A DNA stretch of 64,000 bases from Hymenobacter sp. DG25B (lineage in GTDB: Bacteria > Bacteroidota > Bacteroidia > Cytophagales > Hymenobacteraceae). Below are positions 1-64,000 of this stretch, one piece after another; the first letter of the stretch is position 1, and every line of letters begins with the position of its first letter. The position numbers and the translations under genes are program-made. The stretch is from contig NZ_CP010057.1 in the NCBI RefSeq assembly GCF_000801315.1, forward strand, positions 1 to 64,000. Reading direction: 5' to 3'. The notes under the pieces were generated by a model. That model had not been told where the DNA came from, searched no databases, and saw only the letters and a list, made by a program, of their open reading frames with translations.

Positions 1-259
1 GAGGCCGTGCGCTTTCAGTTCGGTTGCCACCTCGCGGTTAGAGATGATAATGACCTGGCGCAGGGCCACGATTTTCTGAAGCGCCGCCACGTCGAGGTGG
101 TCGGGGTGGTTGTGGGTGATGATGATGACCGATACGTCTTTGAAAACCTCGGGGTGGCACCAAGCCTTCGATGAAGGAAAACTTGCCCGGGTCGAAAAGA
201 ATCTGTTGGCCGTCGAGTTCGAACAGCAAACAGGAATGAATGTATTTGGTGATGCGCAT
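1..259 (-). pseudogene. MBL-fold metal-dependent hydrolase, N-terminal part, frame-shifted
   Basis: Read leftward, the protein opens MRITKYIHSCLLFELDG and continues DPGKFSFIEGL. After a one-base frame change near 165 it resumes as VFKDVSVIIITHNHPDHLDV. HNHPDH is the HxHxDH metal-binding motif of metallo-beta-lactamase fold hydrolases, and the preceding beta strands fit the family N-terminus. The gene runs off the left edge of the window, so its substrate cannot be inferred. It follows the YeiH-type gene on the same strand with a 60-base gap. The frame change may be a real mutation or a sequencing indel. Confidence 0.6.
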
Positions 260-321
260 AGCATTGAAAATGAGGTTGTTCTAGCTGCTTCGGTAGTCCA
301 ACTTCCTCCGTGCGCTTTGCG

Positions 322-1387
322 CTATACCGTGTGCAGAATCACGTAGAGCGAGCCAGTCGAAATCACCAACCAGAGCAGGATGCCCAGCACGTAGGGCTTG
401 ATGCCACCGAGCCGCACCACCTTGGCCGACAGGCCCGCGCCGATGAAAAACAGCGTCACCGTGAGGCCGATTTTGGCCAGGTTCACCATCACCGGGCCAG
501 GGGCTTGGCGGCGGGCACGAAGGTGTTGAGCAGCATGGCGGCGATGAAGCCGAAGATGAAATAGGGAATTTTCACCTTGACGCCCTTCTGCTTGAAAATC
601 ATGGCCGTGCCAATGGAAATCGGGATAATCCACAGGGCCCGGGCCAGCTTCACGGTGGTGGCTACTTCCAGGGCTTTATTGCCGTAGGCGGCCGCCGCGC
701 CACCACCGAACTGGTGTCGTGGATGGCAATGGCGCACCAAAGGCCGAACTGGTTCTGAGTCATGGCCAGCGCGTGGCCGATGGGCGGGAAGGCAAACAGG
801 GCCAGCGCGTTGAGCACGAACACCGTGCCAGGGCCACCGACATCTCCTCGTCCTTGGCCCGCAGCACCGGCCGATGGCCGCGATGGCCGAGCCGCCGCAA
901 ATGGCGGTGCCGCACGAAATCAGATGCACCACGTGCCGGCCCAGCCCCAACCACCGGCCCACACCAGGCCCAGCAGCAGCGTGCCGAAGATGGACACCAC
1001 CGTGAACAGGATGCCCTCCTTGCCGGCCTGCACCGCCGCGTGGGCGTTCATGCCGAAGCCCAGCCCGATAACCGAGAACTGCAGCAGCTTGGCCGTGGCC
1101 TTTTTGGTTTGGGTAGTGAAGGGGTTGCCGATGGTCTGGGCCAGCACCAAGCCCAGGGCCAGGGCAATGGGCGGCGAGGCCCAGGGCGTGAGGCAGAACA
1201 CGAAGAACAGCACGAACACCACCTGCTTCAGGGTGAAATCCTGCCCGAACAGCACGCGGGGCGTGTGCAGGTGGCGGAAGAAGCCGGTGGTTTCGTTGAA
1301 TTCAGGAGCGGCCGGTTCCTGCGCCGGAGCGGGAGCGAGCGGCGAATCAGGGGCTTGCGGAGTTGCGGAATGAACCGGGAGTGCCAT
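322..1387 (-). pseudogene. YeiH/UPF0324 family putative sulfate exporter, multiply frame-shifted
   Basis: Pieces of one membrane protein lie in order in different frames. The start at 1387 opens MALPVHSATPQAPDSP, followed by hydrophobic segments to about 920. The family signature [13 protein letters not shown] is near 880-920, FIFGFIAAMLLNTFVPA near 500-550, and the end is LWLVISTGSLYVILHTV. This is the YeiH (UPF0324) family of about 340-residue inner-membrane proteins with 9-10 helices, proposed to export sulfate or related anions. At least four frame changes (around 930, 870, 720 and 500) break it. Such genes are often next to a LysR regulator, and one lies upstream here on the same strand. 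Family assignment is firm; whether the gene is dead or mis-sequenced is open. Confidence 0.75.
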
Positions 1388-1670
1388 GAGCGGGAGGGGG
1401 TTGTTTCTGAGGCAAATATACGGCGACCCCTACGCAAAGGATTATCCAATCGTGTTATCCTGCATAACCAAAAGTTATTTATAGAATAGCTGATTTTTGC
1501 ATTCCCGCCAGTCTTGAGCCGCCCGGATGGCCGTGGCAGCAGTTGTTACGGCACCGGCAGACCTGTGCCATCGCCAATCTGCCGTTGGACGAACCACCCG
1601 GTTCACCTCCTGCTGTATAAGTACAGCCGCTGCCAGCTGACACCGAATGGTTATCCGGCATCGCCAGCCT

Positions 1671-2580
1671 TTATTTGGCCCCCTTGAATTGCCCCTGCAC
1701 GAAGCTCAGAAACCGCTGGGCCGGCCGGGCCAGCACCTGTCCCTGCACCCAGAGTGCCTCGAACTGCCGGGCCAGGTGCAGCCCTTTGATGGGCACGATT
1801 TCGAGCAGTCCAGCCGCCAGCTCGCGGTCCAGGGCCCGGCGCGACACGAATCCCAGGGCCGCCGGCGCGGCTTCGAGGTAGCGCTTGATGGCTTCCGTAT
1901 TGTCCAGGTAAAGGGCTACGGAAAGGCTGCTGAGCTTAATGTGCTGCGCCGCAGAGCAAATTCGAGAATTTCCAGCGTGCCCGAGCCCCGCTCGCGCAAC
2001 ACCAGCGGGTGGGCCAGGGCCTCGGCCAAGGACAGCGGCGTGGCGAGCGGGAACCGGGCGCGACGCGGCGCACGGCCACCAACTCGTCGGGCAGCAACGG
2101 CTCGTAGTGCAGGTCGTGGCTTTTGGTGCGGCCTTCTACAAAGCCCAAATCCAGCTCGCCGCGTAGTAGGGCATCGGCAATGCGCTCGGAATTGGCGTTC
2201 AGGAACGAGAGCTGCACCTGCGGGTAGCGGGCCTGAAAGGCGGGCAGCAACCCCGGCAGCACGTACTGGGCCAAGGTGGTGCTGGCCCCCAGGCGCAGGC
2301 GGCCGGCGGCCTCTTCGGGGTCACGCAGGGCCAGGAGCTGGTCTTCGAGCTGCTGCTGGGCGGCGGCGGCGGCATCGGCGTGGGCGTGCAGCAGGCGGCC
2401 GGCCTCGGTGAGGCTCACGCGGTTGCCGCGCCGCTCCAACAGGCGCTGGCCGTACTGGGCTTCCAGCTCACGAATGTGCTTGGTGACGGCCGGCTGGCTC
2501 ACAAACAGCTCCTGCCCGGCCTTGGTAAAGCTCAGATGCCGGCCACGGTGGCAAATACGCGCAGACGAAAATCGGACATG
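1671..2580 (-). pseudogene. LysR family transcriptional regulator, frame-shifted
   Basis: The start at 2580 gives MSDFRLRVFATVAG. After a one-base frame change near 2540 it reads LSFTKAGQELFVSQPAVTKH, a classic LysR winged-helix recognition region. The effector domain follows (LRLGASTTLAQYVLPGLLPA, ADALLRGELDLGFVEG). More frame changes near 2050 and 1960 lead into a C-terminus reading ALGFVSRRALDRELAAGL and ending VQGQFKGAK. The reconstructed length of about 300 residues is normal for the family. It lies upstream of the YeiH-type gene on the same strand, and LysR regulators commonly control yeiH-like genes (CysB-like or YeiE-like). Three or more indels in 900 bases make it either a pseudogene or a badly sequenced stretch. 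Confidence 0.75.
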
Positions 2581-2667
2581 GCGGCAAGGTAGGCAGTTTG
2601 CTATAACCTCGGGGCGGACCCTCCCCGCTCATTTCGGGCACTCATCCGCCCACCCTGCCAACGCCGC

Positions 2668-2810
2668 TTACCGAACCAGCTTCTCCAGCGCGGCCTTGAA
2701 CTCGGGGGTGTAGTACGCGGCCATGCCGTCGTGGCAGGTGACCACCTGGCCGTCGGGGCCGATGATGACGGTGGCAAGAATGGAGTTGGAATCGAATGGG
2801 GCAGGCACTT
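2668..2810 (-). pseudogene. C-terminal remnant resembling a thioredoxin-fold (TlpA/AhpC-like) protein
   Basis: A short leftward stretch reads VPAPFDSNSILATVIIGPDG, then QVVTCHDGMAAYYTPEFKAA, and stops at 2668. The strand-then-GPDG-turn pattern followed by a C-terminal helix resembles the last third of TlpA or peroxiredoxin-like proteins. The upstream sequence to about 3030 shows no clear CxxC domain in any single frame, so only the tail is supported. It lies just before the LysR gene on the same strand. Assignment is tentative. Confidence 0.3.
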
Positions 2811-3290
2811 CGGCTTTTCAGAGGCCGATATAGTACAGCGAGGCGAGGCCCAGCGAAAGCCTGACGAAGCGGATACTACCTTCCCAAGGCGCTGGTTTAC
2901 GCCGAGGTGCAGCAGGTTGATAGACACGAAGTAGGCGAGAAATTGGTCGGACGCATTTCGGAGTGGCAGACACAGGTGTTTCGGTGCGCCGGGCGGAGCC
3001 GTGCCGGCCGCCTCCCTTACCATCCAGACCAAACTCCTTATCTCTCCCTCAATGGTCTACACTCCGTCGGCGAGGTACGGCGTACGCTGGCGCAGTACCA
3101 GCAACGGCTCAAGTTACGGCCAACCAAATGAGTGTAGTAAGCAGGTATAGGGTAACCAGAGCGTGACGCTGACGCAGCAGCATTAGCACAGCTTACTGCC
3201 CAACGTCCGTTCTAATTTGGCAAAGGGCGTTTAACCTTTGTACTAAACTTTTAACCAAGGCCATTTATCCATCTAAGATACGTTCTTAAT
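2811..3290. other. Stretch with no supported gene
   Basis: Several overlapping short reading frames exist on both strands, but none shows a recognisable family, a signal peptide or a consistent coding pattern. The left part may be the wrecked 5' half of the thioredoxin-like gene. The right part (about 3200-3290) turns AT-rich towards the inverted repeat that follows. Confidence 0.4.
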
Positions 3291-3348
3291 TTTACAATTG
3301 CAAAAATGTAATTGTGATTTTATGATTGCAATTATGCAATTGTAAAAA
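3291..3348. promoter_or_regulatory. AT-rich nested inverted repeat built on ACAATTGCA half-sites
   Basis: TTTACAATTGCA at 3291-3302 is mirrored by TGCAATTGTAAA at 3335-3346. Between them are two weaker related sites, TGTAATTGTGA and TGATTGCAATTA. The block lies about 50 bases before the small gene at 3395. The same TTTGCAATTGTAAA core recurs near 27435, 28149 and 30203, so it may be an operator for a plasmid regulator rather than a chance palindrome. Confidence 0.45.
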
Positions 3349-3394
3349 CATGGTAACTCAAGGAATCTTACCTTAGAGCCTCGCTATAAATCTT

Positions 3395-3607
3395 ATGTTG
3401 CTATATCAATTCGCGCTACTGCTCCTTTTCTCATCACCTCGGCCAGTGCCAGTGTATATATGCGAAGGGTCGGCTTCCTATGCCTATCACATTTCACCGC
3501 GCTGCGAGGGCCTGGCTTGGTGTACGCGGGCGGTAAAACCACTCACCAAGGCCGCTGCCCTGAAACTCGGCCGCCGGCCCTGTGGCCGCTGCTCATATAG
3601 AAAGTAA
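3395..3607 (+). CDS. Small secreted cysteine-rich protein
   Basis: This 70-residue protein has a hydrophobic N-terminus (LLYQFALLLLFSS) that looks like a signal peptide. A compact module follows: VYICEGSASYAYH, then CEGLAWC, then AAALKLGRRPCGRC. The arrangement (C, YH, CxGLxxC, GRxPCxxC) recurs in small Bacteroidota proteins and as a tail on some secreted nucleases. The four spaced cysteines and the histidine could bind metal or form disulfides. No function is assigned. It stands alone, with the palindromic site upstream and a convergent AlbA-domain gene downstream. Confidence 0.55.
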   Translation: MLLYQFALLLLFSSPRPVPVYICEGSASYAYHISPRCEGLAWCTRAVKPLTKAAALKLGRRPCGRCSYRK

Positions 3608-3646
3608 GCAGCCCACTGGCCAGGGTGCTGTAATGGCAGACTCTTG

Positions 3647-4776
3647 CTAACTCAGGGTATTACCCTGTCGCCAAGCCTTATACAGCACGACTACCTTGCC
3701 AATATCGAAGGGGCTGATTGTAGCGTTGTTGCCTTCCTTCTGCATCAGCTTGGCTGCGTGCCGGGCCGCGTAACCAGGTTCTGCCTCCTCAAATCGTGCT
3801 GCGTTGGCGACCAGAAACTGATTGAACTCCTGCTGCTCACGCTCGTGCTTGAAAACCAGAAATGGTGAGGTACTCCCCCTGGACTCCATCCTGCCGCGGC
3901 CTTCGGTCAGGAAAACCAGGAATCGGCCTTCGGCGGTACTCGCATCATAGTAGTAGTAACGCAATTCCCGGTCTGGCAACTCTACGTACTCAACCTCCGG
4001 GGCCGGCAGCATAAGCCGCATTTCATCGAGGTAAACGTATTGCAGCTCAAACAGCGTAGTGGCGTTCAGCTTGAAAGTAGCGTTGCCCAGAAAGGAATTC
4101 TTATTGGTAAAAAAGTAGCTGTAGGGCTCCCAGAAAGGCTTCGGGGCGGAAAACTTAATCCGGTAATCGGGAAAGTTCTGGTGGTAGGCATACCGTTTGT
4201 TGCCCAAGTCCTTGAACCACTCTTCGGGCTGGCCCAGCAAGTGCTTCATACGCTCAACCGGCAGCATATCCAGCCCGAGCCGTTGCCGCCACATTTTTTC
4301 GATGCGCAGCAAGTCAGCAGACATCCCCAGTGGGGTATTGGTGTCGCCTACCCGCGTATACACGTGGTGGGCCTTCACCTTCCTACCCCTGTCCTGGTAA
4401 TCCTGCGTTAGCCAGTAGGGCTTATGGGGATTGTCGAAAATCACCAGCACATCAATTTCCTTGCCGTCGAGCACCAGCGTTACCAGTTCAATTTCCGGCC
4501 GGATGCTGCCGGCGAAATGCTGGTTTCTGACGAAATCAATATAGTTAGCCTGGCTCTTTCGACCAGCTTCCGCTGCTTCAAGGCCGACGATGTTTGCACC
4601 CTTGGCGGGGTCATTAACGCCAAAAATCAGGTACCGCTTGCCTTGGTACAGGGAGTTAGCCAGGCAAAGCAGGTCATGCAACAAGTCGGCGTTATTGTCA
4701 TGGTGCTTGACTTTGAAGTCCCAGTATTCCCTTCACGTTTTGAGTCAATCAGCTCTTTAATAATGGCTTCCAGCAT
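3647..4776 (-). CDS. AlbA_2/Schlafen-type DNA-binding domain protein, one frame change
   Basis: Starting at 4776 the protein reads MLEAIIKELIDSKRE. After a missing base near 4730 it continues EYWDFKVKHHDNNADLLHDL, then CLANSLYQGKRYLIFGVND. The ExxxxEFK-like element followed by DLLHDLLCLANS and a GV(N/D)D turn is the AlbA_2 (Schlafen-type, divergent AAA-4) domain, here about residues 1-150. The remaining 220 residues are not recognised. Proteins with this domain are often regulators or appear in defence contexts, but the role here is unknown. The N-terminus could extend to 4893. The single indel beside GGGAA makes a sequencing error plausible. The gene is convergent with the small secreted protein and divergent from umuDC. 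Confidence 0.65.
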
Positions 4777-4939
4777 AATCGGGGCAATGGGAACAGCGTC
4801 GGGAAAGTAAACCCTGCGCAAGGTAGCAACTTGGTTAACCTTCCTATAACAGGCATTTTTTAGCGTGGAACGCGGCAAAGGGTAGCTCCTCATTAAGTAG
4901 TAAGCACACTGGCGGTCTTATCGCAGCCGTAACCAATTG

Positions 4940-4976
4940 CCAATTTTATTAGTTAGCGATATACTAACTTAATTGG
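4940..4976. promoter_or_regulatory. Palindrome before umuDC, candidate SOS operator
   Basis: AGTTAG at 4951-4956 and CTAACT at 4964-4969 form an inverted repeat with a 7-base spacer. Outer arms CAATTT (from 4941) and AATTGG (4971-4976) extend it. It lies about 40 bases before the umuD start, where a LexA-type repressor would be expected to act. The bound protein is inferred from the neighbouring genes, not seen. Confidence 0.45.
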
Positions 4977-5014
4977 CACACGTTTACTTTGCGTTCCTCT
5001 TATCCTGCTGACCT

Positions 5015-5491
5015 ATGAGCGAAATAAATTTAATACGGGTCCCAGCGCCTACTCCCACCCCCTTCCTGCTGCCTTATTTCAGCTGCCTAGTACCCGCTGG
5101 CTTTCCTTCCCCAGCCAATGACCATGTCGAGGTCGGGGGCCTGTTCGACCTGAACCGGCTGCTGTTGCGGCACCCGGATGCCACGTACCTGGTGCGGGTA
5201 TCGGGCGAGAGCATGGCGGGAGCCGAAATTCATGCCGGCGACCTGCTGGCCGTGGACAAGCACCTGGAAGCGGACCACAACCACGTCGTCGTCGCGGTGG
5301 TCGAGGGCGAGGTAACCGTCAAGCGCTTGGTGCGCAAAGGCCAAATCTGGTGGCTGATGCCGGAAAATCCCGCCTACAGCCCTTACGAGATTACCGACCC
5401 GGACGGGCTACGCATCTGGGGCGTGGTGACCCACGTCGTGCACGAGCTGGTACCCGGCAAGCTGCACGCCTTACTTCATACCCGCGAATAG
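5015..5491 (+). CDS. umuD: UmuD-like S24 family protein, SOS mutagenesis
   Basis: This 158-residue protein is a self-cleaving LexA/UmuD-type (S24) protein. The serine of the catalytic dyad is in VSGESMAGA (Ser66) and the lysine in VTVKRL (Lys103). The self-cleavage site is probably the Ala-Gly bond in VPAGFPSPA (residues 28-29). There is no N-terminal DNA-binding domain, which separates it from LexA. RecA-stimulated cleavage yields UmuD', which joins UmuC to form the translesion polymerase V. The stop is two bases before the umuC start, so the two genes form an operon. Plasmid-borne umuDC homologues are well known (for example mucAB and rumAB). Confidence 0.92.
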   Translation: MSEINLIRVPAPTPTPFLLPYFSCLVPAGFPSPANDHVEVGGLFDLNRLLLRHPDATYLVRVSGESMAGAEIHAGDLLAVDKHLEADHNHVVVAVVEGEVTVKRLVRKGQIWWLMPENPAYSPYEITDPDGLRIWGVVTHVVHELVPGKLHALLHTRE

Positions 5492-5493
5492 CT

Positions 5494-6847
5494 ATGTACG
5501 GCCTATTAGATTGCAACAATTTCTACGTCAGCTGCGAACGAGTCTTCCAGCCGCGCTACGAGGGCCGGCCCGTGGTGGTGCTTTCAAATAATGACGGCAA
5601 CATCATCAGCCGCTCGGCCGAAGCCAAAGCCCTGGGCCTGAAAATGGGCGAGCCGTATTTCCAGGTTAAAGAACTGCTGAATAAACACGATGTAGCCGTT
5701 TTTTCAAGCAATTATGCCCTTTATGGGGACATGAGCCGACGGGTGATGTGGTATCTGGGCCAGACGGCACCGGCCGTGGAAGTGTATTCCATCGACGAGG
5801 CGTTCCTAGACCTGGCCGGCATGGAGAAATACCACGGCAGCCTGGACACCTTTGCCCGGAAGCTTCGGGCGGGTGTCAGGTCCCGAACGGGCATTCCGAC
5901 CTGCGTGGGGGGGCGCCCACCAAAACCCTGGCCAAGCTAGCCAACCGCATTGCCAAGAAGAACCCGGACCTCGGCGGGGTTCTTTACCTTGACAACGCCG
6001 AGCGGCGGGCCTGGGCCCTGGCGCAGGTGGAGGTGGGCGACGTGTGGGGCATCGGCCGCAGTACGCCGCCAAGCTCGCCGCGGCCGGCGTTGACACGGCC
6101 GCTGACCTGGCCCGCGTATCGGACGCATGGGCGCGCAAGAACCTGGGCGGCGTGGTGGGGGCGCGCCTGGTGCAGGAACTGCAAGGTCGTCCCTGCGCGG
6201 GGCTGCACCCTTCGGAAGATGGGACGCTGCGGCGGCAAAGCATCAGTTGCTCCCGGACCTTCGGCCGGCCTCTATCGGCCTTTGATGATGTGCTGGCGGC
6301 GGTGGCCGCGTTCCTCTCGCGGGCGGCGGAAAAGCTGCGACGGCAAAACGATATGGCCCATGTGCTGACGGTTTACATAAGTAAAAACCGCTATGCTACC
6401 AACGTGCTGCCGCCTTTCTCACGCTCTGCTACTCTCACTCTGCCGGTGGGGCCTACGGCTGATACGCGGGTTCTGCTCAACTACGCCCGCGCCCTGCTCA
6501 CCCGGTTATGGGAACCCGGCACGGTGTACTACAAGGCCGGCGTGGTGCTGGATGGATTGGAGCCGCCCGGCACTGGCCAGCAGTTATACTTATTTGGTTC
6601 ACCAGCTATTCCCGCGCAGGATGAGAACCAAAGGGGAAAAAAAGAATTTCCTTCGGAGCGGCCCGCTTTGATGGCCAGCCTCGATGCGCTGAACCAACGT
6701 TTCGGCCGTAACACCGTGCGTCTGGCCTCAGCGGTCCTATCGCCGGCGGCGGGTGGCAAGGCTGTTAGGCCACCCTGGGAGGGAAAAGCACGATGGTGCT
6801 CACCCGCATACACTACCCGGTTGGAAGATTTACTAATCGTCCGGTAG
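5494..6847 (+). CDS. umuC: UmuC-like Y-family DNA polymerase V catalytic subunit, two frame changes
   Basis: The protein begins MYGLLDCNNFYVSCERVF, the usual UmuC start with the first catalytic aspartate. SIDEAFLDL carries the second acidic pair. A base is missing in the G-run at about 5907-5913, after which the reading continues APTKTLAKLANRIAKKNPD. Another is missing near 6059 (VWGIGRQYAAKLAAAGVDTA). The helix-hairpin-helix, little-finger and C-terminal DUF4113-like part (FGRNTVRLASAV, SPAYTTRLEDLL) follow to 6847. Reconstructed length is about 450 residues (family about 420). It copies past DNA lesions with UmuD'. Both frame changes are one-base and the rest is well conserved, so sequencing error is likelier than decay. 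Confidence 0.88.
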
Positions 6848-6928
6848 CAGCGATAATGCAACCCCAGCACTGCGTGCTACTTTTAACTTCCGCCGGTTAC
6901 GCCCCTTCTCTTTCAAGCCTCATTTCCC

Positions 6929-7126
6929 ATGCAAGAAGTCGAAGTTTTCTTTATGGTTACCCGTAACGGTGGCGGTACCCGCGAGGAACGCATCAAAACC
7001 CGTGTCGATAGCTCTACGCTCAGCGCCGCCTCGGGCGAATCGGGAAGAAGAAAGCTCGATGGATGGGCCAAGCAATTCTTTCCAGCGGATAAGGAAGCAC
7101 GGGTAATCGCTATAAAGCGCCTCTAA
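6929..7126 (+). CDS. Small hypothetical protein
   Basis: A 65-residue charged protein starting MQEVEVFFMVTRNGGGTREE. It has no membrane segment, cysteines or known motif. Its stop codon overlaps the next start as TAATG at 7124-7128, which implies translational coupling with the following gene. Function unknown. Confidence 0.5.
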   Translation: MQEVEVFFMVTRNGGGTREERIKTRVDSSTLSAASGESGRRKLDGWAKQFFPADKEARVIAIKRL

Positions 7127-7601
7127 TGAGCACGACCCACGTTTTTGGCATGGCGAAGTCCAGCCTTGACCTGCTGGGCGCGAAGCGGCAGAAGCTGGAA
7201 TTAGATTGCCTGCGCTTGGTGTACGCCTGCCAGCACTACCGGGCCAACGGGTGCCAGGCCTTTGGTTACCTTGCGGTCACCTCGGCTTCAATTGGGCAAC
7301 AGGTAGAAAAATGGGCCGGAAAGTACTTGGTCCCCCCCTCTTGGTGCAACTGGTCGTGCCCATCCTCTCGGAAGTGGAGCAGCAATCGCTACTGGCGGAA
7401 AAGGGCCGGAACCGGCTGGGCAATCTAGCCAAGGCCGATGCGGCGGTCCGGCTAAAAGACGCGGATGGGTCTTTTGGCCGGGATTTGTTGGAAGCCGCTT
7501 TACACTCCTACATCCTCGAACAACACGCGGCCCTGCGGGGAAACGCGCTTAGTGGAAGTCATCCGATGGACGTTCAATGGGATTATTACGGCACTTACTG
7601 A
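7126..7601 (+). CDS. Hypothetical protein, one frame change in a C-run
   Basis: The first part (MSTTHVFGMAKSSLDLLGAK, VYACQHYRANGCQAFGYLAV) is followed, after a missing base in the C-run 7332-7338, by LLVQLVVPILSEVEQQSLLA and a helical C-terminus ending DVQWDYYGTY. The reconstructed protein is about 158 residues, mostly helical, with no recognised family. Its TGA overlaps the next start (TGATG at 7599-7603), as at its own 5' end, so the three genes from 6929 form one coupled unit. Confidence 0.5.
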
Positions 7602-7966
7602 TGGTCATTCACCTCTACTTCCGGCACGCGCAAGGGCTGCCTATGGGCGAACCGCTGGCGGCTTGGGAATCGCCGGCCTATCTCGTTTTTTCGTCCGTCC
7701 ACGCACTGAAAGAAGCCGCCGACGCGCAAGGCCTCAAGGAGCTATTCTATGATGGACCAGATGCCCTATTTCCGAAATGTGCTCCCGGCAAGGCCAATTT
7801 TTGGGCCGATGCCGAGGAACTGGTCTGGGAACTGGCCTGTGACCAGACCGACGAGCCGGAAGATGCCACAACGTGGCCAGCCGGCTATGCCCTGCTTCAG
7901 TTTCTGACCTTCTGGCGCTTGGCTCTCAACGAACACGGTGCTCATTTAGAATTGGTTCACTCGTAA
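7601..7966 (+). CDS. Hypothetical protein, last of a coupled three-gene unit
   Basis: A 121-residue protein starting MVIHLYFRHAQGLPMGEP and ending NEHGAHLELVHS. It is acidic in the middle (WADAEELVWELACDQTDEPE) and rich in tryptophan. No family is recognised. The ATG at 7601 overlaps the TGA of the preceding gene. It lies 18 bases before the CoiA-like gene, so all may share a transcript. Confidence 0.5.
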   Translation: MVIHLYFRHAQGLPMGEPLAAWESPAYLVFSSVHALKEAADAQGLKELFYDGPDALFPKCAPGKANFWADAEELVWELACDQTDEPEDATTWPAGYALLQFLTFWRLALNEHGAHLELVHS

Positions 7967-7984
7967 TCCTCCCTCTCTTACTGA

Positions 7985-9022
7985 ATGGCGACGACGTTAA
8001 AATTGCCCTATGGAATGCAGAACGGGCGATTGTTCCACATCACGGAGGTAGCAAATGGGTTAGCCTGTGAGTGTGTATGCCCGAGCTGCGGGGCAAAGCT
8101 GGTAGCGCGCAATCAGGGGCAGGTAAAAGCCCCTCACTTTGCACACCACCAAGCGCCCGATTGCCCTTTTGGGGTACAGACAGCTCTCCATCTGGCCGCA
8201 AAAGACATTTTCATTCAGCACCAGACCTTTTGCCTGCCGGGGGCCAGCGGAACCTTTGAATTTACGGAAGAATACTGGGCCAGCTTTGTTTTTGATGCCT
8301 CCTTTTATCAAGCGTGTATTCCCGGCGACGTAGGCGAGGAAGACCGTTACAATTTCCCGACTCGGTACGTCACCATTAAGCGCGTGTTGCTGGAGTGCCG
8401 CACCGGGGACATAATACCCGATATCATCTTGGAAACAGAGAACGGTCCACTGTTAGTAGAAATCGCTGTAACGCACTTTATCGATGAGACGAAACGCGAA
8501 AAGATTAAGCGGTTAGGCATTCCAGCCATCGAAATTGATTTAAGCAAAGTGGTGCGTGATATTACCCGGCCGCAACTGGAAGAACTGCTAATTCATCAGA
8601 CGGTCCATAAATCGTGGGCCTTCAATGCGAAGCTCGATGCGAAAATAGCCGACCGCCAAACGCGCTATTTCGAGGCTGCGCGCCCGTATTTTGAGGAAGA
8701 ATACGCGGAAGAAGTACGATACCAGCAGCAAATAGAGCAACAAGCAGCACAGGAGCAGTTCAGAAAAACACACCAGACAGCGTTCAATGAGTTGCAGCGC
8801 AAGCCCATTACCGTGAGTGAACTGCCTCATTACGGCCGCGTAGAGCAAGTATTGGCCTGTCCCTGCCCCCGCTATATACACGAAGGGCAAACCTATGCCA
8901 AGGTGCAAACGGACTGTTTTCGCTGCACGCACTTTCGGGGATATGGCATGGGTCGCCTATCCGTCATCTGTATGTATGAGTACACGAATCGTCACCAAAA
9001 AGCCCCGGCCGAACGCCGCTAA
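7985..9022 (+). CDS. CoiA-like protein with zinc finger and predicted nuclease domain
   Basis: This 345-residue protein starts with a zinc-finger-like element typical of the CoiA family: LACECVCPSCGAKLVAR, then PHFAHH and C60. A predicted PD-(D/E)XK-like core follows, with IPDIILETENGPLLVEIAVT and later KIKRLGIPAIEIDLS. The C-terminal third is a charged, glutamine-rich helical region followed by a cysteine cluster (ACPCPRY, TDCFRCTHF) that may be a second zinc site. CoiA proteins were named for competence-induced DNA processing, but relatives are common on plasmids and phages without competence genes. None are seen here, so a role in DNA processing or defence is inference. Confidence 0.7.
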   Translation: MATTLKLPYGMQNGRLFHITEVANGLACECVCPSCGAKLVARNQGQVKAPHFAHHQAPDCPFGVQTALHLAAKDIFIQHQTFCLPGASGTFEFTEEYWASFVFDASFYQACIPGDVGEEDRYNFPTRYVTIKRVLLECRTGDIIPDIILETENGPLLVEIAVTHFIDETKREKIKRLGIPAIEIDLSKVVRDITRPQLEELLIHQTVHKSWAFNAKLDAKIADRQTRYFEAARPYFEEEYAEEVRYQQQIEQQAAQEQFRKTHQTAFNELQRKPITVSELPHYGRVEQVLACPCPRYIHEGQTYAKVQTDCFRCTHFRGYGMGRLSVICMYEYTNRHQKAPAERR

Positions 9023-9094
9023 TTTTCAGCCCGTCGGTTTGGGTTTGCCACTTTCCCTCCCTTACTTACACTATCCAATCATTTACTCTTGTTT

Positions 9095-9541
9095 ATGCCT
9101 CATCCTTGTTCCCTATGCGGGCGAAACGCCACTGCTCCGGTAGACCGTACCACGGGTCTCTGCCCGACCTGTCAGCCAAAAATGCAGGAGATGCTTGCCG
9201 GATATAAGCATCGTAACCACGATGTATATCTGCCCTACCGGACGGGAGATGACATAATCTTAAAGCGGGAGGGTGACCGCCTGACAGTGAACGTACCCCG
9301 CGTGTTCACCCGGCACTCCCCGGATGGCTATGAGTGGGGCTATGCGGGAAGCGGCCCCGCAGAGCTAGCGCTCAATATCCTGCTTCTATTCGCGGACTAC
9401 GCGACTGCGAACCCCCTTTACCAAGATTTTAAACAGGAATTTATAGCGGACCTGCCCCGCACTAATGGCACCAGCACCATCAGCGCCACGCTGATTCAAG
9501 CTTGGCTGGCAATGCGTGATTCTCCTGCAGAAGTAGCGTAA
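9095..9541 (+). CDS. DUF6166 domain protein with N-terminal zinc ribbon
   Basis: The 148-residue product opens MPHPCSLCGR and later CPTC, a CxxC...CxxC zinc ribbon. The rest carries the DUF6166 pattern FTRHSPDGYEWGYAGSGPAE followed by LALNILLLF. DUF6166 proteins are small, uncharacterised and common on mobile elements. I chose the ATG at 9095 over an upstream TTG. It ends before a hairpin shared with the convergent Argonaute operon. Confidence 0.7.
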   Translation: MPHPCSLCGRNATAPVDRTTGLCPTCQPKMQEMLAGYKHRNHDVYLPYRTGDDIILKREGDRLTVNVPRVFTRHSPDGYEWGYAGSGPAELALNILLLFADYATANPLYQDFKQEFIADLPRTNGTSTISATLIQAWLAMRDSPAEVA

Positions 9542-9545
9542 TACG

Positions 9546-9598
9546 AGTATTGAGTTGATAGGCTGAATAATAACTATTCCTTGATTAAGCTCAATACT
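9546..9598. terminator. Inverted repeat between convergent genes
   Basis: AGTATTGAG (9546-9554) pairs with CTCAATACT (9590-9598) across a 35-base loop. It lies between the DUF6166 gene and the end of the leftward Argonaute operon. It could act as a weak bidirectional terminator, although the loop is long. Confidence 0.35.
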
Positions 9599-9602
9599 GT
9601 CA

Positions 9603-10286
9603 CTAGAATAAGAAAGCGGTAAAGAAACGAGGCAACAATTCCTGATTCATACCCGGTAAGCATTGCCTGTTAAACCGAAGGTAAAAGCCCCCTTCCTTAG
9701 GGACACTTTCATAAGCCAGGGTCCCGGCTTCCTGTAACAATTTAAGTTGTCTTTTTATCGTTGAATAAGCAGACTGGAAACCTTCCGGACCGATAAAGAA
9801 ACCTTGGTCGGTAAATTCCTGGTCGTCTTTGAAACCAAAAAAGGCGTCTGGAACAAGATAAAAGCCAAACCAGCGAGCGGTCGCATGTGTGACACCCAAT
9901 GCTTTGGCCGCATCATAGGCAGATGGTATTAATGCTCCGCGGTTGTGCACGTCTTCAAAATGTCCCTGATAGACCAATGTTCCTGAGCCAACGTCAACCC
10001 CTCTTTTCGCAAGCTCATCAAAACCTGATTTCGCAACCGCTGTTGATTTGCCCTCAAGCTCCGCGTAGCGGCGATTTAGCTTGGCTAAAGGCACCACTCG
10101 CAACTGCTGAGACTGATTGAGTAAATATACCAGTGACTTACCGTCCTGGCTCGTTTCCACGAACAGGTCTTCCATTCCTCCGGAACGGACGAAAGAAATG
10201 CCATTCTTAAGCAAAAAATCAGGGCTGGCGGTGGTTAGGCCAAAGAATTTGACTTTTCCCAATTTGTTGGTTGCGAATGAGCTCAT
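9603..10286 (-). CDS. Unknown third gene of the Argonaute-SIR2 operon
   Basis: From the ATG at 10286 (MSSFATNKLGKVKFFG) the product has about 227 residues; an ATG at 10316 would overlap the SIR2 gene. I recognise no family. The N-terminal half is strand-rich (ISFVRSGGMEDLFVETSQDG), with PLAKLNRRYAELEGKST in the middle. The C-terminus (YSTIKRQLKLLQEAGTLAYE, then FYLRFNR) looks like a winged helix. That shape suggests nucleic-acid binding or a regulator of the operon, but this is inference. No signal peptide or membrane helix is seen. The tight spacing behind SIR2 argues for a function shared with the defence pair. Confidence 0.6.
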   Translation of the reverse strand: MSSFATNKLGKVKFFGLTTASPDFLLKNGISFVRSGGMEDLFVETSQDGKSLVYLLNQSQQLRVVPLAKLNRRYAELEGKSTAVAKSGFDELAKRGVDVGSGTLVYQGHFEDVHNRGALIPSAYDAAKALGVTHATARWFGFYLVPDAFFGFKDDQEFTDQGFFIGPEGFQSAYSTIKRQLKLLQEAGTLAYESVPKEGGFYLRFNRQCLPGMNQELLPRFFTAFLF

Positions 10287-10305
10287 CAGGTGATGGGAAA
10301 CTATC

Positions 10306-11373
10306 TTATGATGCAAATGGAGAATCGGGCATAGGAAGAAACTGTTGAGCTAAGTATTCTTTGCTCAGCGTTTCCGCCAAGAACTTTTTGGCATCAGTCT
10401 TTTCAAATATTACTTGCTCACTATCCGGAGCTAATCCTAGTGCTTTGCGGACAGCTAGTTGCTCTTCAACCGTATTACTATACATGGTGGCCAGCACCCG
10501 CGCCTGAGAATTGTTCTTGATAGCTTGTGCGATAATGTCATTGATGTGGTCGTCGGCAAAGCTATAGCCGATGCAAACCAGAAGGCGCAAGTCTGGGGAA
10601 AAGCAATGCCGGCGGAACTCATAAATGTAGAACAGGTATGGGTCGATGGCGCGCAGCTTATTGCTGACTCCAAAAATCAGCGCGGGGTCCCGAGCAGTGT
10701 CATCGGACTGCATAAGTTTCTGGGTTGAATTGTCAATAAACCAGTCCAGAGAACCGTGCAGCTTGTATAAGGTGTAGCTTTTATCCTCATCGCGAGCAAA
10801 GTTGTTGTAGCTCCACTCGCTGGTATTTTCATCAAAACCTAGTTCGATATTATCCTTACCCACGCGCTTTTCGAAACAGAGGTCGTAGTTCAGGCTGAAA
10901 ACCTTCACGTTGAAACCTAAACCAGTAGTTCCGAATTGCAGGTTCTTGAATCCATCGTAGTACGCTGCTTCCCGATAGGCAGAAGGCTTGACCCAGTGAG
11001 TAACCAGCTCTTGGGTGATTAAATCGCGCAATTCAGTCACTCGCTGAAAGTTAGGGCCTGCTAGGTCCAGTAAGCGGTTACTCCAGGCACCAATAAACGG
11101 ATAGACTGGGTTGCGCTCCTTTTTTTCAATCTCGGCCATCACGATGAGCAGCTTCTCGATGTTGAACACCGCGTGAAAGTTGCCAAAGATGCCGTCCGCG
11201 AACTGGATGGAACTGCGCAGGTAATAGTAGAGGTCGCGGTAAGATTGCCATCGGGGGTCTTCCTCTACGAGGCGGTGTACGTTGGCCACCATCTCACCCG
11301 ACACGGGAATGCCGGCATTGGCGCTACAGCCAGCCCCCAGCAGAAATAAAACGTTGTTGCGTTCAATGCCCAT
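10306..11373 (-). CDS. SIR2 family protein, probable NAD-consuming effector of an Argonaute system
   Basis: This 355-residue protein carries the SIR2 fold used by defence NADases. The nucleotide-binding GAGCSANAGIPVSGEM is at residues 13-28, FSLNYDLCFE has Asn162 and Asp164, the likely catalytic histidine is in KLHGSLDW (His206), and CIGYSFADDHIND is near residue 285. In known SIR2-Argonaute pairs, guide-directed target recognition triggers NAD+ depletion and cell death or plasmid loss. Here SIR2 is a separate polypeptide with no APAZ region of its own. It starts three bases after the Argonaute stop, so the genes are co-transcribed. NADase activity is inferred from the family. Confidence 0.85.
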   Translation of the reverse strand: MGIERNNVLFLLGAGCSANAGIPVSGEMVANVHRLVEEDPRWQSYRDLYYYLRSSIQFADGIFGNFHAVFNIEKLLIVMAEIEKKERNPVYPFIGAWSNRLLDLAGPNFQRVTELRDLITQELVTHWVKPSAYREAAYYDGFKNLQFGTTGLGFNVKVFSLNYDLCFEKRVGKDNIELGFDENTSEWSYNNFARDEDKSYTLYKLHGSLDWFIDNSTQKLMQSDDTARDPALIFGVSNKLRAIDPYLFYIYEFRRHCFSPDLRLLVCIGYSFADDHINDIIAQAIKNNSQARVLATMYSNTVEEQLAVRKALGLAPDSEQVIFEKTDAKKFLAETLSKEYLAQQFLPMPDSPFAS

Positions 11374-11376
11374 ATG

Positions 11377-13275
11377 CTACAAAAACCAAGGGGTATCTAG
11401 GGACAACATATCCTTACGAAAATCATCGAAATCTTCGAAATAGGTACAGTAACGGGCGATTATTTCCGAGTAGTAAATGGAGATGGGTTTCACTTTCGCA
11501 TTGAAGCCTCGCCAATTCGTACCGGTCAGGTTAATGACGTCCTGTAAGTAAGGATACACCGATTCCTTCGAGGTATGTTCGGAATTCAGAAACTCGATGT
11601 GCACGGGCGGACTGATACGCTCGTTTAATACCTCTTTGCCTTCGTGAAGCCCCTCGAACCAAACCAGAAACTCGTGGGCGTTCAATTCAAGGAGCGTACT
11701 GGCATAGGGAGTTCGAGTGTTGTGCTCACTAAATCCCATAAATTTATTCTTAACATTGATTTTCAGCACCTTGAATTCAATGTTTCGGACTGTTGCAATT
11801 GCGGCCTTAATTGAGTTGATTTCCTCAAATTTGATTTTGAACGGCAGATGCAGGGCGCATTTGGTATAGCTTGCAAACTCCGGGCTGCGTAGCAAAGCCA
11901 CTAGGTTACGCTGCAACGCTTGCAGGTAAGACTCGTGAGAATGGTCGTCAGCCAGTACTTCAAGCTTGCGATAGATTCCAGAGGAGTCCAAGCATACTGA
12001 GTAAGCAAAATAACGTTCTATGGAGCCGTCAGTGCCTCTTTTATGGGCACTACCAATTCCCAATATCAAGCAGTTCGAAATGCTGGGGCGTACTACCCAC
12101 GGAATACCGCCGAGCTTGGCAAAAAGAGCCAACCCAATGTTAGAGGTAGACCATTTGAGTGTTTTTTCCACGCTGATTTTCTCGTGGCTCAACACCTGCA
12201 CCGGGATTTGCAGCCGGGTGAGGTGATATTTCAAGTAGTAATACGTCTCGGAAACCCCCTCCTCCTCGGCGTGGTTATTCTCTTCGATGAATACGGCGAT
12301 GACACTCCGGTCAGGATTATCGGTCCGAGCTTGTGCGACAGCAGCAACGGCCTGCTGTAATTCGGCTTCGCTCGTGTTTTGCAAGCGTATTTGCTGCACG
12401 TTTTCCTTGCCAATGTCTACTTGAAACATTTGCTTCATCCCTTGGAAAGTATCCGGATTTTTCTTCCCAATGAGGCTCAGAAACAGATTATTGGCGAAGT
12501 TCTTAAACCGCTCCTCCATGATAAACACGAACGTGCAGGCAGCCGGGCCTTCCTGGAAAGGACCAAAGCGCCTCACTCCGTTGAACTGGGTGTAGTCGGT
12601 ATTGCCGTTTTTAAATACAAAGAGCTTTTTCGCCAAGGCCGTGACGGGCATTGGGGTGAACTGCTGGGCTACAGTAAGCCGCGTCGTCCCCCATTGCAGG
12701 GGATTGAGAGCCGGCAGCAACTGCCCCAGCTTGGCCATACTGTAATTAAACTTATCGGCGTAGTAGTTGCGGTTAGCGGCGCCAGAACGGTCAAGGCTGA
12801 AACTGAGCTTTTGCATCTCTACATCGAGCCGTGGATGGTCACCATGGGCCCTAAATCGGGCATCGATTAAGAAGCCAAATTTCTGCGAGTGCTGAAGAAA
12901 ATACGGTTGAAACACGATTGCCCTGCGGCCTTTGGGGTAATCGTCCGTGTAGACTTCCAACGAATTATAGAACTTCTTCATTCGCACGGAATGGTCCAGA
13001 TTCAATGCTTCTACTCGCTGTGCGAGCATGGCCATAAGGATGCGTTTCGTCAAATGCAGATTATCGCTTTCCTCACACCGGAATGCTGAGAAACCTGTTT
13101 CAGGCACTAACGAAACGTAGTACGACGCATAAATCGTTGATTCCAACGCGTTGGGCAATTTGTACACCCACAGTGAGTCGTCAGTTTTGGGAGCGTCATC
13201 GTAAGGCTTCCGGTAGATAATGAAGGAAAATTGCTGTTGGGCTATCTCTAAAAAACTCAGTAGAATATCCTTCAT
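11377..13275 (-). CDS. Prokaryotic Argonaute, catalytically degenerate, without a clear PAZ domain
   Basis: From the ATG at 13275 (MKDILLSFLEIAQQQF) the protein has 632 residues. Residues 1 to about 280 resemble the N-L1-L2/APAZ region: FGFLIDARFRA, then KLFVFKNGNTDYTQF and NGVRRFGPFQEG. A MID domain follows (YYYLKYHLTRLQIPVQVLSH, NIGLALFAKLGGIPWVV), then PIWI (LILGIGSAHKRG, and near the end YLQDVINLTGTNWRGFNAK). The first catalytic Asp of PIWI is Gly in LGIGSAH, and the other DEDX positions also look lost, so target cleavage is unlikely. The size is between short and long Argonautes. An upstream extension to 13431 is open but looks non-coding. It leads the leftward operon with SIR2 and a third gene. 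Confidence 0.85.
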   Translation of the reverse strand: MKDILLSFLEIAQQQFSFIIYRKPYDDAPKTDDSLWVYKLPNALESTIYASYYVSLVPETGFSAFRCEESDNLHLTKRILMAMLAQRVEALNLDHSVRMKKFYNSLEVYTDDYPKGRRAIVFQPYFLQHSQKFGFLIDARFRAHGDHPRLDVEMQKLSFSLDRSGAANRNYYADKFNYSMAKLGQLLPALNPLQWGTTRLTVAQQFTPMPVTALAKKLFVFKNGNTDYTQFNGVRRFGPFQEGPAACTFVFIMEERFKNFANNLFLSLIGKKNPDTFQGMKQMFQVDIGKENVQQIRLQNTSEAELQQAVAAVAQARTDNPDRSVIAVFIEENNHAEEEGVSETYYYLKYHLTRLQIPVQVLSHEKISVEKTLKWSTSNIGLALFAKLGGIPWVVRPSISNCLILGIGSAHKRGTDGSIERYFAYSVCLDSSGIYRKLEVLADDHSHESYLQALQRNLVALLRSPEFASYTKCALHLPFKIKFEEINSIKAAIATVRNIEFKVLKINVKNKFMGFSEHNTRTPYASTLLELNAHEFLVWFEGLHEGKEVLNERISPPVHIEFLNSEHTSKESVYPYLQDVINLTGTNWRGFNAKVKPISIYYSEIIARYCTYFEDFDDFRKDMLSLDTPWFL

Positions 13276-13615
13276 CGAACAAGAATGGCATGGTGGGATA
13301 GCAACGAGCACGCTTGGTTCGTTGTAAGAATGGGAAAAGTACCAACAATGTAGCTTAGCCCTACTTGAGTTCACCCATGGAAGTAGTAGATAACTAAGGT
13401 TTAAAAGCGAAAAGGAGCTAATCAGATACAATACTCAGCAACTCTTAACAAAGCTCGTTACTAGCTAAATACCTTATTAATAGCAAAATAGAGTAGCGGC
13501 AGAAATACAGCCAAATCGTTTGGGGCAGACCAGCTCATAACTTCTTATCTTCGTCCTAAACTCAGCAGTTCGCTATCAGCTACCTGTTTTTCTATAGCTA
13601 ACTATACTTCCTTTT
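13276..13615. promoter_or_regulatory. Divergent promoter region between the Argonaute operon and the nuclease pair
   Basis: About 340 AT-rich bases without a gene. On the plus strand TATCTTCG at 13546-13553 resembles the Bacteroidota -7 box (TAnnTTTG) and lies about 60 bases before the start at 13616. I could not fix a leftward promoter. No strong palindrome stands out. Confidence 0.4.
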
Positions 13616-13954
13616 ATGGATTACGAAATATTTATCCGTCGAGCCCATGGATGTGGCCGTGAGCAAAAAGGTGCTTCCGTCGACTATTTTCTCAACTTGC
13701 AAAATACGGAGTCAGGAAAGCTGAAATTGTCTTATCTGGGCTCTGCTGAAAAGCAGCGAGCGGCGGTGAAGGGGTATCTAGCCAAAGCAATCCAAGCATT
13801 CATAAAACCCCGCCGAGGCCGCAAGCTCAAAGCAGAAGAAGTAGCACAGCTTGAGTCCTTGTTACCCCTTATTGAACGTAGCAGCAGCAGCAACGAGTTG
13901 CTCCCACTAATTGAGAAGGGCATAGCGATAACTCAGCCTTACAAGGAAGCTTAG
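13616..13954 (+). CDS. Hypothetical protein paired with the PD-(D/E)XK protein
   Basis: A 112-residue, probably cytosolic protein starting MDYEIFIRRAHGCGREQKGA. It has a basic middle (FIKPRRGRKLKAEEVAQLES) and a helical C-terminus (SSNELLPLIEKGIAI). No family is recognised. It ends 13 bases before the nuclease-like gene, so the two form an operon, and it could be a partner, sensor or immunity-like component. Confidence 0.5.
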   Translation: MDYEIFIRRAHGCGREQKGASVDYFLNLQNTESGKLKLSYLGSAEKQRAAVKGYLAKAIQAFIKPRRGRKLKAEEVAQLESLLPLIERSSSSNELLPLIEKGIAITQPYKEA

Positions 13955-13967
13955 GCAACGGCGCTAT

Positions 13968-15119
13968 ATGCAGAAGCAGTTACGCAAACCAGCTAACTGG
14001 CAGGACTTTGAGCGGCTCTGCAAGCAGCTCTGGGGCGAAGTTTGGCGGGTACCTTACGAAATCAAACTTAATGGCCGCGCTGGGCAGGCACAGGCCGGCG
14101 TAGATGTGTATGCCATCCCAGAGGGTGAAAATGCTTATTGGGGCATCCAGTGCAAACTCAAAGACGAGAGCACCAACGCCCAGCTAACAGAGGCAGAAAT
14201 AGCTGCCGAATTGGCTAAAGCCCGCATGTTTGAACCGCCCTTGGCCGTGCTCGTTTTGGCGACTACAGCGAACAAAGATGTAGCGCTGGAGCGAATCGTG
14301 CGGGGTGTTGATTTGGCCAGTCGCCGAGAAGGCGGGCCGAAAGTGCTGCTCTACTGCTGGGATGATATTGTCGGGTTGCTCGACCAGCACCGCCAGTCCC
14401 TTGATTGGTATTTGAATGCGCAAAAATTCAGTGACCGTTTCGATTTCGCCCTCCGCTTTGCCGATAGCAGCCAAGACCTGTTGGTGAGGCCTGAGTTCAC
14501 GCGAAGCATTAAGATTTATGAGTATCCCGCTTGGACGGGGCACCCTGCAGAACGTCCGGCCACTACCATTCTCGTGCAGGGTGAGAAGGTACGCATTGCC
14601 CCCATACCTAAACAATTGCGCAGAATACTGGATGGCTTTCAGCATTTTCAACACTTAACCCAGCTACGCAACAACCCTTTCAATGTTTCTAACTTAGCTG
14701 TGTGCCCTATTGAGTTGCATCTCACAAACACGGGTACGCGAGTGCTCGAAAACTGGAAAGTGCAGTTTGAGTTCGGGGGCGAAATAAAAGCATTAACGGA
14801 CAGCCGGGGTGATGGACTGCCCTCCCTGAGTAAGCCACGGCCTAATAAGTTTGAGCAGAATCGCTTCACCCATAAAACCATGCTTCCGCTGGTTCAGGGC
14901 GATTCCTCGGTAGTTGAAGTATTTTTACTACCGATGCCAGAGGCTGCCATCATCCCTGTTCGCTGGAAGCTTTTGGCGAGGGACTATTCCAAAGAGGGTG
15001 TATTGCAGGTGACCGTTAGGCCTCGCTATAACAACCGCTTTGAATACGAAGCTGTTGAAAACCCTGAAGCTTTACGAGAGCCCGAGATTCTATCGATAAA
15101 AGAGAGCATGGATGAATAG
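13968..15119 (+). CDS. Protein with Mrr-like PD-(D/E)XK nuclease domain at the N-terminus
   Basis: This 383-residue protein starts MQKQLRKPANWQDFERLCKQ. The core GVDVYAIPEGENAYWGIQCK gives Asp46 and Gln61-x-Lys63, the D-x(14)-QxK form of the Mrr/PD-(D/E)XK fold. The leading WQDFERLC helix is also typical. Residues 200-383 are strand-rich and unrecognised (CPIELHLTNTGTRVLENWKV), possibly an Ig-like or sensor domain. An N-terminal Mrr-like nuclease joined to an unknown C-terminal domain is a common layout for defence effectors. Its place divergent from the Argonaute operon supports a defence role, but target and trigger are unknown. Confidence 0.7.
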   Translation: MQKQLRKPANWQDFERLCKQLWGEVWRVPYEIKLNGRAGQAQAGVDVYAIPEGENAYWGIQCKLKDESTNAQLTEAEIAAELAKARMFEPPLAVLVLATTANKDVALERIVRGVDLASRREGGPKVLLYCWDDIVGLLDQHRQSLDWYLNAQKFSDRFDFALRFADSSQDLLVRPEFTRSIKIYEYPAWTGHPAERPATTILVQGEKVRIAPIPKQLRRILDGFQHFQHLTQLRNNPFNVSNLAVCPIELHLTNTGTRVLENWKVQFEFGGEIKALTDSRGDGLPSLSKPRPNKFEQNRFTHKTMLPLVQGDSSVVEVFLLPMPEAAIIPVRWKLLARDYSKEGVLQVTVRPRYNNRFEYEAVENPEALREPEILSIKESMDE

Positions 15120-15132
15120 CTAATCTGAGCAT

Positions 15133-15492
15133 TCAATTACTTTTAAAGCACGCCATCTGGGTTTGAAAAGTTGCCAGTGCCGCACCATCCGGCAGCAGAA
15201 ACCGCTGACTCGGGCTATCCGGCGGAAACTGCAGCAGCTCGTTCTGCACGTCGAGGCTCCGCAGCAGACGATGCAGCAAGCGGGGTTCCTCTTTCTTCAG
15301 GTTACCGTTTTTCAGGTTGATGATGGTGGTATAGGGAAACTTGTGGGCCTCGCAAAAAGGCAGCAGTCCGCCCCGGGCAATCATCTTCAACCGGTTCTGG
15401 GCGTAGAGCAGCGCCTGCTGATAGGGCAAGGCCAGGCTCAGGTCGGGAAAGCTCAGGGGCGCTACTTCCGGCCCGCGTTTTTCTTCTTCCAT
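15133..15492 (-). CDS. Hypothetical protein with a helix-turn-helix-like segment
   Basis: A 119-residue protein whose start overlaps the end of topA by about 30 bases, which implies coupling. FCEAHKFPYTTIINLKNGNL followed by LLHRLLRSLDV resembles a small helix-turn-helix, with a TxIxNLKNG recognition turn. The N-terminus is LPYQQALLYAQNRLKMIARG. It is the last gene of the leftward operon that begins near 20230. A DNA-binding role is inference from the motif. Confidence 0.5.
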   Translation of the reverse strand: MEEEKRGPEVAPLSFPDLSLALPYQQALLYAQNRLKMIARGGLLPFCEAHKFPYTTIINLKNGNLKKEEPRLLHRLLRSLDVQNELLQFPPDSPSQRFLLPDGAALATFQTQMACFKSN

Positions 15493-17786
15493 GCTTTGTA
15501 GCTTTTAATCATTTCGGCGGCCTGCTCGGCCGTGGTGGCCCGGGCCTGCGCTTCCGTACAGTCGGGCTTAAACTTAGCTTTTACCTCCCCATCGGTGACG
15601 TAAAGGCCCCACTCGTTGCGGCCGATGGTGTATTTGCCCACGATGGCCAGCACGTTTTTGGCGGCCTCCGCCTGGGCTTTGATGAGGTAGTTGACGGCCA
15701 GCGCCGGGGTAACGGCCGCGGCCGATATGCCGGCCGGCACGTTGAAATACTGCTCGCGCCACTTCAGGTAAACGCCTTTCGGCCCCTGCCCTACCACCAC
15801 CGGCTTGCCTTCGTGCAGGCCCACCTCGCGGGGAGCCGACGCCCGGCGCTGGGTAATGAGGTCTTGGGCCTGGGCCTCACTCAGCTGCGCGGGGCTGATG
15901 CTTTCGGGAATGTTGTAGTATTTCTCGGCGTGCAGGATATAGGGGCCGTTTTTGCCGGTGCCCACCAGCATTTCCGTGCCTTCAAAATGGCCCACAAGGC
16001 GCTTTTGCAGCTCAGCCCGGTCCGGGGTGAGCTGGTCGGCGGCGGCCACCCAGCCCAGCAGGTTTTTATCGAACATCGGCACGAACTGCTGGTAGGTCTG
16101 CTGACCCCGGGCAATCTTATCGAACACGGCCTCGCAGCCAGCGGTGAACTTGTATTCCATCACCTTGGGGAAATTGCGCTCCAGAAACTCCGTGACCTGG
16201 GTGCCGGTGGCCGTGGGCAGCAGCTTGTCTTTATCCGCGCCCAGTGTTTCGCTGCGCTGGCTGGTGGTCAGCTGGCCGCCCTGCCAGGTCAGCACCTGCG
16301 CGGTAAGCTTCTTGCCCGCCACGCTACCGGTGCCGATGTACTTCCGGGCGAAAATGGTGCGCAGGATAGACGCGTAGGTGCTCGGCCGACCAATGCCCTG
16401 CTTTTCCAGGTCCGCGACCAGGGTGGCCTCGTTGTAGCGCTTGGCGGGCCGGGCAAAGCTCTGGCGGGCCTCCAGCTTTAACAGCGTCAGCGCCTCCCCC
16501 TCCTGCACCGGATGCTGGAGGGTCGTTTCCGCCTCATCGTCGGGCTCCTCCCCTTCTTCCTCAGTGTCTTGGTACACGGCCAGGTAGCCAGGGCGGGTGA
16601 GTACGCGGGTGGAGCTGGTGTAGGTGTCAGCGGCATCGGCCGCCGGCGCGAGGGTTATCGTGGTCTGGTCGTACTGCGCGGCCAGCATCTGCGAGGCCAG
16701 GGCGCGGGTGTAAATCAGCCGGTAGAGGGCTTGCTCGTCGGGCGTGTCGCCGGCGTGGGCCTGCTCCCAGTGGGTGGGGCGGATAGCCTCGTGGGCTTCC
16801 TGCGCGCCGTCCTTGTTTTTGGTTTGGCGGGCCTGGAACTGGCCAGCCCCGAACTGCGCCGTAATCTGCGCCTGGGCCTGCTGGGTAGCCTCCTCGCCCA
16901 GGTTCACGCTGTCTGTGCGGATATAGGTGATGTGGCCGCCCTCGAACAGCTTCTGGGCCAGGTCCGACACCTTCTGCACGGTGAACCGAAGCTTTTTCAC
17001 GCCTTCCTGTTGCAGCGTCGAGGTCGAAAAAGCCGGCGCGGGCTGGCGCTCCACCGGCTTTTTCTCCACGCCCAGCACGCCAAAGCCCGCACCGCGGCCG
17101 ACCTGCAGCAAGTAGGCCTGCGCCTGGTCGAGCGCGGCGAAGGGCAGGGCCGTGCGACGGGCACGCAACTGCTCGCCGTGGCTGGTTTGCAGCGTCGCCA
17201 CCACCGGCACGGTGAATGCGTCGCTGAACTGCTGAATCTGCCGCTCCCGCTCCACCACCAGGCGCACGGCCACCGACTGCACCCGGCCTGCCGAGAGGCC
17301 GGCCGCCAGCTTGCGGTTCAGCACTGGACTGATGGTGAAGCCCACCAGCCTATCCACGGCCCGGCGGCCCTCCTGGGCGTGCACCAGGTGCAGGTCCACC
17401 GTGGTGGGCGCAGCCAGCGCGGCCCTGATGGCCTTCTCGGTGATTTCCTGAAAGGCAATACGCTTGGTTGTGCGCGGGTCGAGGCCCAGCACCTCGCAGA
17501 GGTGAAAGGCAATGGCCTCGCCTTCCCGGTCGGGGTCAGTGGCCAGGTACACGCCCTGGGGGCCGGCGGCTTTGGCCAGGCGGCGCAGATTGGCCACCAC
17601 GGCTTTTTTATCGTCGCTGACGACGTATTTCAGGGCGTGGCCGTGCTCGCGGTCAATCCCAATGTCGCCCCCGCCCACGGGCAAATCCCGAATGTGGCCC
17701 ACGGAGGCGGCCACCTCGTAATCGGGGCCCGCATAGCCCTTGATTTTCTTAATCTTGTTGGGGCTTTCGACGATAATAAGCTTCAT
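15462..17786 (-). CDS. topA: DNA topoisomerase I (type IA), plasmid-borne
   Basis: This 774-residue enzyme relaxes negative supercoils by passing strands through a covalent 5'-phosphotyrosine. The TOPRIM domain opens KLIIVESPNKIKKIKGYAG and has YLATDPDREGEAIAFHL near residue 80. The active-site tyrosine is in HITYIRTDSVN (about Tyr288). EAHEAIRPTHW and QGIGRPSTYASIL are further family motifs. The C-terminus lacks the CxxC zinc fingers of E. coli TopA and instead has repeats of the GPYILHAEKYYNIPE type found in Bacteroidota TopA. The gene lies in the leftward plasmid operon behind several small unknown genes. It may assist plasmid replication or transfer, but a spare copy of the chromosomal enzyme is also possible. 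Confidence 0.93.
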   Translation of the reverse strand: MKLIIVESPNKIKKIKGYAGPDYEVAASVGHIRDLPVGGGDIGIDREHGHALKYVVSDDKKAVVANLRRLAKAAGPQGVYLATDPDREGEAIAFHLCEVLGLDPRTTKRIAFQEITEKAIRAALAAPTTVDLHLVHAQEGRRAVDRLVGFTISPVLNRKLAAGLSAGRVQSVAVRLVVERERQIQQFSDAFTVPVVATLQTSHGEQLRARRTALPFAALDQAQAYLLQVGRGAGFGVLGVEKKPVERQPAPAFSTSTLQQEGVKKLRFTVQKVSDLAQKLFEGGHITYIRTDSVNLGEEATQQAQAQITAQFGAGQFQARQTKNKDGAQEAHEAIRPTHWEQAHAGDTPDEQALYRLIYTRALASQMLAAQYDQTTITLAPAADAADTYTSSTRVLTRPGYLAVYQDTEEEGEEPDDEAETTLQHPVQEGEALTLLKLEARQSFARPAKRYNEATLVADLEKQGIGRPSTYASILRTIFARKYIGTGSVAGKKLTAQVLTWQGGQLTTSQRSETLGADKDKLLPTATGTQVTEFLERNFPKVMEYKFTAGCEAVFDKIARGQQTYQQFVPMFDKNLLGWVAAADQLTPDRAELQKRLVGHFEGTEMLVGTGKNGPYILHAEKYYNIPESISPAQLSEAQAQDLITQRRASAPREVGLHEGKPVVVGQGPKGVYLKWREQYFNVPAGISAAAVTPALAVNYLIKAQAEAAKNVLAIVGKYTIGRNEWGLYVTDGEVKAKFKPDCTEAQARATTAEQAAEMIKSYKAWKKKNAGRK

Positions 17787-17937
17787 GCTGGGTAGCTAGT
17801 ACGCAGCGAAACTACCCAGCCCGATTAGCCCTCTGGAGAAAAAAGGATGAGTGGTAAAAAGTCGCGGGTGAAGTGCAGAAACTGGCTACGAATGGTAGTC
17901 CAGCTGCTGCCTGAGCTAGGCGTTTGCTGACTAAAAG

Positions 17938-18225
17938 CTAGCTGGCGTCTGGCTGGTTCTTCTTGAAGCGCGGGCGGCCCAGCGCCGGCGCGGGCGGCTC
18001 GATGGGATTATCCATCTGTTTCTGGGCCAGCCTGGTCATAGTGAGCAGGTCGGACTTGGCCAGCTCGGCCACTTTCACCAGCTCATCCAGCGTAAAGCTG
18101 CCGGGCTTGGCCATGCGCACGTTCAGGGTGTTGTGCGAGATGCCGATGTGGCGGGCCGTGTCGCTGCGCATACCCAAGGCGTGAATGAGTTCGGCCAGCG
18201 AATTATAGGAACTTGGTTTGAGCAT
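17938..18225 (-). CDS. Small helix-turn-helix-like protein
   Basis: From the ATG at 18225 (MLKPSSYNSLAELIHALGMR) the product has 95 residues. ALGMRSDTARHIGISHNTLN followed by FTLDELVKVAELAKSDL resembles a Cro/XRE-type helix-turn-helix, with ISHNTLNVR as the recognition helix. The C-terminus is basic (RPRFKKNQ). It lies between a hypothetical gene and topA and may regulate the operon, which is inference. Confidence 0.5.
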   Translation of the reverse strand: MLKPSSYNSLAELIHALGMRSDTARHIGISHNTLNVRMAKPGSFTLDELVKVAELAKSDLLTMTRLAQKQMDNPIEPPAPALGRPRFKKNQPDAS

Positions 18226-18308
18226 AGCCGGGGCCGCAAAGAGGTCTAACACGAGCAAAGATTAGTCAATTTTTGCAACATTACGGCCCCCGTCGCCCCG
18301 TAGTTCGG

Positions 18309-18803
18309 CTATTCAAAAAAGCTGGGTGCCTGGTAGCGGAGTATCTCCGCCCCGTCCGGCTCGGTGATGCGGTCGAGGTAAACCAGCACGTTGCCCTCGC
18401 GGGCCTGACGCTCCTCGGCCCGCTGCCAGACAGCGTACAACTCGGCGTAGGGGAAAAAATTCATCTGGTCGAAGCCGCTGGCGAAGCCCTGCACCATTTC
18501 CTCCACCTGCTCGCGCTGCTCGTGGGAAACGTCGTTGTACACCCAGCGCAGGAACTCGTCCGAGTCGGCTGGCAGGTCGAAGTAGGCCACCGTCTGCGGC
18601 ACGGTGTGGCTGCCCATGTAAAGCAGTAGCTCCCAGAGCCGGTAGTGGCTTTTCTCTCGCTGCCAGTATTCCACGATGTCCCGGCGGCCGGTTCCCATGG
18701 CCTGCCCGCCAAACTTCATGGTGCCGGGGTTGGCTGCGAGCGCTTTGCGGAAGCCGTAGTCGGTGACCCAGTCCTTTTTTGTGAGGCTCTGAAAGTTGTA
18801 CAT
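18309..18803 (-). CDS. Hypothetical plasmid protein
   Basis: A 164-residue acidic protein starting MYNFQSLTKKDWVTDYGFRK. It is rich in aromatic residues, with no membrane segment and no recognised family (REKSHYRLWELLLYMGSHTV, DFDQM-like loops). It lies in the leftward operon, 72 bases after the previous gene. A long reading frame in another frame over the same DNA is a GC-driven shadow. Confidence 0.5.
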   Translation of the reverse strand: MYNFQSLTKKDWVTDYGFRKALAANPGTMKFGGQAMGTGRRDIVEYWQREKSHYRLWELLLYMGSHTVPQTVAYFDLPADSDEFLRWVYNDVSHEQREQVEEMVQGFASGFDQMNFFPYAELYAVWQRAEERQAREGNVLVYLDRITEPDGAEILRYQAPSFFE

Positions 18804-18875
18804 GGGGGGCGTAGTCAGGGTTGGAGAGGCAAGTTAAGGCAAAGCCGGAACTGAAAAACCACTTTTTATAAGTGG

Positions 18876-19210
18876 CTATTCCGGCATCGGGGCCTGTTGC
18901 GGGCTGTTCCAATCGCGGTAGGCGGTGGTGTAGCGGTCGGCCACGATGGCCAGGCGCTCGGGCTGGTCGTCGCGCTTTATCCAGATGTGCGAGCTGCCGC
19001 AGTGCACCTGGTAGCCGGGGCCTAGCAACTGGCGGGCGGGCTCGGCGAACCCGCGCAGGTCGGCCGTATCGGGGGCAGCCTCGATAAGCTGCCGCAGCTG
19101 CTCCAGGCGCTGCGCTTCGGTGGAATCGGCGGTTGTTGCTCAACGGCCAGGTAGGCCAGCTGCGGGGCGAAAATGGGGCTATTCAGGGGGTGTTGTGCAG
19201 TCGGGGACAT
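18876..19210 (-). CDS. Hypothetical plasmid protein, one frame change
   Basis: The start at 19210 reads MSPTAQHPLNSPIFAPQLAY. After a one-base frame change near 19135 it continues DSTEAQRLEQLRQLIEAAPD and CGSSHIWIKRDDQPERLAIV, stopping at 18876. The reconstructed product of about 110 residues has no recognised family. The second half has the better coding pattern. The break may be a sequencing indel. Confidence 0.45.
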
Positions 19211-19238
19211 GGCAAAAAGAACAAAAGGGAGAGAATGA

Positions 19239-19574
19239 CTACTTCGTGGGCGGGCCGGGACTGGCCAGCTCCCGGGTGAGCAGCAGCACGCGGGCGTTGT
19301 GGAAGGCCTGGCCGAACACGCCGCGCTGGTAATCGCGGGCCAGCTGACCCACGTTGGCAAACTCGTAGCGCAGGCCCGTATCGCCTAAAGGCTGCAAAAA
19401 CCGGTCGGCCTCCTCGGCGCTGAAGCCGCTTAGGTCGCGGCCGTCACTGAGTAGCAGCTGCACACCCGGGCGCTCGTGGCGGCCCCGCTCGTAGGTGGTG
19501 TAAATCAGGCCTACCGCCCGCTCCCGGGCGTAATACACGGCATCGCCAACAACTAAATCCTGGGCCTGGGGCAT
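19239..19574 (-). CDS. Hypothetical plasmid protein
   Basis: From the ATG at 19574 (MPQAQDLVVGDAVYYARERA) this 111-residue protein has a strand-rich opening like a small barrel (VGLIYTTYERGRHERPGVQL, LLSDGRDLSGF), then helices. No family is known to me. It starts 11 bases after the stop of the preceding gene in the leftward operon. Confidence 0.5.
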   Translation of the reverse strand: MPQAQDLVVGDAVYYARERAVGLIYTTYERGRHERPGVQLLLSDGRDLSGFSAEEADRFLQPLGDTGLRYEFANVGQLARDYQRGVFGQAFHNARVLLLTRELASPGPPTK

Positions 19575-19584
19575 GGCAATGGGG

Positions 19585-19875
19585 TTAAAGCAGCAGGAGG
19601 GAAAACTGGCCGCCCTGGTCCTCACGGGTGGCCCGCAGCGCTTCGCGGCCGATGGGGCGCACGGCCCGCACTAGGGCACTGAGCACGTCGAAATCGGCCT
19701 GAGTATCGATGCGCAGCCCGAGCCGTTGGGCCACTTCGGCGGTCAGGCCGTCGCTGTCCAAGCCTTTGCCCAGCTGCTGCATCAGCATTTCCACGTCGGT
19801 AATGGCGGCGATAACCCGGCGGCGGTACTGGTTCCAGCCCGGGTGGATGATGGTGGGGGCTTCGCTGGCTTGCAT
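19585..19875 (-). CDS. Hypothetical plasmid protein
   Basis: From the ATG at 19875 (MQASEAPTIIHPGWNQYRRR) the product has 96 residues, is largely helical (VIAAITDVEMLMQQLGKGLD), and ends FSLLLL. No family is recognised. It starts 11 bases after the stop of the preceding gene, in step with the compact operon. Confidence 0.5.
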   Translation of the reverse strand: MQASEAPTIIHPGWNQYRRRVIAAITDVEMLMQQLGKGLDSDGLTAEVAQRLGLRIDTQADFDVLSALVRAVRPIGREALRATREDQGGQFSLLLL

Positions 19876-19885
19876 CCGGCAGGGG

Positions 19886-20230
19886 CTAAAGGTGGGTATC
19901 GTAGCCCGTGACCGAGGAGAAGAGGGCGGGCAAATCTTCCCCGTACACCATTTCAAACGTCTGCTGGTTGGTGATAACCGGCTCCCAGTCGACCAGCTTC
20001 TGGTGGTAAAACTCCACTTTGTAAGTGTCAGTGGGCATGAGCGTAATTTTCAGCCGGTTCACCTGGGCTTGGTTGCGGCGCAGGTCCATGCGTAGCCAGG
20101 GGTTCGGGTTGCTGGCCGTCCGGCCGGCGGCCATGAGCTTGTCGGCCCCGGTCATCACTAGGAAGCGGCGGCCTCCCAGCTGGGACAAGATGGTGTAAGC
20201 TTCCTCTACGACTTCGGGTTTAGCGCTCAT
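19886..20230 (-). CDS. Hypothetical protein, first gene of the leftward plasmid operon
   Basis: From the ATG at 20230 (MSAKPEVVEEAYTILSQLGG) the product has 114 residues. RRFLVMTGADKLMAAG followed by NQAQVNRLKITLMPTDTYKV resembles small proteins common on Bacteroidota conjugative elements, whose function is unknown. It leads an operon of seven or eight leftward genes that includes topA. A promoter-like repeat sits 33 bases upstream. Confidence 0.55.
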   Translation of the reverse strand: MSAKPEVVEEAYTILSQLGGRRFLVMTGADKLMAAGRTASNPNPWLRMDLRRNQAQVNRLKITLMPTDTYKVEFYHQKLVDWEPVITNQQTFEMVYGEDLPALFSSVTGYDTHL

Positions 20231-20263
20231 AAGCAAAAGGCTGTTTTATTGCGTTCCTGACAG

Positions 20264-20374
20264 TTATTAAACGCAAAATAGCCTGTTAATGTTTCAATTT
20301 TATTTAAATTATATTGTCAATTATTGACTAATTAGAGGTGTAAGGAGGCTTTCTGAATAGCTTTTTCCCTTTCG
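20264..20374 (-). promoter_or_regulatory. Shared promoter-like repeat, copy 1
   Basis: The core 20264-20328 (on the plus strand starting TTATTAAACGCAAAA, then TTAATGTTTCAATTTTATT, ending TTATTGAC) recurs at 30063-30127 and 31222-31287. Each core begins 33-35 bases before a leftward start codon. This copy contains the palindrome GTCAATTATTGAC. A second conserved box, TTTTTCCCTTT, lies 34 bases further upstream. It likely holds the promoter and an operator of the topA operon. Confidence 0.6.
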
Positions 20375-20660
20375 TTTTTTCGGAAATCCACTGTGGTACT
20401 GGCCACCGGTCTGGTGCTTACGTGCTCAGCCGGCCTTGCCTCGCTGCTTCTAACCCCTGGTCTATGCTATCCTGAGCAGAGCCTTAGTAGCCTGTTGCCT
20501 GTCTTTGCTCTGGGAGCAGCCTGGTTGATGCCCCGCGAGTATGTTCACGAGGCTCATGCTCGTCTTGGGATTTGATATGGGCCTGGAAAAGTGGAACTCC
20601 TGTCACGCAAGGAAAGCAGGCAGCTGATAAAGTCCGCAATATCTTCGTCTATGGCGTTTA
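20341..20660. other. Stretch without a supported gene, left of the origin
   Basis: A 60-codon frame from a GTG at 20393 (ATGLVLTCSAGLASLLL) could encode two short hydrophobic segments, but it has no ATG and no recognisable partner, so I do not call it. Otherwise I see only the outer box of the promoter repeat. Confidence 0.3.
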
Positions 20661-20674
20661 AACAGCACTTTTGG

Positions 20675-20909
20675 CTTATAAAACCTTTCCCTTAGCATAG
20701 TAAAAGCTGGGCGAAAAGCTGAGCAAATGCTTGCAATCGGCTTATAAAACCTTTCTTTTAGCTTGCTCAAAGGTTAGTGAAAGTCTATTAGTGGGCTTAT
20801 AAAACCTTTCCTTTGGAATCCGGTCCGCGTCTGATGCCCCAGATGCGCCGGAATTTGCGGCTGTGAGTAATGTCTCAATGAGGTGGCAACAGACTTATAA
20901 AACCTTTCC
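20675..20909 (+). repeat. Iteron group A of the replication origin (four copies)
   Basis: CTTATAAAACCTTTC occurs at 20675, 20741, 20796 and 20894, usually followed by C/T-rich bases. The copies share one orientation and are 55-98 bases apart. They are the reverse complement of the tightly packed group B at 21225-21326. Iterons like these bind Rep_3 initiators; the wide spacing suggests a copy-control or handcuffing role rather than the core origin. Confidence 0.85.
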
Positions 20910-21224
20910 TTTCGTCATCGCTAGCTCTTTTAGGTAGTTGATACACTTACAGCGGGTTGGGAGTCGTGACAGAAAGGTTATTTGAAGGATAAAGGGGGTA
21001 TCCTGAGTTTATATTACATTTAATATTAGTAAAGTGCAATCACTGTTTTTAATGAGTGCCCATACCCTTTTGTTGTTTTCTGTTTTGGGTTGCCGGTCCA
21101 CCCGAAATCAGACCTTCTAAAAGCCTTTTTTTGTTCTCATCACAAGCTTGTGAGATTTGTTAGTTATTTGTCTTATTTGTAAGGCCTGTAACGTGTTGAT
21201 TTTCATTGTCTAGGAAGGTACTTA

Positions 21225-21326
21225 GGAAAGGTTTTATAAGTCAAAGGAAAGGTTTTATAAGTCTAAAGGGAAGGGATTATAAGCGAAGGGAAAGGTTTTA
21301 TAAGTCCAGTGGAAAGGTTTTATAAG
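21225..21326 (-). repeat. Iteron group B of the replication origin (five copies)
   Basis: GGAAAGGTTTTATAAG starts at 21225, 21246, 21289 and 21311, with a degenerate copy (GGAAGGGATTATAAG) at 21269. The 21-23-base period equals two helical turns and places bound initiators on one face of the DNA. The array ends about 95 bases before the rep start. The AT-rich stretch between groups A and B (20990-21220) is the likely melting region. Confidence 0.88.
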
Positions 21327-21420
21327 TGAAAAGAAAGAACCTAAAGGGAAAACTTTCTTTTGAGCTTTCCTTTTGTTTTCCACTTGTTATCTTCGCCTAT
21401 ACTACTGCCTTCCCACCCCT

Positions 21421-22395
21421 ATGCAAGTTCTTGACAATGCGGCTACTATAGCCAATTCCACTGGCCTCGAAATCCGGCAGCACAACGCCATCACGACGGC
21501 GCGCTACGAGATGACGGCCTGCGAGATGGACATTGTGTTCTATCTGCTCTCGTTGCTGAAGAAGGAAGACCGCATCGGCACCTTCTACCGGGTGAAAGTG
21601 CTGGACCTGCAGCACCTAACGGGTCGGCAGTGGAACTACCAGCAGTTCCTGGAGGCCACTTCGGCGCTGCGAACTCGGGAATACGTGATTGAGGATAACA
21701 AGCGCATCCTGCAGGTCGGCCTGCTGGCTTCGGCCGAGTACATGAAGGGTGAGGGTGTTATTGAGTTGGAAATCTCGGAGAAGATTCGACCCTATCTTAT
21801 CGACTTAAAGCGCAACTTCACCTCGTTTCGCCTGCAGGCGGCCTTCAGCTTGAGCAGCAAGTACGCCAAGCGCATCTACCAGATTGCTTCGCAGTGGAAG
21901 GACAAGGCTGAAACCCGCACTTTCAGCCTGCACGACTTGAAGGTGATGCTGGCCCTGAAAGACCCCAAGGGGGTCGAGCCGGAGCAGTACACCAAGGTGT
22001 CCATGTTTCAGAAGTACGTGCTCGACGTGGCGGTGACTCAAATCAACCAGAATACGGACCTGCACATTGGCTACGAGCTCATCAAAAAGGGCCGCTCTTT
22101 CGAGAGTATCCGCTTTCAAATCAAGCAGCAGGAGCCTCATCAGCTGCCCCTGCCGTTTGAGCAGCCCCTGGATGACTCCCGGCTACAGATGGCGCGGCAG
22201 CGGCTGGCGGAACTCGATATCCGGGATACCCGGCTGATTGAACAGATTCTTGGCGAAGCCCGCATGGTCGATGAGCTTTTCTCCTTCTGCTACAAACTCA
22301 AAACCGGTAAGATGAAGGCTTCTACCAACCCCGGGGGCTTGTTTTTGACCGTAGTGGGACTGCGTAAAGCACAGGCTGCACCGGCCAAAAAGTAA
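21421..22395 (+). CDS. rep: Rep_3 family plasmid replication initiator
   Basis: From the ATG at 21421 (MQVLDNAATIANSTGLEIRQ) the product has 324 residues. Two winged-helix domains of the Rep_3/RepB type are indicated by HNAITTARYEMTACEMDIVF, IELEISEKIRPYLIDLKRNF and YAKRIYQIASQWKDK. Such proteins bind iterons as monomers to open the origin and repress their own gene as dimers. Nine iterons lie directly upstream, and TATCTTCG at 21388-21395 is a plausible -7 box. An upstream in-frame extension to 21373 is less likely. This gene and its iterons are the strongest evidence that the window is plasmid DNA. Confidence 0.93.
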   Translation: MQVLDNAATIANSTGLEIRQHNAITTARYEMTACEMDIVFYLLSLLKKEDRIGTFYRVKVLDLQHLTGRQWNYQQFLEATSALRTREYVIEDNKRILQVGLLASAEYMKGEGVIELEISEKIRPYLIDLKRNFTSFRLQAAFSLSSKYAKRIYQIASQWKDKAETRTFSLHDLKVMLALKDPKGVEPEQYTKVSMFQKYVLDVAVTQINQNTDLHIGYELIKKGRSFESIRFQIKQQEPHQLPLPFEQPLDDSRLQMARQRLAELDIRDTRLIEQILGEARMVDELFSFCYKLKTGKMKASTNPGGLFLTVVGLRKAQAAPAKK

Positions 22396-22446
22396 CCTCG
22401 ACAGTATAAGTTTTAGTATAAAGGAGGTGAGGGTTTGTTAAGCTCA

Positions 22447-22710
22447 TCATTGGGTGTTCTCAACAGTAGAAAAAGGTACAAATTCTGAACGGTTTTTGTG
22501 CCTTTTTATGCTGATAACAGGTGTTTTATTAACTTGGTACTGTTGAGTTAATTCTTCTTGACCGGAGCTATTATCAGACCCGGCTCGGAGTGCTGCTTCA
22601 TGCGTGAGTAGCAGTACTAGAGTCCCGCTGGCGGTGGCCGCGATGCCTGCCACAAAGCTGCACTTTTTGAAATAGGACGCCCCGGCAACTAGGCCCGCAC
22701 CTCCACGCAC
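22447..22710 (-). CDS. Possible small membrane protein
   Basis: A leftward frame of about 87 codons, apparently with a GTG start, has one hydrophobic segment (FVAGIAATASGTLVLLLTH) and a polar tail ending FVPFSTVENTQ. There is no ATG at the front and no family match. The region between rep and the sigma factor holds nothing else that I can support, so this is a weak call. Confidence 0.25.
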   Translation of the reverse strand: MRGGAGLVAGASYFKKCSFVAGIAATASGTLVLLLTHEAALRAGSDNSSGQEELTQQYQVNKTPVISIKRHKNRSEFVPFSTVENTQ

Positions 22711-22903
22711 GCACTGGGCAGCCCCCCGCTGATTCAGTGACCTACCGACACCGGCAGCTACCAGCCGGGATGGGACTTTGCCCCTTGCCGTGAACCTTTC
22801 CGCCGGCCAGCATCTTGATACTCATTGGACCCAGCCGCAGCGCCAAATGCCAGGGGTGGGTTCTTCCTCGTTTAGAAACCAAAACAAGTAGTAGCGTTAC
22901 CGC

Positions 22904-23767
22904 ATGAGACAGCTCAAAATCAGCAAGCAGATTACCAACCGCGAAAGCCAGTCCTTGGATAAGTACCTCCAGGAAATTGGCAAAGTGAGCCTGGTGTCGA
23001 TAGACGAGGAAGTAGAACTCGCCCAGCGCATTCGCGAGGGTGACCAGATGGCCCTCGAAAAGCTGACCAAAGCCAACCTGCGTTTCGTGGTTTCGGTGTC
23101 CAAGCAGTACCAGAACCAGGGCCTGACCCTGGGCGACCTCATCAACGAGGGCAACCTGGGGCTGATTAAAGCGGCCAAGCGCTTCGATGAAACCAAGGGC
23201 TTCAAGTTTATTTCCTACGCCGTGTGGTGGATTCGCCAGAGCATCCTGCAGGCCCTGGCCGAGCAGAGCCGCATCGTGCGCCTGCCCCTGAATCGGGTGG
23301 GCTCGCTCAACAAAATCAGCCGCTCGTTCTCCGAGCTGGAGCAGAAGTTCGAGCGCGAGCCCTCGCCCGACGAGATTGCCGAGTTGCTGGAGCTGAGCAC
23401 TTCCGAAGTGACAGACACGCTGAAAATTTCGGGCCGCCACGTCTCGATGGATGCGCCCTTCGTGCAGGGCGAAGAAAACCGGCTGCTCGACGTAATGGAG
23501 AATGAGGATGCCGAAAGCCCGGATGCCGGCCTACTGAACGACTCCCTGCGTCGGGAGGTCCAGCGGGCCCTCTCGACCCTCACGATGCGCGAAGCCGATG
23601 TTGTGACGCTCCATTTTGGGCTGAATGGAAACGCAGCGCGGACGCTGGAAGAGATTGGCGAGCAGTTCAGCCTGACCCGTGAGCGGGTGCGGCAGATAAA
23701 GGAAAAAGCCATTCGACGCCTCAAGCACACCACCCGCTCGAAGGCTCTGAAACCGTACCTGGGCTAG
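22904..23767 (+). CDS. rpoD: Primary-type sigma-70 factor (RpoD/SigA, Bacteroidota form)
   Basis: This 287-residue protein begins [20 protein letters not shown], the standard start of the Bacteroidota housekeeping sigma factor. Region 1.2 is [12 protein letters not shown] and region 2 is [17 protein letters not shown] with [18 protein letters not shown] and [10 protein letters not shown]. Region 3 follows, and region 4.2 has [19 protein letters not shown]. There is no long region 1.1, as is normal for the phylum. It directs RNA polymerase to TAnnTTTG-type promoters. On a plasmid it is either a spare copy or a divergent one that favours plasmid promoters (region 1.2-2.1 reads [19 protein letters not shown]). 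A perfect palindrome follows as terminator. Confidence 0.93.
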
Positions 23768-23860
23768 CGGTTCCGGTCTGTTATATGGCCCACTTAAGTC
23801 ATTAGAGATTAGATAACACCCTGGTTTCTCCTTCTGTCGCCGGCCACCGGTGCCCGAGCA

Positions 23861-23892
23861 AAAGCGCCCCGGTCAATTGACCGGGGCGCTTT
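23861..23892. terminator. Perfect 32-base palindrome, bidirectional terminator
   Basis: AAAGCGCCCCGGTCAA at 23861-23876 is exactly mirrored to 23892, and CGTTT follows. The GC-rich stem flanked by A and T runs fits a rho-independent terminator usable in both directions. It lies about 95 bases after the sigma factor gene. Confidence 0.8.
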
Positions 23893-24019
23893 CGTTTAGG
23901 CCTTCTTATAACCGCGGGGAGATAAAATTACGCTAAGCGCTTTGTAGCGTTTTTAACATTGGTAAAAAGAAGCGCGTGTGCTGGACCGGACCTTTGTGCC
24001 AGTACCTTTCTTATTCGTC

Positions 24020-24346
24020 ATGCAGTGGTTGTTGTTGGTCCTGGCCGGGTTGGCCGAAGTCGCGTTTGCCTTTTGTCTCGGCAAGGCGAAGCTGGCGATT
24101 GGAGCCGAAGCGGTCGGGTGGTACGCCGCCTTTGGGGGGTGTGCGGTTCTGAGCTTTTACTTGCTCAACCTGAGCCTCGTGCAGATACCCTTGGGCACGG
24201 CCTACGCCGTCTGGACCGGCATCGGGGCGGTAGGTACGGCGGTGGTCGGTGTCGTCGCATTTGGGGACCCGCTGACCGCGCCGCGCCTGTTTTTCCTCAC
24301 CACCCTCATCGGGTCGGTGCTGGGCCTGAAAGCCGTAGCGCACTAG
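24020..24346 (+). CDS. SMR family multidrug efflux transporter
   Basis: From the ATG at 24020 (MQWLLLVLAGLAEVAFAFCL) the product has 108 residues and four membrane helices, the standard small multidrug resistance fold. Glu in LAGLAEVAF corresponds to the conserved proton- and drug-binding Glu14 of EmrE. IPLGTAYAVWTGIGAVGTAV is the family helix-3 motif. It exports cationic compounds or guanidinium in exchange for protons as a dimer. The subtype (Gdx/SugE-like or EmrE-like) cannot be fixed here. A convergent Crp-type regulator follows 11 bases later. Confidence 0.88.
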   Translation: MQWLLLVLAGLAEVAFAFCLGKAKLAIGAEAVGWYAAFGGCAVLSFYLLNLSLVQIPLGTAYAVWTGIGAVGTAVVGVVAFGDPLTAPRLFFLTTLIGSVLGLKAVAH

Positions 24347-24357
24347 CGATGTGGTGC

Positions 24358-24933
24358 CTACTTGAGTTTGGCGCGCACGCGGCTTAATGTGACCTGGGTA
24401 ATGCCCAAGTACGACGCCAGGTGTCCCAGCGCCACGCGGTGTAGCAGGTGCGGGCTGTGGCGCAGCAGGTCGGCGTAGCGTTCCTCGGCGGTGCGAAACT
24501 GCCGGGCAATGAGTTGCTGCTCGGTTTGCTGCCACACGCGCTCGACGAGCACCCGCCCCCAGTTGGCCAAGTGGAGGTCCTCCCGGTACAGGGCGTGCAG
24601 CGCCCGCATGTTAAGGCGAAACAGGCCGCTGTCTTCCAGCAGCTCCATCGTCTCGTAGCTCACGGCCTGCTCCGTATAGCCCCGAATTGAAGCTAAGACC
24701 GACCCCTCTTCGGAAAACCAAAACGTAACCTCCCGGTCCGCTCGGCGGGCATACACCCGCGCCAGGCCCCGCTGCACCACATAGACGTGGTGGGCCAGCA
24801 CGTCGTCCCGAAACAAGACGGCCCCCTTCGGCAACTCCACATACTCGGCCAGCGCCAACAGCTTCTCCAGCGAAGCGGGCGGCAACGGGTACGTGGCCAG
24901 CAGAATCTCGGAAAGGGTCAGGTTGGGGGTCAC
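24358..24933 (-). CDS. Crp/Fnr family transcriptional regulator
   Basis: From the GTG at 24933 (VTPNLTLSEILLATYPLPPA) the product has 191 residues, the usual length; an ATG at 24993 would leave only 16 bases to the divergent gene. The cyclic-nucleotide-binding barrel is visible (ELPKGAVLFRDDVLAHHVYV, LARVYARRADREVTFWFSEE), followed by HLASYLGITQVTLSRVRAKL, the C-terminal helix-turn-helix. Such one-domain sensors in Bacteroidota often control adjacent efflux or stress genes. The ligand is unknown. It is convergent with the SMR gene and divergent from the GNAT gene. Confidence 0.85.
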   Translation of the reverse strand: MTPNLTLSEILLATYPLPPASLEKLLALAEYVELPKGAVLFRDDVLAHHVYVVQRGLARVYARRADREVTFWFSEEGSVLASIRGYTEQAVSYETMELLEDSGLFRLNMRALHALYREDLHLANWGRVLVERVWQQTEQQLIARQFRTAEERYADLLRHSPHLLHRVALGHLASYLGITQVTLSRVRAKLK

Positions 24934-25009
24934 GCCCGCAAGATAACCGCTGCTTTTTCTGGTAGGGCTCCGCCTTGCCGCCTTTTTTACCATTCAACAA
25001 CTCCTCCCT

Positions 25010-25540
25010 ATGGAACCCATCACCCTCCGCCAAGTTACTCCCGCTGACGTTCGCCAGTTGCAGCACATCGGCCGCCAAACGTTTTTCGAGACGTTCGCCG
25101 CCAGTAATTCCGAAGAAAACATGCGCGCCTACCTGGAAGAAGGCTTTGCGGCCGAAAAGCTAACGGCCGAACTGCAAGAGCCGCACTCCACCTTTTACTT
25201 CGCCGAGCAGGCCGGCCGCGTTATCGGTTACCTGAAAGTGAACACCGGCCCGGCGCAAACCGAGCAGCACACTCCCCATGCCCTGGAAGTCGAACGCATT
25301 TACGTGCTGCAGGAATTTCACGGCCAGCGGGTGGGGCAGCTGCTCTACGAGCAGGCCCTGCACCTGGCCACGCAGGCGCGGGCCGAGTGCCTATGGCTCG
25401 GGGTGTGGGAAGAAAACCCGCGCGCCATCCGCTTCTATGAGAAAAACGGCTTTGTGGCTTTCGACAAGCATGTGTTCAAGCTCGGCGAGGACGAGCAGAC
25501 CGATATTATGATGAAGCTGCCCCTGCTCAGCAACCAGTAG
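25010..25540 (+). CDS. GNAT family N-acetyltransferase
   Basis: This 176-residue protein starts MEPITLRQVTPADVRQLQHI. Motif A is VERIYVLQEFHGQRVGQLLY (acetyl-CoA binding at QEFHGQRVG). Motif B is CLWLGVWEENPRAIRFYEKN, then GFVAFDKHVFKLG. The pattern is that of PaiA/spermidine-type GNAT enzymes, but the amine acceptor is unknown. It ends 11 bases before the EamA transporter, so it likely heads a rightward operon of three genes. Confidence 0.88.
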   Translation: MEPITLRQVTPADVRQLQHIGRQTFFETFAASNSEENMRAYLEEGFAAEKLTAELQEPHSTFYFAEQAGRVIGYLKVNTGPAQTEQHTPHALEVERIYVLQEFHGQRVGQLLYEQALHLATQARAECLWLGVWEENPRAIRFYEKNGFVAFDKHVFKLGEDEQTDIMMKLPLLSNQ

Positions 25541-25551
25541 CGATAAGGGCT

Positions 25552-26481
25552 ATGCCAAAGAAACCGCTTTTTCTGGGCCTGCTGCTGCTGGGCACGGCTT
25601 TTTGGGGCATCTCCTATTCGGTGGTGAAGGCCGGCGTAGGCTACGCCGACCCCTACAGCTTTCAGACCTACAAATTTTTGATGGCCGCGGCTGCGGTGGC
25701 CCTGCTCTTTCCCCGCCAACTCGCCCGCCTGACGTGGCGCGCGGCCGGGTGGGGGCTGCTGCTGGCCCTGCCGCAGTTTCTGGGCAGCACCCTGCAAACC
25801 ATCGGCCTGCAAACCACCAGCGCCGCCAATGGGGCTTTTCTTACCGGGCTCAGCGTGTTGCTGGTGCCGCTGGGCAAGGCCCTGCTCTACCGGCAATCCG
25901 TGGCGCCTAAGATGTGGGCAGCGTGCGTGCTGGCCCTGGTTGGCCTCTACGTGGTGGCCGTGCCGGGGGGCTGGCACCTGCACGCGGGAGATGGCTGGAT
26001 ACTCGCCTGCGCCGTGGCCTTTGCCGGGTACGTGTTGCTGGGCGGGCGGACGGCCCGGGAGCCGCACTTGATGGCGATGCTGGTGGTGCAGCTGCTGGGC
26101 TGCGCAGGGCTGGCCCGGCTCTCGGGCTGGGGCGCGGGCTACGCGCTGGCCTTGCCCACGGCCGGCGCATTCTGGCAGGCCGTGGGTTTTACGGCGCTGC
26201 TGGCCACGGCCTATGGGTACGGGGTGCAGCACTATGCCCAGCACTACCTGAGCGAAGAAAAAGTGGCCCTCACCCACTTAGGCGAACCCCTTTTCGCGGC
26301 CCTCGCGGGGGCCGTGTTGCTGCACGAGGCGTTTACGCCCCGCACGGTACTGGGGGGACTGCTTATTTTCGGGGCGATGGTGCTGGCGGAGGTACAGCTG
26401 CGCGGCTGGGGTCGTCGCCCAAAGACCGCCAAAGCGTCCGTTCCGCCCCTTCCAAATGCTACCCTACCCTCCTACCCGTAA
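25552..26481 (+). CDS. EamA/DMT family transporter
   Basis: This 309-residue membrane protein has about ten hydrophobic helices in two EamA repeats. The first opens LLLGTAFWGISYSVVKAG and contains TTSAANGAFLTGLSVLLVPL, typical of the RhaT/DMT superfamily. The second ends HLGEPLFAALAGAVLLHEAF and VLGGLLIFGAMVLAEV. It probably exports a small metabolite or amino acid. The tail is charged (RGWGRRPKTAKAS). It overlaps no neighbour and is flanked by two GNAT genes, which suggests a shared detoxification or metabolite-export role, by inference. Confidence 0.88.
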   Translation: MPKKPLFLGLLLLGTAFWGISYSVVKAGVGYADPYSFQTYKFLMAAAAVALLFPRQLARLTWRAAGWGLLLALPQFLGSTLQTIGLQTTSAANGAFLTGLSVLLVPLGKALLYRQSVAPKMWAACVLALVGLYVVAVPGGWHLHAGDGWILACAVAFAGYVLLGGRTAREPHLMAMLVVQLLGCAGLARLSGWGAGYALALPTAGAFWQAVGFTALLATAYGYGVQHYAQHYLSEEKVALTHLGEPLFAALAGAVLLHEAFTPRTVLGGLLIFGAMVLAEVQLRGWGRRPKTAKASVPPLPNATLPSYP

Positions 26482-26491
26482 CCTGCCCAGC

Positions 26492-26998
26492 ATGCCTACT
26501 TCCCTTTTCCGCGTGGACTTGGCCACGGCCGCCGACATTCCTGCCCTCTTACCGCTGATGGAGGGACTAGCCGACTTTGAGCGCTACCGCGACACCTTCG
26601 CCATCACGCCTGAAATACTCTACCAGCAGGGTTTTGCCCAGCAGCCGCCCGATTTCTACTGCCTGGTGGCCCGGCACGTAGATGGGCAACTGGGGGGAAT
26701 GCTGGTGTATTACTTCCTCCCCTTTACGGCCAGCACCAAGCCGACCCTCTTCATCAAAGAGCTATTCGTGGCCGAAGCGTATCGAGGCCATCGATTGGGC
26801 GAGGAATTAATGCGTGCCGCGGCGCAGGCCGCCGTAACGCACGGCTGCGGCGCGATACGCTGGGCCGTGGCGGCCTGGAACGAAGCCGGACGACGCTTCT
26901 ATGAGCGCTTAGGTGCGCAGGCCAACCCCGTTTGGATGGACTATAGTCTCAGTGGCGACGCGTTGCTGTCTCTCAGCGGCTCACCATCTGGTAGCTAG
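26492..26998 (+). CDS. GNAT family N-acetyltransferase
   Basis: From the ATG at 26492 (MPTSLFRVDLATAADIPALL) the product has 168 residues. FIKELFVAEAYRGHRLGEEL carries the acetyl-CoA pyrophosphate loop (YRGHRLG). AIRWAVAAWNEAGRRFYERL is motif B. It resembles the diamine acetyltransferase-like branch. It starts 11 bases after the EamA gene and probably shares its transcript. Confidence 0.88.
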   Translation: MPTSLFRVDLATAADIPALLPLMEGLADFERYRDTFAITPEILYQQGFAQQPPDFYCLVARHVDGQLGGMLVYYFLPFTASTKPTLFIKELFVAEAYRGHRLGEELMRAAAQAAVTHGCGAIRWAVAAWNEAGRRFYERLGAQANPVWMDYSLSGDALLSLSGSPSGS

Positions 26999-27058
26999 AC
27001 GGCCTTCTAAGAGCAGCGGGGGATACTATTGCGCATAACCCTTTGGGCAGTCGTGCTA

Positions 27059-27164
27059 TTAGGTAAGCACGGCCTGCGTGTCGGTGAAGATGCTCAACAG
27101 CCCGTCGCCCAAGCGCCGGGCCGTTACGCGGAAGTAGTTGTCAAAGCCGTCGGCGTCGTATTAA
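27059..27164 (-). pseudogene. Possible PAS-domain remnant
   Basis: Leftward frame YDADGFDNYFRVTARRLGDG followed by LLSIFTDTQAVLT ends at 27059. It resembles the last strands of PAS domains in Hymenobacter sensor kinases, where GFDNYFR and L(V/S)xFTDT are common. No intact kinase is present. It looks like a scrap left by rearrangement. Confidence 0.35.
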
Positions 27165-27419
27165 AACGCAAACCGCTGGGGCTCCTGGGTTAGCTAGGCG
27201 CGGCGGTGAAAGTCCCAGGCCCCGTTCTCGTCGGTGGTCGGCGTCCATCCAAAACGCCTGCACTTGGCCGTTAATATTGCTGAACTCGCGGATGGGCACC
27301 GCCGCGTCGGCGTTCCGGGTACTCATGTGAACGTAAGCGCCGACGCGAAAACCTTTGGCAGCGGCCTGAGCCGTGATTTCCTGGGGGTTGAGGTAAGCTA
27401 TAACAAAAGGGAGAAATGA
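27141..27419 (-). pseudogene. Degraded hypothetical gene at the end of the second plasmid operon
   Basis: Leftward AYLNPQEITAQAAAKGFRVG continues AYVHMSTRNADAAVPIREFS and NINGQVQAFWMDAD, a clean coding pattern. It then breaks up (HRRERGLGLSPP) near 27230, and I see no start codon. It is probably the N-terminal part of a plasmid gene cut by rearrangement against the PAS-like remnant. The palindromic site at 27428-27443 is just upstream. Confidence 0.4.
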
Positions 27420-27427
27420 GCTGCTGG

Positions 27428-27443
27428 TTTTGCAATTGTAAAA
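27428..27443. promoter_or_regulatory. TTTTGCAATTGTAAAA palindromic site
   Basis: The sequence TTTTGCAATTGTAAAA (with flanking G and C) lies between the stop of the gene at 27451 and the degraded gene to its left. It matches the sites at 28143-28158 and 30197-30210 and the block at 3291-3348. The role is unknown; an operator or RNA-processing site in gene leaders fits the placement. Confidence 0.4.
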
Positions 27444-27450
27444 CGATAGG

Positions 27451-28137
27451 CTACGCGGCCAGCTCTGCTGGCGCGGCCGTGGTGTTGGCCTCGCTTATGG
27501 GGCGGTGAGTACCCTGGGCTCCTTCGTAGAAGTAGTGCCACTGCGTCTTGCCATAGTTCAGGCGGTCCTTGTACAAAGCCAGCCCGCTAATCGTGTGGGT
27601 CGTATGGGGGCTGAAAAAATGCACTTGGTGTCCCACCAGAAACCTGGGGGCCGGGTGCTGCTTGCCAGAGCCGGTGCTCACGTAAGCGAGCTGGCCAACG
27701 ATGCTGCCCACGGCCTGCCCACGCCAACGCAGCTCGTCCACCGGGCCGGCCGCGGCCCGCTGCTTCAGGTACTCGACTTCGCGGGCTTGGTCGCGCAGGC
27801 CGATGGTGGCTGCTAGCAGGGCAATAGCCTGCTCGGCGGTGTCAGCAAAGTATATCCGGTCGCCCTCCCCTGGCAACAGGACCTCAAACTGGCCGCTTAG
27901 CACCTGCTGGGTGTTCGGATTGACGTAGTTAAAGCCCTGATGGGTATTTTCAGAAAGTAGCTCGTACTGGCCCGCGTCGTCGCTGTGGCGGTCGTTTACC
28001 TTGATGGCGTAGTGATAGCCGTTCCAGTAAATGGCGGTCACTAGGCCCTGCACGTCGCGGTAGCGGGTGCTGCGGACGGTAGCTCCAATGGCAATGCGGC
28101 CGGCGTGGGTTTCGATGGCGGGGAGGTTCGGTAACAT
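27451..28137 (-). CDS. Hypothetical plasmid protein
   Basis: From the ATG at 28137 (MLPNLPAIETHAGRIAIGAT) the product has 228 residues. The N-terminal part is strand-rich (VRSTRYRDVQGLVTAIYWNG, YHYAIKVNDRHSDDAG), followed by a helix (LRDQAREVEYLKQRAAA) and more strands (PRFLVGHQVHFFSPHTTHTI). It has no recognised family. A TTG start 12 bases upstream would run into the palindromic leader site and is less likely. It is part of the leftward operon behind the promoter repeat at 30063. Confidence 0.55.
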   Translation of the reverse strand: MLPNLPAIETHAGRIAIGATVRSTRYRDVQGLVTAIYWNGYHYAIKVNDRHSDDAGQYELLSENTHQGFNYVNPNTQQVLSGQFEVLLPGEGDRIYFADTAEQAIALLAATIGLRDQAREVEYLKQRAAAGPVDELRWRGQAVGSIVGQLAYVSTGSGKQHPAPRFLVGHQVHFFSPHTTHTISGLALYKDRLNYGKTQWHYFYEGAQGTHRPISEANTTAAPAELAA

Positions 28138-28142
28138 AAGAT

Positions 28143-28158
28143 TTTGCAATTGTAAAAA
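28143..28158. promoter_or_regulatory. TTTTGCAATTGTAAAA palindromic site in a gene leader
   Basis: ATTTTGCAATTGTAAAAAAT at 28141-28160 ends directly at the 5' side of the gene starting at 28137 and lies 53 bases after the stop of the gene upstream. The placement, right before a start codon, points to control of translation or transcription of that gene. Confidence 0.45.
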
Positions 28159-28212
28159 ATGAGGCTAGTCGCGCTGCTCGTCGGCCGGGTATTCCGGGTA
28201 CTCGGTGCTGTC

Positions 28213-29394
28213 CTAGTTGTCGGCCGACTCGTCGCCCTCCTGGGGCGGGTACTCGGGAATCCAGTCGCCGTGCTCGGCCGGCGCGGGCTCCTGGCCGTTG
28301 GGGGTGAAGTCGAAGGCATACCGCGCCAGCACCTGGGCCAGCGTTAGCGGGGTCAGGGTGGGATAATTCGGGCCGTAGTGAAAGCGGGGCTCGATTTCCA
28401 CGTAGTACTGCCCGCTGGGCTGCTGCCAAAGCGTAACGCGCCCGTTGCCCTCCCCTTCTTCGGCCGTGGCCCGCCGGCCCGAAATGTAAGCGTAGCTGTC
28501 CAGCGGCAGCTGGCCTAAATCAAGCGCTACCCGCTCCCACGGGCATTCCCCGCTGCCCCCCATTTCTTCCTCAAACGCTACCCACGTCCGCCCCTCGTTT
28601 TTCTCCACGATGCGGCCCCGGTACTGCTGGCCCTGCTCCTTCATGGCCTCGGCAAGGGCGCTCAGCGTGTCGTACTGGTCGAAGGTGTAAGGCACGGCGG
28701 CGGGGATGCGGAACGGGCCGGGGAACTGCTCGGTCAGGTAGTCCACTTGGTCCGCCGTGCCGGCGCGAAGGGCAAAAAGCTGTGGCCCCTTGCGCTCGTG
28801 GCTGGCCTCGTGCACTTCCAGATAATGGTATTCGGGAATCTCCTGCCAGTTGGCCGGGTCAGCCAGCTGGGCCGCGTCCTGCCGGTCGGTGCCGCCGAAG
28901 GCTTCCACGTCAAAGAAAGCGTAGTAGTCGGCCAGCCCGCCGTACACCACCGTAATGCGGCCGGTGTGCAGGTTGCGGTAGTACAGCGGGGCCGGAATCA
29001 CCCGGTACTCCTGCGAGCTGATTTCTACCACTTCGGGCACCTGGGCCGGCGCGGCGGGGCCGGGCGTGTAGGGCTCCAACTCACGGCCGAAAAAATGGCC
29101 TAGCGTCACGCCGTGCTTCGCTAGATGCTCGGGCATCTTGTCTGGCTGGCAAAGCACCCCTACATAGCCCTCCGCGTGAAAGTACGCTCTCACCTCGGCC
29201 GGGCCGATGCTGTTCATGTAGATGTGAACGCGGGAACCAATGGCGGGCACCTCACCGCTGCCCGACCATTGGAGGCCGGCCGGTAAGCCGGCGCGGGTGC
29301 AAAATCCTACCCACTGCGGACACTGCTGCGGGTCGCCGGCCCAATCGAGGGGGCTGATTTGGGGCTGCTTGGGGGCGGGGACAGGGGTTATCAT
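28213..29394 (-). CDS. Hypothetical plasmid protein with a duplicated small domain
   Basis: A 393-residue acidic protein starting MITPVPAPKQPQISPLDWAG. Residues 35-110 (LPAGLQWSGSGEVPAIGSRV, AEVRAYFHAEGYVGVL) are clearly related to the C-terminal half of the neighbouring 139-residue protein. The rest has many aromatic strands (YDTLSALAEAMKEQGQQYRG, YYVEIEPRFHYGPNYPTL) and an acidic tail. No signal peptide or known family. It lies in the leftward operon starting near 30027. Confidence 0.55.
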   Translation of the reverse strand: MITPVPAPKQPQISPLDWAGDPQQCPQWVGFCTRAGLPAGLQWSGSGEVPAIGSRVHIYMNSIGPAEVRAYFHAEGYVGVLCQPDKMPEHLAKHGVTLGHFFGRELEPYTPGPAAPAQVPEVVEISSQEYRVIPAPLYYRNLHTGRITVVYGGLADYYAFFDVEAFGGTDRQDAAQLADPANWQEIPEYHYLEVHEASHERKGPQLFALRAGTADQVDYLTEQFPGPFRIPAAVPYTFDQYDTLSALAEAMKEQGQQYRGRIVEKNEGRTWVAFEEEMGGSGECPWERVALDLGQLPLDSYAYISGRRATAEEGEGNGRVTLWQQPSGQYYVEIEPRFHYGPNYPTLTPLTLAQVLARYAFDFTPNGQEPAPAEHGDWIPEYPPQEGDESADN

Positions 29395-29433
29395 ATCGAA
29401 GGAAAAGGAAATAGTGAGAAAATGAGCCGGGGG

Positions 29434-29853
29434 CTAGGCCGCAAGGGCCAGCTGGCTGCCGAATACCACGCCGGCCCGGGGGCTGATGCGCTTGCGACGG
29501 CTGGCGGTCTTGGCGTGGTGGGTGGTTTCGGTCACCAGTCCCAAAAAGCCGGCGGCGTGGGTGTAGCCCTTCACCTCGGCCCGCTCCTGTTGGCCGTCGC
29601 GGTTCACCGTTACCGTGGTCCCTACCGCTGGCACGGGCTGCTGAGCCGACCAATGCAGCCCACCGGGAAGCATGGTTAAGCGGGGCGCGGCCGCGAACTC
29701 GGGCACCGGATTGGTCAGCTGCTCAGCGGCATCTTGGTTGGCTTGCCAGGCATCCTCGCGGGCCTGACGCTGGGCGGCATTGGCAGCGCGGAGCCGGGCT
29801 AAGCGAGCGGCAGGAATGCGACGGGCGGGGCGAGTGGTGGGGATGGTTTTCAT
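29434..29853 (-). CDS. Hypothetical plasmid protein sharing a domain with its neighbour
   Basis: A 139-residue protein with a basic N-terminus (MKTIPTTRPARRIPAARLAR). The barrel-like domain (LPGGLHWSAQQPVPAVGTTV, AEVKGYTHAAGFLGLVTET) matches the N-terminal part of the 393-residue protein encoded just downstream. The basic tails suggest nucleic-acid contact. It lies second in the leftward operon. Function unknown. Confidence 0.5.
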   Translation of the reverse strand: MKTIPTTRPARRIPAARLARLRAANAAQRQAREDAWQANQDAAEQLTNPVPEFAAAPRLTMLPGGLHWSAQQPVPAVGTTVTVNRDGQQERAEVKGYTHAAGFLGLVTETTHHAKTASRRKRISPRAGVVFGSQLALAA

Positions 29854-29889
29854 ACTGCGACAAGTGGAATGAATTGAGAAATGAATCAG

Positions 29890-30027
29890 CTAGAACCAGG
29901 GGGCGGCTTCCCAAGCGGCCAGCTCGGCGGCGGACACTGCCGGCAGGGTGGCAAGCGCTTCGTCGGCGGGGTCAAACCGGTCGGCCCACACCTCGCCGGG
30001 CGCTAAATCAAAAGCTTCGTCAACCAT
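29890..30027 (-). CDS. Very small acidic protein, first gene of the second plasmid operon
   Basis: A 45-residue frame from the ATG at 30027 reads MVDEAFDLAPGEVWADRFDP, continues DEALATLPAVSAAELAAWEA and ends APWF. It is strongly acidic. Its start lies 35 bases from the conserved promoter repeat, the same distance as for the two other repeat-driven genes, which argues that it is real. Confidence 0.5.
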   Translation of the reverse strand: MVDEAFDLAPGEVWADRFDPADEALATLPAVSAAELAAWEAAPWF

Positions 30028-30062
30028 GAATAAAGGGCTGTTTTATCGTTCGTTGCTTATAC

Positions 30063-30180
30063 TTATTAAACGCCAAAACAGGCATTAATGTTTCAATTTT
30101 ATTTAAATTAAAGTGATAATTATTGACTATTTAAGCAGCCGCTAAGGGTATTGCCACGGACGGATTTTTCCCTTTTGTAC
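30063..30180 (-). promoter_or_regulatory. Shared promoter-like repeat, copy 2
   Basis: The core 30063-30127 matches copy 1 closely (TTATTAAACG, then TTAATGTTTCAATTTTATT, ending TTATTGAC). The left half of the GTCAATTATTGAC palindrome is changed here. The outer box TTTTTCCCTTTTGTAC is at 30165-30180. A TTTTGCAATTGCAATT site lies just beyond at 30197. It probably drives the leftward genes from 30027 to 27451. Confidence 0.6.
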
Positions 30181-30275
30181 AACTTTAGCAGCTGTCTTTT
30201 TGCAATTGCAATTTCCTTTTGTGGCCCGCCCCGGTGGCCGTCCGACGGAATGGCTCCATCGGGCGGCCGCTGGCC

Positions 30276-31187
30276 TTACTGCGGAGTGGCTTCGGTGCCG
30301 GGGACTTCCTCCGCTTCGTAGCTGGGCACGATGCCCAGAATGTGGTTGGCGGCTTTCTGGCCTTGGCTGGCGGCGGAAATTATCAGCTGTTTGTCGTTGC
30401 GCAGGGCTTGCAGCCAGTTGGCGATATAGCTGGCACTGCTGGGCTCGGTGCGGGTCAGGTCCAACCCGGCCGCGTGGCTCAGGAACGAGGCCCCCAACTC
30501 GGCCACCAGCTCCTCCTTGGCGTAGGTTTCACTGCCAAAGGCGGCTAATTCGGTGAGCGTGGCCCGGTCCAGCCGCTTGGCGTGGCCGGTGGAGTGGGTC
30601 AGCTCGTGAAACAGGGTGTGGTAATAGTCTTCGGCCGTGTGGAAGTTGCTGGCCTCGGGCATGGTCACCGTGTCGACGCTGGTGCGGTACATGGCTTCGC
30701 TGCCCTTGTGCAGCACCCGGGGGCCACCCGCGTAGCCGGCCAGCACCTGCTCGGCGGCCTGCTCGGGCGTGTGCTCGCGGCTGGGCAGCTCGGGGAACGT
30801 CCACGCCACGCCGTCAATCTGGGCCACGTTGAACACCGTGGAGTATTTCAAAAACGCCTTTTTCTTCTCTTCGCCCTTGCCGTCGTCCTTCTTGGTCACG
30901 GTGAAGAACACCACCGGCATGCCCTTCTCGCCCCGGCGCACCTGCCCGCCCAGCTCCTTGGCTTGGTTGTAGGTCAGGAAATACGGGTGCTCATACTCCA
31001 GCATCCCCAGCAGCAGGGCATTCACGCCCTGATACACGTGCTTGCTGCGGTAGTTGCGGGGCGCGCCGTGGGCGGCATTCCACGGCTGCTTCCACGGGGT
31101 CACGCCGTTCTCCAACGCCAGAATAATGCGGTTGGTGATGATTTCGTATACGTCGGGGCGGGGAGCGAAAGGAGCGGGCTTTTTCAT
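30276..31187 (-). CDS. ardC: ArdC-type antirestriction / ssDNA-binding protein with zincin domain
   Basis: This 303-residue protein has the ArdC N-terminal domain (DVYEIITNRIILALENGVTP, WKQPWNAAHGAPRNYRSKHV), which binds single-stranded DNA. A C-terminal metallopeptidase-like zincin domain has HELTHSTGH at residues 194-202 (His194, Glu195, His198) and the downstream EELVAELGASFL. In plasmid RP4 and relatives ArdC protects incoming DNA from restriction during conjugative entry. Its place near the mobilisation genes and behind the shared promoter repeat fits an early-entry function. The peptidase activity is predicted, not shown. Confidence 0.9.
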   Translation of the reverse strand: MKKPAPFAPRPDVYEIITNRIILALENGVTPWKQPWNAAHGAPRNYRSKHVYQGVNALLLGMLEYEHPYFLTYNQAKELGGQVRRGEKGMPVVFFTVTKKDDGKGEEKKKAFLKYSTVFNVAQIDGVAWTFPELPSREHTPEQAAEQVLAGYAGGPRVLHKGSEAMYRTSVDTVTMPEASNFHTAEDYYHTLFHELTHSTGHAKRLDRATLTELAAFGSETYAKEELVAELGASFLSHAAGLDLTRTEPSSASYIANWLQALRNDKQLIISAASQGQKAANHILGIVPSYEAEEVPGTEATPQ

Positions 31188-31221
31188 GGCTTAACAGGTT
31201 GGTTTTATGCTTTCTGCTTAT

Positions 31222-31336
31222 ATTATTTAAACGCAAAAGCCCGTATTAATGTTTCAATAATATTGAAATTAAAGTGTCAATTATTGCGCATTGCATCGCC
31301 GTATTTGGCACGGATTCTGATTTTTCCCTTTTGTAC
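31222..31336 (-). promoter_or_regulatory. Shared promoter-like repeat, copy 3 (ardC)
   Basis: The core 31222-31287 begins 34 bases before the ardC start and matches copies 1 and 2 (TTATTTAAACGCAAAA, TTAATGTTTCAATAA, GTCAATTATTG). The outer box TTTTTCCCTTTTGTAC is at 31321-31336. This ties ardC to the two other repeat-driven units. Confidence 0.6.
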
Positions 31337-31612
31337 TTTATTCGCCCCGCTCAGGCATTATCCGCCCGATGCCCACTGAGTTCGCCATGAATTGGCCTCC
31401 CGGCTTTTTCCTGTGGTTCGCGAAAGGGATGGGAGGGGTTTAGTCCGCAGGACCGCAGGCAACGCCGGAGCCCCGCACAGCCCGGCCCGGAGGGGTTCGC
31501 CCCCGTGTCCTCCTCTGCCCTAGCGGCTACCGCATCGCCCGGCATAGGCATTAGCCGTGGATTTGCTACTTTTGGTAACGCTTTAAGCCGTGTGCTCATT
31601 TTCCTTCAATCC

Positions 31613-31915
31613 ATGACTTCTGCCAGCCAAGCTGCCTATCAGGCCCTGCGGGACTACCTGAACTCGCTGCTCAGCCCCACCCACCCCGACCAGGCGCTGG
31701 TGGAGGTGCCGGCGGCGCTGCGGCCGAGTCTGGAAGCTTTCATGCGCGGCAAAACCGAGTACCAGGACGAGGCTGGGCGGCGCATGATTTACGCCCACGA
31801 CCTGGCGGCCTGGGCCGGCGATTTGATTCACGGCGCGGGCCTGGCCACGCCCCTGCCCCTGGCCACGGTGGACGTAGCGGCGCTTCGGGCGGCCACCCTG
31901 CGCCAGGCCGCATGA
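31613..31915 (+). CDS. Hypothetical protein coupled to Fic
   Basis: From the ATG at 31613 (MTSASQAAYQALRDYLNSLL) the product has 100 helical residues. Its stop overlaps the fic start as ATGA (31912-31915), so the two are translated together. It lacks the [ST]xxxE[GN] inhibitory motif of small Fic antitoxins, and Fic here carries its own. It may be a cofactor, a target-binding partner or an antitoxin of another kind. TACTTTTG at 31567-31574 is a good -7 box. Confidence 0.5.
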   Translation: MTSASQAAYQALRDYLNSLLSPTHPDQALVEVPAALRPSLEAFMRGKTEYQDEAGRRMIYAHDLAAWAGDLIHGAGLATPLPLATVDVAALRAATLRQAA

Positions 31916-32691
31916 CCTGGACCGAGATTGAGCGCCTGACCGAGCTGGTGCAGGAGCTGCCCCCGGTGCGCCAGCAATCCAGCCAGCAGCTCAGCCAGGT
32001 GATGGTTTCGGCCCACTCCACCATGATTGAGGGCTCCCGCGTGACGGTGCTCGAAGCCATGGATTTTCTCCTGGGCGAGGCCCCCGTGCTGGGACCGGGC
32101 AAGCCGCTGGAGGGCTACGACATGCTGGGCGACCATGCCCGCGCCCTCGACCTTGCGTTGGAGCGAGCCGACGCGCGGCAGCTGCCCGGCCCGGCCTTCC
32201 TGCGGGAGCTGGCGGCGGCTGTCATGCGCAGCACCGGCCGGCTCACCAATACGGCCCTGGGCACCGTGGACCCCACGCAGGGCGACCTGCGCCGCAACAA
32301 CGTGTTCATCGTCGGGGCCAGCTCGTTTCCCAACGCGCAAAAGGTGCCGGCCCTGGTCGCGGCCCTGGTCGGGGAGCTGCGCGAGCGGATGCCCGCGGCG
32401 GCCACCCTGCGCGAGCAGCTGGAGCTGGCCTTTGAAGCCCACCAGCGGCTGGTGAGCATTCACCCCTTCAACGACGGCAACGGGCGCACCTCCCGGCTGC
32501 TCATGAACTACGTGCAGCGCTACTACGGCCAGCCGCTGACCATCGTGTTCCGCGAGGACCGCCAGGCGTATTTCGAGGCCTTGGAGCAGAGCCGGGTAGC
32601 GGAGGACCTGGCGGTGTTTATGGACTTCATGCGGGGTCAGCACAGAAAATCCCTGACGTATCAGCTGTCCGCATCGGTTCCCCGTATCTAG
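31912..32691 (+). CDS. Fic family protein (class II, self-inhibiting)
   Basis: This 259-residue protein has the canonical Fic loop HPFNDGNGRTSR (His184 catalytic), which transfers AMP or a related nucleotide group from NTP to a hydroxyl of a target protein. The self-inhibitory motif STMIEG (residues 36-41, [ST]xxxE[GN]) lies before the Fic core, the class II arrangement, so basal activity should be low. The target is unknown. It overlaps the preceding small gene by four bases. Fic-type modules on plasmids can act as toxin-antitoxin systems, but this one could also be a housekeeping AMPylator. Confidence 0.88.
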   Translation: MTWTEIERLTELVQELPPVRQQSSQQLSQVMVSAHSTMIEGSRVTVLEAMDFLLGEAPVLGPGKPLEGYDMLGDHARALDLALERADARQLPGPAFLRELAAAVMRSTGRLTNTALGTVDPTQGDLRRNNVFIVGASSFPNAQKVPALVAALVGELRERMPAAATLREQLELAFEAHQRLVSIHPFNDGNGRTSRLLMNYVQRYYGQPLTIVFREDRQAYFEALEQSRVAEDLAVFMDFMRGQHRKSLTYQLSASVPRI

Positions 32692-32780
32692 CGGTGAGCC
32701 CCCTTTGGGGACGTTGCGCGGTAAGTGAGCGGCCCCAGAATTCCGGCTCGTTTACCCGGATTCGCTACCTTTGCCAGCAC

Positions 32781-33107
32781 ATGCGCCTGCTAGCCCTGTT
32801 TTTTGCTTTTTACTTTGCCTGCCTCTCGTGCCTTTCCTGCACGGACGAGGCGACCGTGTGCAAAGACCAGCAGCAGACAACCGTGGCCGCTTCGCACTCC
32901 GATTGCGGGGCCGGCGCGCTGGGCGACTGGTGCTCGCCGCTGTGCCAGTGCCACTGCTGCGGCGGGGCCGTAATGCCCCTGCCCCTGGCAAACCAGGTGG
33001 CGTATTCGCCGCCCACTGAGTGGGCTACCAGCCCCCGGCACGGCCGGCTGGTCGTGGCCGCCCCAACACGGGCGCTCGGGTCCGTGTGGCAGCCGCCCCA
33101 GGCCTAA
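32781..33107 (+). CDS. DUF6660 family small secreted protein
   Basis: From the ATG at 32781 (MRLLALFFAFYFACLSCLSC) the product has 108 residues, with a signal peptide and then CTDEATVC. A short His/Asp stretch and WCSPLCQCHCCGG, the cysteine cluster typical of DUF6660, follow. Such proteins sit beside metal-efflux genes in Bacteroidota and may bind metal in the periplasm. TACCTTTG at 32766-32773 is a close match to the Bacteroidota -7 box and is probably the promoter of the whole metal island. Confidence 0.7.
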   Translation: MRLLALFFAFYFACLSCLSCTDEATVCKDQQQTTVAASHSDCGAGALGDWCSPLCQCHCCGGAVMPLPLANQVAYSPPTEWATSPRHGRLVVAAPTRALGSVWQPPQA

Positions 33108-33283
33108 CCCTTCCCCCTTTTTTCCTGCTGACCACCCCCTCCGGGTGGCCCGTCTCGGTGCGTGACGGGCAATTTGGCGCTTGGCGCTGAATCGGTTATG
33201 CCCCTTGTGCTCCCGCCACCCGTGCCGGAGCCAGCGGGCCGCAGGGTTTCACGGAAGCGTTAGACCAAACCCCCAACCAGCGG

Positions 33284-37732
<4,449 letters not shown>

Positions 37733-37780
37733 CCCGGACCCCGCCGCGCCACGCCCTCTCCCTTCAACTTCAGAATCATC

Positions 37781-38958
37781 ATGCGCTATATCCCCCTCTC
37801 CCTGGTGCTGCTCGGCCTGCTAAGCGGCTGCGGCTCCCAGGAAGCCCCCACGGACAAAGAAGAAACGGCCGCCGCTCCCGGCGGGGAAGCAGCCGAAAAA
37901 GGCCCCGCCGACCGCGTCACGCTCACCGCTGCGGAGCAGCAGGTGGGCGGCGTGCGCCTGGGCTCGCTCACCCAGCGCCCCATGAGCGGGGGCTGAAAGT
38001 GAACGGCGTGCTCGACGTGCCGCCCGAAAACCTGGTATCGGTCAGCGCCCCGCTCGGCGGCTTCGTGGACCGGACCGACCTGCTGCAGGGCTCGCGGGTG
38101 CGCGCCGGCCAGGTGCTGGCCGTCATCCGCAACCCCGATTTCGTGCAGCTCCAGCAGGACTACCTCGAAACCCGCAGCCAGCTCAAGCTGGCCCGCGCCG
38201 AGTACGAGCGGCAGGGCGAGTTGTACCGGCAGGAGGTCGCGCCTCAGAAGAACTTTCAGCGCGCCCAGGCCGAATACGAGGCCCTGCAAGTGAAAACCAA
38301 TGCCCAGGCCGCCCGCCTGCGCCTGGCCGGCCTGCCCATCGGCGGGGCCATCGTGAGCACGGCCACGCTGCGCGCGCCCAAGGGCGGCTTCGTGAAGGCC
38401 GTGAACGTGAGCATCGGTCAGAGCGTGACCCCTACCGACGTGCTGTTTGAAATTGTGAACCCCGAGCACCTGCACGTCGAGCTGACGGTGTTTGAAAAGG
38501 ACATTCCGCAGGTGAAGGAAAATCAGCTCGTGCGCTTTTCGCTGGGCAACGACTCGCTCAGCCGCGAGCGCACGGCCCATGTGTACCTCATCAGCAAAAC
38601 CATCAGCGACGAGCGCACCGTGCGCGTGCACGCCCACCTGGACCGCGAGGATGAGCAACTGCTGCCGGGCACCTTCGTGCGGGCCGTCATCGAAACCAAC
38701 CGCGTGACCGTGCCCACACTGCCCGAAAAAGCGGTGGTGCAGTACGGGGCCCAATCCTACGTATTCGTGGCCGCCGATTCGGCCGCCGCGGCCGGCCGGG
38801 CCACCTACCGCCTCGTGCCCGTGACGCGGGGCGTGAGCGAAGACGGCTACACCGAATTCCACCTGCCGACGGCCGAACAGGGTAAACCGCTGCGCTTTGT
38901 CGTAGAGGGCGCTTACGCCCTGCTGGGCAAGCTCAAAAACGCCGAGGAGGAAGAATAA
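37781..38958 (+). CDS. RND efflux periplasmic adaptor (CzcB/CusB-like lipoprotein), one frame change
   Basis: The start MRYIPLSLVLLGLLSGCGSQ has a lipobox (LSGC). A base is missing in the G-run at 37987-37991 (MSGGG/LKVNGVLDVP), which makes the frame stop at 37996. The continuation carries the lipoyl/barrel halves (VSAPLGGFVDRTDLLQGSRV, ATLRAPKGGFVKAVNVSIGQ), a helical hairpin (QLQQDYLETRSQLKLARAEY) and a beta-barrel to 38958. It links the RND pump to the outer-membrane channel. The rest of the gene is perfect, so the indel is probably a sequencing error. Confidence 0.85.
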
Positions 38959-38979
38959 GCTGCTTTTGCCCAAACGCCC

Positions 38980-39312
38980 ATGCTCCACCTGCTCAAACCG
39001 CTGCTGATTTTCTTCCTCGCCGGCCTCTGCGAAATCGGGGGCGGCTACCTCATGTGGCAGTGGCTCAAATCGGACCGCCCCGGCTGGATGGGGGTCGTGG
39101 GGGCGGTATTGCTCATGCTCTACGGCTGGATAGCGACCTGGCAGCCCACCTCGTTTGGCAAAACCTACGCCGTGTACGGCGGCATTTTCATTGTCATGTC
39201 CATCGCGTGGGCCTGGTACTTCGACGGCTTCCGGCCCGACCGCTTCGATGTCATCGGCGGGGTAGTCTGCTTCGTGGGCATTGGCATCATCCTGTTCTGG
39301 CCCCGTGCCTGA
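38980..39312 (+). CDS. YnfA family membrane protein
   Basis: This 110-residue protein with four helices starts MLHLLKPLLIFFLAGLCEIG. The motif FFLAGLCEIGGGYLMWQWLK and the later TSFGKTYAVYGGIFIVMSIA are those of YnfA (UPF0060), an SMR-like family. It may export small cations or assist metal tolerance; this is inferred from the family only. It lies inside the metal island, 22 bases after the adaptor. Confidence 0.88.
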   Translation: MLHLLKPLLIFFLAGLCEIGGGYLMWQWLKSDRPGWMGVVGAVLLMLYGWIATWQPTSFGKTYAVYGGIFIVMSIAWAWYFDGFRPDRFDVIGGVVCFVGIGIILFWPRA

Positions 39313-39349
39313 ACCGGTAGTTTTCTTATTAACATTCTGACTGACTTTT

Positions 39350-41467
39350 ATGCCTGACCCATCATCCGACCAACTCAGCGAGGAGCTGAACACCGCCAAG
39401 CAGGTGCAGCCCGAGAACGTGGGCGCACTCAGCCGCGACCAGCTCACGCCCGAAGCCGCCGCCGCGCCCCAGGGCCACGACGTGCCGGGCCACGACCACG
39501 CCGACGAGGAGAACCACGCCGGCCATGACCACGACCCCGGTGAGCTGGACCTCGACGACGACGGGCACGACCACGGCCCGGCGGAACCAAACCCCTACCT
39601 GGTGCCGGGCATCAGCTTTGCGCTGCTGCTGGCCGGCATCGCGCTGGACTACTATAAAGTCGGCTTTTTCAGCGGCTACGTGCGCCTGGCCTGGTACGGG
39701 CTGGCCTTCGTGCTGGTGGGCTGGAAGGTCGTCAAAGCCGCCGTGCTCAGCATTCCCAGCGGCAACATCTTCAACGAGTTTCTGCTGATGAGCATCGCCA
39801 CCATCGGGGCCTTTGCCATTGGTGAGTACCCGGAGGGCGTGGCCGTGATGCTATTCTACACCGTGGGCGAGTTGTTTCAGGACGCGGCTGTGAACCGCGC
39901 CAAGCGCAGCATCAAGGCCCTGCTCGAAATTCAGGCCACCGAAGTGACGGTGGTGCGCAACGGGCAAAGCATGGTGCTCGACCCCAAAGCGGTGCAGGTG
40001 GGCGACGTAATGGAAGTAAAGCCCGGCGAGAAAGTAGCCCTCGACGGCACGCTGAACACCACGGCGGCCAACTTCAACACGGCCGCGCTCACCGGCGAGT
40101 CGGCCCCGCAAACCAAGCAGCCGGGCGAGGCCGTGCTGGCCGGCATGATTAACCTGGAATCCCTGATTCAGGTGACCGTGACGGCGGCTTTCCAGGACAC
40201 CAAGCTCTCGAAAATCCTAGCCATGGTGCAGGACGCCGTGGGCCGCAAGGCCAAGACCCAGCAGTTCATCACCAAGTTTGCCAAAATCTACACGCCCATC
40301 GTCGTGGGGCTGGCCGTGCTGCTTATCGTGGTGCCCTACTTCGTGGTGAGCGACTACGTGTTCCGCGACTGGCTGTACCGGGCGCTGGTGTTTCTGGTCA
40401 TTTCCTGCCCCTGTGCGCTGGTTATCAGCATTCCGCTGGGCTACTTCGGCGGCATTGGCGCGGCTTCCAAAGCCGGCATCCTGTTCAAGGGCTCCAACTT
40501 CCTGGACGTGCTGCGCGAAATTGATACCGTAGTGATGGACAAGACCGGCACGCTCACCCAAGGCGTGTTTGCCGTGCAGCAGGTGCAGCCGGCGGCCGGC
40601 ACCACCCCCGAGCAGCTGTTGCGCCTGGTGGGGGCGCTGGAAACCAAATCGACGCACCCCATCGCCAAGGCGGTGGTGGCCCACGTCGGGGCGGCTGCGG
40701 CGGGCGTTTCCGTCGATAACGTGGAAGAAATCGCCGGCCACGGCCTGCGCGGCAAGGTGGACGGCCGCGACGTGCTGGCGGGCAACACCAAGCTGCTGGT
40801 CAAGTTCACCGTGGCCTACCCGCCCGAGGTCGACCAAGTGGTGGACAGCATCGTGGTGGCAGCCGTGGACGGTCAATACGCCGGCTACCTCACCGTGGCC
40901 GACGCCCCGAAAGAGGACGCGGCCCGCGCCGTGCAGGAGCTGAAAGCCGATGGCATCAGTAAGGTGGTTATGCTTTCCGGCGACAAGGACAGCATCGTGC
41001 AGCGGGTGGCCAAAGAGCTGGGCATCACCGAAGCCCACGGCGGGCTGCTGCCCGAAGACAAAGCCAGGTACGTGCAGCAATACCTCACCGAGGGCCGTAA
41101 GCTGGCCTTCGTGGGCGACGGGGTGAACGATGCCCCGGTGGTAGCCCTGGCCGACGTGGGCATTGCCATGGGTGGGCTGGGCTCGGATGCCACCATTGAA
41201 ACCGCCGACGTGGTCATTCAGACCGACCACCCCAGCAAGATTGCCACCGCCCGGCGCATTGCCCGCGCCACCCACAACGTGGTGTGGCAGAACATCTGGC
41301 TCGCCTTTATCGTGAAGGGAATCGTGCTGGCGCTGGGGGCCGGCGGTGTGGCCACCATGTGGGAAGCCGTTTTTGCCGATGTGGGGGTAGCCCTGCTGGC
41401 CATCCTCAACGCCGTGCGCATTCAGCGCATGGACTTCACCAGCAAAGCAGCAAGCGCCAAAACATAG
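39350..41467 (+). CDS. Heavy-metal P1B-type ATPase (Zn/Cd/Co type)
   Basis: This 705-residue ATP-driven metal exporter has a His/Asp-rich N-terminus (residues 42-80: HDHADEENHAGHDHDPG) in place of the usual HMA domains and is expected to bind Zn2+-like ions. The helix-6 site SCPCALV (about residue 351) is the CPC of the P1B class. Phosphorylation is in VMDKTGTLT (Asp397), with the ATP-binding SKVVMLSGDK and VGDGVNDAPVV further on. The C-terminal MG...AD...QTD pattern (MGGLGSDATIETADVV) matches ZntA-type enzymes. It complements the RND pump by moving metal out of the cytoplasm. Confidence 0.93.
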   Translation: MPDPSSDQLSEELNTAKQVQPENVGALSRDQLTPEAAAAPQGHDVPGHDHADEENHAGHDHDPGELDLDDDGHDHGPAEPNPYLVPGISFALLLAGIALDYYKVGFFSGYVRLAWYGLAFVLVGWKVVKAAVLSIPSGNIFNEFLLMSIATIGAFAIGEYPEGVAVMLFYTVGELFQDAAVNRAKRSIKALLEIQATEVTVVRNGQSMVLDPKAVQVGDVMEVKPGEKVALDGTLNTTAANFNTAALTGESAPQTKQPGEAVLAGMINLESLIQVTVTAAFQDTKLSKILAMVQDAVGRKAKTQQFITKFAKIYTPIVVGLAVLLIVVPYFVVSDYVFRDWLYRALVFLVISCPCALVISIPLGYFGGIGAASKAGILFKGSNFLDVLREIDTVVMDKTGTLTQGVFAVQQVQPAAGTTPEQLLRLVGALETKSTHPIAKAVVAHVGAAAAGVSVDNVEEIAGHGLRGKVDGRDVLAGNTKLLVKFTVAYPPEVDQVVDSIVVAAVDGQYAGYLTVADAPKEDAARAVQELKADGISKVVMLSGDKDSIVQRVAKELGITEAHGGLLPEDKARYVQQYLTEGRKLAFVGDGVNDAPVVALADVGIAMGGLGSDATIETADVVIQTDHPSKIATARRIARATHNVVWQNIWLAFIVKGIVLALGAGGVATMWEAVFADVGVALLAILNAVRIQRMDFTSKAASAKT

Positions 41468-41496
41468 ATTGTCAGGCACTCATTGAAGCACGAAAC

Positions 41497-42177
41497 ATGA
41501 CGTTCCCACCCTTTTTTCTGGTCCTGCTGCTCGTGGGTAGCGGGGCCATCAGCGGCTGCAGCTCCCGGCATGACACCGATGAGCACGAGCAGGAAGTGCA
41601 CGCTGGCGCGAAGCCCAAACCCGCTCCCGTGGCCGCGCCCCCAGCCCTGGGCGACACCTTGCGGCTACTCGCGCAGCAGCTCGATACGGTGCGCCGCCTC
41701 GGGTGCTGGGACGAGGACTTTGCCCGCCTGATGAGCGTGCACCACGGCGGGGCCCAGCGACTGGCGGCGGTGGAAGTGGCGCAAGGCCAGGACTCTACCC
41801 TGCGCGCCTTGGCTCAGCACGTGCTCAAGGGGCATGAGCGCGACAACCACGTGCTGACGCTGGCCCTCACCCGGCAGCCGCCGGCCGGCCAGGAGTACCG
41901 GCCGGGCAACGACAGGGACCCGTTTGTGCGCCGCATCACGGCCGCGCTGGCTCCCCTCCGCCAGCCGCCGCCCCTGCCTGGCACCCTTGATGCTGATTTT
42001 GCCACGATTATGCAGGTGCATCACCAAACAGGGGTGGCCCTGGCCCAAACCGAGCTGGCCTATGGCAAGGACGCGGAAGTGAGAAACGCCGCGCAGCAGA
42101 TTGTGCGCGACGAGCAAGCCGAAATCAAGCAGTATCAGCGCTGGCTCAAGACCCACGCGGCAACCTCTATCCATTAA
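41497..42177 (+). CDS. DUF305 family lipoprotein
   Basis: From the ATG at 41497 (MTFPPFFLVLLLVGSGAISG) with lipobox SGCS, the product has 226 residues. Two copies of the DUF305 (ferritin-like four-helix) pattern occur: FARLMSVHHGGAQRLAAVEV and FATIMQVHHQTGVALAQTEL, each with HH. The histidine pairs may bind a metal ion. DUF305 proteins are typical companions of metal-resistance genes. It lies 29 bases after the ATPase. Confidence 0.8.
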   Translation: MTFPPFFLVLLLVGSGAISGCSSRHDTDEHEQEVHAGAKPKPAPVAAPPALGDTLRLLAQQLDTVRRLGCWDEDFARLMSVHHGGAQRLAAVEVAQGQDSTLRALAQHVLKGHERDNHVLTLALTRQPPAGQEYRPGNDRDPFVRRITAALAPLRQPPPLPGTLDADFATIMQVHHQTGVALAQTELAYGKDAEVRNAAQQIVRDEQAEIKQYQRWLKTHAATSIH

Positions 42178-42197
42178 CACTTTTACCTGCTGCTTCT

Positions 42198-43001
42198 ATG
42201 CTGCTTACTATTCCCACCGCCGTCACGCCGCCCTGGTCCACCATGCTGGGCTTCTCGCTGCTGCCGGCCGTGGTCATGATTGCCGGCGCGGCTCTGGCCG
42301 TGTGGCGAGCCCCTGGCCCGAAGCTGCGCAGCGCCATTCTGCATTTCGCGGCGGGTGTCATCTTCTCGGTCGTGGCCGTCGAGCTGCTGCCCGATATTGT
42401 GCAGCACCATGCGCCCTACGAAGTGGCCCTGGGCTTTGGGCTGGGCGTGGCCACCATGCTGGGCTTGCGCTACTTCACTCAGCGTCTCGAAAAGAAAGAG
42501 GAGCCCGTAGATGCTGGCAATGAGCCAGCGGCTGGCGCTCGTACTACGGCGCTGCCCGGCGCGGCCTCCCTACCTTGGGGCCTGCTGGTGGCCATCGGCA
42601 TTGATATCCTCATCGACGGGCTGCTGCTGGGCATTGGCTTTGCGGCGGGCGCGAAGGAAGGCACCCTGCTGGCCATTGCCCTCACCATCGAGCTGCTGTC
42701 GCTGGGCCTGGCCACGGCCATTGAGTTGCGGCAGGACGGCCACGGCAAGGGCCGGGCCGTCGCTATTGTGGCCGGCACTTCGCTCATGTTGCTGGTCGGG
42801 GCGGGCATCGGCACCACGGTGCTGCGCGGGGCCACCGGCAATATGCTGGAAATCGTGCTTTCCTTTGGCTTGGCCGCGCTTCTGTTTCTGGTCACCGAGG
42901 AGCTCCTGACCGAAGCGCACGAGGAAACCGAAACGCCGCTGCTCACGCTGGCCTTTTTCGTGGGCTTTCTCCTGTTTCTGATTCTGGGCATGGTCGCCTA
43001 A
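42198..43001 (+). CDS. ZIP family metal transporter
   Basis: This 267-residue membrane protein has about eight helices, starting MLLTIPTAVTPPWSTMLGFS. The first helices contain ILHFAAGVIFSVVAVELLPD, a ZIP-type His/Glu motif. IDILIDGLLLGIGFAAGAKE replaces the usual HxxxDG helix-4 motif, with Asp in place of His. ZIP proteins move Zn2+ or related ions into the cytoplasm or act bidirectionally. On a resistance island an efflux-like or balancing role is possible. It follows the DUF305 gene by 20 bases. Confidence 0.8.
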   Translation: MLLTIPTAVTPPWSTMLGFSLLPAVVMIAGAALAVWRAPGPKLRSAILHFAAGVIFSVVAVELLPDIVQHHAPYEVALGFGLGVATMLGLRYFTQRLEKKEEPVDAGNEPAAGARTTALPGAASLPWGLLVAIGIDILIDGLLLGIGFAAGAKEGTLLAIALTIELLSLGLATAIELRQDGHGKGRAVAIVAGTSLMLLVGAGIGTTVLRGATGNMLEIVLSFGLAALLFLVTEELLTEAHEETETPLLTLAFFVGFLLFLILGMVA

Positions 43002-43026
43002 CCCACCCTTTTCGAATACGCTACGC

Positions 43027-43293
43027 ATGCACACCGCCAAAATTGACCTGACCCTGGAGCCTACCGGCCGCCACCTGGCTTTCTCGAAGGAGCTGCTGGA
43101 AGTCGCCCACGTCTTTCGCCGCGTCGGGGGCGAGGCCTCCACCTGGCAGCGGGTGGCCGTCAACGCCCGCTCGCCCTTCCTCGACACCGACACCTTTGCG
43201 CCCGGCACCTTGCTGGAATACTACGTGCAGCACGAAACGCAGCAGGGCGAGCCCGAGGCCCGTAGTCACATCGTCAGCACGACTGCGGTATGA
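43027..43293 (+). CDS. Small hypothetical protein
   Basis: An 88-residue protein starting MHTAKIDLTLEPTGRHLAFS, strand-rich and charged, with no motif that I recognise. Its stop overlaps an ATG (ATGAG at 43290) that may begin the next gene, so it is probably co-translated within the metal island. Confidence 0.45.
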   Translation: MHTAKIDLTLEPTGRHLAFSKELLEVAHVFRRVGGEASTWQRVAVNARSPFLDTDTFAPGTLLEYYVQHETQQGEPEARSHIVSTTAV

Positions 43294-44037
43294 GCGGTCC
43301 ATCCATGGGCCACTGGTTATCCCTGCCAGTCCGCGCATTCGCGCGCGCTACCGGCCCTTGCCCTGCTGACAAGCAGTTGCCACGGGTCGGCTGACGAAAC
43401 CAACGGGACCGGAATAAGTGAGCTGCCGCCGACCATGATGGCTGCCCTGCATACCATGGCGCAACGCTCCCGGGCCTTGCCGCTGACCGACAACCTCGAC
43501 CTGTACTTTGCCTTGCTGCTGCGGGAAAACCACCGGGCCGCGGTGGCCATGTCGGCCCTGGAGCTGAACAAAGGGCAGGACCCGGCCTTGCGTGCTGAGG
43601 CAGAGAACCTCAACCACGACCACCAGCAACTTATCCTCCGCTTAGACTCAGCCATCATGAGCCTGCGGGCGCTGCCGCCCTCTTTTCCGGAGCATACCAT
43701 GCAAAGCGAACGATTCAGCCGGTTGCTGGACGCAGCCACGAGCGGCTTGCACCCCGCCGCCCACCGCTTCATTGCCCGACTGAAGTCCGGCTCAGACTCC
43801 CTCCACGCGCGTAGCAGCCCAAAGGAGGAAGATGCCGGCACGGGCAGCGTTGACCGCGACTTTGCCGCGCTGCTTATTACGCATCACCAAAACTCTATTA
43901 CACTAGCCCGTGCTGAACTGGAGCTGGGCCGGGATGAGCACCTCCAGCAAATAGCCTACCTCGTACTGCAGGACCAGCAGCGAGAAATCGACCAGGTCCA
44001 GGCCTGGCTGAATCAGCACCCCGAAAAAGTTAAATAA
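43290..44037 (+). CDS. Second DUF305-type lipoprotein, damaged 5' end
   Basis: The clear coding part starts near 43357 with LPALALLTSSCHGSADETNG, a lipobox (LTSSC), and reads through 44037. An ATG at 43290 (MSGPSMGHWLSLPVRAFARA) in a different frame probably belongs to it, joined by an indel in the GCGCGC run near 43345. Two helical HH/EN repeats (FALLLRENHRAAVAMSALEL, FAALLITHHQNSITLARAEL) are the DUF305 pattern, although the first has lost one histidine. It ends the divalent-metal half of the island. Confidence 0.6.
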
Positions 44038-44098
44038 ACTCGCCTTAACGCGTGGCTCTCGGGTCCTCGTAGGCACCTAGCTACCAAGCCCGCAGCAC

Positions 44099-44269
44099 TC
44101 AGGGCTTCTTGCTCGCCCACAACGAGCTCAACTGCTGCTCGGCCTTCTCGTACTGCCGTTGCAGCAGCTTGTGCTTGCGCTGCAGGGCCAGGTAGCGCCG
44201 TTGAGCCGCAAGGGCCAGAGCGCACGCCGCCAGCGACAAGACGCTGAGAAGTTCTTCAATCGCGGTCAT
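44099..44269 (-). CDS. Small membrane protein with coiled coil
   Basis: From the ATG at 44269 (MTAIEELLSVLSLAACALAL) the product has 56 residues, with one membrane helix and then a basic coiled coil (RKHKLLQRQYEKAEQQLSSL). It is oriented against the metal genes. No family is recognised, and it may be a chance frame. Confidence 0.4.
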   Translation of the reverse strand: MTAIEELLSVLSLAACALALAAQRRYLALQRKHKLLQRQYEKAEQQLSSLWASKKP

Positions 44270-44305
44270 GGCAATTAACTGAATGGCAGTGCCCCAAAAT
44301 AGACG

Positions 44306-44337
44306 AAGGAGAACCGTCCGAGTGGCCGGTTCTCCTT
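44306..44337. terminator. Hairpin, probable terminator
   Basis: AAGGAGAACCG (44306-44316) pairs with CGGTTCTCCTT (44327-44337) across a 10-base loop, a perfect 11-base stem. It lies after the rightward DUF305 gene and upstream of the small leftward gene. It fits termination of the rightward transcript, although no strong T-run follows. Confidence 0.55.
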
Positions 44338-44501
44338 CTACTGCACCCGGTAGGTATCCCACCGCTTAACAGGTAAACAAAGGTAGCGGGAACAACCCGC
44401 CCCGGCTTACCGGGAGGAAGCTGAACGGGTGGCAACTTTTTCTGTAGCAGCGGGGTACACGGCTCATCTGCTCCGGGTGAGCACTCTCTGCGGCCGTATT
44501 C

Positions 44502-44750
44502 ATGAGTTTGTGCGTCTTATTCGGGTTGCTGTTCTGCTGTCTAGCCTGCTTTCGGGAAGGCGTCTGGAAAAAGTATACGCCACAGGATGTTGCCCGCTGG
44601 CAGGCGGAAACGCCTGCTCATCCCCCTGTGCTGCCGGCCATCACCCGGCCCGCCAGCACTACGCGTGAAACGGGCATGGCCCCGGTCCGGCGGGTGAGCC
44701 AATCTAACGCCCCGGAATTGGCTTACGCTGAATCCGAAGTTGCCGCGTGA
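44502..44750 (+). CDS. Possible small membrane-anchored protein
   Basis: An 82-codon frame starts MSLCVLFGLLFCCLACFREG with a hydrophobic, cysteine-rich segment, then polar residues (VWKKYTPQDVARWQAETPAH). The N-terminus could be an anchor or lipoprotein signal. No family is recognised. It lies in the gap between the two halves of the metal island. Confidence 0.35.
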   Translation: MSLCVLFGLLFCCLACFREGVWKKYTPQDVARWQAETPAHPPVLPAITRPASTTRETGMAPVRRVSQSNAPELAYAESEVAA

Positions 44751-44897
44751 ACCACCAACGATAACTTGCCGGCACCATTGGGCACTAGCCGAGGTGTCGC
44801 GAATGTTATACCTTTTGGCGCGAATGGTGTAAAACCTTCCGGTTAGCCACTGCCGTACTTTGCAAATCCCTTTGGCCCGTCTGGGCCCGTTCTCCAC

Positions 44898-45293
44898 GTG
44901 AAGCGTTTCGTCAGCCTGTTTCTGCTCTTTAGCTACTTGCTGTCCAGCCCTGGGCTGGTCTACAGCATGCACTTCTGCGGGCAGGAGCTGACGGCGGTTT
45001 CAGTGGCCCAGGGCAGCGACACGCACTGCTGCTGCCGGGATACGGGCAAGCCGGCTTCGGGCTGCTGCCACGACCAGAAGGTGAGCAGCGCGCTCAAGGA
45101 CGTCAAACTCTCGGCCGCCCACTTCCAGCTGCAGGCTCCTGACGCGGTGCCGGCCCCGGCCGTGCTGCGGCTGGTATGGCAGCTCGCGCAAGTAGCTTAC
45201 CCGGCCGATGAGCCGGCCGCCAACTTGCTGGCCCACGCGGCCCCGCCGCCCGAATGCCCGGCCTACGTGCGCGGACATGCCTTTTTAGTCTAG
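44898..45293 (+). CDS. HYC_CC_PP family protein
   Basis: This 131-residue protein starts MKRFVSLFLLFSYLLSSPGL with a signal peptide, then HFCGQEL, CCCRD and CCHDQ. The His/Cys pattern is that of the HYC_CC_PP family (HYC, CC, PP; C-terminal PPPECP), found before Cus-type efflux genes in Bacteroidota. It may sense or hold copper in the periplasm. TACTTTG at 44856 is a plausible -7 box about 40 bases upstream, so it likely opens the copper operon. Confidence 0.75.
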   Translation: MKRFVSLFLLFSYLLSSPGLVYSMHFCGQELTAVSVAQGSDTHCCCRDTGKPASGCCHDQKVSSALKDVKLSAAHFQLQAPDAVPAPAVLRLVWQLAQVAYPADEPAANLLAHAAPPPECPAYVRGHAFLV

Positions 45294-45447
45294 CCTTTCG
45301 GGTTGCTTAGTTCCCCACGCCGGTTGGCGCTGGGGCTTTGGTGCGTCCAGCCCCCTGTGGCCGGCCGCCCCCGCGTTCGTGCCCTTGGGTCCATTGGTAC
45401 CTGCCGGGGTTTTCGGCCTGCCGACGCTTCTCCTTTAGTGCTGTTTC

Positions 45448-46803
45448 TTGATGATAGAGCAACTCATTTCCTTTTCCCTGCGGAATCGGGTGCTGGTGCT
45501 GCTGGTCGCCGCCGGGCTCCTCGTGTGGGGCGCGTTTTCGGTGCGGGCCAGCAAGATTGACGCTATCCCCGACCTGTCCGAAAACCAGGTCATCGTCTTC
45601 ACTGAGTGGATGGGCCGCAGCCCGCAGATTATCGAAGACCAAGTGACTTACCCGCTGGTGACCAACCTGCAGGGGCTGGCCCAGGTGAAGGCCGTGCGCG
45701 CCGCCTCCATGTTCGGCATGAGCTTCGTGTACGTCATCTTCACCGACAACACCGACATCTACTGGGCCCGCGAACGGGTACTGGAGCGGCTTAACTACGC
45801 GCAACGCCTGCTGCCGGCCGGCATCACGCCCACCCTCGGGCCCGACGGCACCGGCGTGGGCCACGTGCTCTGGTACACGCTCAACGCCCCCAAGCTCGAC
45901 CTGGGCGAGCAGCGCGCTCTGCAGGACTGGTACGTGAAGTTCGGCCTGCAAACCGTGCCGGGCGTGAGCGAAGTGGCCAGCTTCGGCGGCTTCCAGCCCG
46001 AGTACCAGGTGACAGTGGACCCCACCAGACTCACTTACTATAACGTGACGCTGCCGCAGGTGCTCGCCGCCGTGCGCAGCAACAACAACGAGGCCGGCGG
46101 GCGCAAGTTCGAGCAGGCCGGCATCGGTTACATCATCAAAACCAGCGGCTACATCCAGGACGTGGCCACGCTGGAAAACGTGCCGGTGCTCACCCGCCCC
46201 GGTGGGGTGCCGCTGCGCCTCAAGGACCTGGGCACGGTGCAGATGACCGGCGAAAGTCGCTTGGGCATCTTCGACCACAACGGCGAGGGCGAGGCGGTAG
46301 GCGGCATCGTGGTGATGCGCTACGGCGAGAACGCCGACGACGTGATAACCCGCGTGAAGGCCAAGATGACCGAAGTGGCCAAGGGACTGCCGGCGGGCGT
46401 GTCGTTCAACATCGTCTACGACCGCAGCGGGCTGATTGAGGAGTCGGTGGCCAACATTAAGCACACGCTGCTGGAGGAAATGGCCGTGGTGTCACTGGTG
46501 GTGCTGGTGTTCCTGTTTCACTGGCGCAGCGCCCTGAGCATCTTGCTGCAAATCCCGATTACCATCGCTGCGAGCTTCATTCTGCTCAACGCCTTCGGTA
46601 TTTCCTCCAATATCATGTCCCTCACCGGCATTGCCCTGGCCATCGGCGTCATCGTCGACAACGGCATTGTGATGGCGGAGAATGCCTACCGCAACCTGGC
46701 CCTGCACCAGGCGGCGGAAGAAGCGGCAGCTGGTGGGCTACCCGGTGCGCCATCCGTGCCTGCCCCTTCCCTTTCCACTCCTAAACCCGTCCGCCATGAC
46801 TAA
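45448..46803 (+). CDS. cusA: CusA-type RND copper/silver pump, N-terminal part
   Basis: The 451-residue frame opens LISFSLRNRVLVLLVAAGLL and contains IDAIPDLSENQVIVFTEWMG. It includes the first periplasmic domain, ending in helix 4 ALAIGVIVDNGIVMAENAY (about 397-415). This AIG-D-EN pattern is that of monovalent Cu/Ag pumps (CusA), unlike the DFG-DGA form of the pump at 33284. After 30 residues of Ala/Pro-rich linker it stops at 46801-46803. The ATG of the second part overlaps as ATGACTAA. It is either a real split in a cytoplasmic loop or a frame change near 46790. Confidence 0.85.
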   Translation: MMIEQLISFSLRNRVLVLLVAAGLLVWGAFSVRASKIDAIPDLSENQVIVFTEWMGRSPQIIEDQVTYPLVTNLQGLAQVKAVRAASMFGMSFVYVIFTDNTDIYWARERVLERLNYAQRLLPAGITPTLGPDGTGVGHVLWYTLNAPKLDLGEQRALQDWYVKFGLQTVPGVSEVASFGGFQPEYQVTVDPTRLTYYNVTLPQVLAAVRSNNNEAGGRKFEQAGIGYIIKTSGYIQDVATLENVPVLTRPGGVPLRLKDLGTVQMTGESRLGIFDHNGEGEAVGGIVVMRYGENADDVITRVKAKMTEVAKGLPAGVSFNIVYDRSGLIEESVANIKHTLLEEMAVVSLVVLVFLFHWRSALSILLQIPITIAASFILLNAFGISSNIMSLTGIALAIGVIVDNGIVMAENAYRNLALHQAAEEAAAGGLPGAPSVPAPSLSTPKPVRHD

Positions 46804-48688
46804 CGACGAGCGCCTCGCCATCATCGAGAAGTCCAGCCAGCAGGTTTCGCGGGGCATCTTTTTCTCCACCATCATCATCGTGGCCTCCTTCCTGCCGGTG
46901 TTCCTGCTCACCGGGCAGGAGGGTAAGCTGTTCCACCCGCTGGCCTACACGAAGACCTTTATCCTGCTCATCGACGCCGTGCTGGCCGTGACGCTGGCCC
47001 CGGTGCTGCTGTCCTTCTTTATGAAGGGCAAATTCAAGACCGAGGACCAAAACCCCATCAACCGGGGCCTGGAGCGGGTATACGCCCCGCTCATCAACTG
47101 GTGCCTGACCTGGCGCAAAACCACTATCGCCATCAACCTGGCGCTCCTGGCCATCAGCATCCCGCTGCTGCTGAGCCTGGGCACCGAGTTCATGCCCCCG
47201 CTCGACGAGGGCTCGATTCTGTTCATGCCCATCACGCAGCCCGACGTGTCCAACACGGAGGTCAAGCGCATTCTGCAGGTGCAGGACAAGATTATCAAGC
47301 AGGTGCCCGAAGTGGCCGGGGTGCTCGGCAAGGCCGGCCGGGCCAGCACGGCCACCGACAATGCCCCGCTGAGCATGATAGAAACCATCATCCAGCTCAG
47401 GCCCCGCAGTGAGTGGCGGCCCGGCATGACCAAGGCTAAACTCATTGCCGAGCTGAATGAAAAGCTGCAGATTCCCGGCGTGGTGAACGGCTGGACCCAG
47501 CCCATCATCAACCGCATTAACATGCTGAGCACCGGGGTGCGCACCGATGTGGGCGTAAAAGTCTACGGGCAGCAGCTCGATACCATTGAACAGGTGTCGC
47601 AACGAGTAAGAGCCGCGCTCACCGGCGTACCCGGCGTGCAGGACCTCTACGTGGACCCTATCACGGGCGGCAAGTACCTACAAATTGACCTTGACCGCCC
47701 GCAGCTGGCCCGCTACGGCCTGAGCGTAGACCAAGTCAACGAAGTGGTGGAAACGGCCATCGGCGGGGCGCCCGTGGCCACCACTGTGGAAGGGCGTCGG
47801 CGCTTCAGCATCAGCGTGCGCCTGGCCGAGGACTTCCGCAACAGCGTGGCCGCCCTGGGCCGCATCCCGATTCAAACCACGGCCTACGGGCCGGTACCGC
47901 TCTCCGCGGTGGCGCAGCTGCGCTTTGTCAACGGCCCGCCCATGATTAACTCCGAGAACGCGCAGCTGCGCGGGGCAGTGCTCTTCAACGTGCGCGACCG
48001 GGACCTGGGCGGCACCGTGAAAGAGGCCATGCAGCGGGTGCAGAGCCTGCAGGGCAAGCTGCCGGCTGGCTACTACCTAGAGTGGAGCGGGCAGTACGAA
48101 AACCTGATTAGCTCGCAACGCACGCTGCTCTTTATCCTACCCATCGTGCTTTTGGTCATATTTGGCTGCCTGTACTTCGCCTTTCACTCGGTACGGGAGG
48201 CGCTGCTGAGTCTGGTCACCATTCCCTTCGCCCTGATTGGCGGGGCCTACATGGTGTATTTCTACGGCGTACACCTCTCGGTGGCCGTGGCTGTGGGCTT
48301 CATCGCCCTGTTCGGGCTGGCCGTGGAAACGGGCGTCATCATGGTCATCTACCTCAACGACGCCATGCAGCAGCTGGTGGCCGCCAAGGGCAATTCCAGC
48401 GAGACGATTACCAAGCAGGACCTGCGGGATGCCGTGTTTCACGGGGCGGCCAAGCGTTTGCGGCCTAAGCTGATGACCGTTTCGGTGGCCCTGTTCGGAC
48501 TGGTGCCGGTGCTGTGGGCCACGGGCACGGGCTCGGATGTGATGCTGCCCATCGTGCTGCCCATGATTGGTGGGGTGTTCACTTCCTCAACCCACATTCT
48601 GCTGGTCACGCCCCTGATTTTTCTGATGACCAAGGAGTACGAGCTGCGCAAGTTCGGCAAGCTGGACGTGCTGGACGTGAAGCATTAA
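46796..48688 (+). CDS. cusA: CusA-type RND pump, C-terminal part
   Basis: From the ATG at 46796 (MTNDERLAIIEKSSQQVSRG) the remaining 630 residues complete the pump: helices 5-6 (FFSTIIIVASFLPVFLLTGQ), the second periplasmic domain (GTEFMPPLDEGSILFMPITQ), and helices 7-12 ending THILLVTPLIFLMTKEYELR. The start overlaps the previous stop by eight bases. The same frame is open upstream to 46682, which would also suit a simple frameshift. Together the parts give a normal pump of about 1050 residues. Confidence 0.85.
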   Translation: MTNDERLAIIEKSSQQVSRGIFFSTIIIVASFLPVFLLTGQEGKLFHPLAYTKTFILLIDAVLAVTLAPVLLSFFMKGKFKTEDQNPINRGLERVYAPLINWCLTWRKTTIAINLALLAISIPLLLSLGTEFMPPLDEGSILFMPITQPDVSNTEVKRILQVQDKIIKQVPEVAGVLGKAGRASTATDNAPLSMIETIIQLRPRSEWRPGMTKAKLIAELNEKLQIPGVVNGWTQPIINRINMLSTGVRTDVGVKVYGQQLDTIEQVSQRVRAALTGVPGVQDLYVDPITGGKYLQIDLDRPQLARYGLSVDQVNEVVETAIGGAPVATTVEGRRRFSISVRLAEDFRNSVAALGRIPIQTTAYGPVPLSAVAQLRFVNGPPMINSENAQLRGAVLFNVRDRDLGGTVKEAMQRVQSLQGKLPAGYYLEWSGQYENLISSQRTLLFILPIVLLVIFGCLYFAFHSVREALLSLVTIPFALIGGAYMVYFYGVHLSVAVAVGFIALFGLAVETGVIMVIYLNDAMQQLVAAKGNSSETITKQDLRDAVFHGAAKRLRPKLMTVSVALFGLVPVLWATGTGSDVMLPIVLPMIGGVFTSSTHILLVTPLIFLMTKEYELRKFGKLDVLDVKH

Positions 48689-48691
48689 GCC

Positions 48692-49957
48692 ATGAGAATC
48701 ATGAAGAAAGCATTCAACCTATTCTGGTTCCTCGCCCTGCTCACGTTGGCTACACGGCCCATTCAAGCGCAGCAGGTGCTGCCGCTGGACTCGGTGCTGC
48801 GGGCCGTGGAGGGCCGCAATCCGGCGTTGCGCCAGTACGGCTACCGCGCCCAGGCCAAGCAGGCCGCCGTGGCGGGGGCCCGCAGCTGGGAAGCGCCCAA
48901 GGTGAGCGCCGGCTACTGGATGACGCCCTACAATCAGCGGCCCATCAAGGAGGTGAACAACGGCCAGGGCGAGGGCATGCAAATGGTGTCCGTGGAGCAG
49001 ATGCTGCCCAACCCCGCTAAGCAGCGCGCCAAGCGCGAGTACCTGGCCGGCCAGGCCGCCGTGGACCAGGCCGACCAGACGGCTATGTTCAACCAGCTAC
49101 GGGCCCAGGCCCGCAGCCTCTACTACGGCCGCGTCCTGCTGGAAAAGAAGCTCGGCGTCCTCGACCAAAGCATCGGCCTGCTGGAGTTCCTGCTCAAAAT
49201 TGCGCAAGCCCGCTACCCCTACAACCAAAGCACGCTCGCCAGCATCTACCAGGCCCAGGCGCGGGTGGCCATGCACGGCAACGACCACCAGCAGCTCTAC
49301 GGGCAGCTGCGCCAGAGCACCATTGCCCTCAACACCCTGATGGCCCGCGACCCGGAGGGCGAGTTTGCCGTGGACACCCTACTGCCCACCGCGTTTGCCG
49401 GACCCTACCCGGACACGGCCGCGCTGGCCCGCCGGCGCAGCGACGTGCGCAGCCTCGACCGCTCGCTGGCCGTGCTTCGGCTCAACCAGAACGTGGAAGC
49501 CAACCGCCGCCGGCCCGACTTTGGGGTGCGCTACGACCACATGAACGGCCTCGGCGTCACTCCCAACCAGTTCACCGTCATGGGCATGGTGTCCATCCCC
49601 ATTGCCCCGTGGGCGTCCCGCGAGTACAAGGCCAACACCGCCGCTCTGGGCTACGAGGCGCAGGCCGTGCAGCAGCAGCGGGCCAGCCTGCTCACCGAAG
49701 CCGCCGGCCGCATCACCACCCTGCAATCGGACTTGCGCACCAAGCGCCAGCAGGTCGAAAACTTTGAGAAGGGCATCCTGCCCGCCCTGCGCAAGAACTA
49801 CCAGGTCACGCTGCTGGCCTACCAGCAGAATACGGCCCAGCTGCCGGCCGTGGTCGAAGCCCTCGAAACCTGGCTGCAGGCCCGCCTGCAGTACCTCGAT
49901 ACCCAAACCGAACTCCTAAACTTACACGTGCGCTATGACCAGGAACTGGAGCAATAA
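48692..49957 (+). CDS. cusC: TolC/CusC-type outer-membrane efflux protein
   Basis: This 421-residue protein has a signal peptide (MKKAFNLFWFLALLTLATRP, ending QAQQ). Two helical TolC repeats follow (LDSVLRAVEGRNPALRQYGY, and later VDQADQTAMFNQLRAQARSL). The 3' end overlaps the adaptor gene by 23 bases. It forms the outer-membrane channel of the Cus pump. The start is at 48692, with an alternative at 48701. Confidence 0.88.
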   Translation: MRIMKKAFNLFWFLALLTLATRPIQAQQVLPLDSVLRAVEGRNPALRQYGYRAQAKQAAVAGARSWEAPKVSAGYWMTPYNQRPIKEVNNGQGEGMQMVSVEQMLPNPAKQRAKREYLAGQAAVDQADQTAMFNQLRAQARSLYYGRVLLEKKLGVLDQSIGLLEFLLKIAQARYPYNQSTLASIYQAQARVAMHGNDHQQLYGQLRQSTIALNTLMARDPEGEFAVDTLLPTAFAGPYPDTAALARRRSDVRSLDRSLAVLRLNQNVEANRRRPDFGVRYDHMNGLGVTPNQFTVMGMVSIPIAPWASREYKANTAALGYEAQAVQQQRASLLTEAAGRITTLQSDLRTKRQQVENFEKGILPALRKNYQVTLLAYQQNTAQLPAVVEALETWLQARLQYLDTQTELLNLHVRYDQELEQ

Positions 49958-51338
49958 GCGGCGCTACGCGACGTGGTGCGTGCTGCTGCTTACGCTGCTG
50001 GCCGGCTGCAAGGGCAAGTCCCATGGCCCGGCCGCGCAGGCCCCCGCGCAACCCGTGTCCACGGCTGCCGCTCAACTGTACACCTGCCCGATGCATCCGC
50101 AAATCGTGCGCGACGCCCCTGGCCAATGTCCTATCTGCGGCATGGACCTGGTGCCCAAGGCCAGCGGGGATAACCAGGTCGCCGCCGATACGGCCGGCGC
50201 GGGTTTAACCCATTTGGTTACCTCGCCCAACGGGTCCGTGGTGTCGGGCATTGCCACGGTGCGACCTACCTCCGGGGCTGCAGCCGACACCCTCACCCTG
50301 CCCGGCGTGGTTGACTACGACCCGCGCCGGAGCCGGGCGGTGGCCGCCCGCGTAAGTGGCCGCATCGAGCGGCTGCGGGTCCGCTTCAACTATCAGCCCG
50401 TGCGCCGCGGCCAGACCCTGCTGGAGCTCTACAGCCCCGAGCTGGTGACGGCCGAGCAGGAGTACATCTTCCTGCTCGGTAATGACGCCGACAACCCGGT
50501 TTTGGTCAACGGTGCCCGGCAAAAGCTGCGGCTGCTGGGCCTGAGCGAAAGTCAATTGCGCGCCCTGGCCCGCACCCGCCGCCCCGACTACCGGGTAGCC
50601 GTGTTCAGCCCTTACGACGGGTACTTAGTGGAAAACACGGTGGCGGCATCATTCGCAACGCCGTCCCCATCCGGCATGGCCGAAGCCAGTGCCTCAGCGG
50701 ACGGTGGTGACATGAGCAGCGCATCAGCGATGGGTTCAGGAGCCGAATCAGCAACTACAACTGCTCCAACTGCTGCTCCCACCACCGGGCTCAAGCTACA
50801 GGAAGGCGGCTACGTGAGCACCGGGCAAACCCTTTTTCAGGTAATGAACACCGCACAGGTGTGGGGCCTGTTTCAGCCCGGCCCCGGCGAAGTCGCGCAG
50901 CTACGCCCCGGCCAGCTGGTGCGGGTGCTTGTGGATGGCGACCCAACTCATCCCCTCACCGCCCGCGTGGAACTCGTCGAGCCCACCTACCGGGCCGGAG
51001 CCAGCACGCCGGCCATACGCGTGTCCCTGCCCAATGCTCAGGGACTGCTGCGGCGCGGCACCCGACTCACGGCCCACGTAACCAGCGCGGCGGATGAGGG
51101 CTGGTGGCTGCCCCGCGCGGCCGTCGTGGACCTGGGCACCCGGCAGGTAGCCTTTGTGCGGCGCGGCCGCACCTTCGTGCCTATTACGGTGCAGGTGGGC
51201 CAGCGCACGGCCGCGCAAGTACTGGTACGGCAGGGCCTGACCGGCACGGAAGATGTGGCTGCCAATGGCCAATACTTGGTCGACAGCGAAAGCTTCCTGC
51301 AAACCTCGTCCACCACAAATTCCACTCTCCATGACTAG
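49935..51338 (+). CDS. cusB: Cus-type periplasmic adaptor with N-terminal metal-binding module
   Basis: This 467-residue lipoprotein-like adaptor (LLLTLLAGCKGKS) has a heavy-metal-binding module at about residues 45-75: YTCPMHPQIVRDAPGQCPIC, then GMDLV. Barrel and hairpin domains follow (VSGRIERLRVRFNYQPVRRG, LLELYSPELVTAEQEYIFLL) and the C-terminal PRAAVVDLGTRQVAFVRRGR. The module probably hands Cu(I)/Ag(I) to the pump. An inserted Ala/Ser/Thr-rich loop lies near residues 240-270. It overlaps cusC at the 5' end and the next adaptor at the 3' end (ATGACTAG). Confidence 0.9.
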   Translation: MTRNWSNKRRYATWCVLLLTLLAGCKGKSHGPAAQAPAQPVSTAAAQLYTCPMHPQIVRDAPGQCPICGMDLVPKASGDNQVAADTAGAGLTHLVTSPNGSVVSGIATVRPTSGAAADTLTLPGVVDYDPRRSRAVAARVSGRIERLRVRFNYQPVRRGQTLLELYSPELVTAEQEYIFLLGNDADNPVLVNGARQKLRLLGLSESQLRALARTRRPDYRVAVFSPYDGYLVENTVAASFATPSPSGMAEASASADGGDMSSASAMGSGAESATTTAPTAAPTTGLKLQEGGYVSTGQTLFQVMNTAQVWGLFQPGPGEVAQLRPGQLVRVLVDGDPTHPLTARVELVEPTYRAGASTPAIRVSLPNAQGLLRRGTRLTAHVTSAADEGWWLPRAAVVDLGTRQVAFVRRGRTFVPITVQVGQRTAAQVLVRQGLTGTEDVAANGQYLVDSESFLQTSSTTNSTLHD

Positions 51339-52719
51339 GCCACACCCATTTGCGCGTTGGGCCGGCCGCTGGCTGCTGGTGCTATTGGTGGCAATGAGCA
51401 GCGCGGCTTGCCAGAAAACCAAGCCCGCCAGCCCGGGGGCAGTGGGTGAGAAAGTATATTACACCTGCTCCATGCACCCACAAGTCCACGCGGAAGCCCC
51501 CGGCCCGTGTCCTATCTGCGGCATGGCCCTGATTGCAATAAAGCCGGCCCCGGCAGCCATAAAGCCCGCCGCCAGCGCCGCCGTGTACACCTGCCCGATG
51601 CACCCGCAGGTACACCAAGCCAAACCCGGCCTCTGTCCCATCTGCGGCATGGACCTGGTGAAGCAGGCCGCTCAACCGACCCCTGCGGGCAGCGCGTCGG
51701 CTAGCAGCGCGGACCTGACGCTGACCGCGCAACAGGTCTTATTGGGCAACATCCACGCGCAGGTCATCGGCACCCACCCTGCGGAAAGCCCCGCACCCAC
51801 CGTGCTAACCGGCACCATCACCGCCGATGCTTTGCAAACTGAGAGCGTGAGCAGCCGGGTGACCGGGCGCATTGAACACTTGTACGTGCGCCAGACCGGA
51901 CAGCTGTTGCATCGGGGCGCGCCCCTGTTTTCCGTATACAGCGAACAGCTGCAGGCCCTGCAGCAGGAATACCTGCTGGCCCGGGCCCAAAGCCGCGAGC
52001 AGGGCGGGGCTTATCATCAATTTGCCGAGGCCGCGGGCCAGAAGCTACGGCTGCTAGGTATGACAACTGGCCAACTGCAGCAACTGGCCGCCCGGGGCCG
52101 GCCCAACCCGGTAGTCACGTATTTCAGCCCGACCACCGGCACCGTGCAAACCCTCGACGTGGTGCAGGGCCAGTACGTGACCGAGGGCAGCCCGCTGGTC
52201 ACGCTCACCAACCTGTCCACCGTCTGGGTCGAAGCACAACTCTATCCACGGGACGTGGCCCGGCTGCCGTTGGGCAAGGCCGTCAGGGTGCAGGTGGCCG
52301 GGGAGTCCGGCTCGTTTCGGGGCAACGTCGTCTTTCTCAGCCCCGAGCTTAACGGTGGCAGCCAGGTTACGCTCGCCCGCATTCAGCTGGCCAACCCCAA
52401 CGGCCGCCTGCTGCCGGGGGCGCAGGCCAACGTGCTGCTCGATGCCCCAACGACGGCAGCCACCGCCCAAACCATGCTGCGCGTGCCCGTGGAAGCCCTG
52501 ATTCGGGATGGGCAGGCCAGCTACCTCTGGACGCAGACCGGCGAGCGGCAGTACCGCCGCGTGCGGGTGAGCACGGGCGAGGGCTCGGCCAGCAGTGTAC
52601 CCATCACAACGGGTCTGCGGGCTGGAGAAAAGGTGGTGGTGTCCGGGGCCTACCTGCTGCAAAGCGAGTACTCCCTGCGCCAGGGCGCCACCGACAGCAT
52701 GAATGGCATGAGCATGTAG
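51331..52719 (+). CDS. cusB: Second Cus-type periplasmic adaptor with two metal-binding modules
   Basis: From the ATG at 51331 (MTRPHPFARWAGRWLLVLLV) this 462-residue protein has a lipobox (SSAACQ) and two metal modules: YTCSMHPQVHAEAPGPCPIC and YTCPMHPQVHQAKPGLCPIC, each followed by GM. The adaptor core follows (VSSRVTGRIEHLYVRQTGQL, TNLSTVWVEAQLYPRDVARL). The start lies inside the end of the previous gene (ATGACTAG overlap). Two adaptors in a row may form a mixed hexamer or serve two partners. I prefer 51331 over an upstream extension in the same frame. Confidence 0.9.
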   Translation: MTRPHPFARWAGRWLLVLLVAMSSAACQKTKPASPGAVGEKVYYTCSMHPQVHAEAPGPCPICGMALIAIKPAPAAIKPAASAAVYTCPMHPQVHQAKPGLCPICGMDLVKQAAQPTPAGSASASSADLTLTAQQVLLGNIHAQVIGTHPAESPAPTVLTGTITADALQTESVSSRVTGRIEHLYVRQTGQLLHRGAPLFSVYSEQLQALQQEYLLARAQSREQGGAYHQFAEAAGQKLRLLGMTTGQLQQLAARGRPNPVVTYFSPTTGTVQTLDVVQGQYVTEGSPLVTLTNLSTVWVEAQLYPRDVARLPLGKAVRVQVAGESGSFRGNVVFLSPELNGGSQVTLARIQLANPNGRLLPGAQANVLLDAPTTAATAQTMLRVPVEALIRDGQASYLWTQTGERQYRRVRVSTGEGSASSVPITTGLRAGEKVVVSGAYLLQSEYSLRQGATDSMNGMSM

Positions 52720-52792
52720 GCTTCCAATCCAAACCGTAATCCGTTGGGGGCCGCGGTCCGGCACCTGTTTTCAATCACCCCATTTTTATCCC

Positions 52793-53047
52793 ATGAAAAA
52801 GCTTCTGTTTCTAGGCCTTGTGCTCACCAGCTTCGCCGCCACCACGGCCTGCTCCGATAATAAGGGCAGCGCCGAAACCGCCACCTCGGCCACTTCCACC
52901 GCCGCCTCGGATAGCACGGCCAAACCGGCTGGCAACCCCGGGCCGGGCGTGGCCGCCGAAACCTATACCTGCACCATGCACCCGGAGGTCATCGCCAACG
53001 AGCCCGGCAAGTGCCCCAAGTGCGGCATGGACCTGGTGAAAAAATAA
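52793..53047 (+). CDS. Small lipoprotein with heavy-metal-binding module
   Basis: This 84-residue protein has a lipoprotein signal (MKKLLFLGLVLTSFAATTAC), a Ser/Thr/Ala-rich linker and one metal module (YTCTMHPEVIANEPGKCPKC, GMDLVKK). It is a stand-alone version of the adaptor module and likely a periplasmic copper carrier. It lies 73 bases after the second adaptor. Confidence 0.85.
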   Translation: MKKLLFLGLVLTSFAATTACSDNKGSAETATSATSTAASDSTAKPAGNPGPGVAAETYTCTMHPEVIANEPGKCPKCGMDLVKK

Positions 53048-53103
53048 AGACCCGGTCCACGCACTTTTTCATTTCATTTTTTACGCTCTTATTCTCCCAA
53101 CCC

Positions 53104-53430
53104 ATGAACAATCAACATCAGAATCTGCTCGACGCCCTCACTGCCTGCGTGGCCGCCTGCGAGTGGTGTGCCACCGCCTGCTTGCAGGAGCCCGACGTAA
53201 AAATGATGGTGCCCTGCATCAGCCTCGACCGCGACTGCGCCGACATCTGCGCCCTCACCGCCCGCCTGATTGCCCGCGGCTCTGTTCACGGCCAGCACCT
53301 GCTGCGCGAATGCGCCGAAGTCTGTAAGGCCTGCGGCGATGAGTGCGCCAAGCATTCGCACATGCAGCACTGCCAGGAATGCGCCGCCGCCTGCCGTCGT
53401 TGCGAGGAGGCTTGCCGCGCCGCTTTGTAA
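53104..53430 (+). CDS. Four-helix-bundle copper-storage protein (Csp/DUF326-like)
   Basis: From the ATG at 53104 (MNNQHQNLLDALTACVAACE) the product has 108 residues and about sixteen cysteines in CxxxC and CxxC spacing (AACEWCATAC, CADICALTAR, CQECAAACRRCEEACRAAL). This is the Csp/DUF326 bundle, which packs Cu(I) along the inside of a helix tube. It lacks a signal peptide, so it should act in the cytosol as the last line of the copper island. A strong terminator follows. Confidence 0.88.
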   Translation: MNNQHQNLLDALTACVAACEWCATACLQEPDVKMMVPCISLDRDCADICALTARLIARGSVHGQHLLRECAEVCKACGDECAKHSHMQHCQECAAACRRCEEACRAAL

Positions 53431-53453
53431 TAAGCGGCCCTTAACTGACAATG

Positions 53454-53493
53454 AAAAGGAGTGCCCGAACAAGTCTTGGGCACTCCTTTTTTT
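53454..53493 (+). terminator. Rho-independent terminator of the copper operon
   Basis: AAAAGGAGTGCCC (53454-53466) pairs with GGGCACTCCTTTT (53478-53490), and TTT follows. The 13-base perfect stem and T-run lie 23 bases after the Csp stop codon and end the rightward metal island. Confidence 0.85.
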
Positions 53494-53700
53494 CTGCTGC
53501 CCAGTTGCTCCGTCGTGGCGGGTTATTGCCCCCAACCTTTCCCACAGCTACTTGCAGCGCCGTCGCGGGCGGTGGGGTAATACAGGTAGTGTCAGCGGCA
53601 CCACCCTTAGCTACTGGCCCTACTTCTACCACCGGTCACGTAGAGGACTATCTTGCCGGGTATAAAAAAGCCGCCCCGTTATGGAGCGGCTAACTACGGG
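53494..53700. other. Gap between the metal island and the mobilisation genes
   Basis: No gene is supported. GCCGCCCC...GGAGCGGC near 53670-53692 forms a short hairpin. Short frames on both strands have no recognisable content. Confidence 0.3.
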
Positions 53701-53701
53701 A

Positions 53702-53730
53702 AAGCCCGCATTGCCAGCGTTGCCGGGCTT
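53702..53730 (-). terminator. Hairpin at the end of the DUF3991/TOPRIM gene
   Basis: AAGCCCG (53702-53708) pairs with CGGGCTT (53724-53730) directly after the stop codon of the leftward gene at 53729. It is a likely terminator of that gene, though it has no long T-run. Confidence 0.5.
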
Positions 53731-55804
53731 ACAAGCGGGGACCAGGTCGGGGCTTTTGCAGCACTTGCTGCGTCTGGGCAGGCTGCTCCAATTGCTGCAC
53801 GGCTTGGCGCAGCTGCTGCACGGCAGGATTATCCTTCAACGTGTCGAGCTTATCGACCACGGCCAGCACCTTCTCCACGTTTTCCCGGTTCAGACCTTCC
53901 AGCGCCGGCTTGGTCAGAAGCTGCCGGCTGACCTCCTGCAAACGGGCCGCGTTCAGTGTGGCAGCGCTCTCACGCAGCTCCCGGGCCACCAGGCCCGCCG
54001 CTTCGATAAACGATTGCCGGGCCTGGTCGTGGGCGGGCGAGTCACTGGGCACCAGCTTGGGCCCGGCCTGCCGCAGCTGCTCCTGCGCGGCGGCAAGCTG
54101 CCGGCGCTCCATTGCATCCGGCACCGGCTCAATCATAGTGGCCCTGGGATTTAGCCGCAATGCATCCAGCGCGTCGCTGATGGCCGGCAGCTGCGGCGAA
54201 TCCAGCCGGTAGCGCAGGGTAAGCTCCGTGGCAATTTCCCGGGGCGCATTGGTTTCCAGCTTAACGGCGTGGTCAATGGTGAGCCCGACCCTTTCGAGGT
54301 TCTCCCGCAGGGCGGGCAGCAGCGCCACGGCGTCGCGGCTTTCCCGAAACTCGACTACAAGCAGCCGCTCACCCTGGTTGCGGGCTAGGACTTGGGCCTC
54401 GTGCAGCTGCGCAATTTTGCCCTGGCCTTCGATGGGTGGGTTGTTCCAGTGCTGCTGGCCGAAGCCATACTGGTCCTCGTCAATGTCACCCAGCTCGCGC
54501 TGCACCACCCGCTGCAGCTGGTCGTGCTTGAGGTCCTGGTTCCAGTCCTTGCCCTGGCTTTTCACAATCTCCACCCGGTGCTCAAAGCCCAACGTCTGGC
54601 TGGCCGCCTCATTAAAGGCCCCCAGCGCCTCCCGGCTCATCGGCACGTGAAACTGGTAGGTGTGGGCCCCCAGCTTGTTGGAGTGAATCAGCTCGTCGCG
54701 CAGGGTCTGGCTGCTGGCCGAATTGCCCGGCTCCCCGTTTTCCTGGGCGTACTGCCGGGTAGCCTGGTCGTTGTAGCTTTTGAGGTGCAGGCTGAGCGCC
54801 TGCACGCCGGCCGGGTGGGCGGCGGTGATTTCGACGGTCAGCAGGTGCTCGTGCTCCCGGACTACTTTCATCGGGTTTTGCTCGCTGGCCAGACCGGCCA
54901 GCAGCCGGGTATCGAAGTGGTGGCCCTGCGTATCGTTGTCAAAAGCGGCTCGGATGACCGGAATGCCTTCCTCGCTGAGCAGCCGCTTCAGCTCGAAAAT
55001 CTTGTTCTGGGTGAGCGTGCCGGCCGTCGAGGCATATAGGGCGCTTTCACCGGGATGCAGCTGCGCGTAGGAAAGCGTATCGAGGGCCGATTCGCTTACG
55101 ACCAGCACCGCCGCCGGCCGGCCCTCGGGCAGCCTGCTCAGCCACAGCGAGCGGGTGAACTGGCTTTCGGGAGCCTGACCTTTGAAGCCCTCCCCTTTCA
55201 GCTCCAGTCCCACTACGCGCCCCTCGTGGTAGGCAGGAAAGGCCGTATTGACGTAGGTCTTGGCCGGCAGTCCCTCCTTCTGCACCGTGTGAAACTGGTT
55301 GAGGATGCGGCCCGCAAACTGCGGGTTGGCAATCGTGCTTTTGGTAATACCGCGCCCTTCTAGGTAGGCCGTGTTTTCGAGCGGCCGGCAGTGCTGGGTG
55401 TAGATGCTATGGAATTTCTCCCCCGGCGCGGTTTCCACGATGGGTGGCAGGTCGAGCCGGGGGCGCTGCTCCTCGGGCAGGCTGAGGTAGGCGCGGAAGT
55501 GGTCGTTAACTGACTGCCAGAGGTTGCGGCCCGGCAGCGGACCAAGGCCGGCGATGCGGTCGGAGCTGACCCGGTTTTTCATCCAGTCGATGACGCTGCC
55601 CTTGTCGCGGTCGTCCTGGGCGTTGAAATACATCCAGTCGCCGCCCCGGCCCTTGAAGACCACCAGCGTATCATCGCCCTCAAAAACGTGCCATTTGCCT
55701 TTGCCCAAATGCTCGCCTTTTTTGAGGTTGTAGCCGAAGTGGCTTAGCAGCTCGGGCAGCTCAACCTGCTCCTTAATCTTCTGGAAGGTGAGTTCATGTT
55801 CCAT
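53729..55804 (-). CDS. DUF3991/TOPRIM-domain primase-like mobilisation protein
   Basis: This 691-residue protein has an N-terminal DnaG-like zinc-finger region that has lost its cysteines (SHFGYNLKKGEHLGKGKWHV, YFNAQDDRDKGSVIDWMKNR). DUF3991 and a TOPRIM-like core follow (PAAVLVVSESALDTLSYAQL, RAAFDNDTQGHHFD, where the DND triplet would bind Mg2+). Residues 350-691 are long helical domains without assignment. Such proteins accompany MobA/VirD4 on Bacteroidota plasmids and may prime the transferred strand. Priming activity is inferred. It is the last gene of the leftward mobilisation set. Confidence 0.75.
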   Translation of the reverse strand: MEHELTFQKIKEQVELPELLSHFGYNLKKGEHLGKGKWHVFEGDDTLVVFKGRGGDWMYFNAQDDRDKGSVIDWMKNRVSSDRIAGLGPLPGRNLWQSVNDHFRAYLSLPEEQRPRLDLPPIVETAPGEKFHSIYTQHCRPLENTAYLEGRGITKSTIANPQFAGRILNQFHTVQKEGLPAKTYVNTAFPAYHEGRVVGLELKGEGFKGQAPESQFTRSLWLSRLPEGRPAAVLVVSESALDTLSYAQLHPGESALYASTAGTLTQNKIFELKRLLSEEGIPVIRAAFDNDTQGHHFDTRLLAGLASEQNPMKVVREHEHLLTVEITAAHPAGVQALSLHLKSYNDQATRQYAQENGEPGNSASSQTLRDELIHSNKLGAHTYQFHVPMSREALGAFNEAASQTLGFEHRVEIVKSQGKDWNQDLKHDQLQRVVQRELGDIDEDQYGFGQQHWNNPPIEGQGKIAQLHEAQVLARNQGERLLVVEFRESRDAVALLPALRENLERVGLTIDHAVKLETNAPREIATELTLRYRLDSPQLPAISDALDALRLNPRATMIEPVPDAMERRQLAAAQEQLRQAGPKLVPSDSPAHDQARQSFIEAAGLVARELRESAATLNAARLQEVSRQLLTKPALEGLNRENVEKVLAVVDKLDTLKDNPAVQQLRQAVQQLEQPAQTQQVLQKPRPGPRL

Positions 55805-55837
55805 GGTAATGCGGATTAATTCGAAGGATGGAAGGCA

Positions 55838-55871
55838 GAAAAAAGAAGCCCGGAAGCGAGCTTCCGGGCTT
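55838..55871 (-). terminator. Rho-independent terminator between the DUF3945 and TOPRIM genes
   Basis: AAGCCCGGAAG (55846-55856) pairs with CTTCCGGGCTT (55861-55871), with a run of A at 55839-55844 that becomes T6 on the leftward transcript. It ends the DUF3945 transcript and suggests that the TOPRIM gene has its own promoter or relies on read-through. Confidence 0.75.
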
Positions 55872-55907
55872 GTAGGGTGAGAAATGGCGGTTTTGAGGGA
55901 GGCCCGG

Positions 55908-58118
55908 CTAGTGACGGGGTCCCCGGGTTTTCACTTGGGGCGCTTCGGTTTTGACCGGGGCCGGGGCTACGGTCTGGGTGGTGGCCTTCACCGTCTGCTC
56001 GGCTTTCGGCGCTTGGCGCTGGGCCAGCTCGTGGGCGGCGGGCTTCACCTCAATGCAGGCCTTGGCGGCGTTTACCTGCACGGTGCCGTCGAACTTCTGC
56101 CCGCCGCTGCCGCTGGCCATGTTAGCCAGCGCTACTACTTTGCCCTCGCGCAGGTCGTGGCTTTGCTCGGGGGTGAGCTTGACCCCGGCCACGGTGTCGT
56201 GCAGGGTCACCTTGTTTTCGGGCAGCACTACGACCTTGTTCATGGCCTTATCCACGGCCACGTAGCCGTTGAACTCGCGGCCCTGCTCGTCCTTAAGGCC
56301 GCGAACCAGGCCGGCGTTGCCTTCAGTTTCGAGGCGCTGGCGCTGCTCGGGCGTGAACGGCTGGCCGCCAATCTCGTTGGGAATAACCAGCTTTTCCTGG
56401 GGCAATTCCATTTTGAGCGTAGCCGTGCCGTCGGCCTCGCGGTGGAGCAACATCTTGCCCTCGAACTTCACGGGCTCCTGGCCTTCCTTGCCCGCTACCT
56501 GCATGGGCAAAAGGTCCGTTTTCTCGCCATTAAGCAACTTTTGCAGCTGCCCGCTGTCGGCTAACTCCGCCGTATTCAGGCCGAGGGAAGCCAACACCTT
56601 TTGCGGCACTTCATCGGCTTTGAATAACGCAGGCTCCGACGACCGCGCGACGGTCTGACGGGCGGCATTGCCAATGACGGGTTCCGCCGCCACGCTGAAC
56701 GGCTTTTCACTCTGCGCTGGCGGGCCGGGCGAAAGCTCCGGCTGGGCCGCCCCGGCGTGCCGGGTCAGGCGGGCCTGCAAATCCTGGCGGGTTTTCTCGT
56801 AGTCGACTTCCAGATTCTGCCGGGTCTTCGGGCCGCCGTTCAGGTGGGCATAGAAGTTTTTCAGAAACGCCGATGCGGGGTTGCCACTCGTGTCGATGTC
56901 AAAGATGCTCTTGCCGTCACGGATGACCTGCTCAGTGGTTTTGCCCTGCTGCTGGGCCAGTAGCTGCACCCGCTGTTCGGCCGCCGCCTGCTGCACCTGC
57001 TCCGGGGCGGTGAGGGCGTGCTTGGGCACGGCCGAGAGCTGGGCGCTGAGCGCATCCCACTGCTTCACGCCGAAGGCTTCGCGCACCTGCTTGCTACGCT
57101 GCGGCTCGTAGTCGTCATCGTAGCCCGCTTCCTGCCGCCGGGCCGCCGCCTGCTCGGGCTTCTCCATGACGGCCACGCCATTCCCCACTTGCCGAAACCC
57201 CTGCAGGGCCGCTTCGAGCTGGCCCAGCTTGTGCGACTCGGGGTCGTAGCTAACTGCGAAGCCGCCGCTGAGCTTGCCCGCCGGGTCGCGCTCCAGCTGC
57301 AAAGCGCCCACCGCCACGCCGGCTTCTTTTAGCTGGTCGAGGTAGGCGCGCATTTCCAGCAGCGGGGCCACCTCTTCGCCCTTCTGCTGCCAGGTAATGC
57401 GCAGCTCCCCGACCGGCTCCGCAGTGGCCGCAGCATCCGGGAAGGGTGTAGGAACCAGGGGCGGCTGCTCGCTGCCTGGCCCCTCCCCTACCGGTTGTTG
57501 CCGCTCCGGCGCGGCGACACCTTCTGCTACTTCTGCCCGGGCCTCGTCTCGTAACGCATCCGCGTAGGTGGCCCGGCTTTCGTCCGGTCCTTGCTGCGCG
57601 CGGTTGGCCACCCCTTCCAGTTCCGCTTCTGCCTCGGCACGAACTGCCCCGCTAGTGGTGGCCACCTCGCCAGCCAGTTCCTCGGCCCGCGTCGTCAATT
57701 CAGCTTGCTGAGTAGATTGTGGGGTTGCCTGGCCAAATACCAGCAACCGCTGCTCGGGTTCGGTTGCGCTGTAGCCCACGCGGCCCTGCTCGGTGATTTT
57801 CCAGTTATCGCCCACCTTTTCCAGCAGCGTGGGCTTTTCTACCGTGAGAAACTTATCCTCCCGGCCGGGGAGGCGGTTAGTGGTAAAGGCCCGCATCAGG
57901 GCGTGGTCAAATGCATTCAGCAGTTGGCCATCCGCGCCGGGGGCCGGCAGCAGCGCCGCCTGGTTGGGGTTGGCGGGATTTATCTGAATCTCATAGAGGG
58001 AGTGCCCGGCGGGCTGCCGCTGCAGGCTCTGCCCGCTGAGGTTGCCATTGGAGGTCGGCACCGCACTCAGGTACCAGCGCTCCGGCGTGGGGGTATTCAC
58101 TTCATCTTGCTCAGCCAT
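55908..58118 (-). CDS. DUF3945 family protein
   Basis: From the ATG at 58118 (MAEQDEVNTPTPERWYLSAV) the product has 736 residues; a frame extension to 58394 is a shadow. Residues 1-180 are strand-rich, 190-300 low-complexity and acidic. The C-terminal 170 residues have repeats of the DUF3945 type (LPQEKLVIPNEIGGQPFTPE, KVTLHDTVAGVKLTPEQSHD). The family is found on conjugative and mobilisable elements of Bacteroidota with unknown function. It lies between virD4 and the TOPRIM gene. Confidence 0.75.
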   Translation of the reverse strand: MAEQDEVNTPTPERWYLSAVPTSNGNLSGQSLQRQPAGHSLYEIQINPANPNQAALLPAPGADGQLLNAFDHALMRAFTTNRLPGREDKFLTVEKPTLLEKVGDNWKITEQGRVGYSATEPEQRLLVFGQATPQSTQQAELTTRAEELAGEVATTSGAVRAEAEAELEGVANRAQQGPDESRATYADALRDEARAEVAEGVAAPERQQPVGEGPGSEQPPLVPTPFPDAAATAEPVGELRITWQQKGEEVAPLLEMRAYLDQLKEAGVAVGALQLERDPAGKLSGGFAVSYDPESHKLGQLEAALQGFRQVGNGVAVMEKPEQAAARRQEAGYDDDYEPQRSKQVREAFGVKQWDALSAQLSAVPKHALTAPEQVQQAAAEQRVQLLAQQQGKTTEQVIRDGKSIFDIDTSGNPASAFLKNFYAHLNGGPKTRQNLEVDYEKTRQDLQARLTRHAGAAQPELSPGPPAQSEKPFSVAAEPVIGNAARQTVARSSEPALFKADEVPQKVLASLGLNTAELADSGQLQKLLNGEKTDLLPMQVAGKEGQEPVKFEGKMLLHREADGTATLKMELPQEKLVIPNEIGGQPFTPEQRQRLETEGNAGLVRGLKDEQGREFNGYVAVDKAMNKVVVLPENKVTLHDTVAGVKLTPEQSHDLREGKVVALANMASGSGGQKFDGTVQVNAAKACIEVKPAAHELAQRQAPKAEQTVKATTQTVAPAPVKTEAPQVKTRGPRH

Positions 58119-58274
58119 AGGAGAAATGGGTAGGTGAATAAAAGCTGTCCTTCCGGCCGGCGCAGGCGCGACCGGCCCGGAATTCGACCCTGCAAACCTA
58201 CCGGCCCCCACCAGGCCATGGGAAGAAAGTTGACGAGTGGCCGGAATTGGGCCGTGAGGTGCCACCCGGACACA

Positions 58275-58320
58275 CGAACGGCGCGGAGCCCGGGCGCTAA
58301 CCCTGACTCCGCGCCGTTCG
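58275..58320 (-). terminator. Strong hairpin after the virD4 3'-end fragment
   Basis: CGAACGGCGCGGAG (58275-58288) pairs perfectly with CTCCGCGCCGTTCG (58307-58320). It lies 21 bases beyond the stop of the virD4-like fragment at 58342. Its place suggests it was the original terminator of virD4 before the AT-rich cassette arrived. Confidence 0.65.
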
Positions 58321-58341
58321 GCTTGCCCACCTGTCCAGGCC

Positions 58342-58508
58342 TTACTTTTCTGCCTTCTCCTTGATGAGGTGCCGCAGCGTGGTGTCCTGCCCAATGCGCA
58401 GCAGTTCCCTTGCGCACAACTCCTTCACTTCAGTTTTCACGCGGCTGGAGTTGGCTTTAATCAAATCCTCGGCCTCGTCCTTGCCCGTGGGTGGGTTGAT
58501 GAAGCCGG
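58342..58508 (-). pseudogene. Duplicate 3' end of the VirD4 coupling protein gene
   Basis: Leftward GFINPPTGKDEAEDLIKANS, then SRVKTEVKELCARELLRIGQ and DTTLRHLIKEKAEK before the stop, closely match the last 54 residues of the intact virD4 (SFINPATGKDEAEEMIKANF ... EKTEK). At the DNA level roughly four in five bases agree with 60131-60297. The match stops abruptly at about 58508. It is a partial copy, not a gene, and marks the left border of the AT-rich cassette. Confidence 0.8.
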
Positions 58509-58666
58509 CGTAACAAAGAGCTGACAAGGCGCGTCCATCCAGTAGCAACTTAGTAGCCGTGTTGCTTTAACTGCACTAACTTGCGATTACCCTGCAGCAG
58601 AATTGCTATAGGCGAAGTAATAACAATGTTCGCACTGACAACATCATTAGATAAAACGACTTGATT

Positions 58667-59221
58667 ATGAGTATTAACTTATTTTGGGACAATTCCAATA
58701 TATGGCTTGTGGGGCAACAAGTTTGCAAGATGCGAGAGCCTGGTTATGAATTTGATTTTCGGATTCACGTAAAGAATTTGTTTGATTTTGCTGTTGATTC
58801 ACGAACGGTAGATTACGCATATGTAGGTGGTTCTATTCCACCAAACTCTGACCCGCTCTGGAATTACTTTTCTAAACTAGATATTAAAGTTGAAAAGCAA
58901 GAACGCGGACAAACCTCAGGCGGCGAAATAGCTGTGGATGAATCCATTCAACTACAGATGGCGAATAGAATCCTAGATAGCGAAGCACCAAGTCATATGC
59001 TATTACTAACAGGAGATGGAAGTGGATATCTCAACGGCAAGGGCTTTATTAAACAATTAGAAAGAGCCCTCAAACACGGATGGAGTATTGAGGTTGTGAG
59101 TTGGGATAAAGGATGCAACAGGCATTTGAAAGAATTTGCAGAAGCCAGAGGCATTTATCGCTCACTAGAATCAGTTTACGACAAAGTCACCTTCGTCAAC
59201 AATCAACGATGGGCAAAATAG
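58667..59221 (+). CDS. NYN domain protein, predicted ribonuclease
   Basis: From the ATG at 58667 (MSINLFWDNSNIWLVGQQVC) the product has 184 residues. NLFWDNSNIW carries the first acidic residue of the NYN/PIN-like nuclease fold, DESIQLQMANRILDSEAPSH and MLLLTGDGSGY the next two, and SIEVVSWDKGCNRHLKEFAE the end of the core. NYN proteins cut RNA with Mg2+. The DNA is much more AT-rich than its surroundings, a sign of transfer. An unknown gene follows 70 bases later. A defence or toxin role is inference. Confidence 0.8.
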   Translation: MSINLFWDNSNIWLVGQQVCKMREPGYEFDFRIHVKNLFDFAVDSRTVDYAYVGGSIPPNSDPLWNYFSKLDIKVEKQERGQTSGGEIAVDESIQLQMANRILDSEAPSHMLLLTGDGSGYLNGKGFIKQLERALKHGWSIEVVSWDKGCNRHLKEFAEARGIYRSLESVYDKVTFVNNQRWAK

Positions 59222-59291
59222 ACTGTTCTAATGATTTACATTCAGCATCATATTGATTAATACTAGAGCCAGCCAAAACACCATTTCATAT

Positions 59292-60113
59292 ATGAACCCA
59301 AATGGCAGCTTTCTACATATTGATAATTTTTCCGACTTAGGAAAAGTTTACGTGCATGACCATAATCCCGAGGTCAAACGCACTATTATACGACCTGTTT
59401 TCAAAGTAGAAAAGACAGAAAATCAGGCTTACTACTTTGCCCCTGGCTTCATTGATACTGACAATATATTTTTTAGCTGTCCTCTCGCAATCTCTTACGT
59501 TCAGGTCAATTCAGCCAAGCAAATTTTACCACAACATGGGCACAGTTCTATCATAGAGCTTAATATAAAAGCATTTAACAAAACACTTTCAAGCTATGTG
59601 AATGCTAAAATTGAGATTAAAAGGTGGAATATTGATTTCAAAATAATTGGTAAAGTAATAAATTTTATAAATCAATATATCAATTCTGAAAGAGATATAA
59701 AACTGATTGATTTCAATTGTTTTTCAAAGATTGATTTGGATTTGAAAGACAAATCAATAATTATTAGTGCAATTGATAGTTTAGAGTTTGTCTTTTTCGA
59801 TAACAGCATCAATAGAGTAGGAAAAGATAACTTCTTTTGGATTGAAGCAGAGATAAGAAACATGCCAGAAGATAGATACTTAAGAAAACTAATCATATCT
59901 AACTTGGCTAATCAATGCACGCGCGTCGAAACAAAAGAGTACGGAGCACTTATTGTCTTTGACATCGAATCAGCATATACGGCCTCTTACATCAGACGAA
60001 TGATTGAAGAATCTACTGCTTTAGAAAAAAAAGCAAAAGATTTATTGAAGCTCGATATGGCAATTGAATATAATCCTGTTGAACAATCAATTGAGCAATT
60101 AGCAATAAAGTAA
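59292..60113 (+). CDS. Unknown AT-rich cargo gene paired with the NYN gene
   Basis: From the ATG at 59292 (MNPNGSFLHIDNFSDLGKVY) the product has 273 residues; an upstream TTG start is less likely. It is rich in Ile, Asn and Lys and alternates strands (IIELNIKAFNKTLSSYVNAK, IKRWNIDFKIIGKVINFINQ), with a helical tail (IRRMIEESTALEKKAKDLLK). No membrane segment and no family that I recognise. It shares the cassette's low GC content with the NYN gene and ends 18 bases before the convergent virD4. Confidence 0.55.
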   Translation: MNPNGSFLHIDNFSDLGKVYVHDHNPEVKRTIIRPVFKVEKTENQAYYFAPGFIDTDNIFFSCPLAISYVQVNSAKQILPQHGHSSIIELNIKAFNKTLSSYVNAKIEIKRWNIDFKIIGKVINFINQYINSERDIKLIDFNCFSKIDLDLKDKSIIISAIDSLEFVFFDNSINRVGKDNFFWIEAEIRNMPEDRYLRKLIISNLANQCTRVETKEYGALIVFDIESAYTASYIRRMIEESTALEKKAKDLLKLDMAIEYNPVEQSIEQLAIK

Positions 60114-60130
60114 AAGACTCATTAACACCT

Positions 60131-62140
60131 CTATTTCTCCGTTTTCTCCTTGATGAGGTGCCGTAGCGTGGGGTCTTGCCCGATGCGCAGCAACTCCCGG
60201 GCACACAGCTCCTTCACTTCGGTTTTCACGCGGTTGAAATTGGCTTTAATCATCTCTTCGGCCTCGTCCTTGCCCGTCGCCGGGTTAATAAAGCTGGTAA
60301 TGTCGGGAATGGGCTGGTAGGCCTGGGCCTCGGCGGCCACCGCCTTCACGTCCACCTGAATCCGGGCGTGAAACACCTTCTGGTCGATTTCCTCGCCGAA
60401 GTTGTCGGCCACCGCGCCCACGAAGTTGCCCTGGGTGAGGTTGGCAATGGTGCTGGCCGGAATCATGCTATCCATCTGAGTCGAAAGGCTGGTGCTGGTT
60501 TCGCGCATATTGATGCTCAGACTCTGGCGCTGCTGCAGAATTTTGCCGAACCGCTCGCTCAGCCACTTGCCGCTGTTGCCCGACACCTGCCCGCTGAACA
60601 CGTTGCCCACGGTGTTCTTAATGACTTCGGCCTCCTTCTGGCCGTAGTCGCGCTCCAGCTGCGAGAAGTCCTGAAAGCCCAGGCAGGTGCTCACTTTGTT
60701 ACTGCGGGCCGTGGCAATGAGGTTGTCCAGCCCCTTAAAGTAGATGGTGGGCAGCTCGTCGATGATGATGGACGATTTACGCTTGCCCTTCTGGTTCACC
60801 AGCTTCACTAGCCGGGCATTGTAGAGGCCCAGCGCTGCCCCGTAAATGGCCTGGCGCTCGGGGTTGTTGCCCACGCACAAGACCTTGGGCTCCTCGTTGC
60901 TGTTGATGTCAAGCGTGAAATCGTTGCCCGACATCACCCAGTAGAGCTGTGGCGAGGCCAGCCGGCCCAGCGGAATCCGCGCCGAAGCAATCTGGCCTTC
61001 CAGCTGCTCAATGGCATCTTTCTGGAACGCCGACACGAACGGCTTTACCAGATTCTCAATCTCGGGGTACGAGGCCAGCACCGGGAAAATCTCTTCGTAG
61101 TCGCGGCTCAGAAACTCGATGACATGGGGAAAGGTGCAGTATTTACCCTTCTCAAACAGCTTCAAAAACCAAATAATGGCCGCCACAAAGTTGATGGGCG
61201 ACTCCACGAAAAAGTCGCCCTGCTTCTGAATCCAGCTCTTGTTGAGGTTGAGCATGATGGTAGAGGCGCTCTCGTAGGCGTCCACGATGTCGGTCATCAG
61301 CTCGGGCAGCAGCGGGTTGCAGCGGTGACTCTTGCGAGGATTGTCGAAGTTGATGACGTAGAAGCCCACGGGCTTATCAAACTTGTCCTGGTGGCGCAGC
61401 AGCGTGTTGTAGCAGATGCGGCTCAAATCGTCAAACTTGTAGTCGTAGATGTACATGCAGAAGCCCTTGGCCAAGTGCTGCCGGATGAACTCGTTGATAA
61501 TGGCGAACGACTTGCCCGAGCCCGGCGTGCCCAGCACCATGGTAGCTCGAAACGGATTCACCACGTTCAGCCAGCCGTGGTGCTTCTTGCCGCGCAGCTG
61601 GTACTCGGTGCGCAGGTTCACCGAGTACTCGTTTTCCATCAGCCGCTCCTCCTGCGGGAAGCTTTCGTTGGCCTTGTTAAAGATGTCCTTCATCAGGTCG
61701 TTGTTAAACAACCTACTCAGCCAGGCCCCGGCGCTCAGCAGCAGCAGAAAGCCCGCCGACAGCAGCCCGGTATATAGCGCCGTTGTTAGCCCGGCCCCCA
61801 GCGCGAAGCTGCGCACGATATCCGACCCGTAAATCAGCGCCAACCCGATGACCGCGTAACCCACCACCGAAGCCCCTTTGAGCTTTTCATTGGCCCGCCC
61901 CCGCGTGCCGAGGCAGCTCAGCAGCAGGAACACCACAGATAGCGTCTTACTCACCCAGCTGGCCTTAAACAGGAAGGTATTTTTGGTAAAGCTCTCCAGA
62001 ACATGCTCGACCACGGCCGGTGTCCAGCCCATGCTTTTGAAGTAGCCGAAGCAGTAATAGTAGATGTTAATGCCCATCAGCACAATGGCAAACAGGCGCA
62101 TAAACTCCATGATTTTCCGTAACCCTTTCTCGTCTTCCAT
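60131..62140 (-). CDS. traG: VirD4/TraG-type coupling protein
   Basis: From the ATG at 62140 (MEDEKGLRKIMEFMRLFAIV) the product has 669 residues. It has about four N-terminal membrane helices, then the Walker A loop VLGTPGSGKSFAIINEFIRQ (about residue 203) and Walker B SSIIIDELPTIYFKGLDNL (about 458). VSTCLGFQDFSQLERDYGQK is typical of TraG/TraD-like ATPases. It carries the relaxase-DNA complex to a type IV secretion channel supplied elsewhere. Its last 54 codons are repeated at 58342. It is part of a leftward mobC-mobA-virD4 operon, separated from mobA by 135 bases. Confidence 0.92.
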   Translation of the reverse strand: MEDEKGLRKIMEFMRLFAIVLMGINIYYYCFGYFKSMGWTPAVVEHVLESFTKNTFLFKASWVSKTLSVVFLLLSCLGTRGRANEKLKGASVVGYAVIGLALIYGSDIVRSFALGAGLTTALYTGLLSAGFLLLLSAGAWLSRLFNNDLMKDIFNKANESFPQEERLMENEYSVNLRTEYQLRGKKHHGWLNVVNPFRATMVLGTPGSGKSFAIINEFIRQHLAKGFCMYIYDYKFDDLSRICYNTLLRHQDKFDKPVGFYVINFDNPRKSHRCNPLLPELMTDIVDAYESASTIMLNLNKSWIQKQGDFFVESPINFVAAIIWFLKLFEKGKYCTFPHVIEFLSRDYEEIFPVLASYPEIENLVKPFVSAFQKDAIEQLEGQIASARIPLGRLASPQLYWVMSGNDFTLDINSNEEPKVLCVGNNPERQAIYGAALGLYNARLVKLVNQKGKRKSSIIIDELPTIYFKGLDNLIATARSNKVSTCLGFQDFSQLERDYGQKEAEVIKNTVGNVFSGQVSGNSGKWLSERFGKILQQRQSLSINMRETSTSLSTQMDSMIPASTIANLTQGNFVGAVADNFGEEIDQKVFHARIQVDVKAVAAEAQAYQPIPDITSFINPATGKDEAEEMIKANFNRVKTEVKELCARELLRIGQDPTLRHLIKEKTEK

Positions 62141-62275
62141 CGCTTGAAACGCTTGGTGAATCAAGCAACTTACCCCCGCCGGCAACGCCCGACGCGGATT
62201 ATTTGACGAGCGGTTCAAAGTCAGCGGTGAGGTGCAAATCGGCCACACGAACCAAACCACTCCCCCGCCCAGAAC

Positions 62276-63148
62276 TCAACGCGCAGGCCCTTTCCTGCGG
62301 GGGTGCTTTGGCGGCTCCGGTCTGCTTTGCCTTGGCAATGGGGGTAGTTCGACCACGGCGGGAGCAGAATCAGCTTCCGGCACTAGCGTGGCCTGCACTA
62401 TCGGCGCGGCCAGGGCTTCGCGCAGCTGCGCCCCTTTATAGCCCACCTCCTGCCCCCTCACCGCCACGCCGTTTGTTTCAAAGCCCACCCCGCGTAAAAC
62501 GCCGCCCTTGTCGTGGGTGTAGCGAATCCCAATCATCTCTTTTTGCAATTGTAAAGTCAGCCACTCCTCCCCTCCCCTATCAGGTTGGCTGAGTAAGTGC
62601 TCCAACGTCCTGCTTACCTGCTCCCGCGCCGCCTCCTTCGTTGGGTCCAGCGCCCGCAGGCTGCGCCTTCGCTCGGGAATAGGGTCCATGCCCAGCTCCT
62701 GACTTATCTGCCGCGTAATGGCTGGCTGCCGGTAGAAGTTATTATCCGTCCGCAGGGCCGGTCCCCCATCAATCGGCACCCGGTTCAGATAGATGTGAAC
62801 GTGGGCGTGCCGCTTATCCCGGTGCTCATACACCACCACTTGGTGCCGGTCAATGGGCGCGCCAATCAGTTCGCAGTAGCGCTTAGCCGCCGCCACTTTC
62901 TGCGCTTGGCTCACCACCTCCCCCGCCTTCCATGAGAGCACCGTATGCCACACTGGTTTCTGAATCTTTTTACTCTGGGCCGCGACGGCCCGCATGTCCT
63001 GCGCCATCTCCCTGGGACTACCCGGAATCAGATTAGCCACGACTAGAAGCGGAGCCTCGCCCGGCTCTTTGCCCTTGCCCTGCCGCTGCCCCGCACCGTA
63101 CGTTAGCGCCCCCTCGAAGTCATTACCGGTGGTGGTCTTTGCAATCAT
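62276..63148 (-). CDS. mobA: MobA-type relaxase (MOBP-like)
   Basis: This 290-residue protein starts MIAKTTTGNDFEGALTYGAG. The metal-binding triad is in RHAHVHIYLNRV (His114, His116, His118). The nucleophilic tyrosine is probably Tyr17 in ALTYGAG. Relaxase motif II-like VVANLIPGSPREMAQDMRAV and VWHTVLSWKAGE precede it. It nicks oriT and stays bound to the 5' end of the transferred strand. The C-terminus is Pro/Arg-rich. Its start overlaps the mobC stop (ATGA at 63145-63148). Confidence 0.92.
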   Translation of the reverse strand: MIAKTTTGNDFEGALTYGAGQRQGKGKEPGEAPLLVVANLIPGSPREMAQDMRAVAAQSKKIQKPVWHTVLSWKAGEVVSQAQKVAAAKRYCELIGAPIDRHQVVVYEHRDKRHAHVHIYLNRVPIDGGPALRTDNNFYRQPAITRQISQELGMDPIPERRRSLRALDPTKEAAREQVSRTLEHLLSQPDRGGEEWLTLQLQKEMIGIRYTHDKGGVLRGVGFETNGVAVRGQEVGYKGAQLREALAAPIVQATLVPEADSAPAVVELPPLPRQSRPEPPKHPRRKGPAR

Positions 63149-63468
63149 ACCAAGTACCCTCTGATAATGGCCAGTGCCTGCACTAACTGGGCTTCGTGGG
63201 AACTAAAGGACTTGCCAGCCTGCGCCAGTCGAGCTATCTGATTCAGGTTAGTACCGATACCTACCAGTTGCCGTCGCAGCTCCGGCGGGATATTTTCTTT
63301 GACCTCAACTCCCCGGCCTACGTCGCGCAAATAAGCCGACACTTTTTTGTAGCCAGCGGCCGTTGCTTTTGCCTGCAAATCCTTTTTCTCATCCGGACTT
63401 ACCCGCACGTCAATACGCAAAGTACGGCCTGCTTCAACGCTAATTTCAGCTTGCTTATCTGGTTCCAT
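63145..63468 (-). CDS. mobC: MobC relaxosome accessory protein
   Basis: This 107-residue protein has a ribbon-helix-helix start (GRTLRIDVRVSPDEKKDLQA, KATAAGYKKVSAYLRDVGRG) and the MobC motif RRQLVGIGTNLNQIARLAQA. MobC binds oriT and helps the relaxase open it. It heads the mob operon and overlaps mobA by four bases. Confidence 0.9.
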   Translation of the reverse strand: MEPDKQAEISVEAGRTLRIDVRVSPDEKKDLQAKATAAGYKKVSAYLRDVGRGVEVKENIPPELRRQLVGIGTNLNQIARLAQAGKSFSSHEAQLVQALAIIRGYLV

Positions 63469-63550
63469 GATGATTCTCGGGACATTAGCTTACCGAGGTT
63501 TACTAAAACTACTTTAGAATTTTGACTCACTAGATGCTATACGCTAAACT

Positions 63551-63637
63551 AGCAAGCCAAGCCATGTGAGCCTGCGAACTTGGCGGTGTCATTGAATCGG
63601 GCAAACGAAGTTTGTCCGGACAATGACATGGCTTGCT
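63551..63637. other. Nested inverted repeat, candidate oriT
   Basis: Three nested arms can pair. AGCAAGCCAAGCCATGT (63551-63567) pairs with ACATGGCTTGCT (63626-63637), leaving a five-base bulge. TGTCATTG (63587-63594) pairs with CAATGACA (63621-63628), sharing three bases with the outer right arm. GCAAAC (63601-63606) pairs with GTTTGT (63610-63615). The structure lies 83 bases before mobC, where relaxosome targets usually sit. No nick site could be confirmed by eye. Confidence 0.55.
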
Positions 63638-63689
63638 GGACGATGAACGAGCTATTGGAACGGGGGCGTTGCACGGTGCTAGGACTAGG

Positions 63690-64000
63690 GCTAGGCTTAG
63701 TGAGTTATGCCACAATGCAACTTTAACCCTTTGCAACTTTACACCCTATGGTCTCAACAATTTTGCCTTTACTACATAGAGTCATCTCTGGTTAATTCTG
63801 CCACATTACCCCATTGCACCTTTGCAACTATACAACTTGAGACAGGACAGAACGCATTGCGCTTGGGCGTTTAGTTAATTGCACCAATACACCAAAACAA
63901 CTTTGCAACTTTACCACACAGCTTCTTCACAAATTTTTGCCATAAAGTTGCTTTGCAACAATACAACTAATTACCTTCGCCACATTACAACTAAACAACA
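63690..64000. repeat. AT-rich field of TTGCAACTTTAC-like repeats
   Basis: TTGCAACTTTAC occurs at 63731 and 63903, with close variants ATGCAACTTTAAC (63715), TTGCAACTATACAAC (63822) and TTGCAACAATACAAC (63955). CACATTAC occurs at 63802 and again near 63981. Spacing is irregular. No gene fits the region. It may be a second origin, a partition site or a promoter block of a gene beyond the right edge. Confidence 0.5.

Follow-up and report, generated by a model that had tools for sequence, protein, structure and literature searches.

The closest described counterparts of the locus considered here are the BPAS systems, in which a long-B prokaryotic Argonaute (pAgo) is accompanied by a separate Sir2 protein (PMC10620215). 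In GbBPAS, the Argonaute forms a complex with the Sir2 protein AgaS and suppresses its toxicity, and when the pair meets a trigger plasmid NAD+ is depleted (PMC10620215). Single-chain long-B Argonautes with a reduced or lost PAZ domain and a Sir2-like gene directly downstream have also been described; EbAgo of Epilithonimonas bovis is a single-chain long-B protein with PAZ reduction, and fAfAgo, the heterodimer of AfAgo-N and AfAgo, is presented as the equivalent of a PAZ-less long-B pAgo (PMC10954474). The window, by which we mean the entire stretch of 64,000 nucleotides analyzed, contains a locus of a Hymenobacter sp. DG25B plasmid that is very probably a BPAS-type abortive-infection module (long-B pAgo plus Sir2) of this PAZ-less, single-chain branch. 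Given that both BPAS and the loss of PAZ in single-chain long-B proteins have been published, the pair is of an already described kind and not an intermediate one.

The genes for the Argonaute, a SIR2-family protein and a third protein lie in a row on the minus strand as three intact frames, and the arrangement given by the earlier note, a 632-residue Argonaute followed after three bases by SIR2 and then by another gene, proved accurate. The Argonaute gene (11377..13275) starts with an ATG at 13275, its stop codon ending at 11377. An upstream TTG would lengthen the protein to 684 aa, which is argued against by a PADLOC profile alignment that begins at residue 1 of the shorter form and by the same methionine beginning both Hymenobacter plasmid relatives. 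The SIR2 gene (10306..11373, 355 aa) follows after a gap of 3 nt. The third gene ends at 9603 and may start either at an ATG at 10286 (9603..10286, 227 aa) or at a TTG at 10316, which overlaps the SIR2 stop and would give 237 aa. The first two frames match PADLOC models over their full lengths, the Argonaute to PDLC02381 pAgo_II with 793.7 bits (profile positions 1-617 of 617) and the SIR2 protein to PDLC02408 Aga_SIR2 with 446.3 bits (2-343 of 343), and both exceed the curated cut-offs of Pfam (Piwi, 40.2 bits; SIR2_2, 47.4 bits), so neither is a chance frame. Both proteins are thereby classed as Argonaute Class II and no difference from those models was seen, a profile name being no functional test. 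Scans for promoters and terminators near the operon returned no more matches than shuffled sequence, and a Bacteroidota-type promoter pattern had no match within the window.

The Argonaute is a single chain of N, L1, L2, MID and PIWI domains in which PAZ has shrunk to a stub. The stretch corresponding to PAZ comprises 23 residues in the alignment compared with 94 in TtAgo; it is 94-105 residues long in three EcAgo-like proteins and in L039, 61 in L041 and 53 in L140. The earlier note had suggested a structure prediction, and the AlphaFold2 model (pLDDT 91.6, pTM 0.88) has only a short helix (residues 152-157) between the strand at 132-143 and the helix at 171-190, in place of the domain that a four-domain long pAgo would carry. 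At the four catalytic columns where TtAgo has D, E, D and D in the same alignment, this set is absent from the window Argonaute and from 18 of 18 aligned family members. The PIWI domain thus lacks the DEDX tetrad, as the note had said and as in the inactive pAgos of BPAS; judged by these residues, it is apparently catalytically inactive and the protein would not cut. The MID pocket for the guide 5'-end is kept, with Tyr-345, Lys-349 and Gln-360 in 42 of 42 proteins and Lys-374 in 39 of 42. This is the YK type of pocket, associated with 5'-phosphorylated guides, YK being the usual MID motif of long-B pAgos (PMC6299218).

A MID-PIWI tree against short, long-A and long-B proteins, also suggested by the note, was built by quick search from 53 proteins, 19 of which represent the family of the window Argonaute. 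These 19 form a single clade (support 100, starred) that groups with EcAgo-like long-B proteins and others, away from the 7 short (99, starred) and the 4 long-A proteins; the node joining the family to the EcAgo-like proteins, apart from the short pAgos, has an SH-aLRT of 89 in this quick search and is not starred. The family profile ranked EcAgo (99.2 bits), AfAgo (92.8 bits) and RsAgo (59.7 bits) highest in the PDB, the next entry scoring 33.7. A Foldseek search with the model placed RsAgo entries at ranks 1-5 and AfAgo at rank 10 (rmsd 3.7). The fold is the same as that of fAfAgo and RsAgo, although AfAgo is split into two chains, and RsAgo has a PAZ domain and another kind of downstream partner. 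By the tree, the PDB profile ranking, the Foldseek ranking and the PADLOC class, the window Argonaute falls with the long-B clade. The note's second option, a long-B-like protein without a clear PAZ, is supported by tree, model and fold search; its first, an arrangement intermediate between short and long pAgos, is contradicted by tree, profile ranking and PADLOC class and was rejected.

The SIR2 protein is of the SIR2_2 type and stands alone, without the APAZ region whose absence the note had pointed out. Its scores against the Class I SIR2-PNTD models of PADLOC (about 20 bits) are far below that against Class II Aga_SIR2. The motifs GAGxS, NYD and HG are kept in all 68 SIR2 frames of the family, and by analogy the protein is likely an NAD-degrading enzyme, the predicted effector of the pair.

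The pairing itself is conserved. A single-protein search of genome contigs with the Argonaute gave no matches; an alignment-based search of the contigs gave 78 loci, the most distant seven of which (L120-L126) were excluded from the Argonaute family, and no SIR2 match was found in those seven. We counted partners in 78 candidate loci (L026, L028, L034-L038 and L049-L119), reduced to 70, the window not among them, by removing 8 with identical Argonaute ends; among the candidates, L118 is a 759-aa sister type and L076, L111, L115 and L119 have partial or interrupted Argonaute frames. SIR2 lies directly downstream in 69 of the 70 distinct relatives, with gaps of -50 to +19 nt, and the remaining locus ends at a contig edge. 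Distances between Argonautes and between their SIR2 partners are correlated (r = 0.892, 63 pairs), a value reached in none of 2000 permutations. Such a near-universally conserved intact pair offers a clean target for asking how a PAZ-less Argonaute controls a predicted NADase.

Set beside the published description of GbBPAS, to which the comparison refers rather than to the GbAgo sequence, the window shares the small one-strand operon in which the gene for an inactive long-B pAgo lies immediately 5' of that for a free-standing Sir2_2 protein (PMC10620215). It differs in its additional, unconserved third gene and in its PAZ stub, whereas the long-B pAgos of BPAS are introduced as four-domain proteins (PMC10620215); PAZ loss being already described in long-B, its absence is no bar to a BPAS assignment. 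The locus L055, from E. bovis DSM 19482 and linked to EbAgo (WP_076783222.1) by organism alone, encodes an Argonaute 42% identical to that of the window over its full length and a SIR2 protein 12 nt downstream, but it has Eco57I-type restriction-modification (R-M) genes directly upstream. The note had held that the pieces were divided unlike those of known systems; the same layout occurs in BPAS as published (PMC10620215), in the PAZ-less long-B proteins described (PMC10954474) and in the full-length PADLOC models. What looks like an unusual split of parts is the ordinary layout of a widespread long-B branch.

By analogy with these published relatives, the Argonaute would load a short 5'-phosphorylated guide in its MID pocket, probably RNA, as in characterized inactive pAgos, and would pair with invading DNA without cutting it. 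The SIR2 protein would be held in complex with the Argonaute and inhibited until guide-target binding freed it; the freed enzyme would then degrade NAD+, so that both cell and invader are stopped.

The third gene could instead be an extra component of a three-gene system, for example a winged-helix protein acting as regulator or sensor, with a controlling or assisting role toward the Argonaute and SIR2. It lies on the strand of SIR2 and overlaps or closely trails its stop; the C-terminal half of its model (pLDDT 80.9) runs helix-helix-hairpin-helix-wing, and CodY, ArsR-family regulators and replication initiators are among its weak Foldseek matches. For one relative, L044, an Eco57I-type R-M gene ends 39 nt upstream of its start, which shows that members of this gene family can adjoin defense genes, and long-B operons have been noted to have HTH regulators as neighbors (PMC10620215). 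Yet no Foldseek match reached E ≤ 0.001, and Pfam, PADLOC and NCBIfam gave none at E ≤ 1. A profile of the gene found no relative at E ≤ 1e-3 at the other loci of the Argonaute family, some with incomplete flanks, nor was one found at the closest two Hymenobacter plasmid relatives. Relatives occur in 6 of 204 host-family genomes (its own included), all of one genus and, elsewhere, not beside any Argonaute found; 395 genomes of the phylum held its own copy and one partial match, and the plasmids and viral contigs searched held none. A conserved third component was rejected on these searches and a three-gene system is unlikely; the gene is most likely a neighbor of DNA-binding type outside the mechanism. 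Of the survey proposed in the earlier note, conservation of the pair thus stood and that of all three genes did not. The note would have yielded to a predicted PAZ domain, long-B placement with a described SIR2 partner and an unconserved third gene; PAZ is only a stub here, but a long-B protein lacking it, with a SIR2 partner already on record and a third gene that is not conserved, is in essence nothing out of the ordinary.

The Argonaute-SIR2 clade often lies within R-M operons of several types, at a frequency not significantly above that of the other Argonautes surveyed. Among 70 loci, the window included and near-copies removed by hand, R-M genes lie within the available flanks of 24, in 23 on the Argonaute strand; the other 46, the window among them, had no R-M match. 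Five loci (L104, L100, L082, L074 and L107) have the order hsdM-hsdS-Ago-SIR2-...-hsdR, and Eco57I-type, MmeI-type and type III genes occur near others. Pfam scans of chosen neighbors, not of all, added type ISP (L037), NgoPII (L062), BrxL (L066) and an Eco57I-like gene (L090). On a 65-protein tree (frames of at least 550 aa, L118 omitted, the label of L114 taken from its near-copy L090), partner type changes 22 times. Divergent from the window Argonaute, a 112-aa gene (13616..13954, plus strand; no Pfam match) is 70.5% and 71.4% identical over 112 residues to frames of L026 and L049, two Hymenobacter plasmids in which this relative is flanked by an MmeI-type R-M gene on one side and the Argonaute gene on the other.

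This recurring place in operons of differing types raises the question of defense coupling. That the pair is a back-up inside R-M operons, brought into play once R-M attacks an invader or fails to stop it, and that the window copy descends from such an arrangement, is nonetheless quite unlikely: the 27 control pAgo loci have R-M genes in 8, with 5 same-strand, which is no significant difference (Fisher p = 0.81 and 0.21) even with R-M models built from the family's own loci and biased in its favor, so nothing here marks the link as peculiar to this clade, and it was rejected as a special trait of it. An association of pAgos with R-M and other defense genes is general, and was published in 2009 (PMC2743648). 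The broader form, in which PAZ-less Argonaute-SIR2 pairs are portable R-M back-ups that insert in R-M and BREX operons of several types, swap partners often and, once R-M is engaged or overcome, kill by NAD+ loss, much like PrrC within type I loci, the window copy with its inverted 112-aa gene being a detached descendant, is likewise improbable.

A short-pAgo SPARSA system with rearranged SIR2 and APAZ parts would share the SIR2 effector, the inactive PIWI and the absence of PAZ, but SPARSA fuses SIR2 to APAZ beside a MID-PIWI-only Argonaute of the short clade, whereas here N, L1 and L2 are in the Argonaute chain and SIR2 is alone, and the separation from short pAgos in tree and profile ranking, together with the Class II SIR2_2 match, leaves this reading with almost no probability. 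Beyond Hymenobacter, the branch to which the window pair belongs was found in Bacteroidota, Bacillota, Chloroflexota, Acidobacteriota, a cyanobacterial plasmid, one archaeal metagenome-assembled genome and others, with one distant relative in the viral contigs searched.

The Argonaute frame (13275-11377, minus strand; 632 aa) is followed after 3 nt by a SIR2 frame of 355 aa (11373-10306, minus strand) and by a short third frame on the same strand, which begins at TTG 10316 or ATG 10286 and runs to 9603. The earlier note described this operon accurately, from the Argonaute with no clear PAZ and a PIWI lacking its catalytic acids to the SIR2 gene 3 nt later and the third gene. The new arrangement of Argonaute and SIR2 parts that it proposed is not borne out, however: the pair is a new member of BPAS, the published long-B Argonaute plus separate Sir2 system, in a PAZ-less branch.

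The Argonaute matches the Class II Argonaute model of PADLOC (pAgo_II) from end to end with 793.7 bits. In a MAFFT alignment with TtAgo, the catalytic D, E, D, D set, at what we take to be the TtAgo positions, is absent both from this protein and from 18 members of its family, the PAZ-less single-chain long-B Argonautes related to it. Its PAZ stretch is reduced to 23 residues, compared with 94 in TtAgo under the bounds that we assume for the latter, 94-105 in three EcAgo-like proteins and the locus L039, 61 in L041, and 53 in L140. In an AlphaFold2 model of residues 1-632 (alignment of 42 rows; mean pLDDT 91.6, pTM 0.88), only a six-residue helix (152-157) lies between the strand 132-143 and the helix 171-190, and this resembles the one-helix PAZ remnant kept by some long-B proteins, as described in excerpts of PMC10954474. 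Foldseek placed five RsAgo entries at ranks 1-5 against this model and AfAgo at rank 10 (rmsd 3.7). The pocket residues Tyr-345, Lys-349, and Gln-360 are kept in all 42 rows and Lys-374 in 39 of them, a pattern consistent with a 5'-phosphate guide held in a MID pocket of the YK kind, said in part of PMC6299218 to be usual for long-B proteins.

Placement by phylogeny agrees with BPAS membership. On a tree built from 53 MID-PIWI stretches, all 19 family rows fall in one clade (support 100, starred), whose neighbors are L039 (759 aa, with SIR2), then L041 and L042 (also with SIR2) together with six further Bacteroidota proteins (99, starred). Seven short pAgos (99, starred) and four long-A rows stand apart from the family and the EcAgo-like proteins, and the node uniting the long-B set has an SH-aLRT of 89, not starred. 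The EcAgo-like label rests on L040, whose PDB search scores are 415 bits for EcAgo and 302 for RsAgo; L153 and L154 were counted as its relatives. A profile of nine family members searched against the PDB gave EcAgo 99.2, AfAgo 92.8, and RsAgo 59.7 bits, with every other entry at 33.7 or below. Sister long-B Argonautes linked to SIR2 differ in PAZ length: the stretch measures 105 residues in L039 but 61 in L041, versus 22-23 in the family, and the L042 Argonaute frame is 426 aa. Comparison of L039 and the 759-aa sister type L118, L041, and L042 suggests that PAZ was lost in steps among the SIR2-linked long-B Argonautes.

The SIR2 partner is a nearly constant feature. When 84,980 species genomes were scanned with an alignment, 78 loci were returned, and with seven others added and copies removed, 70 distinct loci were obtained. 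In 69 of these, SIR2 comes directly after the Argonaute, at a spacing of -50 to +19 nt; the remaining Argonaute frame runs off its contig. Pairwise distances of the two proteins are correlated (r = 0.892, 63 pairs; 0 of 2000 permutations as high). All 68 SIR2 frames carry GAGxS, NYD, and HG[STCA], and 58 carry the stricter [LV]HG[ST]; from its motif, Asn-162 is the putative counterpart of the Asn-155 tested in GbbAgaS. In the characterized GbBPAS, according to excerpts of PMC10620215, AgaS is silenced by the Argonaute, both co-purify, and the pair with a trigger plasmid depletes NAD+. The window pair most likely works in the same way: a guide RNA of the 5'-phosphate type would be loaded in the Argonaute pocket, the guide-loaded protein would target DNA, and release of SIR2 would follow, with NAD+ lost through it.

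The third gene, which the earlier note regarded as an extra component, is not supported as one: in the flanking sequence available, no other Argonaute-SIR2 family locus carries a relative at E ≤ 1e-3. It gave no family match, and a plasmid search returned no relative at E ≤ 0.01. When 395 phylum genomes were searched with the single protein, the hits were the gene itself and one partial match. Across 204 genomes of the family to which the host belongs, a profile of three members found it in 6, the host among them, and all 6 are of the same genus as the host. Of the relatives, one starts 39 nt past an Eco57I-type restriction-modification (R-M) gene, and a Rep3 initiator is found near another. 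We take it to be a plasmid gene of genus-level distribution. Its model (pLDDT 80.9, pTM 0.79) has a winged-helix-like order of C-terminal elements and no Foldseek match reaching E 0.001; the product is perhaps DNA-binding.

The 131,151-bp contig is most likely a plasmid, given its genes for a Rep3 initiator (21373-22395) and a conjugative coupling protein (60131-62260), as well as an ArdC-type anti-restriction gene (30276-31187, minus strand). G+C is 0.45-0.53 in 1-kb segments starting at 8000-14500, compared with 0.57-0.68 in those starting at 5000-7000 or at 15000 and beyond, as expected of an acquired cassette. Divergent from the Argonaute lie a 112-aa gene (13616-13954, plus strand) and then a 383-aa gene (13968-15119, plus strand) with a weak Mrr_cat_2 match in Pfam (20.8 bits, just under the 22-bit cut-off). 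The 112-aa product is 70% identical to that of a gene between an MmeI-type gene and the Argonaute in two Hymenobacter plasmids, and the window copy points away from the Argonaute. Models built from the family's own loci detected no R-M gene in the window.

Elsewhere, R-M genes lie near 24 of the 70 family loci, 23 on the Argonaute strand. Pfam searches of representatives gave the type I order hsdM-hsdS-Ago-SIR2-...-hsdR, as well as Eco57I-type, MmeI-type, and type III genes; among further neighbors, for chosen proteins only, are a type ISP enzyme, NgoPII, BrxL, and an Eco57I-like protein. At L104, L100, L082, L074, L107, L110, and others, the pair sits inside a type I operon, directly 3' of hsdS in several; in most, hsdR comes later in the downstream direction. 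On a tree of 65 rows, 22 changes of partner label were counted. L051 and L062, whose Argonautes are nearly identical, differ in their R-M gene (Eco57I-type versus NgoPII), which looks like a recent exchange of either the pair or its R-M partner. A special R-M link of the family is counted against by the control, in which 8 of 27 loci of other pAgos had R-M genes, 5 on the same strand, leaving no significant excess at the 70 family loci (Fisher p 0.81 for any, 0.21 for same strand), and by the derivation of the search models from the family's own loci. That pAgos in general are associated with defense genes, R-M among them, is already published (PMC2743648, seen in part), and the pAgo-operon proteins in excerpts of PMC6299218 include HsdS and type III restriction groups. 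The literature searched, including part of PMC7641849, yielded no description of Argonaute-SIR2 inside R-M operons, which is weak evidence of absence.

Some family loci are interrupted. In L076 (Anoxybacillus) the Argonaute gene is split (1231-2052 and 6007-7275) by about 4 kb that, judged by eye from translations, seems to hold transposase-like, metal-ATPase-like, and ArsR-like frames; in L115 (Entotheonella) an Argonaute directly after hsdS is split (3573-4475 and 5956-7065) by about 1.5 kb with a 459-aa frame on the opposite strand. On an H. qilianensis plasmid (L027), a TIR-domain gene (9412-10140) lies 437 nt downstream of SIR2.
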